A stretch of DNA of 64,000 bases from positions 3,341,001 through 3,405,000 of the forward strand of contig NZ_LT608328.1 of assembly GCF_900095795.1 (NCBI RefSeq), written 5' to 3'. The position numbers were made by a program, and so were the translations under genes. Positions within the stretch are counted from its first letter, which is position 1. Every line of letters starts with the position of its first letter. Positions 1 to 64,000 of the stretch are shown in pieces. Under the pieces are notes generated by a model. That model saw nothing but the letters and a program-made list of their open reading frames with translations. It searched no databases and had not been told where the DNA came from. Origin of the DNA: Petrimonas mucosa (GTDB lineage: Bacteria > Bacteroidota > Bacteroidia > Bacteroidales > Dysgonomonadaceae).

Positions 1-1
1 C

Positions 2-223
2 ACCTATCTGCAATTCCACCCCCGTATCCAGTCAATGGTCTACACCACAAATTGGATAGAGCGGCTTAACAAGGACTTCCGGCGCGTATTGAAGATGCGA
101 GGGGCAATGCCCAATGAGGAGTCGGTACTGGTACTCATCGGTAAAGTGGCGATGGACAAGGATGCTTATAACAGGGAATTACCCGGTATTGACAGGGACA
201 AGACGTTGTTCCCCGGTGAGTGA
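2..223 (+). CDS. IS256-type transposase, C-terminal part (cut by window edge)
   Basis: This is the last 73 codons of a Mutator-like (IS256 family) DDE transposase; the rest lies upstream of the window. The reading frame is open from base 2 and contains TTNWIERLNKDFRR, matching the family motif TTNxIERLNxxxRRR that carries the third acidic catalytic residue (E). The following stretch, MRGAMPNEESVLVLIG, matches the usual C-terminal F-P-N-E-x-S segment. The stop at 221-223 is followed by a large imperfect inverted repeat that could be part of the element end. It is one of four insertion sequences of different families within 13 kb. Family assignment is firm; whether the copy is intact cannot be judged. 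Confidence 0.85.
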   Translation, partial: TYLQFHPRIQSMVYTTNWIERLNKDFRRVLKMRGAMPNEESVLVLIGKVAMDKDAYNRELPGIDRDKTLFPGE

Positions 224-240
224 AGGTATTTCCCGCCAAC

Positions 241-347
241 CCATGACAAAGGTCCTTAATTCCTCTTACTTGCACAAGGACAAGCAAGTTGCATGCTGCG
301 CATGTAATCCTTGTGCAAGTATCGGAATTAAAAAATACATGTCATGG
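241..347. repeat. imperfect inverted repeat downstream of the IS256-type gene
   Basis: Bases 255-280 (ending ACTTGCACAAGGA) are largely the reverse complement of 308-331 (starting TCCTTGTGCAAGT, ending GGAATTAA). Outside these arms CCATGAC at 241-247 pairs with GTCATGG at 341-347. The arms would fold into a long stem. It could be the right end of the insertion sequence or a terminator for its transposase; there is no clear U-tract, so I favour an element-end structure. Confidence 0.5.
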
Positions 348-427
348 ATTAGGTGAAATTAAAAAAAAGAAATAAATTTGTTATAAGACTGATAAAGCAA
401 TAGACTAGAGACACACTAAATGTAACA

Positions 428-2314
428 CTACCAACCGGAGCTAATTCCCTGTATCCCTGCGTATATATTTTTTTCAAGGTTCAATTGGGGGACTACAGAT
501 TTTTTCCTGATAAATGGTTTTTCATCGTATCCCAACACCTTATATATGATTCTTACTTTGGATTCAGGGAGTGAACATTTTCTAATCGACACACACTCTT
601 CATCGGTATTTACCATGTGCGTTGTCACCATTTTCTGCGTGTTCATGATCCGGACAATCTCTCTCCACTCATGGGTAATCCCAAATTGTTTCAGTTTGAA
701 ACGGATCGTGCTTACCAGCTGGTAGGCCAACAGCCCGAGGTGAAGATGAGCCATTGTCGCCTCATCCGTTTTATGAAACACGGGACGCAGGTTCAGATCA
801 GTCTTCAGGCAACGAAACGTCGACTCTACTTCTCTTATAGTGTTGTAAATCAGCCAGGTGATCTCCTCTCCATGTACCGACAGGGAAGTACGCAAGAAGT
901 ATTCCCCATGTCTTGATTCGCTCTTTGCCTCGATTCTCTCCCAGGATATGGATGTGGCATGAATCCCCCTTTCGTCGGGCTCCACATGGATCTGATACAG
1001 GCGGTGTACCGAAGGGTATTTTTCCTTTAGCCGGCCGATGCGTTCCCACACCTTTTCAAGCTTTTTGGTGCCTCCTTTCTTTTTCAGGGCTTCGGCTGCC
1101 TGGCTCAGTCCACATTCAAAGGCCCGCGTGAAACGGTTTTCCATGGACGCTTCCTTGAGACCCTTGCTATAGCTCTTCACCTTGTAGAAGCTGTCACTTT
1201 CGCCATCCACTTCTACCTGACTGATCTCGATGAGCTGGTTGGATTTATCCCGTATTTCCACAGGGGAAAGGCTTGTTGCACGGTATTCTTTGAGTTTACC
1301 CCGTGAGACACAGATGTAGTCGAAGGATTCCTCTTTCAATATCTTCAGGTTATCATTCGTGGCGATGCCGGCATCCATGACCACCACCTGCTTTTTATCG
1401 GATCTCCCCCTATGGGATTTCATCTTGTCAAGAATATATTGCAGGCTTTCAGGATCAGTCATGTTGCCTTCAAAGATTTGTGACTCCTTCAGGAAACCTT
1501 CCGGGTTGACCACCACAGCCAACACCACCTGTCTGGCATCGTTACGCTTTTCCTTGCTGCGCCCGAACTTCGCTATCCGGCTCTCTCGCATAGCTCCCTC
1601 GAAGTAGGTATTTGTCAAATCATAGATAATGATCTTGTCATCCAAGGAAAAAAGATCGTTCGTACGGTTGGAAAAATGACGTTCCAAGCCATCCTTCTCA
1701 CCATAAAGCCGGTGAGCCATCTGGTAAAGCTTATCTTTGGTGATGGCCGAAGGATCAACCCCGGTCAGTTCACAAAGCGCCGAGTTCTCCTTCAACCAAC
1801 GGCTGGTTTTATACTCCGATGCGGGGTAAACAGCCCGGGCGATGATCTGGGTTAAAGCAAGGGCGATATCTTGTTTCTCCCAGCCGAAAGTCTCTAAATA
1901 CTCCGGCAGGAGCAATTGGCGGCAAGCTTGAAGACAAAGCCATTCGCCACCAACCTCCCGGATATCACTGTTCGTTGTCCTGTCAATGTACACTTGCTCG
2001 ATACCAGCCGCCTTCTTCTTTGCCTTTTCTATCTTTTGCGCTTCATGGAGTAGTCCCACGTATTTCGTGCACAGGGCTTCCACCTTGTCATCACGAAGCG
2101 ATGAGATGATGAATGTTTTGCCCTCGAAGTAAACCTGGTTGATGCGTTGACAGAGAAAGGGAATCTTTTCAGGTGGAAGAACTGATTCCAGGTCACCCAA
2201 AGAGAGCAGCGTGCGATTACGGATGAAGCGGCCTTCCCGGTAGCTCTCACACAACCGGTAATGGGTATACTCATGGCCCCCTTCCTTTTGCTTTATGCTT
2301 GTCTTGAAAAACAT
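428..2314 (-). CDS. IS1634 family transposase
   Basis: This is a full-length DDE transposase of 628 residues, typical for the IS1634 group, which catalyses cut-and-paste movement of its element. The RNase-H-fold catalytic core is visible: first Asp in IIYDLTNTYFEG (about residue 232), second Asp in VVVMDAGIATNDN (about 314), and the third acidic residue in the C-terminal REVESTFRCLKTDLNLRPV block. The ATG at 2312-2314 is used because the in-frame codon at 2323 is only TTG. The ORF has no visible frameshift, so the copy could be active. It lies just downstream of the polysaccharide locus and points the same way. A 29-30 bp sequence ending GGGGGACTACA occurs both inside the 3' end of the gene (468-497) and upstream of its start (2342-2370) in direct orientation; I found no matching inverted copy at the left end. 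Confidence 0.9.
   Translation of the reverse strand: MFFKTSIKQKEGGHEYTHYRLCESYREGRFIRNRTLLSLGDLESVLPPEKIPFLCQRINQVYFEGKTFIISSLRDDKVEALCTKYVGLLHEAQKIEKAKKKAAGIEQVYIDRTTNSDIREVGGEWLCLQACRQLLLPEYLETFGWEKQDIALALTQIIARAVYPASEYKTSRWLKENSALCELTGVDPSAITKDKLYQMAHRLYGEKDGLERHFSNRTNDLFSLDDKIIIYDLTNTYFEGAMRESRIAKFGRSKEKRNDARQVVLAVVVNPEGFLKESQIFEGNMTDPESLQYILDKMKSHRGRSDKKQVVVMDAGIATNDNLKILKEESFDYICVSRGKLKEYRATSLSPVEIRDKSNQLIEISQVEVDGESDSFYKVKSYSKGLKEASMENRFTRAFECGLSQAAEALKKKGGTKKLEKVWERIGRLKEKYPSVHRLYQIHVEPDERGIHATSISWERIEAKSESRHGEYFLRTSLSVHGEEITWLIYNTIREVESTFRCLKTDLNLRPVFHKTDEATMAHLHLGLLAYQLVSTIRFKLKQFGITHEWREIVRIMNTQKMVTTHMVNTDEECVSIRKCSLPESKVRIIYKVLGYDEKPFIRKKSVVPQLNLEKNIYAGIQGISSGW
468..497 (+). repeat. 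direct repeat copy A of IS1634-element sequence
   Basis: The segment TTTTTTTCAA...GGGGGACTACA lies within the last codons of the transposase gene and closely matches 2342-2370 in the same orientation. IS ends are normally inverted, so this orientation is unexpected. Confidence 0.55.
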
Positions 2315-2341
2315 ACAACGCAAAAGTAATCAAGGGATACG

Positions 2342-2370
2342 TTTTTTTCAACATCAAATGGGGGACTACA
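2342..2370 (+). repeat. direct repeat copy B, probable upstream end of the IS1634-type element
   Basis: Seven T residues followed by CAA, an AT-rich spacer and GGGGGACTACA match 468-497. Its position just upstream of the transposase start makes it the likely 5' terminal repeat of the element, reading TGTAGTCCCCC inward on the minus strand. Confidence 0.5.
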
Positions 2371-2620
2371 TTCGTGTTTTAAAATAAACCGACATTGAAT
2401 ATCAGCCTGATACAAAAATTTATGGTCAGCAAACAGACGTAAAACAAGCGGATTTAACGTAAATAGAGGGTAAGTTTAACTTCTATTTATAATCGTGCTG
2501 CAATGTGGGTTAAAAATAATTTAGTATAAATATTGTCATAGTTTGCTATTCTAAATATCCTTTAAATACAAGAACTTCATTCGTGTCAAGAACTATAATC
2601 TCAGCAGTGAATTTTACGGT
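2371..2620. other. AT-rich intergenic stretch with no recognised gene
   Basis: This lies between the IS1634-type element and the end of a glycosyltransferase gene. I see no ORF, strong hairpin or RNA gene here. It probably holds flanking DNA left after the insertion. Confidence 0.5.
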
Positions 2621-3742
2621 TTAGATCGAGTCCAATACTACTTGCATTTGATTTTTCCACGATAGATGCTTTACCGAATCGCGAATTTCTTCCGGTGTAC
2701 CCTTTTGGCGATGGTAAAAATCAATGATTTCTTTAATATTCACGGGCGACTCGTCCGCGGGAACTTTCATTATATAAGGCATGTCTTCAAAATCACTATC
2801 TACTTCAGCGTAAATAAAGGGGATACCTCGAGCAGCATATTCCCTGTTTTTCAACGTTTTGATATAGGTTATATAGCTGCGGTGTCGACCTAAACTACCT
2901 ATTCCCATATCCGCGCGATCAAATAACATATCCAAGTTTTCACCAAATAAGCTACCGTGCAATATCACGTATCTTTCCAGTCGATTTTCTTTAACCAGTG
3001 GAAGAATTTCATTTCTTTCCCGCTCTCCACTAAATTCCCCCACGATATGAAAGTACACGTTACAGTTATGTTGGTTGCTCCTGTAATAATCCCGTAAACC
3101 TGTCACCACTCTATCAAATCCATGCCAGTAATGTATCTCGGCGACCCCTAGCAAATGCAGTTCTCCTTTTGTCGGATTCTTCTCTTTGAGTTTTAACGAT
3201 GAAAAATCTATGCCATTAGAAATCCGGATAGTACGCTGCCCGAATATCGTGGACTCATTTGAAAAAGTCACGATAGCACGTAGCTGTTTCGCTAATTTTC
3301 CCCGGAACAGCCTGTCAATAAACAGGCGGCACTTGCTTTCAAACGTGATATATTCTTGATCGTAAGGATAGGTAGGTATCTCCATCACCACGGCTACCTT
3401 CTTTTTCTTTAACTGCTTCACGAAGTGAATCAGGAACGGGTTGGCATTATGATCGGAGCGCATGTATACGAAGGATACCCGGTTCTCCAAGATATAGGCT
3501 AGCAAGGGACGGTAGTCGATCCTCTTCCTTACCTTCGCCCAGGCTCCCGTGCCCAAATCAATCAACACCTCATCATCTACCATCCATTTCCGATGCCCGT
3601 TACGGGGGTTCACGGAATAGTAGCAGTTAACGACGTTACATCCGCATTCTTTCAGCCCCTTGACCTGGGCCATTTTTTTCTTACTGATTCCACTAAACTC
3701 GGAATCACCACTAAAGGACAAATAAATCGCATTTATACTCAT
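2621..3742 (-). CDS. glycosyltransferase, GT4-like (surface polysaccharide)
   Basis: The 373-residue protein has the layout of a two-domain GT-B glycosyltransferase and would add a sugar to a polysaccharide repeat unit at the inner membrane. The N-terminal half begins with a beta strand and a glycine/serine loop (INAIYLSFSGDSEFSGISKKK), as in family 4 enzymes. The C-terminal half carries HLLGVAEIHYWHGFDRV, YFHIVGEFSG and KNREYAARGIPFIYAEVD, which occupy the place of the nucleotide-sugar binding region. It is the last gene of the minus-strand cluster, 7 bp after the pyruvyl transferase. A second, frameshifted paralogue at 6148-7310 is similar over its whole length, so the two arose by duplication. 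Donor and acceptor sugars cannot be predicted. Confidence 0.8.
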   Translation of the reverse strand: MSINAIYLSFSGDSEFSGISKKKMAQVKGLKECGCNVVNCYYSVNPRNGHRKWMVDDEVLIDLGTGAWAKVRKRIDYRPLLAYILENRVSFVYMRSDHNANPFLIHFVKQLKKKKVAVVMEIPTYPYDQEYITFESKCRLFIDRLFRGKLAKQLRAIVTFSNESTIFGQRTIRISNGIDFSSLKLKEKNPTKGELHLLGVAEIHYWHGFDRVVTGLRDYYRSNQHNCNVYFHIVGEFSGERERNEILPLVKENRLERYVILHGSLFGENLDMLFDRADMGIGSLGRHRSYITYIKTLKNREYAARGIPFIYAEVDSDFEDMPYIMKVPADESPVNIKEIIDFYHRQKGTPEEIRDSVKHLSWKNQMQVVLDSI

Positions 3743-3749
3743 GAAGACC

Positions 3750-4643
3750 TTATTTAAAGGGACATACCGACATCAATTCACGCGCGTCAACCTTCGGGGG
3801 TTGCCAGTCACCCGCGAGACTTTGCAATTCATCGAGCGGTATGAATGTTGTTAATTCAACAGGAAAATTATCGAACGAGCGCTGCACGGACAGAAGATAA
3901 TCGATGAATTTAAAATGCCCTCCCAAGATCCCGGAGGAGAATTCCACCCATGTATTTGGAATCCCATATGAATCGGAAATAATAAGCCCGTGCAGTGAGC
4001 TGGAAATAACACATTCGCACGAGCAAAGCGTGTCAATAAATAGTTTATAGTTTCCGTAATTCTGCACATCGAAGACATACACTCCGCTGTATTTTTTATA
4101 AATATCCAATAACGGGTTGTTTTTATCTGTATAATGGGGAATGATTCCTATTTTATATTTCTTCTTGTAAGAAACCGGCTGGTAATATTTCGAAAGCAAC
4201 AAAGCCGGATCTCCATAAATCTCCGGACAGTCTACTCCATTTTTCACAAGATAATCTCTGCTTAGAGGCCCCCTGACTGCTAAAACTTTCAATGGTTTGT
4301 GTTTTAACGGCAATTCCGGCGATAAAACCCCACTCCCCCAAATCACGGTCCGCTCGTTCGTTAATTGGCTAATAACACTCCCGATACATAGGTAATTGAC
4401 ACTCTTCTTTAATCTCGAGATACTGCTGAACGTGTAAGGAATCACGGTTTTTCCTGAAATAAGCCCTACTAAATCACGGTTTAAATCATCTCCAAAATTA
4501 TAAAATTCCGGATCTGATTGAGGCGGAATCCAATAATTCACGACAACCTTATCTCGGGAGATAATATCTTTCAAAAAATAATGAAGGCCGTACCTTTCAC
4601 GCTTGATTATTTTCCTTAGCTTATTTATTATTTTATTCTTCAT
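3750..4643 (-). CDS. polysaccharide pyruvyl transferase family protein
   Basis: The 297-residue product belongs to the PF04230 polysaccharide pyruvyl transferase family (CsaB/ExoV-like), which adds ketal pyruvate from phosphoenolpyruvate to sugars of exported polymers. Recognisable segments are the N-terminal NFGDDLN loop and the C-terminal ISSSLHGLIISDSYGIP motif. I start it at the ATG of 4641-4643; the open frame continues upstream, but only into the IS4-type element whose end is at 4658. The insertion lies 14 bp before this start codon. The gene may therefore be intact in coding sequence but cut off from its native upstream transcript. It is also possible that a few N-terminal residues were lost. 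Confidence 0.8.
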   Translation of the reverse strand: MKNKIINKLRKIIKRERYGLHYFLKDIISRDKVVVNYWIPPQSDPEFYNFGDDLNRDLVGLISGKTVIPYTFSSISRLKKSVNYLCIGSVISQLTNERTVIWGSGVLSPELPLKHKPLKVLAVRGPLSRDYLVKNGVDCPEIYGDPALLLSKYYQPVSYKKKYKIGIIPHYTDKNNPLLDIYKKYSGVYVFDVQNYGNYKLFIDTLCSCECVISSSLHGLIISDSYGIPNTWVEFSSGILGGHFKFIDYLLSVQRSFDNFPVELTTFIPLDELQSLAGDWQPPKVDARELMSVCPFK

Positions 4644-4682
4644 ATGCAACCACTGTTGTCCGATAAAACTTTTTTTGAAGAA

Positions 4683-4715
4683 GTACGAGGGCAAATCTGA
4701 GTTTGCCCATCGTAC
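4683..4715 (+). repeat. hairpin inside the IS4-type end, overlapping the transposase promoter
   Basis: GTACGA (4683-4688) pairs with TCGTAC (4710-4715) and GGGCAAA (4689-4695) with TTTGCCC (4702-4708), leaving a 6-base loop and one bulged A. The 3' arm contains the -33 TTTG box, so the full hairpin can form only in RNA that reads in from outside the element. Such hairpins in other IS elements protect the transposase gene from outside transcription. Confidence 0.65.
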
Positions 4716-4732
4716 TAATAATTGTAGCTTTG
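4702..4732 (+). promoter_or_regulatory. transposase promoter, perfect Bacteroidota consensus
   Basis: TTTG at 4702-4705, exactly 19 bases, then TAGCTTTG at 4725-4732, which fits the TTTG-N19-TAnnTTTG pattern used by the primary sigma factor of Bacteroides and relatives. The transposase ATG follows 24 bases later. Confidence 0.8.
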
Positions 4733-4756
4733 TATTTAGCACAAAACAAGACTACA

Positions 4757-5989
4757 ATGAACAAAAGTACTTATTTTTTCGGACAATCGGTTTTCGGACA
4801 GCTCATATCTATGATAGATTCAGGAATCATCGCTCGAAACAGCAAACGCCACAAGGCTGATCATTACGTGAAACGTTTCATGGCCAAGGATCACCTCATA
4901 AGCATGTTATTTTGTGTTTTCGCCAAATGCTCCTCCCTGCGAGAGGTGGCGGGCGCAATGCTCGGTCTTTCAGGCAAGACCAGGCATTTCCAACTCGGCC
5001 ACATACCCTACAGGAGCACATTGTCGGACGCCAACAAGCGCCGGAGTGTTGATTTCTTCTCGGGCGTGTATCACGATTTGCTCCGCGAGTATCAACACGT
5101 GATCTCGGACACCCGGTTCAAGGCCGTGTTGAACAAGCAGGTCGAGATCTTCGACAGCACGGTCATCAGCTTGTTTCAGGACATCCTGAAGTGCGTCGGC
5201 AGAACACCCTCTAACGGTAAACGCAAAGGGGGGATCAAGGTGCACACCGTCATCAATGTGGACGAGCCCGTTCCCAAGATGGCATGGTTCACGTCCGCCG
5301 CCACGCACGACCACGCGCTGTTGAAGAAACTCAGCCCCGACGACAACACCATTTACGTCTTCGACAAGGGATACAACGACTACAAGGCCTTCAAGCTGTT
5401 CGGTAAGAAGGGAGCCGGCTTCGTCACCCGCATCAAGGACGACGCCGTTTACAAGGTGGAACAAGAGCTTCACGTTGAAGAATGCATTCATAGCGGCGTG
5501 CTGGAGGACACCATCATAGAGGTGACCGTCAAGGAGGACGATGGGCAGGGCAAGCTGATGTTGCGCAAGGTGGTGTTCTACGACAGGGTGTTGAAACGCA
5601 AGTTCGAGTTCCTCACCAACCTGTTCGACCTTCGTCCCGACATGATAGCCGCCCTTTACAAGATCAGATGGCAAATTGAGCTGCTGTTCAGGCAGTTGAA
5701 AGGGAACTTCCCCTTGAAGTACTTCCTCGGGGACAACGAGAACGCGATAAAAACACAGATATATTGCGCCTTGATCGTGAACCTCTTGCTCACGGTTGTT
5801 CAAAAGCGGTTGAAACGGCGCTGGGCATTCTCGAACCTGGTATCATTTTGCAGGATACACCTGTTCAATTACTTGCATTTGATGAGATTTTTAGAAAATC
5901 CGGAACGAGACTGGCAACGGGATGACAAGAATTTAGGGATGCTCACCCTTTTCAGGGGGGGCTTACTTTTGAGAATAATAGAAAACTAA
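4757..5989 (+). CDS. IS4 family transposase
   Basis: The 410-residue protein is an IS4-type DDE transposase with an N-terminal DUF4372-like region (MNKSTYFFGQSVFGQLISMI) and a C-terminal catalytic domain. First Asp is in QVEIFDSTVISLF, second Asp in IYVFDKGYNDYKAF, and the Glu lies in the Y-2-R-3-E block YKIRWQIELLFRQLK. I start it at the ATG of 4757, after the promoter box, rather than at an upstream in-frame codon inside the terminal hairpin. No frameshift is visible, so it may be functional. Confidence 0.92.
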   Translation: MNKSTYFFGQSVFGQLISMIDSGIIARNSKRHKADHYVKRFMAKDHLISMLFCVFAKCSSLREVAGAMLGLSGKTRHFQLGHIPYRSTLSDANKRRSVDFFSGVYHDLLREYQHVISDTRFKAVLNKQVEIFDSTVISLFQDILKCVGRTPSNGKRKGGIKVHTVINVDEPVPKMAWFTSAATHDHALLKKLSPDDNTIYVFDKGYNDYKAFKLFGKKGAGFVTRIKDDAVYKVEQELHVEECIHSGVLEDTIIEVTVKEDDGQGKLMLRKVVFYDRVLKRKFEFLTNLFDLRPDMIAALYKIRWQIELLFRQLKGNFPLKYFLGDNENAIKTQIYCALIVNLLLTVVQKRLKRRWAFSNLVSFCRIHLFNYLHLMRFLENPERDWQRDDKNLGMLTLFRGGLLLRIIEN

Positions 5990-6147
5990 AAAAACATGTC
6001 TGATAATATGATGGTTGGAAGTCAAGCAAAATTAAAACCAGTTTTTATCGGACGGCAATGATTTCAAAAATATGAAATGAAATATTATTGCGTATATTAT
6101 GACGAATAAGTGATAAAATAGCAATTCCTGCATGTTGACAGAAATTA

Positions 6148-7310
6148 TCATCCGTTGCCATTACGATGTGAATCATTTGATGGGAATTTAATTTCATTAA
6201 TTACAATACTCATTTGATGAGACCAACTTAAAAATTTAACGCTCTCACGAATCTCACTCGGGGCGATGGTATTATTATCACAATATTTCATGATTTTTTC
6301 AATATCAATGGGAGACTCATTTGCCGGAAATTTCATCACGTATTCCTTGCTATCAAAATCATCATCTGTCTCAGAATATCCAAAAGCAATACCCCGTGCC
6401 GCGTATTCCCGGTTTTTTAATGTTCGGATTACATCTATTCCACTCCGATGGCGTCCCAAGCTTCCGATACCAAAATGCGCTTTATTAAACATTTCATCCA
6501 GTTTCTCTCCCCAAAGTGGTCCATACAACAAGACATAAGATGCCAAGTCATTCTCATTGATCAAGGGTAAAATATCCATCTCTTCCCTTTCACCACTAAG
6601 TGCCCCAACAATATGAAAATAAACCTTACGGGAAGGATTCGATTTATAATACTCTACCATTCCCGCGATAACCCGGTCAAATCCATGCCAATAGTGAATT
6701 TCGGCAACGCCCAGCAGATGAATTGCGCTATCTGTTATTTTTACCGGGCTTCGAAGAGGTATAGAATCAAAATCAATTCCATTAGAGATTCGTATTGTCC
6801 TCTGTCCAAATATACGGTCCTTATCAGAAAATGTGACGATTGCATCTAAATATTTAGCTAACTGTCTCCGGAAACAGCGATCGATTAATAAATTTAGTTT
6901 CTCCGTACTCCTAAATATTCTTGATCGTACGGGAAAGTCGGTATTTCCATAACAATTTTTACACCCCTATCTCGCAACTTTCTGACAAAATGTATTAAAA
7001 ATGGATTGGCATTGTGCTCAGATCTCATGTAAACGAACGACATCTGTTTTTTTTCTATGTAAGTAAGAATGGGTGCATAATCAATTCTTTTTTTGATTTT
7101 TGCTTGGATACCTCCACCTAAATCAACCAATATTTCGTCGTCAACCATCCATAAGCGATGCCCATTCCTAAGGTCGATCGTATAATAGCAATTGGTTACA
7201 TTGCAGCCACATTCCTTTAACCCTTTTATTTGAGCTAATTTTTTTTTACTAATGCCACTGTACTCTGAATACCCGCTGAAAGACAAATATAAAATATTTT
7301 TTCTATGCAT
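6148..7310 (-). pseudogene. glycosyltransferase, GT4-like, broken by a single-base frameshift
   Basis: This is a paralogue of the glycosyltransferase at 2621-3742. Reading from the ATG at 7308-7310, the frame matches to FPYDQEYLG and then stops at 6894. A -1 shift at about 6909-6912 restores the sequence STEKLNLLIDRCFRRQLAKY, which continues colinearly with the paralogue (LAKQLRAIVTF... to the C-terminus) and ends at 6148. Alignment of the two copies implies one missing base. There is no homopolymer at the site, so a simple sequencing slip is less obvious than usual. The gene sits upstream of the IS4 insertion. Apart from the frameshift the product would be about 387 residues, with the same GT-B organisation. 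Confidence 0.85.
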
Positions 7311-7338
7311 CCCGTGATTATTTTTAATCTACATCCAT

Positions 7339-8793
7339 TTACCTTTTATTATTTATTAAACTCGAACTGATTTTTTTCACGATATTGAAAGTGTTTGTGA
7401 TTTGTACATACACTCCCCAAATGATGAAACTGATGGTACTTTTAACTATTAAAGACAATAATAGATTATTTATCGAGATAGAGTTCGAATAGAGAAATAG
7501 AACAACAAGCAAGATTATCGAAAGAATAAGAGGCGATACAAATATTTTGAAGAATTGAGTCATTTTCGTCTTAAACGTTACAAAATACATTTGAATATAA
7601 CATTGGAAAAAATTGATGGAGAATGAAATCAATATCGCCCAAGCCACCGCGCTAAGTGTTTCAAAAACAAAAACTGCAATAAGCAATCCGACCACATTCA
7701 ATATCGCGGAGAAAAGACCCGCGATAAACAGGCTTCTTGTATCACCTGCCGCCTGAAATATGGAGCCCGATGTAGAAAGAATAACTTGGCTGCCCACGGT
7801 GAGCGACAATATACGGAATACTGGCACAGAAGCCTCCCATTGCATACCAAAAATCAGTAGCATGAGTTCCTTTGAAGTAAATAGCAAAAAAATGGACAAT
7901 GGAAATCCAATAAAGGCAAGTAATCGTACCACTTTACGATAAGATGACTCTAATTGGTGGAGATCGTTCTGAAAATCAGAAAACACAGGATGCATGACAG
8001 GAGTAATTACATGCGTGATATTCTGCAAGGGTAACATCATCAATCGATATGATTTTTCGTAAAACCCCAACATACTCATTCCAAGATATTTGCCCACTAT
8101 TAATTTATCCAAGTTCCGGCTGAAATAATTGATTAAATTAAAAAGAAACTGGAAGGATGAGTAAGAAAATATTTTTCTAAGTGAGCTTAGGCCCAGAGTC
8201 CATCGGATTTGTTGAGGATACCGTCTAAAAGTGATAATAAATATAACGATTGCCGACACAACCGGGTTGATCAATAAAGCATAAACCCCCGCACCGTAGA
8301 AAGCAGCCAAAATCGCGATAGTTCCAACAACAAATTGTACTGCAACACTACGTTTCGCCAAAAATTTAAACGCCTTATCTCTATAAAGGAGGGCATTGGG
8401 AACAATACTCATCGTATTGAACAATAGGCTTAATGACAGTACCCGGCAAATAGATTTTAATATAGGAGAATCATAATAACGGGCGATTAATCCTGATGAT
8501 AAAAAAAAGAAAAAGGATATAGTAATTGCCAACCAGACTGTAAAAGAAAATAGATTTGACAAGTCTTTTTTGTCCAGTGTTTTATCTTGTATAATAGCCG
8601 GCGCGATTCCTAAATCACTAAAAACGCCGAAAAAGGTTATAATAACCATCGCTACTGCTATAATACCAAATTCAGATGGGGTAAGCAACCGGGACAATAC
8701 AGCAGTAATAATCAAAGAAATGATCATTCCCGCGTATTTTGCAATAGCTGTAAATGCTATTCCGGAAAAAAGCTGTTTTCTCAATGAGGTCAT
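7339..8793 (-). CDS. Wzx-like polysaccharide flippase (MOP superfamily)
   Basis: The 484-residue protein is almost entirely hydrophobic, with roughly 12-14 membrane segments. It resembles the WzxC-type flippases that move undecaprenyl-linked repeat units across the inner membrane. The N-terminal signature GIAFTAIAKYAGMIISLIITAVL and the PSEFGIIAVAMVII stretch followed by FSDLGIAPAIIQD are typical of the family. Its start overlaps the stop of the upstream glycosyltransferase by one base (TAATG), indicating translational coupling. The locus has this flippase but no recognisable Wzy polymerase within the window. Confidence 0.88.
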   Translation of the reverse strand: MTSLRKQLFSGIAFTAIAKYAGMIISLIITAVLSRLLTPSEFGIIAVAMVIITFFGVFSDLGIAPAIIQDKTLDKKDLSNLFSFTVWLAITISFFFFLSSGLIARYYDSPILKSICRVLSLSLLFNTMSIVPNALLYRDKAFKFLAKRSVAVQFVVGTIAILAAFYGAGVYALLINPVVSAIVIFIITFRRYPQQIRWTLGLSSLRKIFSYSSFQFLFNLINYFSRNLDKLIVGKYLGMSMLGFYEKSYRLMMLPLQNITHVITPVMHPVFSDFQNDLHQLESSYRKVVRLLAFIGFPLSIFLLFTSKELMLLIFGMQWEASVPVFRILSLTVGSQVILSTSGSIFQAAGDTRSLFIAGLFSAILNVVGLLIAVFVFETLSAVAWAILISFSINFFQCYIQMYFVTFKTKMTQFFKIFVSPLILSIILLVVLFLYSNSISINNLLLSLIVKSTISFIIWGVYVQITNTFNIVKKISSSLINNKR

Positions 8794-9995
8794 TACAAAT
8801 TATTTGATGTCTTAATTTTTAAATCATTGAACACGCTTTCCCACTGTATTGCTATTTTATGGATTGAAAAATGATCCGAACAGCCAAGGGCATTATCGCT
8901 CATTTTTTTAAAGCTTAGACTATCCATCTGGGCTATTTCTGTCATTTTAATACTAAGATCAATGACATTCTCACTCTCGAAAAAAAGAGCAACATTTTTC
9001 CCATCCAACAATTCTCTCGTTATCGGTAGATCTGATGCAATGATTGGAAGCCCGTAAGACATGGCTTCAATTAACACGAGCCCGAATCCCTCCCAACGAG
9101 AACTTAAAATAAAGACAGAAGCTCTATTATAATAAGGCTCGATATGCTTTGTAAAAGGAAATATTTCGACTCTAGCTTCTAACTCTTCCTCGTTTATAAG
9201 AGATTGCAAATATTCTTTCTCTGTACCCTCCCCCACGATTTTCAAATCCCATTCTTTATTTTCATTTGCAAATAGGGCAAAGGCCTTTATCAAAATATCA
9301 AATCCTTTAGTTTTACGAGAAAGTCTCCCTACAGCTAAAAATGTTTTACTTTTTATCTCTGCTTCCTCATTATTATTAATCGTCAACGGATTATATATGA
9401 CAGACGACTTGATATTCAAATCCCTTGAATACCTGGTTTGGTCTGATTTTGAGAGAACTATTAGTTTATCAAGATTAGGCAATACATGAATAAAGAAATT
9501 CTTTAAAATCCCCACGTAAGGATTTTCTATCGTAAAAAAAGCATCGTACGAACTATGCATCCAACCTATTGTTTTGGAAGAAATTTCCTTGGTGATAACA
9601 GCTAAATGATATGACATAAAAACATGAACTCCAATCACAATATCATAATCACCCCTCTTCAATGTATTGATCAGGTGTGATCTTTTGCTTTTAGGGAATG
9701 AACTGTACCCGTACCATTTAGAAAACAGTCTATTTTGAGGCAATATGTTTTTATATAAAAAACTATATATTTTTGACGGTATAAATTCATACATAGGGCT
9801 TTCTGGATATTTCAGGAAAGTGTATTTTATATTCGCGTCACTCAAACCATACATGGTTGTATCTTTCAAAGAAGGGTCGTCTAAAGTGAGTATAGATATC
9901 TCATGTTTTTTCGACAGTTCTTTTGCCAAGACTGCTAAAACCCGCTGTACCCCCCCAAAGGTAAAGATAGAATCGCAATAAAAACAAATTTTCAT
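8793..9995 (-). CDS. glycosyltransferase family 4
   Basis: The 400-residue product is a GT4 enzyme of GT-B fold. The N-terminal Rossmann half starts MKICFYCDSIFTFGGVQRVL, with the GGVQR loop common in this family. The C-terminal half shows FLAVGRLSRKTKGFDILIKAF, then the E-x7-E motif in EGFGLVLIEAMSYGLP, which binds the nucleotide-sugar donor. It overlaps the upstream acyltransferase by four bases (ATGA) and the flippase downstream by one. Low GC compared with the housekeeping part of the window suggests horizontal acquisition, as is usual for capsule and O-antigen genes. Confidence 0.9.
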   Translation of the reverse strand: MKICFYCDSIFTFGGVQRVLAVLAKELSKKHEISILTLDDPSLKDTTMYGLSDANIKYTFLKYPESPMYEFIPSKIYSFLYKNILPQNRLFSKWYGYSSFPKSKRSHLINTLKRGDYDIVIGVHVFMSYHLAVITKEISSKTIGWMHSSYDAFFTIENPYVGILKNFFIHVLPNLDKLIVLSKSDQTRYSRDLNIKSSVIYNPLTINNNEEAEIKSKTFLAVGRLSRKTKGFDILIKAFALFANENKEWDLKIVGEGTEKEYLQSLINEEELEARVEIFPFTKHIEPYYNRASVFILSSRWEGFGLVLIEAMSYGLPIIASDLPITRELLDGKNVALFFESENVIDLSIKMTEIAQMDSLSFKKMSDNALGCSDHFSIHKIAIQWESVFNDLKIKTSNNL

Positions 9996-10618
9996 TCTTT
10001 ATGCACTTTAACCCATGTCTGTTTTTCAACATCGTATTGTTTTATAACCCTTGCCGGATTTCCCACGGCTACACAATAGTCGGGAATATCTCTCGACACG
10101 ACACTTCCAGCCCCGACGACTACATGCTTTCCGACGTGAACCCCCGGCAGCACCACGCTATTGGCACCTATCCACACGTTGCTGCTGATAACAGTATTAC
10201 TGGTGCTTACCCCCTGTTCCGCGATGGCTTTTTCAATATCTTCAAAGTTGTGATTTAACCCCGATATAACCACGTTTTGGGCTAAATTCACCTTATTCCC
10301 TATCGTGACCGGCCCGATAATCGTGTCTCCTACCCCTATTCGGGTATGGTTGCCAATCAGGATATCACCAACAGCATTGTTAATGACGGCATAATCTTCG
10401 ATCACGGAGTAATTTCCCATAACAAACGTGTTGAAAGGAACAATATCTTTCCGTACACTCCGGTAGATAACCGATTTTTTCCCCTTCTTCATGTACAGGA
10501 ACCGGAAGCATCGCAACCAACAACGCGGGCGGGTTTTTACCGGATGCATTGCCAAAAATAACACCCGTTTTTTAAGCACGGGGTTTGCCTTTATTTTATC
10601 TGTGATAGAAGAGAACAT
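9992..10618 (-). CDS. hexapeptide-repeat O-acetyltransferase
   Basis: The 208-residue protein is a left-handed beta-helix acyltransferase of the maltose/serine acetyltransferase type. Hexapeptide repeats run from about residue 70 (GNYSVIEDYAVINNAVGDILIG) to WIGANSVVLPGVHVGKHVVVGAGSVV, with the C-terminal AVGNPARVI cap. The histidine in SGLNHNFED is at the position of the usual catalytic base. It would acetylate a sugar of the growing polysaccharide using acetyl-CoA. It lies 2 bp after one glycosyltransferase and overlaps the next, so it is within the operon. Confidence 0.87.
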   Translation of the reverse strand: MFSSITDKIKANPVLKKRVLFLAMHPVKTRPRCWLRCFRFLYMKKGKKSVIYRSVRKDIVPFNTFVMGNYSVIEDYAVINNAVGDILIGNHTRIGVGDTIIGPVTIGNKVNLAQNVVISGLNHNFEDIEKAIAEQGVSTSNTVISSNVWIGANSVVLPGVHVGKHVVVGAGSVVSRDIPDYCVAVGNPARVIKQYDVEKQTWVKVHKE

Positions 10619-10620
10619 TC

Positions 10621-11736
10621 CTACACCTGTTTAATTTGATGATACATTTCCAGTACTCGAGCCGCCGTCTGTTTCCAAGAGAATAGCGAAGCCCGGTGCA
10701 ACCCGTATTGAACTTGTTCTTCATAAAGAGAAGCACTCTCTTCCAGCTCGATCAACTGCCGCGCGATTGCTTCCGGATCGGTAGGATCCACCAGCAATGC
10801 TCCTTCGCCGGCAACCTCGGGAATGGCAGAGGTGCGGGAACTCACCACCGGCACCCCACTGGCCATCGCCTCCAACAAGGGAAGCCCAAAACTCTCGCGT
10901 AACGACGGGTAAAGGAACGCGAAAGAACCCGCGTAAATGTATGGCAAGTCTTTATTGGGAATATAACCCGGGTAGCACAAGTAGGGCTTGATCTCCTGTA
11001 AGTTCTCCCTCGCGAGCAGGGCATCAATTACCGGCTCTTCCAGATCGGCAACCAGCAGCGGCAACTGTCGCTTAGACCTTTTCAAGTAAAGGCCATACCC
11101 TTTTAACGCGTTGGGTGTATTTTTCTTGGGGTCGGTGTTTCCCAAGAAAAAGAGATACGATTCCGCCGGTATGTACCTGTCAACAACAGCTCGATCTTTT
11201 TTGGAGGGACTAAACGCGGGGCTCAACCCGTTATGTACGGTGACGATGGAGTCGGGATTCAACGAGAGGCTCCGCGTGATATGTGCTCGTTCGAAATCGG
11301 AAACGGTAATAATTAACTTGCACTTGGGAAGAACACGGGGTACCACCCACCGCCGGTAAACACGGCCTAACCGCTGGTACAGGGAGCGGTAGTTGCCTTT
11401 TTTCTTTTCGAGGAAAATTATATCGTGAAGGGTCAGCACCAACGGGTAGGGGCAATAGAGGGGAGCGGTATTACTGGTACAGTGAACCAGATCGGGCTTT
11501 ATCTTGGCAAGCGACAGCGGTAAAGCCACCTGCTCCCATAAGAAGTAGGTGGGACATTGAACCTCCACGATATGAAAGTTCGCTGTTTCTTGCAGGCAGC
11601 GATCTTCACCCGGTTGCACCAGGATGAAGTATTCGTTTACGGAATCCAATTGTTGCAATGCCCGTATCGTCTCCAGCGCGACGAAATCCATCCCATGCTT
11701 CTTTTTCCTCCTAAAAGTCTCAAATAAAAGTTGCAT
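10621..11736 (-). CDS. glycosyltransferase family 4
   Basis: The 371-residue product is a GT4 glycosyltransferase. Typical elements are LVLTLHDIIFL in the N-terminal domain, YLFFLGNTDPKKN at the start of the C-terminal domain, and the donor-binding E-x7-E in ESFGLPLLEAMASGVPVVSS followed by AIPEVAGEGALLVDP. This layout is common in mannosyl- and related transferases. It is the first gene of the preserved minus-strand polysaccharide cluster; only about 60 bases separate its ATG from the IS1380-type transposase gene. The native promoter and any upstream genes of the locus have probably been displaced. Confidence 0.9.
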   Translation of the reverse strand: MQLLFETFRRKKKHGMDFVALETIRALQQLDSVNEYFILVQPGEDRCLQETANFHIVEVQCPTYFLWEQVALPLSLAKIKPDLVHCTSNTAPLYCPYPLVLTLHDIIFLEKKKGNYRSLYQRLGRVYRRWVVPRVLPKCKLIITVSDFERAHITRSLSLNPDSIVTVHNGLSPAFSPSKKDRAVVDRYIPAESYLFFLGNTDPKKNTPNALKGYGLYLKRSKRQLPLLVADLEEPVIDALLARENLQEIKPYLCYPGYIPNKDLPYIYAGSFAFLYPSLRESFGLPLLEAMASGVPVVSSRTSAIPEVAGEGALLVDPTDPEAIARQLIELEESASLYEEQVQYGLHRASLFSWKQTAARVLEMYHQIKQV

Positions 11737-11795
11737 ATGTCAGGTAAAGTATTTATCTTTAAAGTGTTATACAAAAACAAACATTCACCCGACAC

Positions 11796-13124
11796 ATGCA
11801 AGACAAAAATAGTAAAAAAATCTCATTTACTGCCTGTTCAGTAAAGAAAAAGTTCAGTTCAGAACAATTAACATCATATTCAGGGTTAAGCGTAACCTCT
11901 GATTTTATCAACCATTGCGGTATTTATGGCAAGCTGGAACATCTTTTTCCAACCATCCGCCACAATGCAAGCCGTTTCAGCACAGCCCAAATACTCTCAA
12001 GTATCCTGTTGGCATCGTTGTGCGGTGTTCACCGTTTGAAGCGGATTGAAAACTTCACCTTTGACGCCTTGGTTGTCCGCTTGTTGAAGTTACCCAAGAA
12101 CATTGACGAGGACACCATACGCCGCCATTTGACAGGTTTGGGTGAAAGGGGCGCCCGTTCGCTTCACGAGTTGTTATTGGATTTTACCGGCTTGCAAGTT
12201 TCCCGTTGCGGGTTAAAACGCGTGACGCTTGATTGCGACTCAAGCACATTTACCGTTTACGGCAACCAACAAGGGGCTGAGGTGGGTTATAACTCGCATA
12301 AGAAGGGTTCGAAAAGCTATCACCCCATCTTATGTTTTGTCACGGAGATGAAACTGCTTGTCAATTCATGGCTCCGCCCGGGTTCAGCTTACACCTCAAA
12401 CGGGGTTTGTGAGTTTGTCAAAGAAACCTTGGCCGCTCTTCCCCAAAAGGTGGAGAAGGTGTTTTTCAGGGCCGACAGCGGTTTTTTCAATGGTGGATTA
12501 TTTAATTTGTTAGAAGACGGTAAACATGAATATTTGGTGAAAGTAAAGCTGAAAAACCTGAAAGATTTACTTGCCGGGCAGACTTGGCAGCCGATTGGCC
12601 CACGGACGGCGACCTGTCAGTTTACACATCAATGTAGCGGTTGGAGGAATCCCCGCATGTTTTATGCCGTGCGCATCATAAAGCAAATGGTTGAAGTCGA
12701 TTATTTTGGCGAAAAACAATTTGTACCCGAGTATGAGTACTTTTGCTATTGCTCGAACCTGAAAGGATTGGATGCCTTGCAGCTCCATACCCTTTATGGA
12801 TCCCGATCAGAGAGTGAGAATTGGATCGAGCAAACCAAAAACTCGCTTTGTGCGGGAAAAACCATCACGCATGATTTTTGGGTAAACGATATTCTTTGGC
12901 AACTTTCGTCATTTGCCTACAGTTTATCGGTGCTCATGCGATACCGGGGCGACTTTTGGGTTTGGCGTCAAGAGCACTCTACCTTCCGAGAATGGTTTAT
13001 CCGAGTGCCGGGAAAAGTGGTGAAATCCGGCAGGCAGGTCACGGTAAAAATGCCAAAGGAGTATTACCGAAAAGCGGGGTGGCGTGATTTTGAGCAGCGA
13101 ATAACGACAACGATGACCGGATGA
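11796..13124 (+). CDS. IS1380 family transposase
   Basis: The 442-residue protein is an IS1380-type DDE transposase. The N-terminal region contains the family pattern SGLSVTSDFINHCGIYGKLEHLF and DEDTIRRHLTGLG. The catalytic core shows RVTLDCDSSTFTVYGNQQGA (first Asp) and VFFRADSGFFNGG (second Asp), and the Glu lies in SESENWIEQTKNS. It starts at ATG 11796, 59 bp from the divergently oriented glycosyltransferase. I could not define convincing terminal inverted repeats, so the exact ends are open. The ORF is intact. Confidence 0.9.
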   Translation: MQDKNSKKISFTACSVKKKFSSEQLTSYSGLSVTSDFINHCGIYGKLEHLFPTIRHNASRFSTAQILSSILLASLCGVHRLKRIENFTFDALVVRLLKLPKNIDEDTIRRHLTGLGERGARSLHELLLDFTGLQVSRCGLKRVTLDCDSSTFTVYGNQQGAEVGYNSHKKGSKSYHPILCFVTEMKLLVNSWLRPGSAYTSNGVCEFVKETLAALPQKVEKVFFRADSGFFNGGLFNLLEDGKHEYLVKVKLKNLKDLLAGQTWQPIGPRTATCQFTHQCSGWRNPRMFYAVRIIKQMVEVDYFGEKQFVPEYEYFCYCSNLKGLDALQLHTLYGSRSESENWIEQTKNSLCAGKTITHDFWVNDILWQLSSFAYSLSVLMRYRGDFWVWRQEHSTFREWFIRVPGKVVKSGRQVTVKMPKEYYRKAGWRDFEQRITTTMTG

Positions 13125-13363
13125 CGGATTTTCACTTAATCGTCCATCGCCATCTTTCGTGTCGTAAAAGGGTTTATGACAAGGAATTGCCATGCCTTGG
13201 AAGAGTGATAATGTTAATATATATAAAAATGCCACCATAAAAAGTAAATCAACACGTTAAACGTGCAAGAAACAGTGAAGATGAAAAGAAAATAAAACGG
13301 TATCTCTCGAAAAAAAAGAGAAATTCCGCTTTGAAAACTATTAACTTGAGTTGGGAATTTTAA
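13125..13363. other. junction region between IS1380-type element and truncated kinase
   Basis: This AT-rich stretch has small palindromes (CAAGG-N10-CCTTG near 13179-13198 and CACGTT-A-AACGTG at 13253-13265) but no gene. The right end of the insertion sequence must lie in it or close by. Confidence 0.4.
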
Positions 13364-14878
13364 ATGAGATTTTTAAGTATGAAAGTGGAAAACGATTTTA
13401 TGGAGGTATTCATCTCAAGTAAATCGGAAAATAATCCTTACCATGTTGGACATAAAGAGCATTTGAATGGCCTCTATTGCGAAACAGTCATAAAATCGCA
13501 GAACAGGTTAAAAGTGATCAATGCATTAAAAGATGAGAAGTGGGACAAAAACCCCGACTTGAAACTGGGCATGGTTTCCTATTTGGGTTTTCCAATAAAT
13601 TTTCCAGATGGAGAGCCGTTTGGTACCATTTGCGTTCTGGACCGGAACGAGAACAACTATTCCGAAGAATACGAACAGTTGTTGGACCAATTCAGAAGAG
13701 TTGTCGAGCTAGACCTCTCCATCATCAAGTCACTGAGAATCAAACATAATATCTCGAAAAACGAGTTGATTGACGAGCTGTTGATTCAAGACAGGAGATT
13801 AACCGAAAGCGAAGAAAAATTTTTAACATTGGCCGAAATCGCCGCCGACAGCATCATCCTGTTCGAAGGAGAAAGAGTGGTATTTGCCTCACGCCGTTTT
13901 TATGAATACGTTGACATTGAACCGGAAAACATTGACAAGCTTACCGCCTTCGACGTTATATCGCATATTCATCCCGACGACAGGGATCTTTATAGTCGAG
14001 AAATGCAGGCAGCTTTAGCTCAACAGAAAACCCAGTATACCATCGTATTCAGGATGCTCAACCCGGAAGGCAAGTATGAATGGCTTCAAAACAATACAAC
14101 CGCCACCTATGATGATAACGGGAAGGTGTTACGCCGCATTGTACAAGCCCGCAACATCACCAAGCAGGTTGAACTGGAGAATGAACTCAGAAGACTGAAT
14201 GCCGACAAGGACCAGTTTATTCGGATTCTAGGGCACGACTTACGATCACCATTCAGCTCACTCATCGGTTTTTCAACTCTACTACTCGAAAACCTGCACG
14301 AATACGATTTGAAACAGATTGAAGAACAGGTGAGGATCATCAATCAAACATCACTTTCGACATTCGAATTGTTAGAGCAGATCCTGCTTTGGGTCAAATC
14401 GCAATCGGGGAAGCTGGAACTCGATATTGTGCAGTTGGATTTTCGGCAGGAGAGCACCCATGTAATCCGGACCGTTGAGAACTTGGCGGTAAAAAAAGGG
14501 ATAAAGATAGATATAGTCGAAACCGAAAAAATTTGCTTGTCGGCCGATCTGAACATATTCAAAACAGTGTTGCGGAATCTTGTCTCAAATGCCATAAAGT
14601 TCACCAACCAGAACGGACATATTGTCATCAGTGCGGAAAAACAGGATCAAACTGTATTGATAACCGTTTCTGACAATGGAATCGGTATGGACGAAAAAGT
14701 TTTGGCTAAAATTTGGGATATAAACAGCTATTTTAGCTCAACAGGAACGAATGGCGAACTCGGTACGGGATTTGGTTTAAAACTTTGCAAGGAACTTGTT
14801 GAAAAACATAAAGGAAAGATATGGGCCGAATCAGCTCCCGGTAGAGGCTCAAAATTTATATTCAGTCTATCGGCGTAG
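13364..14878 (+). CDS. GAF-PAS sensor histidine kinase, probably shortened at the 5' end
   Basis: The 504-residue soluble kinase has a GAF domain at about 1-130 (YHVGHKEHLNGLYCETVI and LGFPINFPDGEPFGTICVLD are the conserved family segments), then a PAS/PAC domain at about 155-275, a HisKA domain with the phosphoacceptor His at about residue 291 in GHDLRSPFSSLIGF, and an HATPase domain with LRNLVSNAIKF, DNGIGM and GTGFGLKLCKELVEKH. No membrane segment is present, so it would sense a cytosolic signal. No response regulator is adjacent. Relatives normally have about 20-40 more residues before the GAF strand that begins here at MKVENDFMEVF. Together with the neighbouring insertion sequence this suggests loss of the original start. 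Confidence 0.85.
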   Translation: MRFLSMKVENDFMEVFISSKSENNPYHVGHKEHLNGLYCETVIKSQNRLKVINALKDEKWDKNPDLKLGMVSYLGFPINFPDGEPFGTICVLDRNENNYSEEYEQLLDQFRRVVELDLSIIKSLRIKHNISKNELIDELLIQDRRLTESEEKFLTLAEIAADSIILFEGERVVFASRRFYEYVDIEPENIDKLTAFDVISHIHPDDRDLYSREMQAALAQQKTQYTIVFRMLNPEGKYEWLQNNTTATYDDNGKVLRRIVQARNITKQVELENELRRLNADKDQFIRILGHDLRSPFSSLIGFSTLLLENLHEYDLKQIEEQVRIINQTSLSTFELLEQILLWVKSQSGKLELDIVQLDFRQESTHVIRTVENLAVKKGIKIDIVETEKICLSADLNIFKTVLRNLVSNAIKFTNQNGHIVISAEKQDQTVLITVSDNGIGMDEKVLAKIWDINSYFSSTGTNGELGTGFGLKLCKELVEKHKGKIWAESAPGRGSKFIFSLSA

Positions 14879-14994
14879 GAGTTACAACTCCAGAAAACCG
14901 TTATCTTTGTCACCATTAACACCTTTGTCCTGAAAAGAGAGGGTGAAGCGGTCAAAGGGGCTATTGACTATGGTAGATTAAAAAAGAGATTAAA

Positions 14995-15543
14995 ATGGTT
15001 GAAAAAGCTAGCAGAAGATACATCGCCCTGCTGAGGGGGATCAACGTGGGCGGCAACAACATCATCCGGATGGCCGACCTGAAACAATCGTTCGAGGAGC
15101 TCGGATTCAGCGAGGTTACCACCTATATCCAGAGCGGAAATGTGCTGTTCAACAGTAGCGAAGGCGACAAACAGCTGCTCACCGGAAAGATCGAGGCGCA
15201 CCTCTCGGAGCGGTTTGCCTACCAGTCGAAAATCGTCCTTGTCACACAGGACCAGCTCCGGCAGATCGTAGAATCGGCGCCGCAAGGATTTGGAGAAGAG
15301 CCAGGCGAGTACCGCTACAACGTACTCTTCCTCAAGGAGCCGCTAACCGCAGAGGAGGCGATGCAATCGATCACCATCCGTGAGAGGGTCGACCGGGTAT
15401 GGGCGGGTGAAGAGGTGCTCTACTTCTCGGTACTGACTAGCCGGGCCACTCAGAGCCGTCTCTCCCGGATTGTGGGACAACCTATCTACCAGTGGATCAC
15501 CATCCGCAACTGGAACACGACCACAAAAATGACAACGATGTAG
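14995..15543 (+). CDS. DUF1697 family protein
   Basis: The 182-residue protein matches the DUF1697 family, recognisable by the N-terminal RYIALLRGINVGGNN, the MADLKQSFEELGFSEVTTYIQSGNVLF segment and the LSRIVGQPIYQWITIRNWNT C-terminus. The family is small, cytosolic and of unknown biochemical role. A TATCTTTG promoter-like box lies upstream near 14904. It appears monocistronic. Confidence 0.9.
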   Translation: MVEKASRRYIALLRGINVGGNNIIRMADLKQSFEELGFSEVTTYIQSGNVLFNSSEGDKQLLTGKIEAHLSERFAYQSKIVLVTQDQLRQIVESAPQGFGEEPGEYRYNVLFLKEPLTAEEAMQSITIRERVDRVWAGEEVLYFSVLTSRATQSRLSRIVGQPIYQWITIRNWNTTTKMTTM

Positions 15544-15629
15544 AATACCTCTCCATCTGTGCACCCCACTCCGACTACTTAGCCTGAACCTTTGTCGCGT
15601 TTATACAATACCAGATCTTTTAAACCGAC

Positions 15630-15637
15630 TATCTTTG
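15630..15637 (+). promoter_or_regulatory. TAnnTTTG box upstream of the M28 peptidase
   Basis: TATCTTTG fits the -7 element of Bacteroidota promoters, 17 bases before the start codon. No TTTG is present at the ideal 19-base spacing. Confidence 0.45.
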
Positions 15638-15653
15638 CGAAAAAAAAGCAGAC

Positions 15654-16877
15654 ATGAAGAGAGAAGAGATCATTGAAAAGGCAACAGCGCACCTGCAGCA
15701 GTTGTGCACTGTGATTGGAGAACGGCGCGTAGGCAGTGAAGCCAACCGGGTGGCCTCGCGATACGCCGAGAAGGTATTGACCGGACAGGGCTGGCAGACC
15801 CGAACCACGCTGCTGGAGGTGATCGACTGGCAGGAGGAGGGGGCAACAGTTGCCTGCCAAGGTCGCAAGTTCGCGGTTTTCCCCTCCCCATACTCTCTGG
15901 GATGCTCGGTTACCGGTGAGCTGACAGCAGTCAGCAGCATGGAACAGCTGTCGGCTACCGATATCAGCGACAAGATAGTGCTGCTGCATGGCGAGATTGC
16001 GGCTCAACAGATCGCACCGAAGAAGTTCCCCTTCTGGAACCCGGAGAAGCATCGGCAGCTGATCGCCATGCTTGAGCAGGGCAAACCCCTGGCCCTGCTC
16101 TGTGCCACCTCCCACAATGCCGCCCTCGCCGGTGGAGTATACCCCTTCCCGCTGTTCGAGGATGGCGACTTCGACATTCCCTCCGTCTACATGAAGGATA
16201 TCGAAGGGGAGAAGCTGCTGGTTCACGTCGGCGAGACTGTCGAATTGATCTCCCGGGCAAGGCGCATTCCCGAAACCGCCTACAATGTGACCGGGAGGAA
16301 TAGCGACCAGTCTCAGGGGAGGATCGTCATCTCGGCACACGTCGACACCAAGATCGGGACGCCGGGTGCGATCGACAACGGGACGGGCGTCACCGTACTG
16401 CTGCTGCTTGCCGAGCTGCTGAAGGAGGATAGCGGCAAACAGCCCGTCGAACTGCTCTTTCTGAACGGCGAGGATTATTATGGAGCACCGGGACAGGTCA
16501 AGTACATGGAGCAGCATGCCGGAGAGTTTGGCGACATCCTGCTCAATATCAACATCGATGGGGCGGGATACAAGGAGGGTCCGACCTGCTTCTCCCCGTT
16601 TGGATTACCGGAAAAAATGCAAAAGGTGCTGCAGGAGATCATCGATAAGGAGCCGGAGATCGTGGAGGGACTTCCCTGGTATCAGGGCGACCACAGCATG
16701 TTCCTCCAGCAGGGCTGCCCCGCCATCGCGGTCAGCTCGCACTGGTTTATCGAACATATGGAGACGCAGGAGATCACCCACACCCCCAAGGACAACCTGG
16801 AGGTGGTCAACTGTGAACGGGTGGCGGAGGCGGCGATGGCCATTGCCCAGTTTGTCAGGAGGCTGGAGGCGATCTGA
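15654..16877 (+). CDS. M28 family zinc aminopeptidase-like protein
   Basis: The 407-residue protein combines an inserted PA-like domain (about residues 100-200) with an M28 metallopeptidase domain. The expected ligands are present in order: His in SAHVDTKIG (about 229), Asp in GAIDNGTG (about 241), Glu pair region in LNGEDYYGA (about 273), Asp in NINIDGAGY (about 301) and His in ITHTPKDNLE (about 376). It would remove amino acids from peptides. No signal peptide is visible, so it is probably cytosolic. A strong hairpin, GGCTGGAGG paired with CCTCCAGCC at 16861-16887, spans the stop codon and may act in termination or mRNA stability. Confidence 0.88.
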   Translation: MKREEIIEKATAHLQQLCTVIGERRVGSEANRVASRYAEKVLTGQGWQTRTTLLEVIDWQEEGATVACQGRKFAVFPSPYSLGCSVTGELTAVSSMEQLSATDISDKIVLLHGEIAAQQIAPKKFPFWNPEKHRQLIAMLEQGKPLALLCATSHNAALAGGVYPFPLFEDGDFDIPSVYMKDIEGEKLLVHVGETVELISRARRIPETAYNVTGRNSDQSQGRIVISAHVDTKIGTPGAIDNGTGVTVLLLLAELLKEDSGKQPVELLFLNGEDYYGAPGQVKYMEQHAGEFGDILLNINIDGAGYKEGPTCFSPFGLPEKMQKVLQEIIDKEPEIVEGLPWYQGDHSMFLQQGCPAIAVSSHWFIEHMETQEITHTPKDNLEVVNCERVAEAAMAIAQFVRRLEAI

Positions 16878-16887
16878 ACCTCCAGCC
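16861..16887 (+). terminator. hairpin spanning the M28 peptidase stop codon
   Basis: GGCTGGAGG at 16861-16869 is a perfect complement of CCTCCAGCC at 16879-16887. There is no U-tract after it, so it may stabilise the 3' end rather than terminate by itself. Confidence 0.4.
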
Positions 16888-16906
16888 CAGAATGCGACAA
16901 GTGAAC

Positions 16907-16942
16907 GGACCCTAAAAAGTAGACAAAAAACTTTTTGGGGTC
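16907..16942. repeat. facing inverted repeats resembling an IS-end scar
   Basis: GGACCCTAAAAAGT at 16907-16920 is nearly the reverse complement of ACTTTTTGGGGTC at 16930-16942, with a 9-base spacer. The sequence resembles terminal repeats of IS3-like elements, here with nothing between them. It could also work as a bidirectional terminator between the M28 gene and the convergent AbiE pair. Confidence 0.4.
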
Positions 16943-17077
16943 ACTGCATTTTGAGACAGCCCATTTTTAATAACGGAATTTCCATTATGCATCTTTCTAT
17001 TTATATGCTTGCCTCTTTTCCTCATATACCCCATTGTTTAAAAAAGAAAGCTGCCCTTGGCTAAAAATAAATACGTT

Positions 17078-17893
17078 TCACTCAAATTTCACCATATCTG
17101 CTAACTGCAAAAAGTAGTCATTTGACCAGATTTCCAATTCGTCCGGATTTTTAATAAATGGCAATACGTCACGCTTGACCATTTCAATATCGGTATTTGC
17201 AAGTCTCTCTTTCAATTCGTTTATGAATTTTTCTTTGCTCATTTCAACGCCATCAAACTGTTTAATTCGCTCTTGTAAATGATTGAAGTTTAGTCTCACT
17301 CCATTTCTAACGAACCATTCAAAATCGTACCAATCACGCCCTTTTACTCGCTGTTTCCATTTTCGGAACACCACAGCGTGCATTTTTCCGGCATACAAAT
17401 CCGATAAAACAAAACAACGCGTCATAAATGAGTAAGGGAGCAACAATAGTTTTTGTTCTGTGTCAAATTTCATCGGAGGATCAATATCCACTTCTATTTT
17501 GATTTTGATGGATTTTACGGTTTGAAATTTTAAATCGTAAACCGCTGTATTGTCTTTTAAAAAAGCGGATTCAACCCGTCCGAATGTGCTTTTTTCTTTC
17601 TTTGAAATAACAACCTCCTTTCCCACGGCATTAAATTCATTGATTATTGATGGGAAATATTCCTCAAGCTGAAAATCAGCATCGGAAGCAACAAGCGAAA
17701 AATCCATATCTTCCGAAAAACGTTTCATCCCGTGAAAAATACGTAAACAAGTACCACCGTAAAATGCTGCTTTATTGAAAAATCCACCCCGATAAAGCCC
17801 TGCAAGAATAATTTCCTGCATCACTTCATAGGTTGCATTTTTATTTCCATCCTCTTCACTATAACGTGCTAACATTTGATCAAATAGACTCAT
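17078..17893 (-). CDS. AbiEii/AbiGii-type nucleotidyltransferase toxin
   Basis: The 271-residue protein is the toxin half of a type IV AbiE toxin-antitoxin module. It carries the nucleotidyltransferase signature AAFYGGTCLRIFHGMKRFSEDMDFSL (residues about 42-67), that is GG-x3-R followed by S-x-D-x-D-F, and a later KIEVDIDPP strand with a further acidic residue. Family members transfer nucleotides to RNA acceptors and stop growth, often as phage defence. Its ATG overlaps the stop of the antitoxin gene by four bases (ATGA). Low GC and isolation between unrelated genes suggest acquisition. Confidence 0.88.
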   Translation of the reverse strand: MSLFDQMLARYSEEDGNKNATYEVMQEIILAGLYRGGFFNKAAFYGGTCLRIFHGMKRFSEDMDFSLVASDADFQLEEYFPSIINEFNAVGKEVVISKKEKSTFGRVESAFLKDNTAVYDLKFQTVKSIKIKIEVDIDPPMKFDTEQKLLLLPYSFMTRCFVLSDLYAGKMHAVVFRKWKQRVKGRDWYDFEWFVRNGVRLNFNHLQERIKQFDGVEMSKEKFINELKERLANTDIEMVKRDVLPFIKNPDELEIWSNDYFLQLADMVKFE

Positions 17894-18513
17894 TTTCTCA
17901 ATAACTTTATGATATTAGTAATCTCCGTTTTTTTCTTGCTCACTTTTGCACACTTTTCAAATACAGATATGTCCATTTTAAAAAATGCATCCATATCAAA
18001 CCGGATATCCTCTTCTAAATAAGTTTGAAGCAATTTTATGGAACGAAGTTGCAGTTTTGGGGTATAAACAATTTGGTCGCATAACGCCTTTTCGGGCGTG
18101 GCAATCAGAAAAGCGTAATCCTCTTGAACGACTGGCGAAACTCCAATAGAGTAATAATTCGCAGGACATGATATGTAACTAAACAGACCGAACTGGTTCT
18201 TAAAACTCCGACTTCTCTTTAAGGTCATTGAGACCGTATTAAATACTCTTTCGGGTATTAATCCATAAAACCGTAACGCACTTTCCATAGATACGTACGA
18301 AGGTCCATAGAGATGGTTGGCAATCAACTCTGTAGATATGTGTTTTTTTGAAACTTGAGGAGAAACAACATACATTCCTCTCTTAAGTCGAATAATAGTA
18401 CCCTGTTTTTCTAAATCGGAAATTTTATCGTTTAATGATTTATGAGCAGGATAAATACTTCGCAATGAGGTGTAATCTATCGGAATAATACCAAAATCGA
18501 GTAGCGAATTCAT
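17890..18513 (-). CDS. AbiEi-type antitoxin / transcriptional regulator
   Basis: The 207-residue protein precedes and overlaps the AbiEii toxin. Its N-terminus (SLRSIYPAHKSLNDKISDLEKQGTIIRLKRGMYVV) is the winged-helix domain typical of AbiEi, and the rest matches the antitoxin domain (ALRFYGLIPERVFNTVSMT, then FLIATPEKALCDQIV). Proteins of this type neutralise the toxin without binding it directly and repress their own operon by binding inverted repeats. A large inverted repeat lies at 18553-18589, 40 bp upstream of the start, at the place expected for autoregulation. Confidence 0.86.
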   Translation of the reverse strand: MNSLLDFGIIPIDYTSLRSIYPAHKSLNDKISDLEKQGTIIRLKRGMYVVSPQVSKKHISTELIANHLYGPSYVSMESALRFYGLIPERVFNTVSMTLKRSRSFKNQFGLFSYISCPANYYSIGVSPVVQEDYAFLIATPEKALCDQIVYTPKLQLRSIKLLQTYLEEDIRFDMDAFFKMDISVFEKCAKVSKKKTEITNIIKLLRK

Positions 18514-18535
18514 AGAGTAATTATATTTTACTTCG

Positions 18536-18543
18536 CAAATATA
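18536..18543 (-). promoter_or_regulatory. probable -7 box of the abiE operon
   Basis: CAAATATA on the plus strand reads TATATTTG on the minus strand, fitting TAnnTTTG, 23 bases before the AbiEi start codon. Confidence 0.5.
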
Positions 18544-18552
18544 GCTATTATC

Positions 18553-18589
18553 TGCATAGTTAATCGACTTTTTCTCGATTTTCTATGCA
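18553..18589. promoter_or_regulatory. inverted-repeat operator candidate for the AbiEi antitoxin
   Basis: TGCATAG (18553-18559) pairs with CTATGCA (18583-18589), and AATCGA (18562-18567) with TCGATT (18575-18580), separated symmetrically by TT and a 7-base centre. The element covers the region just upstream of the -7 box, including where the -33 box would lie. Confidence 0.65.
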
Positions 18590-18704
18590 AAAAGTTACAT
18601 TTACTATTAATCAAGGTATTCAACTTTCGCAAGTATAATTACCCCTGAATCTTAGACAACAAGTATCGTTAAAAGGAAAACTTACCGTGCTGGCTTTAAA
18701 ACAG

Positions 18705-18744
18705 AAGTTGTTCCCATTTTCTGAACACCAAGCGTGCATTTTAG
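18705..18744 (-). pseudogene. short remnant of a second AbiEii-like gene
   Basis: About 40 bases here resemble 17353-17388, the part of the toxin gene encoding GKMHAVVFRKWK, in the same orientation, with a two-base deletion (GCACGCTTGGTG against GCACGCTGTGGTG) and scattered changes. It lies 200 bp beyond the antitoxin start and looks like the relic of another copy of the module. Confidence 0.45.
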
Positions 18745-18801
18745 GTATTGCGTCCTACACAAAAAAACGAGTCACCTGATTATTTTCGATAAAAAACCTG
18801 T

Positions 18802-18809
18802 TATCTTTG
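18802..18809 (+). promoter_or_regulatory. TAnnTTTG box in the long gap before the methyltransferase
   Basis: TATCTTTG fits the Bacteroidota -7 element. It lies 155 bases upstream of the methyltransferase start, leaving a long untranslated leader in which I see no clear structure. Confidence 0.4.
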
Positions 18810-18963
18810 TCACTGCTAACAAGTTTGGATGTTTAAGAACAGTACGGATCGGGTGAAGTAAATAACCTTTGCGCAAGCAGCCAAAGGTTATCCATCAGTT
18901 TTTCCTCAGGCAGATTCCTGCCGGAGTAGTATTTGTTATATCACCATATTATTCAAAAACATC

Positions 18964-19737
18964 ATGAGCAACGAAAACATTTCCATACACGACTTCGATT
19001 TCAACCTGATCTGTGAATATTTCACCAACCTTGAACGACAGGGACCGGGAAGTCCCGAAGTAACGCTGAAAGCATTCAGCTTCATCGAACCCCTCACCGA
19101 CACTGCCTGCATCGCCGACATCGGCTGCGGCACCGGGGGACAGACCATGACGCTGGCACAACACTGCCCGGGGCAGATTACCGGCATCGACCTCTTCCCC
19201 CTCTTTATCGATCTCTTTAACCGGAACGCGACCAAACACAACCTGCAGGAGCGAGTGAAAGGGATTACTGGAGATATGGCTTCACTTCCATTCAAGGAGG
19301 AGGAGCTCGATTTGATCTGGTCGGAAGGGTCGATTTACAACATCGGTTTTGAAAAAGGATTGAACGAATGGCGGAAACTGCTGAAGAGAGGCGGATATAT
19401 TGCCATATCGGAAGCCTCCTGGTTCACTGTGGAACGCCCTGCCAAGATCCACGATTTCTGGATGGATGCCTATCCGGAGATCGACACCGTCTCTCACAAG
19501 GTGGCACAGATGGAGAAAGCAGGCTATGTTCCCGTAGCTACCTTTATCCTGCCGGAAAACTGTTGGACCGACCATTTCTATGCTCCGCAGATTGCCGTGC
19601 AGGAGATGTTCCTGCAGCAGCATGCGGGCAACCCCACGGCCGAGATGCTCGTCCGGGAGCAACGTCGCGAGAAATTGCTGTATGACAAATACAAGGAGTA
19701 CTACGGATATGTCTTCTATATCGGGAAGAAGATCTGA
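18964..19737 (+). CDS. class I SAM-dependent methyltransferase
   Basis: The 257-residue protein has the Rossmann-like methyltransferase core: motif I in [16 protein letters not shown] (about residue 49-64), an acidic residue at the end of strand 2 in [12 protein letters not shown], motif III region [22 protein letters not shown] and [12 protein letters not shown]. This arrangement is shared with small-molecule methyltransferases of the UbiE/ArsM type. The substrate cannot be told from sequence. It appears monocistronic and ends in a clear intrinsic terminator. Confidence 0.85.
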
Positions 19738-19748
19738 CATCATTTGAC

Positions 19749-19784
19749 GGAGGGTAAACCCTATCAAGGGTTACCCTCTTTTTT
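19749..19784 (+). terminator. intrinsic terminator after the methyltransferase
   Basis: GGAGGGTAAACCCT at 19749-19762 pairs with AAGGGTTACCCTC (ending 19778), followed by six T residues at 19779-19784. Confidence 0.8.
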
Positions 19785-19839
19785 CATGCAACTCATCTAA
19801 GAGCAAATTTTAACCGGCAACGGCTTATGGACTTTGGCT

Positions 19840-20334
19840 ATGGAACCAAAAATGCAACTGAGAGACCCGGAAATAATTCCCACAGAAAGGGTACTGAATG
19901 ACGTATTGGGCAATTCAGTCTACAGCGTCCTGGCATCGTTCCTCGGAAGGATTACAAGCCCGGAGTATGGGCTGAACATCGAGTGGAGGTATTACAACGA
20001 CGGGAAAGCATGGCTCGGAAAAATAACACAAAAGAAAAAAACCATTCTCTGGCTTTCCATCTGGGAAGGATTCTTCAAGATGAGTTTCTATTTCACCGAA
20101 AAGCATCTCAAATCCTTTGCTGAACTGGATATTTCGAAAACCAAAAAAGAGGAGTTAGCCACAGCGAAACCGATAGGGAAGTTATTCCCCCTGACAGTTG
20201 ATATCAGCTGCAAGGAGCAACTTGCCGACCTGTTTACCGTTGTCGGTTTCAAGAAAAGCCTTCAAATCGCACCCATCCAGGCTACCACCTCCCGGGGCTC
20301 CGTCAGAGCATGCATAGCGAGCAACTGGTTGTAA
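19840..20334 (+). CDS. DUF3788 family protein
   Basis: The 164-residue protein fits DUF3788, with the conserved middle WRYYNDGKAWLGKITQKKKT, ILWLSIWEGFFKMSFYFTEKH and the GKLFPLTVDISCKEQL segment. I start at the ATG of 19840, because the codon six bases upstream is TTG. Family members usually end soon after the YKK/FKKSL segment; here about 20 unusual residues follow (from QIAPIQ), which could be a small frameshift extension. Function is unknown; the family is cytosolic. Confidence 0.8.
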   Translation: MEPKMQLRDPEIIPTERVLNDVLGNSVYSVLASFLGRITSPEYGLNIEWRYYNDGKAWLGKITQKKKTILWLSIWEGFFKMSFYFTEKHLKSFAELDISKTKKEELATAKPIGKLFPLTVDISCKEQLADLFTVVGFKKSLQIAPIQATTSRGSVRACIASNWL

Positions 20335-20463
20335 AGGCGGATATGGAGCAGTTCGGAAGGTATCATACGTTTTCAGTTTAAAAAATCAAATGACCAATTT
20401 TTTTTCAACAAACCCGGTTGACAAAAGGCATATGCGTATCTTTGTCCCGATAAAATCAACTGT

Positions 20464-20943
20464 ATGGATATACTTACACTTGCCGCAGAGAATCAACAAA
20501 CGGCCTGGCAAATACTGAAAGAGACAGGGATTGTTCAAACCTGGGAAAAGGCAGGAGCGACCGTGAACCTGGTGGACTCACTCAAGTCGGGCCTGTTGAT
20601 GAAAAACAGGGATATTGATATGCACATCTACACGGACAAACTCAGTGTAGCCGAAAGTTTCTCCGTTATCCAGGAATTGGCAGAAAGGTTATCTTTCAAG
20701 GAAATTCATTATAAAAACCTGATTGACACCGAAGAGGAATGTATCGAATGGCACATTTTATATGAACACAACAACCGGGACACCTGGAAATTTGACATGA
20801 TTCATATCCGAAAGGGATCAAGATATGACGGTACGGTAGAGAGAGTTACAGATGCCATCACCGAACGCCTGACACCAGAAATTCGCAAGAAAATCCTTCA
20901 ACTGAAACAGGAGATTCCGAACAGCATCACCATTCCCGGAACT
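20464..20943 (+). pseudogene. nucleotidyltransferase-like gene, 3' end deleted
   Basis: The first 160 codons resemble a conserved Bacteroidota family that starts MDILTLA and has a nucleotidyltransferase-like segment SLKSGLLMKNRDIDMHIY with the D-x-D pair, followed by WKFDMIHIRKGSRYDG. The usual G of the G-S motif is D here (VDSLK). After IPNSITIPG the frame stays open to 21210 but codes for the complement of a blaR1-like gene, not for the expected C-terminus. The gene is thus fused at about 20,935-20,945 to the truncated end of a convergent gene. Its upstream region, near 20440, has a possible TATCTTTG box. Confidence 0.7.
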
Positions 20944-21430
20944 GACAATCAATTTATAGCCTTCTTTCTCGATCCTTCTGCTCTTTCCAAGCAGACGATA
21001 CAAACTGATAAAAGAGGCTCCCAAGCGCAACAGCATTATTCCTACACCCAGCCAATAAATCACAGTCAATGCCGTAACCGGGGAGACCGGCCTTCCAATG
21101 CTTACACCGGTCGTGTGCTGCGAAACAGCCGCTTCAGGGTTGGCACGCTCAACCCACTCATCTTCCGGCAATACGTATCGAGCCTCAGGGCCTTTAAGTT
21201 TTTCCGGTAACAGCAACTCTTCAAACTGAAAAACAGTTTGCTGAAGAGCATGCGACTGACTCAGTTTCAGTTTTACAAAAGGTAAGATTGTGCAGACGAT
21301 TCATCCTGAAATCAACGTGAAACGCGTAAAAACGAAAGAAAGTCTCTCTCATCAACAACAACCGGAAGAATACGGAGAAAGCAATCAGGCAAATGGTTGC
21401 CTTGGCCAGGTATACCATAAGGTTTTCCAT
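20940..21430 (-). pseudogene. BlaR1-like M56 sensor, N-terminal remnant with frameshift, stop and 3' deletion
   Basis: From the ATG at 21430 the sequence MENLMVYLAKATICLIAFSVFFRLLL is the first membrane segment of a BlaR1/MecR1-type protein. Homology then moves to another frame after ETFFRF (TRFTLISG, an in-frame TGA, IVCTILPFVKLKLSQ), then continues as LLLPEKLKGPE and the second membrane region LTVIYWLGVGIMLLRLGASF. It is lost after GYKLIVSSGNG at about 20,940, well before the zinc-protease domain. It follows the BlaI gene by 11 bp as in intact bla/mec-type operons. The protein cannot be functional. Confidence 0.75.
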
Positions 21431-21441
21431 CTTCGGAAGAA

Positions 21442-21804
21442 TTATTTTTTACCTCTTTCAATTTTCCTTATCAGGTCTTTCAATTCACTGATCGACAACC
21501 GCTCCTCTTCGATCAATGTAGAGACCACATGGGTATAAGAGTCATCAAAGTATTGGGAAATCACTTTCTTCAGTGCCCTGCCTTTATACTCATCCTGCGA
21601 CACAACGGGAAAATACTGATACGTATTTCCATACGCTTTATGGCTTACAAAATTCTTTTCTTCAAGCACCCGGATAACGGTAGAAACGGTATTGTAATGA
21701 GGTTTAGGTTCCGGATAAACCTCAAGGATTTCGCGGACAAACAGAGGTCCTTTATCCCATAAAATTTGCATCACCTCTTCTTCTTTTTCGGTTAATCTCA
21801 TCAT
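21442..21804 (-). CDS. BlaI/MecI-type winged-helix repressor
   Basis: The 120-residue protein is a BlaI/MecI/CopY family regulator. MMRLTEKEEEVMQILWDKGPLFVREILE and PHYNTVSTVIRVLEEKNFVSHKAYGNTYQYFP form the winged helix; the C-terminal KKVISQYFDDSYTHVVSTLIEEE is the dimerisation region containing the usual cleavage area. The start is the ATG pair at 21799-21804; the more upstream open frame begins only with TTG. Its partner sensor downstream is a pseudogene, so normal induction by proteolysis is probably lost. Confidence 0.85.
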   Translation of the reverse strand: MMRLTEKEEEVMQILWDKGPLFVREILEVYPEPKPHYNTVSTVIRVLEEKNFVSHKAYGNTYQYFPVVSQDEYKGRALKKVISQYFDDSYTHVVSTLIEEERLSISELKDLIRKIERGKK

Positions 21805-21831
21805 AAGGCTTTGTTTTATACGATTCTCCTG

Positions 21832-21839
21832 CAAATGTA
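21832..21839 (-). promoter_or_regulatory. probable -7 box of the blaI gene
   Basis: CAAATGTA on the plus strand reads TACATTTG on the minus strand and fits TAnnTTTG, 28 bases before the start codon. Confidence 0.5.
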
Positions 21840-21889
21840 AACATACTTTCCAGAAAACAACTATAAAGATTAATAATATAACTATATAT

Positions 21890-21930
21890 AACAGTTTTAT
21901 ATACTGTTTTAATAGTTGTAAACTATTAAA
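21890..21930. promoter_or_regulatory. two palindromes between blaI and typA, operator candidates
   Basis: AACAGT-N7-ACTGTT spans 21890-21908. TTTAATAGTT-GTA-AACTATTAAA spans 21908-21930 and is a perfect 10-bp dyad. Related AACTAT half-sites recur at 21859 and 21880. BlaI-family repressors bind short AT-rich dyads next to their own promoter. Confidence 0.5.
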
Positions 21931-22069
21931 GAAAAATTAGATACCATTTACGCCCTTAAATATGCTCAATAACCGGAACTGTTTTTCTGAGCATCCATAA
22001 CTTTTGCCGATCAACCAAAAAATTTAAAACAGTTTCTCAATAACTTACGAATTTTTCAATGAAAAAGCG

Positions 22070-22077
22070 TACCTTTG
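22070..22077 (+). promoter_or_regulatory. TAnnTTTG box upstream of typA
   Basis: TACCTTTG fits the Bacteroidota -7 element, 22 bases before the start codon and followed by CACCCC. Confidence 0.5.
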
Positions 22078-22099
22078 CACCCCAGAAAAAGATTGTTTA

Positions 22100-23902
22100 A
22101 TGCAAAACATACGCAACATCGCCATCATCGCTCACGTTGATCACGGCAAAACCACCCTGGTAGACAAGATGCTTCTTGCAGGAAACCTGTTCAGGCAAAA
22201 CCAGCTCACCGAGGATCTGATCCTCGACAACAACGACCTCGAACGTGAGCGGGGCATCACCATTCTCTCCAAGAATGTCTCCATCCAGTACAAGGGAGTA
22301 AAAATAAATATTATCGATACCCCGGGACACGCCGATTTCGGCGGTGAAGTGGAACGGGTACTGAACATGGCCGACGGCTGCCTGCTGGTGGTCGACGCCT
22401 TCGAGGGCCCCATGCCGCAGACCCGTTTTGTCCTGCAGAAAGCGCTGGAGATCGGTCTGAAACCGATCCTGGTCATCAACAAGATCGACAAGCCCAACTG
22501 TCGCCCCGAAGAGGTACAGGAGGCCGTTTTCGATCTGATGTTCAACCTCAACGCGACCGAAGAGCAGCTCAATTTTCCCACCATCTACGGATCTGCCAAG
22601 CAGGGCTGGATGTCGGACGACTGGAAACAACCCTCCAACAGCATCATCCCGCTGCTCGACGCCATATTGGAATATATTCCCGCCCCCAAGTCGCTCCAGG
22701 GGATACCCCAAATGCTGATCACCTCACTCGACTACTCCAATTATGTGGGGAGGATCGCCGTAGGCCGCATACACCGTGGAAGCCTCGAGCCCAACAAGGA
22801 TTATGCGCTCTGCAAGCGCGACGGCAGCATCCGGAAGATCCGGATCAAGGAGGTCAACCTGTTCGAGGGACTGGGAAGGATCAAGGCCGAAACGGCATCG
22901 TCGGGCGATATCTGCGCACTGATCGGCATCGAGGGGTTTGATATCGGCGATACCATCACCGACCTGGAGAAACCGGAACCGCTCGACCCGATTGCGGTAG
23001 ACGAGCCCACCATGTCGATGCTCTTTACCATCAACAACTCCCCATTCTTCGGACAGGACGGCAAGTATGTCACCTCACGCCATATCTACGAGAGATTGAT
23101 GCGCGAACTGGACAAGAACCTGGCGCTGCGCGTGGAGACGACCGACAGTTCCGATTCTTGGATCGTTTACGGCCGTGGAGTCCTTCATCTGTCGGTACTG
23201 ATCGAAACGATGCGTCGCGAGGGATATGAGCTGCAGGTGGGACAACCGCAGGTGATCATCAAGGAGATCGCCGGTGAGAAATATGAACCGGTGGAACAGC
23301 TCACCGTAAACCTCCCCGAAGAGTCGGCAAGCAAGATCATCGACATCATCTCCCGCCGCAAGGGTGAGATGATCAGCATGGAGAGCAAGAACGACCGCAT
23401 GCACATCGAGTTTACCATCCCTTCCCGCGGCATCATCGGACTGAACAACCTCGTCCTCACCCTCTCCGCCGGAGAGGCGATCATGGCTCACCGCTTCCTT
23501 GAGTTTCAACCCTGGAAAGGGAACATCGAGAAGCGGCAGAACGGTTCAATCATCGCCGGCGAGTCGGGCAACGCCTTTGCATACGCCCTGGACAAGCTGC
23601 AGGATCGGGGACGCTTTTTTATCGAGCCGCAGACCGAAGTTTACGAAGGACAGGTGGTTGGCGAGCACAGCAAGGAGGGCGACCTGGTGGTGAATGTCAC
23701 CAAATCGAAAAAGCTGACCAACGTGCGGGCATCTGGATCGGACGACAAGGCACAGTTGGCTCCGCCGATAATCTTCAGCCTCGAGGAGGCGCTCGAGTAT
23801 ATCAAGGAGGATGAGTATGTGGAAGTGACGCCCAAGGCGATCAGGATACGCAAAATCCTTCTGGACGAGAACGACCGGAAAAGAATGGCTAAAAAGGGAT
23901 AA
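22100..23902 (+). CDS. typA: ribosome-associated translational GTPase TypA/BipA
   Basis: The 600-residue protein is a TypA/BipA GTPase, which acts on the ribosome under stress and in large-subunit assembly. The G domain has the P-loop AHVDHGKTT at about residue 11, switch I ERERGITI, DTPGHADFGGEV and NKIDKPN. EF-G-like domains 2, 3 and 5 follow, ending in the TypA-specific C-terminal domain with GTxSG-like RASGSDDKAQLAPP. The length is typical. It is convergent with folE, with only nine bases between the stop codons. Confidence 0.96.
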   Translation: MQNIRNIAIIAHVDHGKTTLVDKMLLAGNLFRQNQLTEDLILDNNDLERERGITILSKNVSIQYKGVKINIIDTPGHADFGGEVERVLNMADGCLLVVDAFEGPMPQTRFVLQKALEIGLKPILVINKIDKPNCRPEEVQEAVFDLMFNLNATEEQLNFPTIYGSAKQGWMSDDWKQPSNSIIPLLDAILEYIPAPKSLQGIPQMLITSLDYSNYVGRIAVGRIHRGSLEPNKDYALCKRDGSIRKIRIKEVNLFEGLGRIKAETASSGDICALIGIEGFDIGDTITDLEKPEPLDPIAVDEPTMSMLFTINNSPFFGQDGKYVTSRHIYERLMRELDKNLALRVETTDSSDSWIVYGRGVLHLSVLIETMRREGYELQVGQPQVIIKEIAGEKYEPVEQLTVNLPEESASKIIDIISRRKGEMISMESKNDRMHIEFTIPSRGIIGLNNLVLTLSAGEAIMAHRFLEFQPWKGNIEKRQNGSIIAGESGNAFAYALDKLQDRGRFFIEPQTEVYEGQVVGEHSKEGDLVVNVTKSKKLTNVRASGSDDKAQLAPPIIFSLEEALEYIKEDEYVEVTPKAIRIRKILLDENDRKRMAKKG

Positions 23903-23911
23903 GGAAAAAAA

Positions 23912-24484
23912 TCACCTGATCAGGGAGATAAACTCTTCGCGGGTCTTCTGCACCTGGAAGACCCCAGTAAAGTCGGAAGTGGTGGTAATGGAGTTCTGCT
24001 TTTCAACTCCACGCATCTGCATACACATGTGTTGCGCCTCGATCACCACCATCACCCCCATCGGGTTGAGTGTCTTCTGAATACACTCCTTGATCTGGGT
24101 GGTCAACCGCTCCTGCACCTGCAGGCGACGGGCAAAGACATCCACCACCCGGGCAATCTTGCTCAAACCGGTGATATATCCGTTGGGAATATAGGCCACA
24201 TGGGCCTTCCCGAAAAAGGGAAGCAGGTGATGCTCACACATCGAGAAGAGGTCGATATCCTTGACGATCACCATCTGGCGGTAATTTTCGCGGAACAGAG
24301 CAGAACGCAAGATCTCCTCGGGATCCTGGTGATACCCCTTTGTCAGGTACTGCATCGCCTTGGCTACACGGTCGGGCGTCTTGACCAGCCCGTCACGGGC
24401 TACATCCTCACCCAGCAAGGTGATCACCTCTCTCATATGATCCGCTATGATGGATCTTCTCTCCTCTGATTGTTCGGGCAACAT
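23912..24484 (-). CDS. folE: GTP cyclohydrolase I
   Basis: The 190-residue enzyme converts GTP to 7,8-dihydroneopterin triphosphate, the first step of folate (tetrahydropterin) synthesis. Zinc ligands are visible in [14 protein letters not shown] and in [12 protein letters not shown], and the substrate region [23 protein letters not shown] is conserved. It ends the minus-strand cluster DUF1599 - BT_3928 - tpiA - SPOR - folE, 8 bp after the SPOR gene. pabB and pabC, which supply the other folate precursor, are elsewhere in the window. Confidence 0.96.
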
Positions 24485-24492
24485 GCGGTATA

Positions 24493-25011
24493 TTATTCTT
24501 GAAGTTGATTGACGGGAATTTTCACCTCGTCTATGACAATGTACATCTCCTTGCCAAAGGAGGGAAAAGCCCTACGCATCTCCTCCAGCACAGCGGTAGC
24601 CTCTTCGCGCGTCTTGAAATTTCCCACGCGCAGTCTCCAGAAAGGAGAATCGAACGTTACAACTGTCTCCATCTCCGGAAAGGCGTTGTTTATCAATCCC
24701 TGTTTGTGGTAAGCCTCATTTTTCGAAGAGCGCTGGTCGTTTCCCGAGAATGCCTGAATCTTGAAACCCCGCATCTTCACGAACTGGAGTGAACCGTCGC
24801 TGGAGGTGTATACCGTTCTTGGCGGAGCCATGCTGCGACCGAGTACATCGGCGATCGCCTTGTCCTCAAAAACCATCACCTTCCCTTCTCCGGGTCTCAC
24901 CGCCTTCAGCTCCTCCAGTATCCCTCTCTGTTGCCTCTGTGTCTGGGCCGATAGTCCTAGACTCAACAGCAGCAGCGGAAGAAACAATATCTTGGTAAGA
25001 AATTTCATCAT
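24493..25011 (-). CDS. SPOR domain-containing secreted protein
   Basis: The 172-residue protein begins with a signal peptide ([19 protein letters not shown]) and ends with a SPOR domain of about 75 residues ([19 protein letters not shown] through [21 protein letters not shown]). SPOR domains bind denuded glycan strands of peptidoglycan, so a periplasmic role in cell-wall turnover or division is likely. The middle part (about 25-85) is not recognised. It lies directly upstream of folE and has its own TAnnTTTG box. Confidence 0.85.
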
Positions 25012-25025
25012 CTGTTAGATTTCTG

Positions 25026-25071
25026 CAAAGATAGAGATTTACCACAGACCTGAATCCAAATCTGTGGTAAA
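25026..25071 (-). promoter_or_regulatory. promoter box and inverted repeat between tpiA and the SPOR gene
   Basis: CAAAGATA at 25026-25033 reads TATCTTTG on the minus strand, 15 bases before the SPOR gene. Just upstream, TTTACCACAGA at 25038-25048 is a perfect complement of TCTGTGGTAAA at 25061-25071. The hairpin may end part of the tpiA transcript, although no U-tract follows it in that direction, or be a protein-binding site. Confidence 0.5.
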
Positions 25072-25085
25072 AAATCCTTAACGGC

Positions 25086-25841
25086 TCAGAAAGCCTCTAC
25101 AATGGGCATGAACTTGTCCACTCCCAACGATGCGCCTCCGATCAGACCGCCGTCGACATCGGGATTGGCAAACAGCTCTTTCGCGTTCGATGCGTTGCAG
25201 CTGCCTCCATAAAGGATGGAGGTATTGTCGGCCACCTCTTCGCCATACTTCCCGGCCAGGGTCTTGCGGATAAATGCGTGCATCTCCTGAGCCTGCTCTG
25301 CCGTTGCCGTCTTTCCGGTTCCAATGGCCCAAACCGGCTCGTATGCCAGCACGATCTTCGAAAAATCCTCTGCCGAAAGGTCGAACAGCGACTCCTCGAT
25401 CTGCGACTTCACCACCTCGAAGTGGCGACCGGCTTCACGCTCTTCCAGCACCTCGCCGATGCAGAAAATGGGCGTGAGGTTGTTCTTCAGTGCAAGCAAC
25501 ACCTTCTCCTTCAGGATCTCTGCCGTCTCGTGATAGTATGCCCTACGTTCGCTGTGTCCCAGAATCACATATTTCGCACCGGTGCTGGCCACCATCTCTG
25601 CCGACACCTCACCGGTATATGCTCCCGATGCCTTGTCGGCACAATTCTGGGCAGCCACCCCGATCTTCGTCGTATCCACTGCATTGACCACACTGGTCAG
25701 GTGGATGAACGGCGTACCGATAACCACGTCGCAATTAACCGTCTTGCCTTTCAAGGCAGCATCCAGCTCCTGAGCCAGGGCCAGACCTTCCTGCAGGTTC
25801 TTGTTCATTTTCCAGTTCCCTGCTACAATCTTTTTCCTCAT
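25086..25841 (-). CDS. tpiA: triosephosphate isomerase
   Basis: The 251-residue TIM-barrel enzyme interconverts dihydroxyacetone phosphate and glyceraldehyde 3-phosphate in glycolysis. It has the active-site Lys in GNWKMNK, His in [13 protein letters not shown], Glu in [13 protein letters not shown] with flexible loop 6, and the phosphate-binding YGGSCNASN segment. Length is typical. It is in the middle of a conserved Bacteroidota cluster, downstream of the BT_3928-type gene. Confidence 0.97.
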
Positions 25842-25879
25842 AATTGTTGTTGTTTTTTATATAAAAATTAATGCTATGC

Positions 25880-27166
25880 CTATCTGGTCATTCTCGCCCT
25901 TCCCGGGGCAGGTACCGCCCCGATCAGCGCCAACGGAACAGTAAATATCAGGAGTATAACCATCAGTTTACCCCAAAAGTTCACTTTGAGCCCCCTGGCA
26001 ACAAGCTGCTCCTCACCCCGCTGCGGCGTTAAATCGGGCACCTCGCTGTCGTCCCACTTGTTGATGACGGTACCCTCAGAGAGCAATATCAATCCGGGAT
26101 TCGACCGGATCATCGTCTTGAGGACCCTCTCGTCCACATGTGCAAACCGGAAGCTGATGCCGTTGGCCGAACTCCACTCACCGATCACCTCTGCCGGGGA
26201 GGAGGTGAGGCAGTAAAAACCATATCCCTTTTCCGCCGCATAGGTGGCCGCCCGCATGAACTTGTCGAGATACCTCCGGTTCATCTCCTCCAGCGAATAG
26301 GATACCATCAGAAAGTGATATCCTCCATCCAACAGGAGCTGCTCCGTTATATCCTCTCCGGCAACAAAATCTTGTGCCAGGCTGTCATAGTCCAGTTCAA
26401 AAACCTGAAAATCGGATATCTTCGGCTTCTCGCCCTTCCGGATCACCCGGGTTTTCATCTCCACGAAGGTCCAGGTGGAGTCGCTCCACGGATAGTTCTC
26501 CTCGGTAAACTCCTGCTCCACCCCCTCCTTGCTGTAGATAAAAAGGTTCTCCACCACATCACCCTTTGCGGGATCGATATGGATCCCCTCCGGAATATTG
26601 GCCCCGATATGGTAGGGCCGAAAATCGAAAACCGGCAGCTTCACCACATTGTAGATGGAGAAGGTGAGTGCAAAAAGGGTCGTGTATCCGGCCGCCTTCC
26701 AGACGCTACCGGAGGTAAACAACGGAGTTATCTCCCGGTGACGGTTCAGCAGGACAAGGGTACAGAGGCCCAAGAGAATATTCTTGTAAAAAGTGGCCCA
26801 GTTACTGATCACCAGCGCATCTCCAAAACAGCCGCACTCCTCCACCGGGTTCTTCAAAGCAATCCAGAGTGTAAGCGGCAGAAAGAATGCCATGAAAAGG
26901 GCAATGAACCGGACAACCGTTTTGCGGTAAATCCCCATCAAGAGGAGGGTCCCCAGCAGAAACTCCGCAACCACCAGCAGAATGGCTGCCGGCAGCGCGA
27001 GCGACAAGAGTCCCGTCATCCCCAAGGAGACCAGGTAATCCTGTATCTTGTAGGAGAAACCGAGCGGATCCACCGCCTTCACAAAACCCGAAAAGGCAAA
27101 AGTGCCCCCCAGGATGATTCTGGAGAGTTCAGTCACAATTTTCAGAGATCTTGCGGGTTTGTTCAT
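25880..27166 (-). CDS. BT_3928 family DoxX-like membrane protein
   Basis: The 428-residue protein starts with four membrane segments of the DoxX/MauE type (RIILGGTFAFSGFVKAVDPLGFSYKIQDYL is the family N-terminus), including a Cys pair in NPVEECGCFGDALVISN. A fifth segment follows near residue 160, then a large extracytoplasmic domain resembling a thioredoxin-like fold without an obvious CxxC, and a final membrane segment near the C-terminus. It is a conserved neighbour of tpiA in Bacteroidota. A role in redox or quinone-linked processes is suggested by the MauE similarity but not proven. Confidence 0.8.
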   Translation of the reverse strand: MNKPARSLKIVTELSRIILGGTFAFSGFVKAVDPLGFSYKIQDYLVSLGMTGLLSLALPAAILLVVAEFLLGTLLLMGIYRKTVVRFIALFMAFFLPLTLWIALKNPVEECGCFGDALVISNWATFYKNILLGLCTLVLLNRHREITPLFTSGSVWKAAGYTTLFALTFSIYNVVKLPVFDFRPYHIGANIPEGIHIDPAKGDVVENLFIYSKEGVEQEFTEENYPWSDSTWTFVEMKTRVIRKGEKPKISDFQVFELDYDSLAQDFVAGEDITEQLLLDGGYHFLMVSYSLEEMNRRYLDKFMRAATYAAEKGYGFYCLTSSPAEVIGEWSSANGISFRFAHVDERVLKTMIRSNPGLILLSEGTVINKWDDSEVPDLTPQRGEEQLVARGLKVNFWGKLMVILLIFTVPLALIGAVPAPGRARMTR

Positions 27167-27204
27167 CGTCGATTCCCTATTGCAGGTTTAACCGTTTGGG
27201 TTGA

Positions 27205-27750
27205 CTACTCCTCGCCGAAATGGAGTTTGATCAGCCCGAAGAGGGCATAATTGATGATATCCATATAGTTTGCGTCAATCCCCTCCGAAGCGATGGTTTT
27301 TCCCTCGTTATTCTCCATCTCCTTGATCCGGAACAGTTTTGCCAGAATCAGGTCGGTATAGGAACTGACGCGCATGCTGCGCCACGCCTCATCGTAATCG
27401 TGATTCTTGGCGTACATCAGCTCCTTGGTCGCCGCAATATGCTTGTCGAAAAGCTGCAATGCCTCCTCGCGAGAGATATCGACAGTGTCGGCATACCCGA
27501 GTTCGAGCTGTATCAATCCCATGATACCGTAATTGACAATCCCGATAAACTCTGGAAAAATCCCCTCGCCTACCTTGCTCTCCTTCTTGATCTCCAGCGA
27601 CCGGATCCGGTTGGCCTTGATCAGCAGCTGATCGGTTACCGACTCGGGACGCAAGATCCTCCAGGTAGGTCCGTAATCGCTCGATTTCTTTTCGAACATC
27701 TCTCTGCAGATGGCGATTACCTCGTCAAACTGCCGGTTTGTCTCACTCAT
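27205..27750 (-). CDS. DUF1599 protein with two tandem domain copies
   Basis: The 181-residue protein contains two similar halves: DYGPTWRILRPESVTDQLLIKANRIRSLE with IVNYGIMGLIQLELG, and DYDEAWRSMRVSSYTDLILAKLFRIKEME with IINYALFGLIKLHFG. Each matches one DUF1599 unit. The start is the ATG of 27748-27750; the open frame reaches farther up through the promoter and a terminator hairpin, which cannot be coding. The family is helical and of unknown function. It is the first gene of the minus-strand tpiA-folE cluster. Confidence 0.88.
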   Translation of the reverse strand: MSETNRQFDEVIAICREMFEKKSSDYGPTWRILRPESVTDQLLIKANRIRSLEIKKESKVGEGIFPEFIGIVNYGIMGLIQLELGYADTVDISREEALQLFDKHIAATKELMYAKNHDYDEAWRSMRVSSYTDLILAKLFRIKEMENNEGKTIASEGIDANYMDIINYALFGLIKLHFGEE

Positions 27751-27784
27751 AGGAACAACGCTGTTTAAATCGTTATCGAAACGA

Positions 27785-27792
27785 CAAAGGTA
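27785..27792 (-). promoter_or_regulatory. -7 box of the DUF1599-tpiA-folE cluster
   Basis: CAAAGGTA reads TACCTTTG on the minus strand, fitting TAnnTTTG, 34 bases before the DUF1599 start. Confidence 0.55.
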
Positions 27793-27794
27793 AA

Positions 27795-27834
27795 TAAAAA
27801 AAGAAAAAGGTACAAGCTCAACCGCCTGTACCTT
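27795..27834 (-). terminator. intrinsic terminator after the M23/LysM gene
   Basis: AAGGTACA at 27807-27814 pairs with TGTACCTT at 27827-27834. Read on the minus strand the hairpin is followed by a T-rich tract (TTTTCTTTTTTT), 25 bp past the peptidase stop. Confidence 0.7.
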
Positions 27835-27858
27835 CTTCATTTAATGGGGTTATCCACA

Positions 27859-28869
27859 TCACGAAACCCTCAACGATTTGCCTATCCGCAGCGTAGTCTT
27901 TGGTGTGATGTTGTTGAGACTGCATAGCTTCGATACGGATACGCCATATCTTCGGGCAATCGCTCCAAGCGTGTCACCGCTCTTTATCCGGTGATATTTC
28001 ACTTCGCCCGAAACATACTTGTTATTGTTGGTTGTGGTAGGTTCCTTGTAGTTGCTGTTATAGGTCAGCACGCGACTGCTCTGCGATGTTTTCCGGTAAC
28101 TCGTTTCAGTTACCAGATATTCGTCGCGGTGACAAACCTTGTTCTCGAAATCGATCAGGAAGTTCGGATTGATCGGCTTGCCCAGGAAACGGACCTCGAA
28201 GTGAAGATGCGATCCGGTGGAGCGGCCGGTGTTACCACCCAGTGCGATGGGTTGTCCCGAACGGACGAAGTCATTCTCGTTCACCAGGAATTTCGAGAGG
28301 TGGCCGTAAACCGTCTCCAGACCGTTCACATGACGGATCACCGTATAGTATCCGTATCCCCTCCGTTCATACTGCTGCACACGTACCTTACCGTCGAATG
28401 CGGCGTAGATCGTATCTCCCACCTGCACTTTCAAGTCGATGCCGTAGTGGTAACGGCGACTTCCCCGCCGGCCGAAGTTAGAGGTCATCCTCCCCTCGTG
28501 GGGCATGGTAAAATTGGAGAGATTCACTATAAAGGTGTCGGGGGCATTTTTCAACGAACCGTATACATTCACGTGGGCATTCTCCCAGACCCCACCGTAA
28601 ATATCGTCGCACGGAATCCCCTCCATGTCCAGTTCACGCGCTGCCTCAGCCTCGTCGAGGACGGAGAGGTTCATCTTGAGTTTTATACCGTCGGCGAAAA
28701 GCTCTTCCTGACTCTTTAAACTTGTACTGTGCAGTTGCTTGTAATCGACCTCTGCCCTGGTACCGGAAGATCCCTCTTTCAACTGGGCAAAGGCACTTGA
28801 CGCAAAAAACATCAAGGATGCAGAAAACAACACTATTCCCTTAGATAAACTCATATTTTTTTCCATCAT
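27859..28869 (-). CDS. M23 family metallopeptidase with C-terminal LysM domain
   Basis: The 336-residue secreted protein begins with a signal peptide (GIVLFSASLMFFASSAFA). A lysostaphin-type M23 domain follows at about 130-235, with zinc ligands His and Asp in YHYGIDLKV, then HVNGLETVYGHLSKF and the catalytic/ligand pair in GSHLHFEVRF. A LysM domain closes the protein (YHRIKSGDTLGAIARRYGVSVSKLCSLNN), binding peptidoglycan. It probably cleaves peptide cross-links during cell-wall growth. LysM at the C-terminus is less common than the N-terminal layout. Monocistronic. Confidence 0.92.
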   Translation of the reverse strand: MMEKNMSLSKGIVLFSASLMFFASSAFAQLKEGSSGTRAEVDYKQLHSTSLKSQEELFADGIKLKMNLSVLDEAEAARELDMEGIPCDDIYGGVWENAHVNVYGSLKNAPDTFIVNLSNFTMPHEGRMTSNFGRRGSRRYHYGIDLKVQVGDTIYAAFDGKVRVQQYERRGYGYYTVIRHVNGLETVYGHLSKFLVNENDFVRSGQPIALGGNTGRSTGSHLHFEVRFLGKPINPNFLIDFENKVCHRDEYLVTETSYRKTSQSSRVLTYNSNYKEPTTTNNNKYVSGEVKYHRIKSGDTLGAIARRYGVSVSKLCSLNNITPKTTLRIGKSLRVS

Positions 28870-28919
28870 AAGCTGTAGCTAGAATGGCCTTAAGTTACAA
28901 TTTATACATTTCATTAAAG

Positions 28920-29381
28920 TCAAAGCTCATCATTAGCGTAGAGATTGGCGAAAGTCGGCCGTGGATAACTGAATATCTCCTCTTCCGTAAAAAAACGCTT
29001 CAACTCCACCGCTGCCGACTCAGGACTATCTGATGCATGAACGATATTCTCCTGCACACTGACGCTAAAATCCCCCCGTATGGTTCCTGGATGAGCTTTT
29101 CTTCCGTTGGTAGGTCCAGTCATCATCCTCACCACATCAACCGCTTCCAGGCCCTCCAGCGCCATTACGATTACCGGAGTGACCTGCATTGAATCCTTGA
29201 TGCGTTTGAAAAAGGGTTTTTCCTTCAGATGAGCATAATGTTCTTCCAGAATCGCGTCGGAGAGAGAAACCATCTTCATTCCCACAATTTGAAGCCCCTT
29301 CTTTTCAAAACGCGAAACAACTTCACCCACAAGGCTTCTTTGTATCGCGGAAGGCTTCAGAATTACCAATGTTTTCTCCAT
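28920..29381 (-). CDS. ndk: nucleoside diphosphate kinase
   Basis: The 153-residue enzyme transfers phosphate between nucleoside tri- and diphosphates. It begins MEKTLVILKPSAIQRSL, and has the family elements KMVSLSDAILEEHYAHLKEKPFF, MTGPTNGRKAHPGTIRGDF and the active-site histidine in ENIVHASDSPESA. The start is the ATG at 29379-29381; the upstream open frame has no homology. Monocistronic. Confidence 0.96.
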   Translation of the reverse strand: MEKTLVILKPSAIQRSLVGEVVSRFEKKGLQIVGMKMVSLSDAILEEHYAHLKEKPFFKRIKDSMQVTPVIVMALEGLEAVDVVRMMTGPTNGRKAHPGTIRGDFSVSVQENIVHASDSPESAAVELKRFFTEEEIFSYPRPTFANLYANDEL

Positions 29382-29705
29382 GAAATCCGACAGATTATTA
29401 AAGAAAATGACCTTTGAATAACGAAATTTTTCCTTAATGCGCTTCAAAGTAAACAGATTCATTCTTTTTGACCAAATTATCTTTTGATAAATTTCGAAAG
29501 AGAAAGGGCGATAAAAATTAAATTTTGCTAAAATAGGGATATATCTCACTTATTCTTAGAATTTTATAGAATAACATGTTTTATAACATAAAAGAGTATG
29601 TTTAACTTTTAAATATATGTATTAACATTCATTTAAACATAAAGAGAGAACCGATCAAATCATCCCTTTTTATTCTTTTTAACACAATCAGCTGATTGTT
29701 TTTCT

Positions 29706-29713
29706 TACCTTTG
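29706..29713 (+). promoter_or_regulatory. TAnnTTTG box upstream of the DUF2723 gene
   Basis: TACCTTTG fits the Bacteroidota -7 element, 39 bases before the start codon. Confidence 0.5.
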
Positions 29714-29752
29714 TCCAGATTTTGTGTAGAGTATCGTTTTTATCGCTAAATA

Positions 29753-32700
29753 ATGAAGAAATTCAATCTTATCAATACGATTTCAGGATGGGCCGTCTTT
29801 GTCGTGGCCGCCATTGTTTATCTAATGACCATCGAACCGACAGCCAGCTTCTGGGACTGCGGCGAATTCATCTCATCAGCGTATAAACTGGAAGTCGGAC
29901 ACCCACCCGGTGCCCCTTTTTTCATGCTTGTGGGTAACCTGTTCACCCAGCTGACCTCCGACCCGGGAGAGGTGGCGAAAATGGTCAACAGCATGTCGGC
30001 CCTGCTAAGCGCATTCACCATCCTCTTCCTCTTCTGGACCATCACGCACCTCACCCGCAAGCTGGTCATGGCTGAAGAGGGCGACAACTTCAACCTGGGA
30101 CAAACCATCATCGTGATCGGCAGCGGGCTGGTAGGCGCACTGGTCTACACCTTCTCCGACACCTTCTGGTTCTCCGCCGTTGAAGGCGAAGTGTATGCCT
30201 TCTCCTCCATGCTTACCGCACTTGTATTCTGGCTGATCCTGAAATGGGAAGATAATGCGGAGAAGCCCGATTCCGACAAGTGGATCGTACTGATCGCCTA
30301 CATCATGGGGCTCTCCATCGGGGTCCACCTGCTCAACCTGTTGTGTATCCCCGCCATCGTGATGGTCTACTACTATAAGAAATCGAACAACCCCACAAGG
30401 AAAGGGGGATTGCTCTCGCTACTCCTCTCGTTCGGCCTGATTCTGATACTGATGTACGGCATCATTCCGGGATTCACCAAGGTGGGAGGCTGGTTCGAGC
30501 TCTTCTTCGTGAACACGTTGGGCATGTCATACAATTCGGGTGTGATCGCCTATCTGCTCCTGTTGGTGGCCAGCACCATCTGGGCGCTGCTAGAAAGCCT
30601 CTCCGACAGGGGCGACATGAAAAGGGCACGGATCGCATTCCTGCTGAGCATCGGTCTCGCCGGCATCCTCTTTATCGGCAACAGCGTCTGGCTCTGGCTC
30701 CTGCTGATCGGAACAGCCATCTATCTCGTCTTCACCGGGAACCGGATGAACTTCAAGTTCATCAACCTCTCGATGTCGAGCCTGCTGGTGATCCTGATTG
30801 GCTTTTCGGCCTACGCCATCATCCCGATCAGATCGTCCACCAATCCCCCGCTCGACCTCAACTCGCCCGAAGATATCTTCTCGCTCGGCAGCTATCTCAA
30901 CCGTGAACAGTACGGGCAGACCCCCATCATCTACGGAACCACCTACGCTTCGCAGATTGTCAGGGACAACCAGGGCCGTGCCGTGGTGAGCAAGGAGAGA
31001 AAGAGCTATAGCCGCGTCCTGAAAACTGACGAAAACCAGAAGGACCGCTACGTCGCATCCACGATCCCCACCTATAAATACAGCAACACCATGCTCTTTC
31101 CGCGTATGCACACGCATCCGTCGGAGCCGGGCTACAGCAACCATATCCAGGGATACGAGGTCTGGGGCGGCGTGACCGACCGGACCAAGAAACCGACGCT
31201 CTTCGACAACCTGAAGTTTCTCTTCAACTACCAGATCAACTTCATGTACTGGCGCTACTTCATGTGGAACTTCTCCGGAAGGCAGAACGATATCCAGGGC
31301 GACGGCGGGATCACCAAGGGCAACTGGATCACCGGCATCAAGTTTATCGACGGGCCTATCCTGGGACTGGGTCCGCAGGATAACATCGCTCCCGAGATTG
31401 TCGACAACAAGGGACACAATAAATATTACCTGCTCCCCTTCCTGCTGGGAGTCGCCGGCATCATCTACCAGCTACGGCTGCAACGGAGAGGAAAAGAGAG
31501 CTTCACGATCGTCTTCCTGCTCTTCTTCATGACAGGGTTGGCCATCGTGCTCTACCTCAACCAGACCCCCTACGAGCCCCGTGAAAGGGATTACGCATAT
31601 GCCGGTTCGTTCTACGCCTACGCCATCTGGGTGGGCATCGGGGTAGCCGGTATCGGCCGCTACCTGCGCAACTACGTCAAGAACACCACCCTCTCGGCAT
31701 CGCTCGTCACTGCAGCCTGCCTGCTGGTACCGGTCCAGATGGCGGGAGAGAACTGGGACGACCACGACCGCTCCGGGCGGACACTGGCACGCGACACCGG
31801 AATGAACTACCTCAGCAGCGTGGAACCGAATGCCATTCTCTTTACCAACGGCGATAACGACACCTACCCCCTCTGGTACGTACAGGAGACCGAAGGGTTC
31901 CGCACCGACGTGCGTGTAACCAACCTGAGCTTCCTGCAGACCGAGTGGTATGTAGACCAGATGTTGCGCCAGGCATATGAATCGGCACCGCTGCCCATCA
32001 GGTGGGAACGGGAGAAATATTGGGGCGATGCGGCAAGCGCTGCATTTGTGGTGACGAAAAATGAGATCCTGAATGTACTGAAACAGAACAATATTCCCTC
32101 CATCTCCTACGGACAGTATTACGATGCCAACGCTTACCGCGACACCATTCCGCTCCGGGAGACCATGGAGAAGCTGCGTACCGGGCAGTACAAGCCAGCC
32201 AACCCGTTCAACACGGGCGATACGCAGGTGATCCCCTCCAACCGGCTCTACATCGATATCGACACCGCAGCGCTCGACTGGGCCTCACTCGGTTCAAAGC
32301 CCGCGGAGAGGATGTATATCAACCTGGGTCAGAAATCGGCTGTCTACCGGCAGGAGATGATGATCATGGAGCTGCTCGCCAATATCAGCGACGACAACTG
32401 GAAGCGGCCGATATACTACGCCACCACGGTCGACAGGAACCTCTACATGAACCTGCAGGGGAGCAACTTCTCCCTCACGGGACTCGCCTACCGGATTGTT
32501 CCCGGCATCCCCGTCAGCGAAGGGGTCAACACCGAAAAGGCATACGACAACCTGATGAACAAGTTCCGATGGGGCGGACTGGAAGAGAATCCCGATATCT
32601 ATCTCGACGAGACCTGTCGCCGGATGATCTCCACCTTCAGGCTCTACGCCAACCAGGTGATCGAGGCACTGATTGAGGAGGGCAAGAACGACAAGGCGAT

Positions 32701-33211
32701 GGCCCTGCTCGACAAGATCACGACTGTGATGCCCGCTAAAGCGGTCGCCTACGGCAACGACGGCATCATGTTCGCCAGGGCCTACTACCGCCTGGGCGAA
32801 AAGGAAAAGGGCGAACAGCTGATGAACGAGATCGAAGAGCGGCTGCGTGGCAACCTCGACTGGTACGACCGGTTGTCGCCACGGCAGGTCGCCAACACGA
32901 TGGTCGACATCTATTATAACATCAACTCGTTACTGCTGATGACCTCGGTCTACCACGAGTTCGACAACGAAAAATACAAGGCCTGCACCAGCGAGCTGCT
33001 GGAGCGTGCACAAGCCTACTACCTGACAGGTGCGGGATATGTGGGAGACGTGATCCTGAAAGAGGTCACCGACAACTCCGTCCGCGGCTATTACCGTTCG
33101 GCCAACGACTCGGTTCAGCGCTCTTCGGAAGAGGCAACCATGCAGCAGGCATTGCAGATGATGCAACAGTACAGCCCCCGCTTGCTGGAACAGTATAACA
33201 AACAGCCGTAA
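29753..33211 (+). CDS. DUF2723 protein O-mannosyltransferase-like membrane protein
   Basis: The 1152-residue protein has an N-terminal DUF2723 domain with the acidic loop motif SFWDCGEFISSAYKLEVGHPPGAPFF, equivalent to the catalytic loop of GT-C glycosyltransferases. About 12 membrane segments extend to residue 700, followed by a soluble extracytoplasmic domain with TPR-like helices near the C-terminus. The human family member TMEM260 is a protein O-mannosyltransferase, so lipid-linked sugar transfer to exported proteins is a reasonable prediction. The length is normal for Bacteroidota. A NodB deacetylase gene starts 16 bp downstream and is probably cotranscribed. Confidence 0.88.
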   Translation: MKKFNLINTISGWAVFVVAAIVYLMTIEPTASFWDCGEFISSAYKLEVGHPPGAPFFMLVGNLFTQLTSDPGEVAKMVNSMSALLSAFTILFLFWTITHLTRKLVMAEEGDNFNLGQTIIVIGSGLVGALVYTFSDTFWFSAVEGEVYAFSSMLTALVFWLILKWEDNAEKPDSDKWIVLIAYIMGLSIGVHLLNLLCIPAIVMVYYYKKSNNPTRKGGLLSLLLSFGLILILMYGIIPGFTKVGGWFELFFVNTLGMSYNSGVIAYLLLLVASTIWALLESLSDRGDMKRARIAFLLSIGLAGILFIGNSVWLWLLLIGTAIYLVFTGNRMNFKFINLSMSSLLVILIGFSAYAIIPIRSSTNPPLDLNSPEDIFSLGSYLNREQYGQTPIIYGTTYASQIVRDNQGRAVVSKERKSYSRVLKTDENQKDRYVASTIPTYKYSNTMLFPRMHTHPSEPGYSNHIQGYEVWGGVTDRTKKPTLFDNLKFLFNYQINFMYWRYFMWNFSGRQNDIQGDGGITKGNWITGIKFIDGPILGLGPQDNIAPEIVDNKGHNKYYLLPFLLGVAGIIYQLRLQRRGKESFTIVFLLFFMTGLAIVLYLNQTPYEPRERDYAYAGSFYAYAIWVGIGVAGIGRYLRNYVKNTTLSASLVTAACLLVPVQMAGENWDDHDRSGRTLARDTGMNYLSSVEPNAILFTNGDNDTYPLWYVQETEGFRTDVRVTNLSFLQTEWYVDQMLRQAYESAPLPIRWEREKYWGDAASAAFVVTKNEILNVLKQNNIPSISYGQYYDANAYRDTIPLRETMEKLRTGQYKPANPFNTGDTQVIPSNRLYIDIDTAALDWASLGSKPAERMYINLGQKSAVYRQEMMIMELLANISDDNWKRPIYYATTVDRNLYMNLQGSNFSLTGLAYRIVPGIPVSEGVNTEKAYDNLMNKFRWGGLEENPDIYLDETCRRMISTFRLYANQVIEALIEEGKNDKAMALLDKITTVMPAKAVAYGNDGIMFARAYYRLGEKEKGEQLMNEIEERLRGNLDWYDRLSPRQVANTMVDIYYNINSLLLMTSVYHEFDNEKYKACTSELLERAQAYYLTGAGYVGDVILKEVTDNSVRGYYRSANDSVQRSSEEATMQQALQMMQQYSPRLLEQYNKQP

Positions 33212-33227
33212 ACAGAGTCACTCTTTT

Positions 33228-33890
33228 ATGTTAATAGAGCAACCACCCCAGGCTTACAGGATGCTGTTTCCCGGCGCGGTCTGGCGAATCGGGGAGCCTG
33301 GACGGAAACGAGTTTTCCTCACTTTTGACGACGGACCGATTCCCGAGGTAACCCCATGGGTACTCGACCAGTTGGACCACTACGACATCAAGGCCACCTT
33401 CTTCTGTGTTGGCGACAACGTGCGCAAGCACCCCGACCTCTTCCGGCAGGTGATCGAAAAGGGACATCATGTGGGGAACCACACCTTCAACCATCTGCAG
33501 GGATGGAAACACACCCCCAAAAAGTTCCTCGAGAACACCGACCTGGCACGCGAGCTGATCAACTCACCGCTCTTCCGGCCCCCGCACGGACATATGCGGA
33601 TAAAGCAGTGCCGGGAGCTGCAACAGGCCGGCTACAGGGTTGTCATGTGGGACGTTGTTACCCGCGACTACAGCCGGTTCCTCACCCCGCAACAGGTGCT
33701 GGGCAATGTGAGACACTATACCCGGAACGGCTCGATCATTGTCTTTCACGATTCACTGAAAGCAGAGAGGAACCTCCGCGAGGCACTTCCCAGGTCAATC
33801 GAGTGGCTACTGGCAGAGGGATACTCGTTCGGACTGATCCCGATGAGGGATACACTGGAATACCCGGTCGAAATGACCGAAGCGATCTGA
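33228..33890 (+). CDS. polysaccharide deacetylase family protein (NodB domain)
   Basis: The 220-residue protein has a NodB-type carbohydrate esterase 4 domain. Motif 1 is FLTFDDGPIPE with the catalytic base and metal Asp, motif 2 HHVGNHTFNH gives the two metal histidines, motif 3 is FRPPHGHMR, motif 4 YRVVMWDVVTRDYS and motif 5 IIVFHDSLKA. It would remove acetyl groups from a glycan. No signal peptide is evident, though cytosolic CE4 members with short N-termini are common in Bacteroidota. It follows the DUF2723 gene by 16 bp. Confidence 0.9.
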   Translation: MLIEQPPQAYRMLFPGAVWRIGEPGRKRVFLTFDDGPIPEVTPWVLDQLDHYDIKATFFCVGDNVRKHPDLFRQVIEKGHHVGNHTFNHLQGWKHTPKKFLENTDLARELINSPLFRPPHGHMRIKQCRELQQAGYRVVMWDVVTRDYSRFLTPQQVLGNVRHYTRNGSIIVFHDSLKAERNLREALPRSIEWLLAEGYSFGLIPMRDTLEYPVEMTEAI

Positions 33891-33923
33891 TCAAAGTTCT
33901 ACATAATATAAAGTAAAAAGAGT

Positions 33924-34670
33924 ATGAAACGGAAAGAGCTGATCATTGTGGCAGGATTGATCTTCCTGCTCCCTCTAAACGCACAGGAAAAGAAGTATCC
34001 AGAACCGGCACCCATGACCCCGGCGATGACCGAGTACTGGCAACCGCAACCACAGGTAGTAACCCCCGACCCCGTCCCGTCGGATGCCATCCTCCTCTTC
34101 GACGGCAAGGACCTTTCGCAGTGGGAGAGCGTCAAAGGCGGCCCTGCAGAATGGACGGTAGAGAACGGCGTTTTCACCGTGAAGAGAGGAACGGGCGATA
34201 TCCAGACGAAACGGAAGTTTGGCGACTTCCAGCTGCACATCGAGTGGCGCATACCGGAAGGGATCCAGGGCGAAAGCCAGGGTCGCGGCAACAGCGGACT
34301 CTTCCTGCAGGGAATCTACGAGATCCAGATCCTCGACAGCTACAAGAACGAAACCTATGTGAACGGACAGGCGGCCAGCATCTACAAGCAGACACCTCCC
34401 CTGGTGAACGCCATGCGGAAACCGGGCGAGTGGAACAGTTACGATATCATCTATACCGCGCCCACCTTCAAGAAAGACGGCACCTACCGCACACCTCCCA
34501 CTGTCACCGTGCTGCATAACGGCATCGTGGTCCAGAACCATACGATCATCCGCGGCACCACCCCCTATATCGGACTTCCCGAGGTAGAGGTACATGGCGA
34601 CGGCCCCATCCGGTTGCAGGATCACGGCGATCCGGTCAGCTTCAGGAACATCTGGATTCGAGAGTTGTGA
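33924..34670 (+). CDS. DUF1080 (3-keto-disaccharide hydrolase) family protein
   Basis: The 248-residue protein has a signal peptide (ELIIVAGLIFLLPLNAQ) and a DUF1080 jelly-roll domain from about residue 55: LFDGKDLSQWESVKGGPAEWTVENGVFTV, GDFQLHIEWR, NSGLFLQGIYEIQILDSY and the C-terminal PIRLQDHGDPVSFRNIWIREL. Recent work on the family shows hydrolysis of 3-keto-glycosides, with Asp/His/Glu residues in these blocks. It is predicted periplasmic or surface-exposed. It begins 33 bp after the deacetylase gene. Confidence 0.88.
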   Translation: MKRKELIIVAGLIFLLPLNAQEKKYPEPAPMTPAMTEYWQPQPQVVTPDPVPSDAILLFDGKDLSQWESVKGGPAEWTVENGVFTVKRGTGDIQTKRKFGDFQLHIEWRIPEGIQGESQGRGNSGLFLQGIYEIQILDSYKNETYVNGQAASIYKQTPPLVNAMRKPGEWNSYDIIYTAPTFKKDGTYRTPPTVTVLHNGIVVQNHTIIRGTTPYIGLPEVEVHGDGPIRLQDHGDPVSFRNIWIREL

Positions 34671-34750
34671 TAAAAGAATCGGCTTTTAAAGCTTGCGAAG
34701 CTTGAATAAAGATTTTTTTCCACATTCTTCTTTTTTGAATATAAAACAGT

Positions 34751-34758
34751 TATCTTTG
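34751..34758 (+). promoter_or_regulatory. TAnnTTTG box upstream of the nqr operon
   Basis: TATCTTTG followed by CACCC is typical of Bacteroidota start sites. The nqrA start is 109 bases downstream, leaving a sizeable untranslated leader. Confidence 0.55.
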
Positions 34759-34867
34759 CACCCTGAACGGAAAATGGCTATCTTCCCTCACAGCTAAATT
34801 ACAATAAACTCTGATTGACAGCTGTTTATCCCGGAAAAAACCCAACAGTTATTTATCAATTACATAT

Positions 34868-36214
34868 ATGGCTAATCGAATAAAAATCAAGAAAGGCTTG
34901 CAGATTCCGTTGTTAGGAAAACCCGAAGAGACTTTTCGTGGCAAAATAACAAGTGAATATGTGCAGGTGTGCCCGGAGGATTTTCAGGGCATTACGCCCA
35001 AACTTAAAGTTAAGGTGGGCGATGTCGTGAATGCCGGACAACCGTTATTCTACTCCAAGATGCACCCCGACATGATGTTCGCGTCACCCGTCAGCGGAAC
35101 GGTCACTGCCATCAACCGTGGAGAGAAGAGGCGGATCCTGGACATCACCATCAAAGCCGACAAGCAGAACAGTTACGTAGACTACGGCAAGGCGGAGGTC
35201 GCCGCGATGAGTGCCGAGGAGATCAGGAAAAGATTGCTCGAAGCAGGCATCTGGTTTGTAATCAAACAGCGTCCCTACGACGTTGTTGCAGACCCTGGCA
35301 AAGAACCGCGCGACATCTTTGTCACCGGATTCGACACTGCACCGCTGGCACCTTCGTACGACTTCATCCTCGACGGAGAAGAGGCTGACCTGCAGACCGG
35401 GCTGAATGCATTAGCCAAACTCACCCCGGGGAAAGTTTACCTCTCCATCAGCCCCGACACCCGCAACGAAGGGTTGAGGAAAGCCGAAAACGTGGTTCTG
35501 ACCGAGTTTGAAGGTCCCCACCCCGCCGGCAACGTCGGAACACAGATCAACCGTCTGGCTCCCGTCAACCGGGGCGAAGTGGTCTGGACACTCAACGCGC
35601 TCGATCTGCTCTTTATCGGACGGCTCTTCAACAAAGGTGTGGTAGACCTCACCCGCGCCGTTGCCCTTACCGGATCGGAGGTAAAAGAGACCGGATACTA
35701 CGAGATGGTTATCGGCACCCAGCTGGGAGAACTCTTCGCCAAAACCGTCGAAGGGAAAGGCAACCTGAGATATATCAGCGGCAACGTCCTCACCGGTACC
35801 CGGATCGAGGCCAACGGTGTGTTACGCGCCACCCATTCGCAGCTGACCGTGATTCCGGAAGGCGACGACGTACACGAAGCATTTGGCTGGGCATCCCTCT
35901 CGCCAAACCGCTACAGTGCCGGTCCTACCTACCTGAAACTGAAAAAGGCCTACCGCCTCGACGCTCGCCTGCTGGGAGGTCCCAGGGCCATCATCGTCTC
36001 CAACGAGTACGACAAGGTATTTCCCCTGGATATCTTCCCCGAACAGCTGATCAAGGCGATCCTCGCTTTCAATATCGACAAGATGGAACAGCTGGGGATC
36101 TACGAAGTGGCACCCGAAGATTTCGCGCTTTGCGAGTTTGTAGACACCTCCAAGCTGGAACTGCAACGTATTGTCCGCACAGGGCTCGACATGCTCAGAA
36201 AAGAGATGGAGTAA
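34868..36214 (+). CDS. nqrA: Na+-translocating NADH:quinone reductase subunit A
   Basis: The 448-residue peripheral subunit contributes to quinone binding in the Na+-NQR complex. It begins ANRIKIKKGLQIPLLGKPEE, contains KVKVGDVVNAGQPLFYSKMHPDMMFASPVSGTV (lipoyl-like hairpin) and the FDTAPLAPSYDF region, as in other NqrA proteins. It opens the complete operon nqrABCDEF, with short gaps throughout. The complex pumps Na+ out while oxidising NADH and is the main entry to the respiratory or fumarate-reducing chain in Bacteroidales. Confidence 0.97.
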   Translation: MANRIKIKKGLQIPLLGKPEETFRGKITSEYVQVCPEDFQGITPKLKVKVGDVVNAGQPLFYSKMHPDMMFASPVSGTVTAINRGEKRRILDITIKADKQNSYVDYGKAEVAAMSAEEIRKRLLEAGIWFVIKQRPYDVVADPGKEPRDIFVTGFDTAPLAPSYDFILDGEEADLQTGLNALAKLTPGKVYLSISPDTRNEGLRKAENVVLTEFEGPHPAGNVGTQINRLAPVNRGEVVWTLNALDLLFIGRLFNKGVVDLTRAVALTGSEVKETGYYEMVIGTQLGELFAKTVEGKGNLRYISGNVLTGTRIEANGVLRATHSQLTVIPEGDDVHEAFGWASLSPNRYSAGPTYLKLKKAYRLDARLLGGPRAIIVSNEYDKVFPLDIFPEQLIKAILAFNIDKMEQLGIYEVAPEDFALCEFVDTSKLELQRIVRTGLDMLRKEME

Positions 36215-36272
36215 CCGGCATGATCCTGCGCAAACAAACAAAGAATAACAATAATTAAAACAGATACATTAC

Positions 36273-37478
36273 ATGTCGTTAAGAAATTTTCTCGATAAGA
36301 TAAAACCCAATTTCGAAGAAGGAGGTAAGTTCCACTGGTTGAATTCTACGTTCGACGCCTTCGAAACATTCCTCTACGTTCCCAACAAGACGTCGAGATC
36401 GGGAGTTCACATCCACGACGCCAGGGATTCGAAGCGTACGATGGTTATCGTGATACTGGCACTTATTCCGGCATTACTGATGGGGATGTACAACGTGGGT
36501 TATCAGCACTACCTGGCAGTCAATGTTCAGGCAAGCTTTATTGAAACATTCCTCTACGGACTGCTGGCCATCCTGCCGCAGATCGTTGTCTCCTACGTGG
36601 TGGGTCTCGGCATCGAATTTGCCATGGCCCAGGTGAAGAAGGAAGAGGTGGCCGAAGGGTTCCTCGTTTCGGGGATGCTTATCCCGATGATCCTTCCGAT
36701 CGACACCCCGCTCTGGATGATTGCCGTGGCTACCGCTTTCGCCGTCATCTTTGCCAAGGAGGTCTTCGGTGGAACCGGATACAATATCTTCAACGTGGCA
36801 TTGATTGCCCGTGCATTCCTCTTCTTTGCCTACCCCTCCAAGATGTCGGGCGACAAGGTGTGGGTACGCACCGGTGATACCTTCGGAATGGGTGCCGGCA
36901 ACGTGGTAGACGGATTCTCAGGCGCCACCCCGCTTGGACAGCTTGCCGTGACAGACGCCTCCCGTTTCGGTGATTTCACCTTCATGAGCACCACCGGCAA
37001 CCCGCTCTCCATGTGGGACATGTTCGTGGGTCTGATCCCCGGATCGGTAGGTGAAGTATCCACCCTCGCCATCCTGCTGGGCGCCATCCTGCTGATCATC
37101 ACCGGTGTGGGCAGCTGGAAAACCATGCTCTCCGTCTTCCTGGGCGGACTGTTTACCGTTGGCCTCCTCAACCTGGTAGCACAGAATGCCGCCATGGAGA
37201 TGCCACCCCTCTATCACTTCCTGCTTGGTGGTTTCGCCTTTGGTGCCGTATTCATGGCCACCGACCCGGTAACTTCGGCCCGTACGGAAAAAGGAAAATG
37301 GATCTACGGTTTTCTCATCGGTGTTGTGGCGATCCTGATCCGCACCTTCAACCCCGGATATCCCGAAGGAATGATGCTCGCCATCCTGTTTATGAACGCG
37401 TTTGCTCCGCTGATCGATTTCTACGTGGTGGATGCCAATATCAAACGCCGCCTGAAACGGGCAGCCTTGAAAAAATAG
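36273..37478 (+). CDS. nqrB: Na+-translocating NADH:quinone reductase subunit B
   Basis: The 401-residue integral membrane subunit has about ten membrane segments. The FMN attachment motif SGATPLG (Thr at about residue 217) is present, where FMN is bound through a phosphoester bond. The GEIIGGTSxxxxxxG-like loop KEVFGGTGYNIFNVALIARAF is conserved. It follows nqrA by 58 bp. Confidence 0.97.
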   Translation: MSLRNFLDKIKPNFEEGGKFHWLNSTFDAFETFLYVPNKTSRSGVHIHDARDSKRTMVIVILALIPALLMGMYNVGYQHYLAVNVQASFIETFLYGLLAILPQIVVSYVVGLGIEFAMAQVKKEEVAEGFLVSGMLIPMILPIDTPLWMIAVATAFAVIFAKEVFGGTGYNIFNVALIARAFLFFAYPSKMSGDKVWVRTGDTFGMGAGNVVDGFSGATPLGQLAVTDASRFGDFTFMSTTGNPLSMWDMFVGLIPGSVGEVSTLAILLGAILLIITGVGSWKTMLSVFLGGLFTVGLLNLVAQNAAMEMPPLYHFLLGGFAFGAVFMATDPVTSARTEKGKWIYGFLIGVVAILIRTFNPGYPEGMMLAILFMNAFAPLIDFYVVDANIKRRLKRAALKK

Positions 37479-37518
37479 GGATCTGCGTTTTTGAATAACT
37501 ACTGACTACATTTGAACT

Positions 37519-38217
37519 ATGAATAGAGAAAATAGCACATATACAATAGTTTACGCATCGGTGATGGTGATTATCGTAGCCATTGGACTGGCCTTTACCC
37601 ACCAGGTACTGAGCGAAAAACAGACTGCAAACGTGAATATCGACAAGATGCAGCAGATCCTCCGGTCGCTGCGGGTCGACGCTTCACCGACCGAAGCTGA
37701 TGGCATCTACAGAAGCCTGATCAAATCGGCCTACCTCATCTCTCCCGATGGGAACAAGATTGAAGGTACCGAAGGCATCGAGCCCACCGATCCCGCCTTC
37801 TCGGGCGAAGGTGAGGGACTGGCTGTTTACGAGGCCGAAGTGGAAGGCTCCAAGAAGTACGTTATCCCCATGCAAGGCACCGGACTTTGGGGTCCCATCT
37901 GGGGATATCTCTCCATCGAGAGCAACGGCAGCACCGTCTACGGTTCCGAGTTTGGTCATGCCGGCGAAACCCCTGGATTGGGTGCAGAGATTGTCAATAC
38001 AGCCTTCCGTGGCCAGTTCAACGGCAAGGAGCTGATCAAGAACGGCGAGTTCAAATCGATCGCCGTGGTGAAACCGGGACAGAGCAATTCCGAAAGGGAT
38101 TATGTCGACGGCATCTCGGGCGGAACCATCACCAGCAAGGGGGTCGACGCAATGCTGCTCGAAAGCGTGGGACAATACAAGAATTTTTTACTGCAACTCA
38201 ACAATGCCGGACAGTAG
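37519..38217 (+). CDS. nqrC: Na+-translocating NADH:quinone reductase subunit C
   Basis: The 232-residue subunit has one N-terminal membrane anchor (TIVYASVMVIIVAIGLAFTHQVL) and a periplasmic FMN-binding domain. The covalent FMN motif reads SGGTITS (Thr at about residue 203), compared with the S-G-A-T pattern known from Vibrio; the ETPGLGAEI loop before it is conserved. Confidence 0.95.
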   Translation: MNRENSTYTIVYASVMVIIVAIGLAFTHQVLSEKQTANVNIDKMQQILRSLRVDASPTEADGIYRSLIKSAYLISPDGNKIEGTEGIEPTDPAFSGEGEGLAVYEAEVEGSKKYVIPMQGTGLWGPIWGYLSIESNGSTVYGSEFGHAGETPGLGAEIVNTAFRGQFNGKELIKNGEFKSIAVVKPGQSNSERDYVDGISGGTITSKGVDAMLLESVGQYKNFLLQLNNAGQ

Positions 38218-38246
38218 TTCCGCATTCACTATAAAACGATAAGAAT

Positions 38247-38879
38247 ATGGCATTATCAGCAAAAGCAAAACAGGCCCTTTTGGGGCCCCTCAATAAAAAC
38301 AACCCGATCCTGGTTCAGGTACTCGGTATCTGTTCGGCATTGGCTGTGACTTCAAAGCTGGAACCCTCATTGGTAATGGCCATCGCCGTAACCATCGTTA
38401 CCGCCTTTGCCAACGTAATCATCTCGTTGTTGCGGAAGACCATTCCCAACCGCATCCGCATCATCGTCCAACTGGTGGTGGTGGCAGCACTGGTTACCAT
38501 CGTGAGCGAAGTGCTCAAGGCATTTGCTTACGACGTGAACAAACAGCTGTCGGTCTTCGTGGGACTGATTGTTACCAACTGTATCCTGATGGGGCGCCTC
38601 GAAGCATTTGCCTTGGGGAACGGACCTTGGCCATCATTCCTCGACGGTATCGGCAATGGACTCGGCTACGGCTGGATTCTGGTAGTGGTAGGCTTCTTCC
38701 GCGAACTGCTCGGTTCGGGCACCCTGCTTGGATATAAGGTCATACCGCAGGCCCTCTACAACGCCGGTTATGAGAACAACGGCCTGATGATGCTGGCTCC
38801 CATGGCGCTGATCATCGTTGCCGTGATCATCTGGGTACACCGTTCAAGAAACAGGGAGTTGCAGGAAGAAACCAACTAG
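38247..38879 (+). CDS. nqrD: Na+-translocating NADH:quinone reductase subunit D
   Basis: The 210-residue subunit has six membrane segments. NPILVQVLGICSALAVTSKLEPSLVM is the family N-terminus, with the Cys (in GICSALAV) that helps hold an iron centre between NqrD and NqrE; NCILMGRLEAFA carries the second Cys. It lies 29 bp after nqrC. Confidence 0.96.
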   Translation: MALSAKAKQALLGPLNKNNPILVQVLGICSALAVTSKLEPSLVMAIAVTIVTAFANVIISLLRKTIPNRIRIIVQLVVVAALVTIVSEVLKAFAYDVNKQLSVFVGLIVTNCILMGRLEAFALGNGPWPSFLDGIGNGLGYGWILVVVGFFRELLGSGTLLGYKVIPQALYNAGYENNGLMMLAPMALIIVAVIIWVHRSRNRELQEETN

Positions 38880-38918
38880 GAAGATTAGTGTCGAATAATA
38901 AAAAAGAAAGAAATAAAC

Positions 38919-39533
38919 ATGGATGCTATTAGTCTGATTGTACGATCGATATTTGTAGACAACATGATATTCGCATACTTCTTGGGTATGTGCTCCTATC
39001 TTGCTGTGTCGAAAAACGTAAAAACCGCTCTTGGGCTGGGGACTGCAGTAACCTTCGTTCTGGTGCTCACCCTTCCCATCAACTATATGCTCGAAAACTA
39101 CGTGCTGAAGGCTGGTGCCCTGGCGTGGCTGGGTCCACAGTTTGCGACAGTCGACCTGAGCGTCTTCAGCCTGCTCATCTTTATCGCCGTAATCGCATCT
39201 TTCGTACAGCTGGTCGAAATGATCGTGGAGAGGTTCAGCCCCTCGCTTTACGCATCGTTGGGTATCTTCCTGCCGCTGATTGCCGTGAACTGCGCCATCC
39301 TGGGCGGTTCGCTCTTCATGCAGCAGCGCGAGTTTGCCAATGTGGGCATGGCTACCGCCTACGGATTCGGTTCCGGTATAGGATGGTTGCTGGCTATCGT
39401 GGGCATGGCGGCCATCCGGGAAAAACTGGAGTATTCCAACGTTCCCAAACCGTTGAAAGGGCTGGGTATCACATTTATCATCACCGCCCTGATGGCCATC
39501 GGGTTTATGAGTTTCTCCGGGATCAACATCTAA
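38919..39533 (+). CDS. nqrE: Na+-translocating NADH:quinone reductase subunit E
   Basis: The 204-residue membrane subunit is homologous to NqrD with inverted topology. FAYFLGMCSYLAVSKNVKTALGLG and AVNCAILGGSLFM contain the two cysteines of the intramembrane iron centre. Six membrane segments are apparent. It lies 39 bp after nqrD. Confidence 0.96.
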   Translation: MDAISLIVRSIFVDNMIFAYFLGMCSYLAVSKNVKTALGLGTAVTFVLVLTLPINYMLENYVLKAGALAWLGPQFATVDLSVFSLLIFIAVIASFVQLVEMIVERFSPSLYASLGIFLPLIAVNCAILGGSLFMQQREFANVGMATAYGFGSGIGWLLAIVGMAAIREKLEYSNVPKPLKGLGITFIITALMAIGFMSFSGINI

Positions 39534-39597
39534 GTCGGAACTCATTGCCAATCAAAAATAAACAGAGTTTACCATTTAATAAAAACAGGAATATACA

Positions 39598-40872
39598 ATG
39601 AATGTGTTGTTAATGAGTTCAGGCGGAATAACCATCTTGACCAGTGTGGTGGTTTTCCTGTTGATCATTCTGATCTTGGTAATTGTCATCCTGGTGGCCA
39701 AGGCGAAGCTGATGCCGTCCGGAAATGTGAAGATTACCGTCAATAACGAGAAAAATCTGGAGGTTCCCATGGGGTCAACCCTGCTAAATACGCTGCAATC
39801 ACAGAATATCTTCCTCTCGTCCGCCTGTGGCGGCGGTGGAACGTGCGGACAGTGCCGCTGCCGGGTACTGGAAGGTGGTGGAGAGATACTACCCACCGAA
39901 ACCGGCCACTTCAGCCGCAAGGAGCAGATGGACAAGTGGCGTCTCAGCTGCCAGGTGAAGGTGAAGGAGGATATGGAGATCATGGTGCCGGAAGAGGTAT
40001 TCGGCGTGAAGGAGTGGGAGTGCGAAGTTGTATCGAACAACAACGTAGCCACCTTTATCAAGGAGTTTATCGTGAAACTGCCCGATGGCGAGCATCTCGA
40101 CTTCATCCCGGGCTCTTACAGCCAGATCAAGGTTCCCAAGTATGAACTGAAGTATACCGATTTCGATATCGACGACCAGTATAAACCGGAGTGGGACAAG
40201 TTCAAGATGTGGGATCTCTCCGTCAAGAACGAGGAAGAGACCATTCGCGCCTACTCCATGGCCAACTACCCTGCCGAAGGGGATATCATCAAACTGAACG
40301 TCCGTGTGGCAACCCCGCCGTTCGACCGGGCCAGGAACACCTGGATGAATGTAAGTCCAGGTATCGTCTCCTCCTATATCTTCAACCTGAAGCCGGGCGA
40401 CAAGGTGATCATGTCGGGTCCCTACGGCGATTTCCACCCCATCGTCAACAGCAAGCGCGAAATGCTCTGGGTGGGTGGTGGTGCCGGTATGGCTCCCCTG
40501 CGTGCACAGATCATGCATATGACCAAGACGCTGAAGACAACCGACCGCAAGATGTCATTCTTCTACGGCGCACGCGCATTGATGGAGGCATTCTACCTCG
40601 AAGACTTCTACGAACTGGAGCGCGAGTTCCCCAACTTCTCGTTCCACCTGGCACTCGACCGTCCCGATCCGGAAGCAGATGCTGCCGGCGTGAAGTATAC
40701 CCCCGGGTTCGTACATCAGGTGATCTACGATACCTACCTCAAGGATCACGACGCTCCCGAAGATATCGAGTACTACATGTGCGGTCCCGGCCCGATGGCC
40801 GCTGCGGTGCAAAAGATGCTCGACAGCCTCGGCGTACCGCCCGAAATGATCATGTTCGACGATTTCGGATAA
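39598..40872 (+). CDS. nqrF: Na+-translocating NADH:quinone reductase subunit F
   Basis: The 424-residue subunit takes electrons from NADH. It has an N-terminal membrane anchor (ILTSVVVFLLIILILVIVIL), a 2Fe-2S ferredoxin domain with SACGGGGTCGQCRC and a further Cys in RLSCQVKV, an FAD domain with RAYSMANYPAE and the NADH-binding domain ending YYMCGPGPMAAAVQKML and the terminal FDDFG. It ends the operon, 29 bp before an intrinsic terminator. Confidence 0.97.
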   Translation: MNVLLMSSGGITILTSVVVFLLIILILVIVILVAKAKLMPSGNVKITVNNEKNLEVPMGSTLLNTLQSQNIFLSSACGGGGTCGQCRCRVLEGGGEILPTETGHFSRKEQMDKWRLSCQVKVKEDMEIMVPEEVFGVKEWECEVVSNNNVATFIKEFIVKLPDGEHLDFIPGSYSQIKVPKYELKYTDFDIDDQYKPEWDKFKMWDLSVKNEEETIRAYSMANYPAEGDIIKLNVRVATPPFDRARNTWMNVSPGIVSSYIFNLKPGDKVIMSGPYGDFHPIVNSKREMLWVGGGAGMAPLRAQIMHMTKTLKTTDRKMSFFYGARALMEAFYLEDFYELEREFPNFSFHLALDRPDPEADAAGVKYTPGFVHQVIYDTYLKDHDAPEDIEYYMCGPGPMAAAVQKMLDSLGVPPEMIMFDDFG

Positions 40873-40900
40873 GCAACATCTTTAATCATCAAATAGGATT

Positions 40901-40935
40901 AACGGTTCTCTCTGTCGGAGGGGACCGTTTTTTTT
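40901..40935 (+). terminator. intrinsic terminator of the nqr operon
   Basis: AACGGTTCTC at 40901-40910 pairs, with two G-U pairs, to GGGGACCGTT ending 40929, and is followed by a run of T to 40935. Confidence 0.75.
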
Positions 40936-41190
40936 GGGGCATGCCGCTTCATATCTGCAAGCTGGAGCCGCTCCTTTAGTTAATAAAACGTAAATGACAA
41001 TATCTTGCCACTTTCCAGGCCACATATATCGATAAATTTTAACGAAATTCGAAGTTGAATCGATTAAACTAATGTTAACCAACACACAACAGGAGAACCC
41101 TGAATAGCTCCAATCCAAACCTTAGCCTGTAACCAGACAATGCGGTAGACAGGATATGAAAGGGGCAGAGGGGCTGTAAAAGTCAAGAGT
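40936..41190. other. intergenic stretch before the GH36 pseudogene
   Basis: I see no gene, RNA or clear promoter box in this stretch. AACxACACAACAGG near 41081 and a purine-rich run at 41157-41175 are the only visible features. Confidence 0.4.
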
Positions 41191-43045
41191 ATGAAACGAA
41201 ATGTAGTAACATGGCTAATTCTCAACCTGGTGTGGTTCGCCACGCCAACCTTTGGCCAGTCCCTCTCCCGGTTCGGGAAAAAGGAGGTGAAGGTGGCCGA
41301 CTGGGTGGATCAACAATTTAGAAAAGAGGTTATCCCACCCTTCTCGTTCCGGTACAATGGCGTCCACTCCTCCACCTTTATCAGAAAATGGCAATTCTCG
41401 GCGAAAAAGGGGAGTCCCGATGCGGCGGGTGCAGTAGAGAACCAATACAGCTGGAAGGAGAGGGAAACGGGAATGATCGTGACCTGTCACCTGAAGTACT
41501 ATCCGTCGCACGAGGCTGTGGAGTGGGTGCTCCATTTCACCAACAGTTCGGACGAGAACTCGCCACAGATAACAGCGGTTTCGGTAATTGATGTGGATTG
41601 GCGCTATGGTGGCGGCAGCGAACTGTTGTTGCACTATGCCAACGGAAGCTCTGCCTCCCGAAGCGATTTCAATCCTAAAAAAGAGGTGCTGAAGGCGGGT
41701 GTGCCATTTGAGATCTATCCCCGGAACGGACGCTCCTCCGATCACGCCTTCCCCTTCTTCAACATCGAATCGGAAACGGGTAGTGGAGTCATGGTGGCTG
41801 TTGGATGGACCGGTACCTGGTTTGCCCGTTTCGAGAAAAATAAAGCGAGCGGTCTCTCCCTCCGGGCCGGGATGAAAGAGCTGGATACCTACCTGCCTGA
41901 CGACCGACTATGCCATTGCTATGATCAACCGGTATAAGCGGTTCAAGCTGGTTCCGGAGGTGTTCTGGCTCGATGCGGGCTGGTATATTCACGCCAATGA
42001 GGTGGAGAAGGAGAAGAACTGGGCCAACACGGTCGGAAACTGGGAGGTGGACCAGGATCGCTTTCCAGGGGGGCTAAAACCGATATCTGACGAGGTACAC
42101 AAGGCCGGCGCCAAGTTCATGGTCTGGTTTGAACCGGAGAGGGTGGTCAAGGATTCGAAATGGGGCAGGGAGAGGAAGGAGTGGATGCTTCAAGCGGATG
42201 GAACAGGCGACTATTTGTTTGACTTGGGAAACAGGGAGGCGCTCCAATGGCTTTGCAACTATATCGGCGACTTCATGGAGGCGAACGGGATCGACTACTA
42301 TCGCCAGGATTTCAACATGAGAATCGACAACTTCTGGAGAGAGAATGATGCGCCTGGCAGGATGGGTATCAGGGAGATACGCCATATTGAGGGTCTCTAC
42401 GCTTTCTGGGACTACCTGCTACGGAGATTTCCGGAGGCGATAATTGACAATTGTGCCAGCGGAGGACGTCGCCTCGACTTTGAGACGATGAAGCGGAGTG
42501 CTCCGATGTGGCGTACCGACTACACCTACGGCGAGCCGGTCGGATACCAGACACACACCTATGGACTCAGTCTCTTTTTACCGTTGACCGGGACCGGCGT
42601 CCAGAAGAGTGACCGCTTTACTTTTCGCTCCAGCCTGGGCACCTCGGTAATCTTCAACTGGAAGATCACCGACCAGTCATCCTCCTTTACCGAAATGCAG
42701 CGCTGTTTCAAGGAGTTCATGGAGCTACGCCCCTACTATTACGGGGAATACTATCCGTTGACCTCCTATGAGGATATGACAGCCGATGATATCTGGATGG
42801 TCTATCAGCTCCACAGGCCGTCCGATGAAACGGGGATCATCGTGGCATTCAGGCGGGAAGAGTGTACCAGCGACGAGATCACGGTGAGGTTGTCGGCTCT
42901 CCAGCCGGGGGCAACCTACAAGTTAACCGATCGCGATAGCGCCCACTCTTTCTACCTGACGGGTGAGGCGCTACGGAACGGACTCACACTGAAACTGGAG
43001 CAGCCACGCAGTTCACTCATCTACCAATATGAAAGATTACAATAA
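41191..43045 (+). pseudogene. GH36 alpha-galactosidase with internal deletion
   Basis: The gene begins with a signal peptide (NVVTWLILNLVWFATPTFGQ) and the beta-sandwich domain of GH36 enzymes up to LSLRAGMKELDTYL. There the frame runs into CHCYDQPV and stops at 41937. In the +1 frame the reading CLTTDYAIAMINRYKRFKLVPEVFWLDAGWY begins at the same place and continues through the TIM barrel to 43045. Nucleophile region YYRQDFNM and acid/base region WRTDYTYGEP are intact. Family members carry roughly 60-80 residues between these two blocks (the P-G-E... FxRF region), which are absent, so a deletion not divisible by three joined the halves at about 41893-41899. No active enzyme is expected. Confidence 0.82.
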
Positions 43046-43080
43046 ATTAAAAAGCCATCACTCGGGATGACTTTTTAATT
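43045..43080. terminator. bidirectional terminator between GH36 and the beta-barrel gene
   Basis: AATTAAAAAG-C-CATC pairs with GATG-A-CTTTTTAATT (43045-43080). The A-run and T-run let it work for both convergent genes. Confidence 0.75.
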
Positions 43081-43094
43081 GGGTTCATTTAATA

Positions 43095-44357
43095 TCAATC
43101 GGTGAGGGTAAAACGTAATCCGAGACGGATATTGAAGTTGAGCGGCTTCTCCCGGTAGATCGTCTCCACCCTGCTGCCATTGCTGAAGTGGTAACTCATT
43201 CCCGGCTCGGCATAGAGACCGATTCTTTTCCAGAAGCGGTACTCCACACCGGCGCCGGCGGTGGCCGACCACTGCAGCGGTTTAACCCTCATCCGCTCTT
43301 CAATCCTCTCCTCCACCACATTATCCACAATATAATCGGTAGTGAGGCTTCCCGAAACGCTCTTCTCCACGGCTCCTCCGCCTGAAACATAGGCCGAGAG
43401 CTTGTCGCCCCTCCAGAAGGTGTAGTTGAGGCTTACCGGGAGACCGAGGTAGTGCAGCGTCTGGCGGCTGCGGTAGTACTGGCTATAGCTACCAGTGCTC
43501 AACCTGGAGGTGAGCATGGTGTAGTTGACTCCCCCCGTGATACTCCAGCGGTCGCCGAGGCCATACTTGAGCGAAAATCCCAGGGTGACCGGCTGTGAAT
43601 GGCTGATATCGGTATAGACATGCCGGTACTCGTCGCCTACCAGGAAGGTGCCCGGAACCTCTGCCCTGCCGGCCAGCAGCTCCTCCTTCTCATCCGACAC
43701 CAGACCCGAGGGGGTAAAGGTGCGGTATCCGTCGTAATGGGCCACGGAGCCCGACGGTATATTGTTCGCATACAGGTCGGTCTGCCACCTGGCCGGTTGG
43801 CTGTTGCGCCGCCTTGCCGGCAGACGGAACTCCTCCTTGCCGCTGCTGGCGGGAGTGTTGCTCCTCTCGATTTTTGGGGCGGGAAGTGGAGATTCATCCA
43901 CCGCTTCGGGCTGTTCGACAGACGTTTCGGGCTGTTCGGCAGACGTTTCAGGCTGTTCGGCAGACACTTCGTCAATCACGGGAAGCGGACGGACAACGGC
44001 AACAGGGCGAACCGGGGCTACCGGGGCTACCGGCCCGAGCTGTTGCGCCAACTGCGGTTTCCGGATGGAAAGCGTTGCCGGAGCGTGCCGTTCGTTACTG
44101 TCTTGTAGTGCGACGGACTGAACATTTTTTTGATTTTCCCTGAAGAGATACAGTCCGGTAAAAAACAGCACGATGCCGACTGCGGCTACTGCTCCGGCAC
44201 GCCTGTACCACATCCCCACACCTTTTCCTACCGGCCGTGCAATGGTTCCACTACCGGCATTCATCATCTGCTCAACTCTTTCCCACAATCCTTCAGGAGC
44301 AGGCTCTTCATAATGCTCCATCCGGCTGCGCAACTCATCCTGCCATTGATTACTCAT
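43095..44357 (-). CDS. anti-sigma-like membrane anchor fused to outer-membrane beta-barrel
   Basis: The 420-residue protein overlaps the upstream ECF sigma gene by four bases (ATGA). Residues 1-50 are cytosolic and resemble the short sigma-binding N-termini encoded next to ECF factors (WQDELRSRMEHYEEPAPEGLWERVEQMM). One membrane segment follows (AGAVAAVGIVLFFTGLYLF, about 53-71). A Pro/Val- and Glu-rich linker includes three exact-length 7-residue repeats (SAEQPET type). The last 200 residues alternate in the pattern of an outer-membrane beta-barrel and end in aromatic-rich strands (NIRLGLRFTLTD). The likely role is to restrain the sigma factor and sense the envelope. Other explanations remain possible. 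Confidence 0.75.
   Translation of the reverse strand: MSNQWQDELRSRMEHYEEPAPEGLWERVEQMMNAGSGTIARPVGKGVGMWYRRAGAVAAVGIVLFFTGLYLFRENQKNVQSVALQDSNERHAPATLSIRKPQLAQQLGPVAPVAPVRPVAVVRPLPVIDEVSAEQPETSAEQPETSVEQPEAVDESPLPAPKIERSNTPASSGKEEFRLPARRRNSQPARWQTDLYANNIPSGSVAHYDGYRTFTPSGLVSDEKEELLAGRAEVPGTFLVGDEYRHVYTDISHSQPVTLGFSLKYGLGDRWSITGGVNYTMLTSRLSTGSYSQYYRSRQTLHYLGLPVSLNYTFWRGDKLSAYVSGGGAVEKSVSGSLTTDYIVDNVVEERIEERMRVKPLQWSATAGAGVEYRFWKRIGLYAEPGMSYHFSNGSRVETIYREKPLNFNIRLGLRFTLTD
43905..43967. repeat. three tandem 21-bp repeats in the linker region
   Basis: Units at 43905-43925, 43926-43946 and 43947-43967 differ by only a few bases and encode a 7-residue S-[AV]-E-Q-P-E-[TA] repeat. The number of units could vary between strains. 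Confidence 0.85.
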
Positions 44358-44923
44358 AGTGCCATCTTTTTAAACCGGTAAGAATCGATCTCCTGCATCA
44401 GCTGGGCCTTGGCCCTGTGCAACTGCGACGCAGAGGTGCTCTCCGAAATATTGAGAAGCGAAGCAATCTCCTTGTGACTTTTCTCCTCAAACACATAGAG
44501 GTTGAATACAGTCCGGTAACCCATGGGCAACTTTCTGATCATCTCCATGATCACCGGTGTAGGGATCTCGTGGAAGTCGGGCTCCCGGTCGTCCGCCAGA
44601 TCGGGGAGCTCCCCCTCCGGCATGTTCGTCACCTTCAATCTGCTGCCCGTGCGGATATGCTTCAACGCTTCGTTGACCACAATACGCGACGCCCACGCCT
44701 TTAACGATCCCTCTCCCTTGTATTCGAACGTATCCACTGCCTTGAAGATCTTGATAAAGCTCTCCTGCAGGATATCCTTCACATCCTCCTTGTCCGGGAC
44801 GTAACGGGAGCATACGGCGGTAAGATACCCCGAATAGGTGTCGTAGAACCTCTTCATGGCCGCTCTGTTACCCCGTATGATCTGCCGAAGCAGTGTCTCC
44901 TCCCTGTCTACGTCTCTGGTCAT
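44354..44923 (-). CDS. ECF-type RNA polymerase sigma factor
   Basis: The 189-residue protein has sigma region 2 (FYDTYSGYLTAVCSRYVPDKEDVKDILQESFIKIFKAVDTFEYKGEGSLKAWASRIVVNEALKHIR) and region 4 (IRKLPMGYRTVFNLYVFEEKSHKEIASLLNISESTSASQLHRAKAQL). It resembles the RpoE-like group of Bacteroidota. The next gene overlaps it by four bases and probably encodes the partner regulator. The target promoter is not known. Confidence 0.92.
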   Translation of the reverse strand: MTRDVDREETLLRQIIRGNRAAMKRFYDTYSGYLTAVCSRYVPDKEDVKDILQESFIKIFKAVDTFEYKGEGSLKAWASRIVVNEALKHIRTGSRLKVTNMPEGELPDLADDREPDFHEIPTPVIMEMIRKLPMGYRTVFNLYVFEEKSHKEIASLLNISESTSASQLHRAKAQLMQEIDSYRFKKMAL

Positions 44924-44960
44924 TTACAGATTTTGCTCGAAGCAACGGTGAAATAATCGG

Positions 44961-45716
44961 TTATTGCAACGGTATTACGCTGCGTTCGGCAGCAATGGCA
45001 GGACTGGCCGGTGTGGCCGCACGCGTCTTGTAGTCGAACTCAGCCGATTTCTCGCCGCTGAACGATCTCCATTTCAGCTTCAGTTTCACGGTCTCCCCTT
45101 GCGTATCAGGCAGGCTGTCGAGCCGGAACGCCACCAGTCCGTCACCCAGTCGTCCGCCGATATCGCCGTTCGCATTGTGGCGGAACTCCACCTCATACGG
45201 GTTCTCCGGATTGTTGGTAGAGAAGAGGTTCACATAATGCACCACACGCGGATAACCCCACTCGGTACGGAAACGGAGTGTAAGATATCCATCCTCGGCA
45301 ATCGTCACCCAGTCGCGTACGATCTCCACCGGGTCGTTGCCATATTTCTGATCGTTCTCATCACCCAGGTTGGGTACCATCCCCTTCGTGCGGATACTGT
45401 CGATCCAGCTCACGTGTACCGCCTGATCGTATCCACTGCTGGGTATGTCCACCTCCTTATAGTTTACCAGCGCCCGAACTTCTTTCTCTCCAAAGGGTGA
45501 AGTGGTCAGGTTCACGGGAAGCAGTGTCGTCTTGTCGTCCAACTGCAGAAAAACAGTTTTATCCCCCGCATGCTTAACGGTCACCAGCGCATTCGGATAT
45601 AAGCGGTTCACATCATCGTCGTCGTTCAGACATGAGGGGAGGAAGAGGGAGCCAAAGAGCAACCCCGCTGTCAACAGTAAAGTAGATTTTTTCATCGTTT
45701 TCATTTTTTTCATCAT
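44961..45716 (-). CDS. NigD-like lipoprotein
   Basis: The 251-residue protein has a lipoprotein signal peptide (LLLTAGLLFGSLFLPSC, Cys at about 29) followed by an acidic stretch (LNDDDD) typical of Bacteroidota surface lipoproteins. The rest matches NigD-like proteins: two beta-rich domains with PNALVTVK, TLLPVNLTTSPFGEKEVRALVNYKEV and EDGYLTLRFRTEWG. The name derives from a bacteriocin-linked gene, but most homologues have no known role. It lies 37 bp upstream of the ECF sigma gene on the same strand and may be in the same operon. Confidence 0.85.
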   Translation of the reverse strand: MMKKMKTMKKSTLLLTAGLLFGSLFLPSCLNDDDDVNRLYPNALVTVKHAGDKTVFLQLDDKTTLLPVNLTTSPFGEKEVRALVNYKEVDIPSSGYDQAVHVSWIDSIRTKGMVPNLGDENDQKYGNDPVEIVRDWVTIAEDGYLTLRFRTEWGYPRVVHYVNLFSTNNPENPYEVEFRHNANGDIGGRLGDGLVAFRLDSLPDTQGETVKLKLKWRSFSGEKSAEFDYKTRAATPASPAIAAERSVIPLQ

Positions 45717-45729
45717 TTGGTTCTACATG

Positions 45730-46695
45730 TTACCCTTTAAATCCACCCTTGTCCCTTTCCTTGCATGGAATCTTGTTATTTTTTGTTAATTGTACAACTT
45801 TCGCAAGCAAGCGCCCGACGGGTTTCAGATACTCGTTCAGCAGGATGCCCGAAACAATCAGGAGCAGTCCGAGGTAGGTGGTAAGGTAGATGGTCTCTCC
45901 CACCACTGCATGGATCAGAAAGAGGGAGATAAAGGGAGAGAGGTAGCAGAGCTGGTTGGTCAGCGCCGGATTGCTGCTTTTCTGCAGGGCCATTCCGAAG
46001 AAGATGAAGGGGACGGCCATTTCGAACATCCCCACGTATAGGGCCGACAACAATCCAGGCAGCGAAGCGAGGCGGGACGAGAGGAACGGGGCGGCGAGCA
46101 ACAGGTAGATGGAGCCGGAGAGGAAGCTGAGAAAGAGTCCCGCAATACCGTCCACCGCTCTGTTACGCCGGTTCACGATCCAGAAGGTGGCCCACAGGAA
46201 GGCGCTGAAAAAGGCGAGCAGGATTCCGGCTTTCGACAGCTCAACCCCTGCGATACCCTCGGCACCCACCGAGATCAGCACCACACCGCCAAACGAAATG
46301 ATCATCCCGGCAAACTTGAAGAGGGGAACAGGCCGCTTCTCGATCACCGCCAGCAGCAGGGCCAGAAGAATGGGCCAGAAGTAGTTGATCGGCTGTGCAA
46401 CCTGTGCCGGCAGCAGGTCGTACGACCGGAAAAGGATCAGGTAGTAGAGGGCAGGGTTCAACAGGCCGGTAAAGGCGTAGCTCCCCAGCTCTCTCCGGTT
46501 CAAACCCTTCAACAGGTGCCACTTGCGCTGAAAGGTGAGCACCCCGGCAAAGAGGAGCGTAGCGGTAATGGCCGACACCAGTATCAGTTCGAAGGCACCG
46601 TAGTGTCGCAAGCCGATTTTGAAGGCAGAAGCAACCGTCGACCAGCTGGCGATGGCTATTGCGGTATATAGAAGGGCTTTGCTGTTCTCTTTCAT
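45730..46695 (-). CDS. EamA/DMT family transporter
   Basis: The 321-residue protein has ten membrane segments in two EamA repeats, starting KALLYTAIAIASWSTVASAFKIGL and PVPLFKFAGMIISFGGVVLISV. Members export small metabolites such as amino acids. The start is the ATG at 46693-46695, because the longer frame begins with TTG at 46755. It is divergent from the branched-chain amino acid operon. Efflux of a related amino acid is possible but not shown. Confidence 0.88.
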   Translation of the reverse strand: MKENSKALLYTAIAIASWSTVASAFKIGLRHYGAFELILVSAITATLLFAGVLTFQRKWHLLKGLNRRELGSYAFTGLLNPALYYLILFRSYDLLPAQVAQPINYFWPILLALLLAVIEKRPVPLFKFAGMIISFGGVVLISVGAEGIAGVELSKAGILLAFFSAFLWATFWIVNRRNRAVDGIAGLFLSFLSGSIYLLLAAPFLSSRLASLPGLLSALYVGMFEMAVPFIFFGMALQKSSNPALTNQLCYLSPFISLFLIHAVVGETIYLTTYLGLLLIVSGILLNEYLKPVGRLLAKVVQLTKNNKIPCKERDKGGFKG

Positions 46696-46838
46696 CCTCT
46701 CCACTCCTCTCCCTATTGGTCGGGTCGACAAAAATAGTGATAATCGGCCGCACAAGGAAGAGATACCTAAACTTTGTAACCAACATCTCGCTTTTTATTT
46801 CAATTCGTAATTTTTTTTGAAAAAAATATGGAAAATAT

Positions 46839-46869
46839 TTTGCCATTCCGATTTTTTGCTTTTTCTTTG
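46839..46869 (+). promoter_or_regulatory. promoter of the branched-chain amino acid operon
   Basis: TTTG at 46839-46842, exactly 19 bases, then TTTCTTTG at 46862-46869, one base from TAnnTTTG. Transcription would start near 46875, about 28 bases before the leader peptide. Confidence 0.7.
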
Positions 46870-46902
46870 CACTCAATTACAAGAAAAAACTTTTTCATTT
46901 CA

Positions 46903-46971
46903 ATGATGAGTCAACATTCTATCGCTATTCTAGTCATTTCCATTCTACTTCTGGAGCATTTCGGAGGGTGA
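46903..46971 (+). CDS. leader peptide of the ilv/leu operon (attenuator)
   Basis: This 22-codon ORF (ATG 46903, stop TGA 46969-46971) encodes a peptide whose residues 6-17 are SIAILVISILLL: four Ile, four Leu and one Val in eleven successive codons (46921-46953). No long protein is encoded here. Immediately downstream lies a terminator hairpin, and the bases over the stop codon can pair with that hairpin. This is the arrangement of the ilvGMEDA, ilvBN and leu leader peptides of enteric bacteria, where ribosome stalling on hungry Ile/Leu/Val codons permits readthrough into the operon. I infer the same role here; translation of the ORF is not proven. Confidence 0.85.
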   Translation: MMSQHSIAILVISILLLEHFGG

Positions 46972-47044
46972 GACCGGTATATCGATATTGAATAGCAAAT
47001 AACTTGATAAAGAAACCTTTCTCACCGCGTGGGAAAGGTTTCTT
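46967..47044 (+). promoter_or_regulatory. antiterminator/terminator switch of the ilv/leu leader
   Basis: GGTGAGA at 46967-46973, overlapping the leader stop, is perfectly complementary to TCTCACC at 47020-47026. The latter includes the end of the 5' arm and the upper stem of the terminator. If the ribosome stalls upstream, this pairing is free to form and blocks the terminator; if it reaches the stop codon, it covers 46967-46973 and the terminator forms. Confidence 0.7.
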
Positions 47045-47047
47045 CTT
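47010..47047 (+). terminator. attenuator terminator before leuA
   Basis: AAGAAACCTTTC at 47010-47021 is a perfect 12-base complement of GAAAGGTTTCTT at 47033-47044, extended by CAC/GTG at 47023-47025/47029-47031, with T-rich sequence to 47047. It lies 36 bases before leuA, where a terminator makes sense only as a regulated one. Confidence 0.82.
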
Positions 47048-47082
47048 ATAATGGAACAGATCAAACCAAGTAGAAAATAGAT

Positions 47083-48570
47083 ATGGAACGAGTTTATGTT
47101 TTTGATACGACGTTGCGCGACGGGGAGCAGGTTCCCGGCTGTCAACTGAACACCATCGAGAAGATTCAGGTGGCCAAGGCACTCGAACTGCTGGGTGTGG
47201 ATGTGATCGAAGCCGGTTTCCCGGTCTCCAGTCCGGGCGACTTCAACTCGGTGGTGGAGATCTCCAAGGCGGTCACCTGGCCCGTTATCTGCGCCCTCAC
47301 CCGTGCAGTTGAAAAGGATATCGAGGTGGCAGCCGAGTCGTTGAAATATGCCAAACGGAAACGGATCCACACCGGGATCGGCACATCCGATATCCATATC
47401 CGGCACAAATTCAACTCCAACCGCGAAGAGATCATCGAACGGGCAGTGAAGGCGGTGAAGCATGCCCGCCGGTTTGTCGACGACGTGGAGTTCTACGCCG
47501 AGGATGCCGGCCGCACCGACAACGAATATCTCGCCCGTGTGGTGCAGGCGGTAGTGGATGCCGGTGCCACCGTGGTCAACATCCCCGACACCACCGGCTA
47601 CTGCTTTCCCCACGTTTATGGTGCAAAGATCAAGTACCTCATCGACCATGTTGACATGAAGAAGGCCATCCTCTCCACGCACTGCCATCAGGATCTGGGC
47701 ATGGCTACCGCCAACACCCTCGCCGGGGTGCTCAACGGCGCGCGACAGGTGGAGGTGACCATCAACGGAATCGGCGAGCGGGCCGGAAACACCTCGCTCG
47801 AGGAGGTGGTGATGGCACTGAAGAGCCACAAGGACCTCGGGTTCGATACCAATATCAACACCACCAAGATCTACTCCACCAGCCGGCTGGTCTCCACGCT
47901 GATGAACATGCCGGTACAGCCCAACAAGGCGATCGTGGGCAGGAACGCTTTTGCCCACTCCTCGGGCATCCACCAGGACGGAGTACTGAAAAATGTGCAG
48001 ACCTACGAGATCATCGACCCGAAAGATGTGGGAATCGACGAGAACTCCATCGTGCTGACGGCACGGAGTGGCCGCGCCGCACTGAAGAACCGCCTCAACC
48101 TGCTGGGCGTCGATATCGACAACGGCGAGCTGGATGAAGTGTACCAGAAGTTCCTCGCACTGGCCGACAAGAAGAAGGATATCAAGGATGACGACATCCT
48201 CTCGCTGGTAGGCAAGGAGTCGAAACTGCACCGCATCCAGATCGACTACCTGCAGGTCACCTGCGGAATCGGTCTGCGTCACGTAGCCAGTATCGGACTC
48301 AACATCGCCGGCGAGCACTTCGAGGCATCGGCCACCGGAAACGGTCCCGTCGACGCCGCTATCAAGGCGGTGAAGAAGATCATCAGCCGCGAAATGGTGA
48401 TCCAGGAGTTCCTGATCCAGGCCATCAACCGCGGAAGCGACGATGTGGGCAAGGTCCACATGCAGGTGGAGCACAACGGACTGCTCTACTACGGCTTCTC
48501 GGCCAATACCGATATCGTCTCCGCTTCGGTGGAGGCATTTATCGATGCGGTTAACAAGTTTGTGGAATAA
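47083..48570 (+). CDS. leuA: 2-isopropylmalate synthase
   Basis: The 495-residue enzyme condenses 2-oxoisovalerate with acetyl-CoA, the committed step of leucine synthesis. The DRE-TIM catalytic domain starts [17 protein letters not shown] (metal Asp and catalytic Arg), contains [16 protein letters not shown] with the H-x-H-x-D-like metal ligands and [16 protein letters not shown]. The C-terminal regulatory domain for leucine feedback (about residues 390-495) ends [16 protein letters not shown]. It is the first structural gene after the attenuator and is followed by leuC after 25 bp. Confidence 0.95.
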
Positions 48571-48595
48571 ATAAATTCAAGAGAAAAAAACAGAT

Positions 48596-49984
48596 ATGAA
48601 GACGCTTTTTGACAAGATCTGGGACGCACACGTGGTTACCACAGTAAAGGAGGGTCCCTCGCAACTCTATATCGACCGCCACCTCTGCCATGAAGTAACC
48701 AGTCCCCAGGCCTTTGCGGGACTTCGGGCAAGGGGATTGAAGGTATTCCGTCCGGAGCAGACGCTGCTTACGGCCGACCACAACATCCCCACCATGGAGC
48801 AGGAGCGCCCCATCCGGGACGAGGTCTCCCGTTACCAGGTCGACACCCTCGCCAGGAACGCCCGGGAGTTCGGGCTCACCTACTACGGCCTGCGCCACTC
48901 CAAGAACGGGATCGTTCACGTGATCGGACCGGAGAATGGCTTTACACAACCGGGGATGACCATCGTCTGTGGCGACAGCCACACCTCCACCCACGGGGCG
49001 TTCGGCGCCATCGCCTTCGGCATCGGCACCAGCGAAGTGGAGATGGTACTCTCCTCGCAATGCATCCTGCAGACGAGGCCCAAAACCATGCGGATCAACT
49101 TCGAGGGAAAGCTCCGAGAGGGCGTAAGTGCCAAGGATATGGCCCTCTACATGATCTGGCAGCTCACCACGGGCGGAGCCACCGGCTACTTCGTGGAGTA
49201 TGCCGGCGAGGCGGTCCGCAACCTCAACATGGAGCAGCGGATGACCCTCTGCAACCTGAGCATCGAGATGGGTGCCCGGGGGGGACTGATCGCACCCGAC
49301 GAGACCACCTTCGCCTACCTCAAGGGGCGCGAGTTCGCTCCCAAGGGAGAACGGTGGGAGGAGGCGCTCGCCTACTGGAAAACGTTGAAGAGCGACGAAG
49401 GGGCGGTTTTCGACAAGGAGGTCACCTTCGACGCCTCGCAGATCAAGCCGATGATCACCTACGGCACCAACCCCGGCATGGGGATGCCGATCGACGGTAC
49501 CATTCCCCAGATCGACGAGATTGACGAGACAGGCAAGATCTCGTTCGAGAAGTCGCTCAACTACATGGGCTTCAAGCCGGGACAGAAACTGGAGGGGCAT
49601 CCGGTCGACTACGTCTTCCTGGGCAGCTGCACCAACGGCCGCATCGAGGATTTCCGCACCTTCGCCAACTACGTGAAAGGGAAGAGGAGGGCCGACAACA
49701 TCACCGCATGGCTGGTACCCGGCAGCTGGCAGGTCCGCAGGCAGATCGAGGCCGAGGGGCTCGACCGGATCCTGGAGGAGGCCGGTTTCGAGCTGCGACA
49801 GCCGGGATGCTCCGCCTGTCTGGCGATGAACGACGACAAGGTACCGGCAGGGAAGTATGCCGTCTCCACCTCCAACCGTAACTTCGAAGGGCGTCAGGGT
49901 CCCGGTGCACGCACCATCCTGGCCAGTCCGCTGGTAGCAGCCGCCGCGGCCGTGTCGGGCAGAATCACTACCCCTGAAATCTAA
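48596..49984 (+). CDS. leuC: 3-isopropylmalate dehydratase large subunit
   Basis: The 462-residue aconitase-family subunit isomerises 2- to 3-isopropylmalate together with LeuD. It carries the 4Fe-4S cysteines in [13 protein letters not shown] and in [13 protein letters not shown], and the substrate loops [24 protein letters not shown]. The length is typical for the bacterial LeuC type. It is followed by leuD after 21 bp. Confidence 0.96.
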
Positions 49985-50005
49985 CGATTAGCATATCAAT
50001 AAAAT

Positions 50006-50602
50006 ATGGAAAAGTTCAATACAATTACATCCACATATGTCCCCCTTCCGATAGAGAACGTGGACACCGACCAGATCATCCCCGCCCGCTTCCTGAAGGC
50101 GACCACCCGCGAGGGGTTCGGCGACAACCTGTTTGCCGACTGGCGCTATGAGAAATCGGGCGAGCCGAAAGCCGACTTCGTCCTCAACAACCCCACCTAC
50201 GGCGGTTCGGTCCTGGTGGCGGGGAAAAACTTCGGCAGCGGCTCCAGCCGCGAGCATGCCGCCTGGGCCATTGCCGGTTACGGCTTCAAGGTGGTGGTAT
50301 CGAGCTTCTTTGCCGATATCTTCCGCAACAACGCCCTCAACAACGGAATCCTCCCGGTGGTGGTGAGCGAGCAGTTCCTCGGCAGCCTCTTCGCATCGGT
50401 CCAGCGCAACCCCAAGGCCACCGTCACGGTCGACCTCGAAGCGCAGTTCATCCGCAACAACGAGACCGGCGAGCAGGAGTCGTTCGAGATCAATCCCTAC
50501 AAGAAGGAGTGTCTGCTGAAAGGACTCGACGATATCGACTATCTCCTCTCCAACCGCGACAAGATCGAGGCCTACGAAAAGAGCCGGCCGTTTGTCTACT
50601 AA
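50006..50602 (+). CDS. leuD: 3-isopropylmalate dehydratase small subunit
   Basis: The 198-residue swivel-domain subunit completes the isopropylmalate isomerase. Recognisable elements are [20 protein letters not shown] and the [37 protein letters not shown] substrate-binding block. It lies between leuC and the citramalate synthase homologue. The same isomerase can also act on citramalate. Confidence 0.96.
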
Positions 50603-50630
50603 TGTATCACCCGAATCACATCATCAGCCC

Positions 50631-52187
50631 ATGATAAAGAGGAAAATCGAGATAATGGACACCACGCTGCGCGACGGCGAGCAGACCTCGGGCGTCTCAT
50701 TCGCGGTGGAAGAGAAGGTAAGTATTGTCCGCCTGCTCATCGAAGAGCTAAATGTCGACCGGGTGGAGATCGCCTCGGCACGGGTCTCGGAAGGCGAGTT
50801 CAAGTCGGTCCAGAAGATCGCGCAGTGGGCCACGGCCCACGGACATATCAACAAGATCGAGATCCTGGGCTTTGTCGACGGCAACGCCTCGCTCGACTGG
50901 ATCACCACGGCCGGCTGCCGGGTGGTCAACCTCCTCTGCAAGGGTTCGGAGAACCACTGCACCCACCAGCTCCGGAAGACGGCCAAGGAGCACCTTGCCG
51001 ATATCAAGGCGGTGATCGCCGAAGCGAAAAGGCGCGGCATGGAGGTAAATATCTACCTAGAGGACTGGTCCAATGGCATGCGCGACTCACAATCCTATGT
51101 CTTCGAGATGATGGACGAGCTGCAGCACCAGCCGATCACCCGGTACATGCTACCCGACACGCTCGGCATCCTCAACCCCTGGGAGACCCGCACCTTCTGC
51201 CAGCAGATGATCAGCCGGTATCCCCACCTCCATTTCGACTTCCATGCGCATAACGACTACGACCTGGCGGTGGCCAACGTCTTCGAGGCGGTGAAGGCGG
51301 GAGTGAAGGGGGTTCACGTCACTGTCAACGGACTGGGAGAACGGGCCGGGAACGCACCCGTCACCAGCATCGTCGCCCTGATCCACGACCAGCTGAAGCT
51401 CAGCACCAATGTGGATGAGAGCAAGCTCTACAGCGTCAGCAAGATCGTGGAGAGCTACTCCGGCGTACGGATCCCCGCCAACAAGCCGATTATCGGCGAC
51501 AACGTCTTCACCCAGGTGGCCGGCGTCCATGCCGACGGCGACAAGAAAAAGAACCTCTACCACAACGACCTGATACCGGAACGGTTCGGCCGCTTACGGG
51601 AGTATGCCCTCGGCAAGAACTCCGGCAAGGCCAACATCCTGAAGAACCTCGAGGCACTCGGTATCGAGGTGGACGACGAGGCGGCCAAGAAGGTGACCGC
51701 CCGCATCATCGAGCTGGGCGACAAGAAGGAGCTGGTCACCCCCGACGAGCTTCCCTATATCGTCTCCGATATCCTGAAGAATGGCGTCGACAACCAGGAG
51801 ATACAGATACTGAACTACTCGCTGAACCTCACCGACGGCATGCGCCCCACGGCCACCGTCAAGGTCTCCATCCGGGGAGAGGTCTACCAGCAGTCGGCCG
51901 CCGGCGACGGCCAGTACCACGCCTTCTCCAAGGCGATGTACAAGATCTACAAGAGCCTCAACAAACCCACCCCCGAACTGCTCGACTACGTGGTGGTGAT
52001 CCCGCCCGGCGGCAAGACCAACGCCTACGTGCAGACCATCATTACCTGGAAGTTCGACGGCAAGATATTCAAGACCAGGGGACTCGACATGGACCAGACC
52101 GCTGCCGCCATCAAGGCGACAATAAAGATGTTAAACATGATAGAAAAAGGAAATATACCGGTAATCCGCCACATGGAGTTGCCGTAA
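50631..52187 (+). CDS. cimA: citramalate synthase / 2-isopropylmalate synthase homologue
   Basis: The 518-residue enzyme is a second DRE-TIM synthase with its own C-terminal regulatory domain. Its catalytic start is [22 protein letters not shown], then NIYLEDWSNGMRDS, HFDFHAHNDYDLAVANV and VNGLGERAGNAPV. This sequence type, with the Y-L-E-D-W segment, is closer to (R)-citramalate synthases than to LeuA, and it shares the operon with a clear leuA. It probably condenses pyruvate with acetyl-CoA to give isoleucine without threonine. I start at ATG 50631, since the upstream frame starts only with TTG at 50592. Homocitrate or a second isopropylmalate activity cannot be excluded. Confidence 0.75.
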   Translation: MIKRKIEIMDTTLRDGEQTSGVSFAVEEKVSIVRLLIEELNVDRVEIASARVSEGEFKSVQKIAQWATAHGHINKIEILGFVDGNASLDWITTAGCRVVNLLCKGSENHCTHQLRKTAKEHLADIKAVIAEAKRRGMEVNIYLEDWSNGMRDSQSYVFEMMDELQHQPITRYMLPDTLGILNPWETRTFCQQMISRYPHLHFDFHAHNDYDLAVANVFEAVKAGVKGVHVTVNGLGERAGNAPVTSIVALIHDQLKLSTNVDESKLYSVSKIVESYSGVRIPANKPIIGDNVFTQVAGVHADGDKKKNLYHNDLIPERFGRLREYALGKNSGKANILKNLEALGIEVDDEAAKKVTARIIELGDKKELVTPDELPYIVSDILKNGVDNQEIQILNYSLNLTDGMRPTATVKVSIRGEVYQQSAAGDGQYHAFSKAMYKIYKSLNKPTPELLDYVVVIPPGGKTNAYVQTIITWKFDGKIFKTRGLDMDQTAAAIKATIKMLNMIEKGNIPVIRHMELP

Positions 52188-52201
52188 CAAAAAATTGACC
52201 T

Positions 52202-53278
52202 ATGAATTTGAAAATAGCTGTATTGGCCGGCGACGGCATCGGTCCCGAGATCATGGACCAGGCATTGAAGGTGACGCGCGCCGTCTGTAAACGATTCAAC
52301 CATGAGGCAACCTTTACGGAAGCCATCACCGGCGCCTGTGCCATCGATGCCGTGGGCGACCCCTATCCTCCCGAAACGCATCAAGTCTGCATGGCGGCCG
52401 ATGCGGTGCTGTTCGGTGCCATCGGACACCCCAAGTACGACAACAACCCCAACGCCCCGATCCGTCCCGAACAGGGACTGCTCCGGATGCGGAAGCAGCT
52501 GGGACTCTACGGCAATATCCGTCCCGTGATGACCTTCCCCTCGCTGATCCACAAGTCCCCCCTCAGGGCCGACCTGGTGGAGGGGGCAGATTTCGTCTGC
52601 ATCCGGGAACTGACAGGCGGCATGTACTTCGGCCGGCCGCAGGGACGGAGCGAAGATGGCAACACCGCCTACGACACCTGCGTCTACACCCGCGAGGAGA
52701 TCGAACGGATCCTGCACCTGGCCTACCGGTTCGCCAGACAGCGTCGCAAGAAGCTGACCGTGGTGGACAAGGCCAACGTGATCGCCACCTCCCGCCTCTG
52801 GCGCCAGATCGCCCAGGAGATGGCACCGCAATATCCCGACATCGAGACCGACTACCTCTTCGTGGACAACGCCGCCATGCGGATCATCCAGTGGCCCAGG
52901 AGCTTCGACGTGCTGGTCACCGAGAACCTCTTCGGCGATATCCTTACCGATGAAGCATCGGTCATCACCGGCTCGCTGGGGATGCTCCCCTCCGCCTCGA
53001 TCGGCATCCACACCTCGCTCTTCGAGCCGATCCACGGCTCCTACCCGCAGGCCGCAGGGAAGAATATCGCCAACCCGGTCGCCATGATCCTCTCCGCCGC
53101 ACTGATGTTCGAATATGCGTTCAACCTGCATGAAGAGGGAGCCGCCATCCGCCAGGCGGTCAACGCCAGCCTTGAAGCCGGCATCGTCACCGAAGAGATT
53201 GCCGAGGGGGGTAAAGCCTACACCACCAGCGAAGTGGGGGACTGGGTATCTGAGTATATTGATAGTAAAAAAAAATAA
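52202..53278 (+). CDS. leuB: 3-isopropylmalate dehydrogenase
   Basis: The 358-residue enzyme oxidises 3-isopropylmalate, or methylmalate in the citramalate route, with NAD+. It shows [52 protein letters not shown] and the metal-binding [25 protein letters not shown], then the NAD site [18 protein letters not shown]. Start ATG 52202 is 14 bp after the citramalate synthase homologue. Confidence 0.96.
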
Positions 53279-53294
53279 TTTATAGAAAATAATC

Positions 53295-55139
53295 ATGAAG
53301 CGAAACGAGAAGAGAACCCTTCGGAGCAACAGCTCTACTCAGGGGCGATTGATGGCCGGGGCACGTGCCCTCTGGCGGGCCAACGGCATGAAGGAGGAGC
53401 AGATGGGCAAACCGATCATCGCCGTGGTGAACTCCTTCACCCAGTTTGTGCCGGGGCATGCGCACCTGCACGAGATCGGCCAGCTGGTAAAGGCGGAGAT
53501 CGAGCAGCTGGGCTGCTTCGCCGCCGAGTTCAACACCATCGCCGTGGACGACGGCATCGCCATGGGGCACGACGGGATGCTCTACTCGCTGCCGTCGCGC
53601 GACATGATTGCCGACTCCATCGAGTACATGATCAATGCCCACAAGGTGGATGCGATGGTCTGCATCAGCAACTGCGACAAGATCACCCCGGGCATGCTGA
53701 TGGCCGCCATGCGGCTGAACATCCCCGCCATCTTCGTTTCGGGGGGACCGATGGAGGCAGGGAAGATCGGCGACGAGTCGATCGACCTGATCGACGCGAT
53801 GATCGAATCGGCCGACGACAATGTCTCCGACCAGCGCATCTCGCAGCTCGAAAAGCTGGCCTGCCCCACCTGCGGCTCCTGCTCCGGCATGTTCACCGCC
53901 AACTCGATGAACTGCCTCAACGAAGCGATCGGACTGGCCCTGCCCGGCAACGGAACCATCGTCGCCACCCATGCCAACCGGATCAACCTCTTCCGCAAGG
54001 CGGCGAAACAGATTGTGGAGAACGCCCACCGCTACTACTTCGAGGGCGACGAGAGCGTGCTGCCGAGAAGCATAGCCACCCGGGCAGCCTTCCTCAATGC
54101 CATGTCGCTCGACATCGCCATGGGCGGATCCACCAACACCATCCTCCATTTGCTGGCCATTGCCCATGAAGCGGAGGTCGATTTCACGATGGACGACATC
54201 GATGCACTCTCTCGCAGAGTTCCCTGTGTCTGCAAGGTGGCGCCCAATACCAAGAAATACCATATCCAGGATGTGAACCGGGCCGGCGGCATCCTGGGCA
54301 TCTTGAACGAGCTAGCCAAGGGGGGACTGATCGACACCTCGGTACACCGTGCCGACGGGTTGACGCTCGGCGAAACGATCGCCCGTTACGACATTACCGT
54401 CTCCTCGCCCGATCCGGAAGCTGTGGCGATCTACAGCTCGGCTCCCGGCAACCGGTTCAACCTGGTGATGGGATCGCAGGATGCCCGGTACAAAACGCTC
54501 GACAGCGACCGGACCGGCGGCTGTATCCGCAGCATCGACAACGCCTATACCCGCGACGGCGGACTGGCCATCCTGAAGGGGAACATCGCCCGGAACGGCT
54601 GTGTGGTGAAGACCGCCGGAGTGGACGAGAAGATCTGGAGCTTCTCGGGCAGGGCCAGGGTCTACCACTCGCAGGATGACGCCTGCGCCGGCATCCTTAA
54701 CGGCGAGGTGGTTGCCGGCGACGTGGTGGTCATCGTCTACGAGGGACCGAAAGGGGGACCGGGCATGCAGGAGATGCTCTACCCCACCTCCTATATCAAG
54801 GCCCGGCACCTGGGCAAGGAGTGTGCCCTGATCACCGACGGCCGTTTCTCCGGAGGCACCTCCGGCCTCTCCATCGGACACATCTCGCCCGAGGCGGCTG
54901 CCGGCGGCGAGATAGCGCTGGTGAGGGACGGCGACATCATCGAGATCGATATTCCCAACCGCTCCATCCAGGTACGGCTCACCGACGGAGAGCTGGCAGA
55001 GCGGCGGAGAGAGGAAGAGACCAAAGGAAAGGATGCCTTCAAACCGGTGCGGGAACGGGAGATTTCCAACGCACTGAAGTTGTACGCCCACTTCGTCAGT
55101 TCGGCCGACAAGGGCGGTGTAAGAATTATCAATTCATAA
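53295..55139 (+). CDS. ilvD: dihydroxy-acid dehydratase
   Basis: The 614-residue iron-sulfur enzyme makes the 2-oxo acids of valine and isoleucine from their dihydroxy precursors. Fe-S ligands are visible in [16 protein letters not shown] and [19 protein letters not shown], and the Mg and catalytic regions in [19 protein letters not shown] and [26 protein letters not shown]. The length is normal. It is 16 bp after leuB. Confidence 0.97.
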
Positions 55140-55151
55140 CGACCATACATT

Positions 55152-56873
55152 ATGAGTAATCAGACAAAGGAGAACATTTCGGGGAGCGAGGCGCTGATCC
55201 GCTCCCTGCTTGCCGAAGGCGTGGATACCATGTTCGGATATCCCGGCGGTGCCATCATGCCCGTCTTCGACGCCCTCTACGATTATAAGAACGACATCCG
55301 CCATATCCTGGTCCGTCACGAACAGGGGGCGGTCCATGCCGCACAGGGTTACGCCCGCGTCTCGCGGAAGACCGGCGTGGCACTGGTCACCTCCGGTCCC
55401 GGCGCCACCAACGCCATCACCGGAATCACCGACGCCATGATGGACAGCACCCCGCTGGTGGTGATCTCCGGCCAGGTGGTCTCCGGCCTGCTGGGCACCG
55501 ACGCCTTCCAGGAGGCCGACGTGATCGGCATCACCCAACCCATCACCAAGTGGGCCTACCAGGTGAGACGTGCCGAAGAGATCCCCTGGGCGGTCTCCCG
55601 TGCCTTCTACATCGCCCGGAGCGGCCGTCCCGGACCGGTTGTCCTCGACATCACCAAAGATGCGCAGATCAACAAGTTCGACTACAGCTACAGCAAGACC
55701 ACCTTCCTGAGGAGCTACCTCCCCTTCCCCGAACCGGAGATGGAGAACATCAGGGCAGCGGCGGAGCTGATCAACCAGGCAGAACGCCCCTTCGCGCTGG
55801 TAGGACAGGGTGTGATTCTCGGCAATGCGGAACAGGAGCTGCTCGCCTTCCTCGAGAAGGGGGGAATTCCCTTCGGGTCCACCATCCTCGGGCTCTCCGC
55901 CATCCCCACCGACCATCCGCTCAATACCGGCATGCTGGGGATGCACGGCAACATCGCCCCCAACATGAACACCAACGCCTGCGACGTGCTGATCGCCATC
56001 GGCATGCGGTTCGACGACCGTGTCACCGGCAACCTCAAAACCTACGCCCGGCAGGCCAAGATCATCCACTTCGACATCGACCTGGCGGAGATGGACAAGA
56101 ACGTGAAGACCACCGTCAAGGTGCTGGGCGATGCCAAGGCTACCCTCCCGCTCGTCACGGAGCTGATCGGGAAGCGCGACCATTCGGCCTGGCTCGAGAC
56201 ATTCAACCAATACAGGAAGAGAGAGTTCGACTGTGTCATCAAGGCAGAGCTCTATCCCGAGAACGGCGGTGAGCTGAAGATGGGCGAGGTGATCAACAAA
56301 GTGTCGGAAGCTACAGGCCACAAGGCGATCTGCGTCACCGACGTGGGTCAGCACCAGATGATGGCCACCCGCTACTTCAAGTCGACCCTCCCCCGCAGCA
56401 TGGTCACTTCGGGGGGACTGGGCACCATGGGTTTCGGCCTCCCTGCAGGGATCGGAGCGAAGTATGGGGCGCCCGACCGTACCGTCTGCATCTTCGTGGG
56501 CGACGGCGGCTTCCAGATGTCGATCCAGGAGCTGGGCACCATCCTGGAGTACCAGGTCGACGTGAAGATCATCCTCCTGAACAACAACTACCTGGGGATG
56601 GTGCGGCAGTGGCAGGAGCTCTTCTTCGACGAGCGCTACTCCGAGACCCACCTGAAGAATCCCGACTTTGTAAAGGTAGCCGAAGCCTACGGTATCCGGG
56701 GCAGGAAGGTGACCGACCGCAGTGAGCTTGACGGCGCCATCAGGGAGATGCTGGAGCACCGTGGACCCTACCTGCTCGAAGCGGTGGTGGAGACCAAGGG
56801 GATGGTATATCCGATGGTACCCGCCGGCGGCAGCGTTACCGACATACTGATTGGAAACGGAAACAAAATTTAA
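55152..56873 (+). CDS. ilvB: acetolactate synthase catalytic (large) subunit
   Basis: The 573-residue thiamine diphosphate enzyme makes acetolactate or acetohydroxybutyrate. It has the N-terminal FGYPGGAIMPVFDALYD, catalytic Glu in VRHEQGAVHAAQGYAR, FAD region GMLGMHGNIAPN and the ThDP motif GDGGFQMSIQELGTILEYQVDVKIILLNNN. Tight spacing (12 bp) to ilvD and to ilvN indicates a coupled operon. Confidence 0.96.
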   Translation: MSNQTKENISGSEALIRSLLAEGVDTMFGYPGGAIMPVFDALYDYKNDIRHILVRHEQGAVHAAQGYARVSRKTGVALVTSGPGATNAITGITDAMMDSTPLVVISGQVVSGLLGTDAFQEADVIGITQPITKWAYQVRRAEEIPWAVSRAFYIARSGRPGPVVLDITKDAQINKFDYSYSKTTFLRSYLPFPEPEMENIRAAAELINQAERPFALVGQGVILGNAEQELLAFLEKGGIPFGSTILGLSAIPTDHPLNTGMLGMHGNIAPNMNTNACDVLIAIGMRFDDRVTGNLKTYARQAKIIHFDIDLAEMDKNVKTTVKVLGDAKATLPLVTELIGKRDHSAWLETFNQYRKREFDCVIKAELYPENGGELKMGEVINKVSEATGHKAICVTDVGQHQMMATRYFKSTLPRSMVTSGGLGTMGFGLPAGIGAKYGAPDRTVCIFVGDGGFQMSIQELGTILEYQVDVKIILLNNNYLGMVRQWQELFFDERYSETHLKNPDFVKVAEAYGIRGRKVTDRSELDGAIREMLEHRGPYLLEAVVETKGMVYPMVPAGGSVTDILIGNGNKI

Positions 56874-56885
56874 ACTGAACGCACT

Positions 56886-57449
56886 ATGGAAGGAAAAACG
56901 TTATATACCGTCACCATCTTTTCGGAAAATACGGTAGGTGTGCTCAACCAGATCACCACCATCTTCACCCGCCGGCAGCTCAATATCGAGACCCTCTCGG
57001 TCTCCCCCTCGGCACTGGCAGGGATACACAAGTTCACCATCACCGTCTTTGCCGAGTCGGACGAGGTGATGAAGAAGTTGGTCCGGCAGATCGACAAGCG
57101 GATCGACGTGTTGAAGGCCTACTTCAATGTCGACGACGAGCTGATCCACCAGGAGCTGGCCCTCTACAAGCTGTCCACCGACAAGGTACTGGAGCACGGG
57201 TCGATCGAATACCTGATCCGCAAGTACAACATCCGGGTGCTGGAGGTGACCAACGACTGCGTGGTCTTCCTCAAGGCAGGCCACTATGCCGAGACGCAGG
57301 GGCTGTTCGACGAGCTGGCCGAGAAGATCGGCGTACTCCAGTTCATCCGCTCCGGCCGCATCGCCATCACCAAGTCGCGGGTGGAACGTCTCAGCGACAT
57401 GCTGGCAGAGCGGGAGGAGAAACGGAAACAAGCATTAACAAACAACTAA
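56886..57449 (+). CDS. ilvN: acetolactate synthase regulatory (small) subunit
   Basis: The 187-residue protein has an N-terminal ACT domain (YTVTIFSENTVGVLNQITTIFTRRQLNIETLSVSP) that binds the feedback inhibitor valine, and a C-terminal ALS_ss domain from about residue 80. It is longer than E. coli IlvN and of the IlvH/IlvN type usual in Bacteroidota. It lies between ilvB and ilvC. Confidence 0.94.
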   Translation: MEGKTLYTVTIFSENTVGVLNQITTIFTRRQLNIETLSVSPSALAGIHKFTITVFAESDEVMKKLVRQIDKRIDVLKAYFNVDDELIHQELALYKLSTDKVLEHGSIEYLIRKYNIRVLEVTNDCVVFLKAGHYAETQGLFDELAEKIGVLQFIRSGRIAITKSRVERLSDMLAEREEKRKQALTNN

Positions 57450-57467
57450 CTTAACAAGATAAACAGT

Positions 57468-58514
57468 ATGGCAAAAATGAATTTTGGCGGGGTAGAAGAG
57501 AATGTAGTCACCCGCGACGAATTTCCATTGAGCAAGGCTCTGGAGACATTGAAGAACGAAACCATCGCCGTCATCGGATACGGCGTGCAGGGACCTGGAC
57601 AGTCGCTCAACCTGCGCGACAACGGCTTCAACGTGATTGTCGGCCAGCGGAAGGAGAGCAAATCGTGGGACAAGGCGGTAGCCGACGGCTGGGTTCCCGG
57701 CGAGACCCTGTTCGAGATCGAAGAGGCGTGCCAGCGCGGTACCATCATCCAGTACCTCCTCTCGGATGCCGCCCAGATCGCACTATGGCCCACGGTGAAG
57801 AGACACCTCACCCCAGGCAAGGCACTCTACTTCTCCCACGGCTTCGGCATCACCTACAAGGAGCGTACCGGCATCATCCCCCCGGCCGATGTCGACGTGA
57901 TCCTGGTCGCCCCCAAGGGATCGGGAACCAGCCTGCGGAAGATGTTCCTCGAGGGAAGGGGACTCAACTCCTCCTATGCCATCTTCCAGGATGCCACCGG
58001 CAAGGCGTACGACCGGGTGGTCGCCCTCGGTATCGGTGTCGGCTCGGGCTACCTGTTCGAGACCGATTTCAAGCGGGAGGTCTACTCCGACTTGACCGGC
58101 GAGCGGGGAACATTGATGGGTGCCATCCAGGGACTCCTGCTGGCCCAGTACGAGGTGCTGCGCGAGAATGGGCACACCCCGTCGGAAGCGTTCAACGAGA
58201 CGGTGGAAGAGTTGACCCAGTCGCTAATGCCGCTCTTTGCCGAGAAGGGGATGGACTGGATGTACGCCAACTGCTCCACCACGGCACAACGTGGTGCGCT
58301 CGACTGGATGGGTCCGTTCCACGACGCCACCAAGCCGGTGTTCGAGAAGCTCTACAAGGAGGTGGCCAACGGCAACGAAGCCCAACGCTCCATCGACAGC
58401 AACTCGCAGCCCGACTACCGCGAGAAGCTGGAGGCTGAACTGACGGCCCTCCGCGAAAGCGAGATGTGGCAGACCGGCGCCGTGGTGAGGAAGTTGCGCC
58501 CCGAAAACAACTGA
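57468..58514 (+). CDS. ilvC: ketol-acid reductoisomerase
   Basis: The 348-residue class I KARI reduces and rearranges acetolactate. It contains the nucleotide-binding glycine motif VIGYGVQGPGQSLNLRDNGF followed by GQRKESKSWDKAVADGW, and the metal ligands in SDLTGERGTLMGAIQGLLLAQYE and ETVEELTQSLMPL. The loop G-Q-R-K-E-S resembles those of NADPH-specific enzymes. It closes the operon 19 bp before a terminator. Confidence 0.96.
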   Translation: MAKMNFGGVEENVVTRDEFPLSKALETLKNETIAVIGYGVQGPGQSLNLRDNGFNVIVGQRKESKSWDKAVADGWVPGETLFEIEEACQRGTIIQYLLSDAAQIALWPTVKRHLTPGKALYFSHGFGITYKERTGIIPPADVDVILVAPKGSGTSLRKMFLEGRGLNSSYAIFQDATGKAYDRVVALGIGVGSGYLFETDFKREVYSDLTGERGTLMGAIQGLLLAQYEVLRENGHTPSEAFNETVEELTQSLMPLFAEKGMDWMYANCSTTAQRGALDWMGPFHDATKPVFEKLYKEVANGNEAQRSIDSNSQPDYREKLEAELTALRESEMWQTGAVVRKLRPENN

Positions 58515-58533
58515 TTGAATATTGCATGATTAT

Positions 58534-58568
58534 CCGTCGGGTCGTCACAAACGGCCTGACGGTTTTTT
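58534..58568 (+). terminator. intrinsic terminator of the ilv/leu operon
   Basis: CCGTCGGG at 58534-58541 pairs with CCTGACGG at 58555-58562 with one G-U pair, followed by TTTTTT at 58563-58568. Confidence 0.82.
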
Positions 58569-58636
58569 ATCCTTGCAGTTATACCATTTCTTCGCACCTT
58601 TCTTCCGACCAAGTTGGCCAAAGTAAATAAAATAAG

Positions 58637-58644
58637 TATCTTTG
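58637..58644 (+). promoter_or_regulatory. TAnnTTTG box in front of a decayed gene
   Basis: TATCTTTG lies 30 bases before the ATG at 58675 of a broken ORF. It suggests the gene once had its own promoter. Confidence 0.45.
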
Positions 58645-58674
58645 CCTTGTAATTAAGGGTTTAAGGCAAAAAAG

Positions 58675-59071
58675 ATGCCTAGGCTGGACAACATAGAGAA
58701 CGACTTTCGGGGTTATCAAAACCTTATTACATTTTTTGAAAAAACAGGAATGAGTGGTTTTCAGTGATTGAACTTGAATTGCTCAATTTTTTTGCTGCCA
58801 ATATGAGTGCCGTCTTAGGTGCAATATTGGATAAACTTGCGAGCAATCTCAATGATATCCGTTTTAGTCATCTAGATCCTCAAATAGAGACCATTCTGCA
58901 GAAAAATAATGTTTTAAACGTTACGAATTATGGCCATAAAATGATGCCAATGTACTGATTTATCTCTTCTGGCCAACAGGACTATACAGCTTTGAACAAA
59001 GCTACGCCCGCGTTTTCAGGAATCTACTGAGACAAGGAGATAAACCCATCTCAAACATTCAAACAGTTTAG
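58675..59071 (+). pseudogene. decayed STAS-like protein gene, several frames
   Basis: Coding fragments lie in successive frames: MPRLDNIENDFRGYQNLITFFEKTGMSG (58675-58767), then IELELLNFFAANMSAVLGAILDKLASN ending at 58958, then NDANVLIYLFWPTGLYSFEQSYARVF up to a stop at 59069. The middle part resembles the STAS-like N-terminal region of Bacteroidota proteins that continue into a histidine-kinase-type ATPase domain (pattern F-x-A-N-M-x-A-x-L-G-A-I-L). No ATPase domain follows. I do not recognise the last fragment, which may come from another gene. The stretch has two frameshifts and lies between the operon terminator and pabC. Confidence 0.55.
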
Positions 59072-59670
59072 AGATAGCCGGGAAGGATCTCCTTCACCGG
59101 AACCCCTACTCCATCTTCAATATCGAGCATGGCATTGATCAGGTAAAGATGATCGAACCGGCCCAGGTTATCCACTGTAATCTTCATCTCTCTTACAATC
59201 GACTCCCGCAACAGCTTCTGCCGCTTGGTGCCGTTCAGCAGAGAGGCGGAAGGAGTAAAAAGCTCCCCCGCTTTCCGTAAGACCACGTTGCTGTATGTGG
59301 TATCGGTGATCTCTCCCCCCTGCACGATCAGCACCTCATGGCCGGGCTCCGCATCGTTCAGCGCATCCAGCCGTGACCTGTCGGAATATTTGAACGAGTA
59401 GTCCAGTCCCTCCGCCTCCACCAGCCGCAACACACAGACCGGCTTCGGCCGGTAGGGATCAAAACCGATGGAGCGGATCTTCCCGTCATACTCTATCCGG
59501 CACTTCACCTTCCCCTTGCGGAGCGATTCCGGCAACAACTGCTCCAGGTCGGGCAGCTGCGGAGCAGTAAAACCGAAACGGTTGCCAGTCAGCCCCATCC
59601 GCTCCCGATGAGCCTCCAGGTTCACTGCCCGGCCATCCAATATGCATATCGATTCGAGAAACATCCTCAT
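59068..59670 (-). CDS. pabC: aminotransferase class IV, 4-amino-4-deoxychorismate lyase-like
   Basis: The 200-residue protein belongs to the fold-type IV PLP enzymes. It starts MRMFLESICILDGRAVNLEAHRERM, then has EVLIVQGGEITDTTYSNVVLRK, with the PLP-phosphate Glu in the G-x-I-T-D-T region, and INAMLDIEDGVGVPV. Position and size fit the lyase that releases 4-aminobenzoate. The start is ATG 59668-59670, one base after the pabB stop; a longer frame inside pabB has no support. The usual Lys in the middle of the protein (YSFKYSDRS) is present. Confidence 0.85.
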   Translation of the reverse strand: MRMFLESICILDGRAVNLEAHRERMGLTGNRFGFTAPQLPDLEQLLPESLRKGKVKCRIEYDGKIRSIGFDPYRPKPVCVLRLVEAEGLDYSFKYSDRSRLDALNDAEPGHEVLIVQGGEITDTTYSNVVLRKAGELFTPSASLLNGTKRQKLLRESIVREMKITVDNLGRFDHLYLINAMLDIEDGVGVPVKEILPGYL

Positions 59671-59671
59671 C

Positions 59672-60646
59672 TCAGTTAAAGGGGAGGTAAATTTTCCGGA
59701 GCGCCTCTGCATACTCCTTCCTGCAATCGCTGTTCACCGTAATGCCGCCCCCGCTCCGGAAGAAGAGTCCATCCTCCGTCGCCTCGATAAACCTTATCAG
59801 CACGCAGGAGTCGAGATCCTCACCGTCGAAATAGCCCGCCACGCCGGTATAGAAGCCACGCGGCTGCTCTTCAGCCCGCCGGATCAGGTCGACCGTCGCC
59901 TTCTTGGGCGCACCGGAGACCGAACCCGCCGGCAGCAGTTCGACAAGGAGCGACCCTATCTTGCCGGCATAGTTCCCCGGCAACTCGCCTTCGATCTCGG
60001 AGCTCACCTGCAGGATGGCCCCATGGTTGGTCTCCACCCGGTCGAGATACCTGAAGCGGTTCACCCGCACCCCGGCAGCAACCCGGCTGATATCGTTGCG
60101 GATCAGGTCAACGATGGTAGCGTGCTCCGCCTTCTCCTTGTAATCGTTCAGGATCGTCTCCTCCGCATGCATCGCTGCCGCATCTATCGTCCCCTTCATC
60201 GGGTTGGAGGAGATTCTCCCCTTCTCGATCCGCACAAACCGCTCGGGCGAGAAGCAGACAAACCTGCCGGGCAGATAGAGCCGGTACGCCGCCCGGCTGC
60301 GGTGAAAGATCTCCCGGAGCGACAATCCGGTGGCGACCGGTGTCCGGATCGTCAGGTTGGTCAAGAACGAGTTGCCATAGCGCAACCCCTCCATCACCTG
60401 CGAGAAGCGCCCGGCATACAGATCATACTCCTCCGGGAAGGCCTCGAACGAGAAAGTGGAGCCAGTCGTCCAAGCAGTTCCCCCGTTCCCGATCCCCGCC
60501 ATGTCGAAAAGAATTTCCGACTGCTGCAAGGGATTCTCCAGAAAGAAGCCCTCGCTCAGCTCAAAATCGAAGCCGAACAGGAAGGGCGTTCCGGCTTGTC
60601 CAGCCGCATCCATACGTTCTCTTACATCGTTGCAGGAGGTAAACAT
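59672..60646 (-). CDS. pabB: aminodeoxychorismate synthase component I
   Basis: The 324-residue chorismate-utilising enzyme makes aminodeoxychorismate, precursor of 4-aminobenzoate and folate. It has the core segments FVCFSPERFVRIEKGRISSNPMKGTIDA (with the K of the M-K-G-T motif), VDLIRNDISRVA, LPAGSVSGAPKKATVDLI and GGGITVNSDCRKEYAEAL. It is shorter than E. coli PabB at the N-terminus, as is common in Bacteroidota. It is cotranscribed with pabC. No glutamine amidotransferase (pabA) lies beside it. Confidence 0.93.
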   Translation of the reverse strand: MFTSCNDVRERMDAAGQAGTPFLFGFDFELSEGFFLENPLQQSEILFDMAGIGNGGTAWTTGSTFSFEAFPEEYDLYAGRFSQVMEGLRYGNSFLTNLTIRTPVATGLSLREIFHRSRAAYRLYLPGRFVCFSPERFVRIEKGRISSNPMKGTIDAAAMHAEETILNDYKEKAEHATIVDLIRNDISRVAAGVRVNRFRYLDRVETNHGAILQVSSEIEGELPGNYAGKIGSLLVELLPAGSVSGAPKKATVDLIRRAEEQPRGFYTGVAGYFDGEDLDSCVLIRFIEATEDGLFFRSGGGITVNSDCRKEYAEALRKIYLPFN

Positions 60647-60647
60647 C

Positions 60648-60691
60648 CTGCAAAAATAGGCGAATTCGATCTTTTTCCGTTATTTTTGCAG
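60648..60691. promoter_or_regulatory. mirrored divergent promoter boxes between pabB and fmt
   Basis: CTGCAAAAATA at 60648-60658 is a perfect complement of TATTTTTGCAG at 60681-60691. Each arm contains a TAnnTTTG-like box (TATTTTTG), one facing pabB and one facing fmt. The pabB box is so near the start codon that its transcript would be almost leaderless. Confidence 0.5.
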
Positions 60692-60716
60692 TGAAAAGAG
60701 GCAAAAAGATACCGAA

Positions 60717-61664
60717 ATGAAGAGAGAAGAGTTACGCATCGTATTTATGGGGACACCCGCCTTTGCCGTGGAGTCGCTTCAGGCACTGGTCGAAAACGGC
60801 TATAACGTGGTCGGGGTCATCACTGCACCCGACAAGCCGGCCGGTCGGGGCTACAAGCTGCAGCCGTCGGCGGTGAAATCGTATGCCCTGTCGGCAGGAG
60901 TGCCTATCCTCCAGCCTGAAAAGCTGAAGGATGAGGGGTTCCTGAACGAACTGAGGCAGTTGAAGGCCGACCTCCAGGTGGTGGTTGCCTTCCGGATGCT
61001 GCCCGAGGTTGTCTGGAACATGCCGCCCCGCGGAACCTTCAACCTGCACGCCTCGCTGCTGCCGCAATACCGGGGCGCCGCCCCCATCAACTGGGCCCTG
61101 ATCAACGGCGAGAAGGAGACCGGTGTAACCACCTTCTTCCTCAGTCATGAGATCGACACCGGAGAGATCATATTCCAGGAGAGGGTGCCCATCGGGGAGG
61201 ATATGGATGCCGGCACCCTGCACGACAGCCTGATGACGTTGGGAGCCAAGCTGGTGCTGAAGACCGTAGATGCAGTGATCGACGGGACGGTCAGGTCGCT
61301 GCCGCAGAGTGAGCTGGAGGCAACCATCACTGAACTGAAGCCGGCACCCAAGATCCACCGGGAGAGCTGCCGGATCAACTGGGAGAGCCCGGTGGAGGAG
61401 ATCCGCAACCTTGTCCGGGGACTGGCACCCTACCCCGCCGCATGGACCGAGTTCGAGGTACGGGGAGAGAAGCTGAACTTCAGGATATTTGAGACAAGAG
61501 CGATCAGGGAGGCACACGGATTAACACCGGGTCAGGTGGTCACAGACAATAAAACCACCCTGCGGGTCGCCGCGCAGGATGGCTTTATCGAGATTCTGGA
61601 TCTCCAGCTGTCTGGAAAAAAGCGGATGAAGACCGGCGACTTCCTCAACGGGTTCTCTTTCTGA
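60717..61664 (+). CDS. fmt: methionyl-tRNA formyltransferase
   Basis: The 315-residue enzyme formylates initiator Met-tRNA using 10-formyltetrahydrofolate. Its N-terminal domain has RIVFMGTPAFAVESLQALV, GVITAPDKPAGRGYKLQPSAVK (with the 16-residue loop), and the catalytic block FNLHASLLPQYRGAAPINWALINGEKETGVTTFFLSHEIDTGEII. The C-terminal tRNA-binding domain begins near residue 210. It is divergent from pabB, both depending on folate. Confidence 0.96.
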   Translation: MKREELRIVFMGTPAFAVESLQALVENGYNVVGVITAPDKPAGRGYKLQPSAVKSYALSAGVPILQPEKLKDEGFLNELRQLKADLQVVVAFRMLPEVVWNMPPRGTFNLHASLLPQYRGAAPINWALINGEKETGVTTFFLSHEIDTGEIIFQERVPIGEDMDAGTLHDSLMTLGAKLVLKTVDAVIDGTVRSLPQSELEATITELKPAPKIHRESCRINWESPVEEIRNLVRGLAPYPAAWTEFEVRGEKLNFRIFETRAIREAHGLTPGQVVTDNKTTLRVAAQDGFIEILDLQLSGKKRMKTGDFLNGFSF

Positions 61665-61677
61665 ACCCGCAACCCGC

Positions 61678-63180
61678 CTACCACTTGTAGTTCAGCCCGA
61701 AGCTGAGCAGCTGCGTGATCTGCAGGTACTTGAACTTCGGATCGGGCGGGACGCTGTCGTCGAACCGCAGGTTCAGGAAGAACCGGGTGGAGAAAGCATT
61801 GGTCAGCGCCATGTTCAACGTATTCTCGAACTCCGCCTCCACCTTCTCGTAGCTGGTGAAGTACTTCAGCCGCGAGTTCCAGGTGATGTACCGGTTGAAG
61901 TCGTAGATCAGGTTGGCCGTAACCGTGGAACCCAGGTCCATGGTGTGTTTCTTTCCCTCCTCGATCCCGTAACGGGTCACGCTCACCTTCTCGTTGCCGA
62001 TGTACCTGAAGTTAAAGCTTAAGGGCGCCAGGTGCAGGTCCAGCCGCACCCTGCGGTGCCTCACCTTTTCGAACCGCTTGTCGAGGTTGTACTTCAACCC
62101 GACACCGCCGTTCACATAGAGCGGTGCCAGGAAGGCCGACCGTATCTCGTTCGAGTTGGTGGGATAGTTGTTGAAGAGCTGCGACCTCACATCGAGGTTG
62201 GTCGAGTATGACCACTTCTTGGCAAAGGCGTCGAGTCCGAAGTCCCCGTAATAGCGGATCAGGTCGTCACCGATCCGGTACTTGCGGATGGTGTCGTCGG
62301 GGGCGGTAAAGACGGAGAGCCTCCACTCGAAAGTGTTGTTGAAGCGCACCTTCTCTTTCCGGTAGTTCATCCTCAACACATGGGTGTTGACAAAGGTGAA
62401 GTTGCTTGTCCCCCCCTTGTGCCAGTTCGGCGAGAAGTAGCTCTGGGAGAGCTGGAACGAGTGGTCGCCGTTGTAGACCCAGTACCTTCGCCTGATCTCC
62501 GTCTTCTCCACCTGCGGAGCGTTCAGCGAGTAGCTCGTCTCCGTAGAGATCAACTCTTTAAAGGGGTTGAACGTCTCCAGCACCTCGGTATCCTTGCTGG
62601 AGGAGGGAAGCCCCTCGAGGTCGAACACCGAAAGCTTCACCCGGTCGGGATAGCTCTTGTAGAAATCCCTGCGGACAGAGTCGACAAATGCAGAGTGCAT
62701 CAGCTTGGGTGCAAAGGTCTTGTCGGGCGAAATCAGCAACCCCCTGTAGATATTTCGCTCCTTCTTCGGATAAAAGTTAAGATCGGAAGGCAACATCTTC
62801 CCCGTGAAGATCATCGGCAGGAAGAGCGGGTTGTAAAAGATGGTGTCGAGGAAGGTCAACCCCTCAAGCGATGTGGTGAAGAAGAGGTTGTCGGGCAACT
62901 GAAGCGTCCCGTTCTCCTTCCGGGTGTAGAGGTAGTCCAGCGGCACGGTAACCCTGATCGCCGGATTGTATTTGGAGGTATCCTGTAACTGCGGCAATGG
63001 TGTTACGGTACCCGGCACCACCTGTGGAGGCGGTGCTTCCTGCACCTGTCTTTGCCGAATCAGTTTCTCTATATCTGTTATATTTTCAAAAATCTTAAGG
63101 CTGTCGATTTCCTGGGCAGCGGTTTTGGGTATGGATAGCGGAGCTATTAAAAAAATGAGAAACAAACCAATCTGTCTCAT
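61678..63180 (-). CDS. DUF3078 outer-membrane protein
   Basis: The 500-residue protein begins with a signal peptide (QIGLFLIFLIAPLSIPKTAAQ). It matches DUF3078, with the segment FSPNWHKGGTSNFTFVNTHVLRMNYRKEKVRFNNTFEWRLSVF, and many alternating strands to the end (LLSFGLNYKW), consistent with an outer-membrane beta-barrel. I start at ATG 63178-63180; ATG 63196-63198 is an in-frame alternative, but the promoter box at 63217 would leave only a very short leader. Function is unknown. Monocistronic. Confidence 0.8.
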   Translation of the reverse strand: MRQIGLFLIFLIAPLSIPKTAAQEIDSLKIFENITDIEKLIRQRQVQEAPPPQVVPGTVTPLPQLQDTSKYNPAIRVTVPLDYLYTRKENGTLQLPDNLFFTTSLEGLTFLDTIFYNPLFLPMIFTGKMLPSDLNFYPKKERNIYRGLLISPDKTFAPKLMHSAFVDSVRRDFYKSYPDRVKLSVFDLEGLPSSSKDTEVLETFNPFKELISTETSYSLNAPQVEKTEIRRRYWVYNGDHSFQLSQSYFSPNWHKGGTSNFTFVNTHVLRMNYRKEKVRFNNTFEWRLSVFTAPDDTIRKYRIGDDLIRYYGDFGLDAFAKKWSYSTNLDVRSQLFNNYPTNSNEIRSAFLAPLYVNGGVGLKYNLDKRFEKVRHRRVRLDLHLAPLSFNFRYIGNEKVSVTRYGIEEGKKHTMDLGSTVTANLIYDFNRYITWNSRLKYFTSYEKVEAEFENTLNMALTNAFSTRFFLNLRFDDSVPPDPKFKYLQITQLLSFGLNYKW

Positions 63181-63216
63181 AATTGTAGTCTTCAACATTT
63201 TTTCCGGTTTTAGGAG

Positions 63217-63224
63217 CAAAGATA
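63217..63224 (-). promoter_or_regulatory. -7 box of the DUF3078 gene
   Basis: CAAAGATA on the plus strand reads TATCTTTG on the minus strand and fits TAnnTTTG. Confidence 0.5.
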
Positions 63225-63284
63225 AAAATAATTGTTGAATAACCGTTCAAACAGAAAAGTTGTAACGGTCTAATTTGAAAAAAT

Positions 63285-63328
63285 TACAACAATTGTCGTT
63301 TTATTTTGTTATTTTTGTAATTGTTGTA
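63285..63328. promoter_or_regulatory. inverted repeat flanking a promoter-like box before rfbA
   Basis: TACAACAATT at 63285-63294 is a perfect complement of AATTGTTGTA at 63319-63328, and a TATTTTTG box lies between at 63310-63317. A smaller ACAAC-T-GTTGT palindrome occurs near 63421. These may be operator sites. Confidence 0.4.
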
Positions 63329-63461
63329 TTTGCTCATAATGCTAATGCATCATGATAGCAGTTAAATCTTCGACTGACAATCTGTTGCGACCTGTTTTAA
63401 CTGCTGAAATAAAAATAGAACAACTGTTGTAATAACAAAAAGAATTTAAAGAAAATACTGT

Positions 63462-64000
63462 ATGAAAGGAATCGTCCTTGCAGGAGGATCCGGCACGCGG
63501 CTCTACCCGATTACCAAAGGGATCTCCAAACAGCTTATCCCGGTCTACGACAAGCCGATGGTCTACTATCCCATCTCCGCACTGATGCTCGCGGGGATCA
63601 GGGAGATCCTCATCATCTCCACACCGCACGACCTGCCCGGGTTCAAGCGGTTGTTGGGAGACGGGTCGGACTATGGAGTGAGCTTCTCCTATGCCGAGCA
63701 GCCCAGTCCCGACGGACTGGCCCAGGCCTTTATCATCGGCGAGGAGTTTATCGGCAACGATTGTGCCTGTCTGGTGCTGGGCGACAACATCTTCTACGGC
63801 CAGGGCTTCCCGGGTCTGCTGAGACAGGCAGTCAAGGATGCGGAAGAGAACAACAGCGCCACCGTCTTCGGCTACTGGGTGAACGACCCGCAACGGTATG
63901 GCGTGGCGGAGTTCGACCGGGAAGGCAACGTACTGAGCATCGAAGAGAAACCACAACAGCCCAAATCAAACTACGCCATCGTGGGGCTCTACTTCTACCC
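63462..64000 (+). CDS. rfbA: glucose-1-phosphate thymidylyltransferase (3' end beyond window)
   Basis: The first 179 codons of RmlA are present; the gene runs off the window. The enzyme makes dTDP-glucose from dTTP and glucose 1-phosphate, the first step of dTDP-L-rhamnose synthesis. The N-terminal nucleotide-binding motif is [36 protein letters not shown], followed by [15 protein letters not shown] and VLGDNIFYG with the metal Asp. It likely starts an rfb/rml operon and could supply rhamnose for surface polymers. Confidence 0.96.

Follow-up and report, generated by a model that had tools for sequence, protein, structure and literature searches.

Introduction

The leaders of enteric bacteria follow the 1:2 / 2:3 / 3:4 hairpin scheme. 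The leu, ilvGMEDA and ilvBN operons of these bacteria are listed as attenuated in the available part of PMC1183508. The same part reports that the Salmonella leu leader has rare CUA control codons (Carter et al. 1986, as cited there) and that CUG in place of CUA reduced the sensitivity. The Rfam family Leu_leader has the accession RF00512 in an excerpt of PMC3766115. According to an excerpt of PMC2965389, from 2010, the Firmicutes case of that paper was the first such attenuator to be demonstrated in a group other than Proteobacteria and Actinobacteria. Within Bacteroidota, Flavobacterium psychrophilum was reported to show strong signs of attenuation by short peptides encoded upstream of amino acid biosynthesis operons (excerpt of PMC9723704), and leader-like sORFs were found in long 5' UTRs of B. 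thetaiotaomicron (excerpt of PMC7366714). Unlike the present analysis, these excerpts described neither a branched-chain leader nor an analysis of RNA pairings.

We searched the literature on attenuation and leader peptides in Bacteroides and Bacteroidetes, on coupling and on rare leucine codons, and among the matches listed there was no description of the leu-ilv leader of Petrimonas mucosa. The comparative genomics study of attenuators by Vitreschak et al. 2004 reportedly mentions attenuators in Bacteroidetes/Chlorobi in its abstract, and Lopatovskaya et al. 2010 is said to be a study of the same kind. Attenuators of this type have probably been predicted already for the phylum. The Bacteroid-trp RNA motif RF01692, which we take to be a trp leader, differs from the present leader in its operon. 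It was described as a Bacteroidetes candidate RNA in the available part of PMC2864571.

Here, we analysed the leader of a leu-ilv operon in a 64 kb window, namely the whole stretch of 64,000 nucleotides of P. mucosa DNA. The leader resembled the enteric leu and ilv leaders in its ORF of cognate codons and its mutually exclusive hairpins, and it shared rare CUA control codons with the Salmonella leu leader. Unlike the enteric leaders, it matched no Rfam family at gathering score, and a single leader stood before a fused leu-cimA-ilv operon. The results pointed with high confidence to a classical ribosome-mediated transcription attenuator of the leu-ilv operon. The comparison with relatives strongly supported a mechanism of textbook kind, to which the P. 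mucosa leader would add a case.

Results

The leu-ilv operon and its leader ORF

The features of the locus, all on the + strand, are as follows.

46839..46869 (+), promoter-like site, TTTG at 46839-46842, 19 bases, then TTTCTTTG at 46862-46869 (sequence)
46903..46971 (+), leader ORF, 22 codons plus TGA at 46969-46971, peptide MMSQHSIAILVISILLLEHFGG (sequence; frame open in relatives)
46918..46935 (+), region 1, inside the control codons, partner of region 2 (swap test, 37 loci)
46921..46953 (+), control codons, 9 of 11 being Ile (4), Leu (4) or Val (1) (codons 7-17)
46967..46989 (+), region 2, GGTGAGACCGGT..., overlapping the leader stop, partner of region 1 or region 3 (pairing comparison)
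47010..47025 (+), terminator 5' arm (fold and family covariation)
47029..47044 (+), region 4, terminator 3' arm (sequence, fold)
47083..48570 (+), leuA, 2-isopropylmalate synthase (NCBIfam TIGR00973)
48596..49984 (+), leuC (NCBIfam TIGR00170)
50006..50602 (+), leuD (NCBIfam TIGR00171)
50634..52187 (+), cimA-like gene, probable citramalate synthase, isoleucine precursor (best match NCBIfam NF042433)
52202..53278 (+), leuB (NCBIfam TIGR00169)
53295..55139 (+), ilvD (NCBIfam TIGR00110)
55152..56873 (+), ilvB (NCBIfam TIGR00118)
56886..57449 (+), ilvN (NCBIfam TIGR00119)
57468..58514 (+), ilvC (NCBIfam TIGR00465)

In the case of the cimA-like gene, the NF042433 score was 649.5 bits, below the cut-off of 950, and the next family reached 331 bits, about half. 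The Bacteroidota promoter consensus is of the -33/-7 type. T-rich stretches with a CTTTG end, resembling the promoter-like site with changes, were seen by eye before the leader in relatives. A preliminary description of this DNA had proposed a promoter TTTG-N19-TTTCTTTG and a 22-codon ORF with nine Ile/Leu/Val codons among eleven. The promoter letters were present at 46839-46869, and the ORF and its codon run lay exactly at 46903-46971 and 46921-46953.

Codons 7-17 of the leader were Ile Ala Ile Leu Val Ile Ser Ile Leu Leu Leu. No other ATG ORF of 12-40 aa on either strand of the window had 9 or more I/L/V residues in 11, and the mean number in 20 first-order Markov copies was 0.1. When the intergenic region was copied in the same manner, 8 of 5000 Markov copies held such an ORF. 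The control codons CTA (twice), ATT (three times) and CTT were rare in the operon's own genes, and this rarity was matched by 2 of 20000 simulated codon choices. The locus showed a short ORF with a run of end-product codons, marked by the count of 9 of 11, by codon rarity and by the match with the pathway.

Terminator and pairing regions

An intrinsic terminator was found between the leader and leuA. Its stem had 16 pairs including one G-U (47010-47025 with 47029-47044), its loop was CGC, and it ended 38 bases before leuA. The terminator had been described as a 12-bp perfect stem 36 bases before leuA; its existence was upheld, and its size and spacing were corrected. The segment 47011-47045, with 15 of these pairs, folded at -20.2 kcal/mol. 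The U-rich run at 47039-47049 (TTTCTTCTTAT) was imperfect, lay partly within the stem and was weaker than that of many relatives. Region 3 consisted of ACC at 47015-47017 and TCTCACC at 47020-47026, i.e. parts of the 5' arm plus the next base, and the antiterminator (2:3) was exclusive with the terminator.

The 7-nt complementarity between the leader stop region and the terminator, also proposed before, was exact: GGTGAGA at 46967-46973 is the complement of TCTCACC at 47020-47026. A complementary run of at least 7 between the stop region and the terminator arm occurred in 64 of 5000 Markov copies. Since about 1% of the copies had one, the match by itself was weak, and therefore a comparison with relatives was needed. 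In the 1:2 helix, which overlaps the control codons, 13 of the 17 drawn pairs can form in P. mucosa. Rfam gave no family at gathering score anywhere in the 64 kb window. Leu_leader (RF00512) did not reach gathering in the window and was absent from the six lax matches at the site, which belonged to unrelated families, were far below gathering and looked like chance.

Proposed mechanism and ribosome geometry

RNA polymerase would start near 46870, just after the promoter-like site, and a ribosome would translate the leader behind it. If charged Leu-, Ile- or Val-tRNA were short, the ribosome would stall within 46921-46953 and mask region 1, leaving region 2 (46967-46989) free. Region 2 could then pair with the terminator 5' arm (2:3) before the 3' arm is made, no terminator would form, and the nine genes would be transcribed. 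If all three amino acids were plentiful, the ribosome at the stop codon (46969-46971) would cover region 2, and the terminator (3:4) would form before leuA. With no ribosome, region 1 would pair with region 2 (1:2), which would also lead to termination. In this model, translation of the leader, a stall governed by charged tRNA and control at the step of termination are inferred.

Folding was performed with the 3' edge of the ribosome assumed to lie 12 nt beyond the first base of the A-site codon. With this footprint, a ribosome on each of the nine control codons allowed all 7 core 2:3 pairs to form in the RNA to 47029, and a ribosome at the stop codon allowed none of the 7. This was in agreement with the geometry put forward earlier, in which a stalled ribosome frees 46967-46973 and one at the stop codon covers it. 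The complete RNA favoured the terminator, with -26.8 to 47050 versus -16.9 for the antiterminator to 47029 with the ribosome at Leu17. Since the terminator, once complete, is the more stable of the two structures, the switch must be kinetic.

Occurrence in relatives

Within the same family, 55 of the 101 genomes and 10 of the 15 genera had a match to the region in a DNA search; genome G038 matched at the terminator only. The leader frame was open in all 34 distinct same-family sequences, of which 33 started with ATG and one (L028) with GTG as judged by eye. The family alignment had 33 rows from 43 same-family loci, with nine repeats and the GTG-start L028 left out. An earlier alignment had used 13 of 14 loci, leaving out L003, which had the same sequence as L002. 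The Val codon GTC was kept in 32 of the 33 aligned rows. By eye, every indel inside the core had a length divisible by three (L013, L041), and the frame changed only after the core (L012, L014). L041 carried an extra in-frame CTT codon within the Leu run.

At the level of the order, a LeuA protein search (E 1e-150 or better) gave 60 of 148 genomes, and 59 of the 60 leuA upstream regions were parsed (L094 had no parsed upstream region). An automatic rule, which asked for ATG, at least 7 of 11 I/L/V and a hairpin with a T-run at -11 kcal/mol or lower, was matched by 31 of 59 regions in the sense direction and 0 of 59 in the antisense direction; a looser rule gave 38 and 5. The arrangement was accepted in 37 of the 59 regions. 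For this set, the automatic matches L070, L077, L078 and L086 were removed as unconvincing, the window's own locus (L048), L063 and L087 were added by hand, and the leader and hairpin of L049 were replaced by hand. These choices took pairing into account, and the 2:3 test below was rerun on the automatic set. Among the 22 regions that were not accepted, leuA sat after an apparent ilvC end in seven (by eye). The distance from the leader end to leuA was 77 to 198 nt in 36 of the 37 accepted loci and 356 in L075. In L052-L057, the leader ORF continued through region 2, several ending in GSExCA or similar, and the stop came further on; a ribosome at the stop would therefore be placed differently.

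The predicted attenuator device is present in many Bacteroidales and is not special to the P. mucosa operon. Leaders were seen in Bacteroides gallinarum and B. rodentium and in MAGs that bear the names Phocaeicola plebeius, Tannerella and Prevotella. Leaders before ilv genes were seen in Flavobacterium, Pedobacter, Fulvivirga, Belliella and Hydrotalea records by ORF, hairpin and duplex energy only, and this energy was weak in some ilv-first records, being about -8 in both Flavobacterium. Attenuation before the ilv genes of these genera may be taken as a lead, and by looser evidence the putative device also occurs in other Bacteroidia.

Covariation of the pairings

Region 2 and the terminator arm were read side by side, and joint changes were observed. 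GTGAG occurred with CTCAC, and GTAAG with CTTAC (L068). Region 2 GAGAATGG was accompanied by the terminator arm CCATTCTC in L087, L091 and L096, GAGAGAAAGG by CCTTTCTCTC in L054, TTAGAGTGAG by CTCACTCTAA in L049, and GGGGG by CCCCC in L100. In the comparison that the preliminary description had called for, the I/L/V-rich ORF and the terminator were conserved among relatives, and the pairing of stop codon and terminator showed compensating changes.

In a swap test, the region of each locus was paired with its own partner and with that of every other locus, using 20000 permutations. For 2:3 in the 37 loci, the mean pairing energy was -16.30 with the own partner versus -13.01 with swapped partners (sd 0.42), and 0 of 20000 permutations were as good. 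The own partner beat the swap mean in 33 of the 37 loci, and in 4 it did not. For 2:3, the 38 loci chosen by the automatic procedure alone gave z -6.8 (0 of 20000). The 2:3 search window was widened for this set; the narrower window used when the 37 loci were accepted had cut into the pairing of L052 and L054. For 1:2, region 1 in the leader codons was tested against the spacer between stop codon and hairpin in the accepted set only. The own mean was -13.20 versus -9.68 (sd 0.44), with 0 of 20000 as good and an order-wide z of -8.0; the own partner was better in 28 of 37 loci and not in 9. Reversed-partner controls showed no effect (z -0.4 for 2:3 and -1.4 for 1:2), and the 1:3 control, which was not predicted to pair, gave no signal (z 0.1). 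Opposite-strand duplex controls gave z -6.1 and -5.9, weaker than the sense strand; they score because Watson-Crick pairing survives complementation.

Within the family of 33 sequences, the terminator covaried, and 2:3 was nearly invariant, 91.5% paired, with 22 of 500 shuffles as high. The alignment-based count for 1:2 in these 33 sequences showed no excess, with pairs in 77.5% of cells versus 77.9% in shuffles. This null count was likely due to register shifts of the outer pairs, which were noted by eye, and the swap test was preferred for 1:2 because such shifts probably spoil the alignment-based count. The swap test within the family gave z -4.2 for 1:2 (own better in 21 of 33) and z -2.4 for 2:3 (own better in 17 of 33). 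Region 1 of the family was GATATTCTAGTC or a variant, and region 2 was GACTGGCATATC or a variant. A constraint on the 1/2 pairing would explain the near-fixed nucleotides of those leader codons. The predicted antiterminator (2:3) and anti-antiterminator (1:2) both covary across the order. The proposed 1:2 pairing is a further element, absent from the earlier model.

Leader codons and operon content

For 26 of the 37 loci, enough leuA sequence was available to compare codon use. The Val share of I+L+V codons was 36% in leuA versus 4% in the leaders. The CTA share of Leu codons was 2.5% versus 40%, an approximately 16-fold enrichment, and the ATT share of Ile codons was 38% versus 78%. The core I/L/V residues of the 37 order leaders were 153 Leu, 135 Ile and 1 Val, the lone Val being that of P. 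mucosa itself. When whole leaders were counted, cores plus the rest, 26 of 37 had no Val at all; Val occurs outside the cores. Ser, Gly, Asn or Thr made up 73 of the 118 other core residues.

Operons were read downstream in 21 cases. Nine had ilvDBNC after leuB, eleven were leu-only, and L202 was cut by the contig end. Val was found in the leader core of 9 of 9 fused leu-ilv operons and 0 of 11 leu-only operons (1 of 11 without the hand choice at L194, where the script's ORF contained Val and the previously accepted ORF was used instead). The GTG-start leader of L204 was read by hand; the script had found none. All nine fused operons belong to one family and may represent one evolutionary event. 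An Ile/Leu leader fits the products of the leu-only operons because 9 of the 11 carry a cimA-like gene. L210 and L211 had no cimA-like gene in the stretch seen, and their leaders still contained Ile.

A named set of 80 loci was also used; leaders at most 330 nt from a leu or ilv gene were obtained from 28 of them, 32 rows in total. Three rows were dropped: L117 (weak hairpin and pairing), L178 (Olsenella) and one L135 row that lay within the leu operon, before leuB. L157 was scored as leu-only though its next gene was labelled cimA-like, and a leader-like ORF of L182, several hundred bases before ilvD, was excluded from the count. The order and named sets overlap (L100/L136, L107/L138). Val was present in the core of 10 of 11 ilv-first leaders (24 of 96 I/L/V residues) versus 1 of 17 leu-only leaders (1 of 136), with Fisher p 9e-6 when rows are treated as independent despite their relatedness. 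The whole-locus scan behind this set gave 59 sense versus 25 other-strand matches in 1.34 Mb, which indicates the false-positive background.

These comparisons supported the reading that leader codons track operon content. The P. mucosa leader, which has a single Val codon, is predicted to sense chiefly Ile and Leu. It had been suggested that one leader sets nine genes for all three amino acids; the nine genes were confirmed, and the Val part comes down to a single codon, with Ile and Leu dominating. Equal setting by all three amino acids was rejected in view of the one Val codon here and the near absence of Val in leu-only relatives.

Two clusters with several leaders were observed. L110 had a Val-rich leader before ilvD (3282) and an Ile/Leu leader before leuA (9683) in one cluster and in the same direction. 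In L135:3568-3860 (Ancylomarina), two tandem leader ORFs with terminators, both Ile/Val-rich, stood before ilvD, and a third stood before leuA.

Discussion

A membrane segment is expected to be richer in Val, Phe, Ala, Trp and Met than the leader cores were. This bears on the possibility that the leader peptide is in fact a small hydrophobic membrane protein with its own function and that the terminator behind its gene is an ordinary one. The peptide core is indeed hydrophobic and its sequence nearly fixed within the family, but Val accounted for only 1 of 289 core I/L/V residues in the 37 leaders, and just 16 of the remaining 118 residues of the cores were Phe, Ala or Trp, with no Met. Rare synonymous codons were preferred, residue choice went with the operon pathway, and the RNA pairings covaried, which left a membrane protein very improbable. 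A switch without a ribosome (a T-box, a riboswitch or a protein-bound leader), in which the ORF is incidental, was considered even less probable. It is generally known that a terminator/antiterminator pair alone would suit any transcriptional riboswitch. However, the only Rfam hits at the site were weak and chance-like, the ORF codons matched the pathway, and region 1 sat inside the control codons. A T-box in particular was rejected: Rfam gave no match for it in the window, and the T-box distribution in the available part of PMC3766115 did not include Bacteroidota.

Leader translation might also leave termination unaffected and act after transcription, through translational coupling or by protecting the mRNA. 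Translational control is on record for the Bacteroides element CTnDOT, where it reportedly works through a leader peptide. In the present locus, however, a terminator lies between the leader and leuA, and its 5' arm is the covarying partner. The leader-leuA gap of 77 to 198 nt in 36 of 37 loci (356 in L075) is far for reinitiation, and we consider post-transcriptional action extremely improbable.

The attenuator reading provides a well-supported model of how Bacteroidales may sense branched-chain amino acids. Bacteroidota rarely use Shine-Dalgarno signals, and initiation is mostly without them. If the attenuator works as drawn, transcription-translation coupling must be tight in this phylum. 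The leader would then be a natural reporter of whether Bacteroidota ribosomes trail RNA polymerase closely enough to control termination. In addition, the rule that leader codons mirror operon content uses sequence only and fits pathway assignments such as that of the cimA-like gene. A wider proposal is that Bacteroidota have phylum-wide branched-chain leader attenuators that are so far undescribed, with codons adapted to what the operon contains (Ile/Leu but no Val before leu-cimA, Val where ilv leads or is fused) and convergent use of rare CUA. We regard this as conceivable and lean somewhat against it.

Putative leaders of other amino acid operons in the same genome

Rfam was run on 12 loci, and no match at gathering was obtained apart from rRNA. 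The trp upstream region of P. mucosa scored below the gathering score of RF01692. In the stretch read at the prephenate dehydratase gene, no leader was visible. By eye, a His-rich leader ORF, MKVNKLHHHHFHTCCQAR (L188:2284-2228, - strand), stood before hisG, and a hairpin with a long T-run lay between the two. Upstream of a cluster including trpE, a Trp leader containing Trp-Trp, MYTSLANRYWWRHLLPDRS (L189:3365-3306, - strand), and a terminator after it were likewise seen by eye. In the case of Thr, a Thr-rich leader ORF, MIFSYSTYTTPFTMTMTPWGVI, was seen by eye before a homoserine dehydrogenase gene (L193, approximately 1574-1642). As read by eye, these His, Trp and Thr ORFs are putative leaders.
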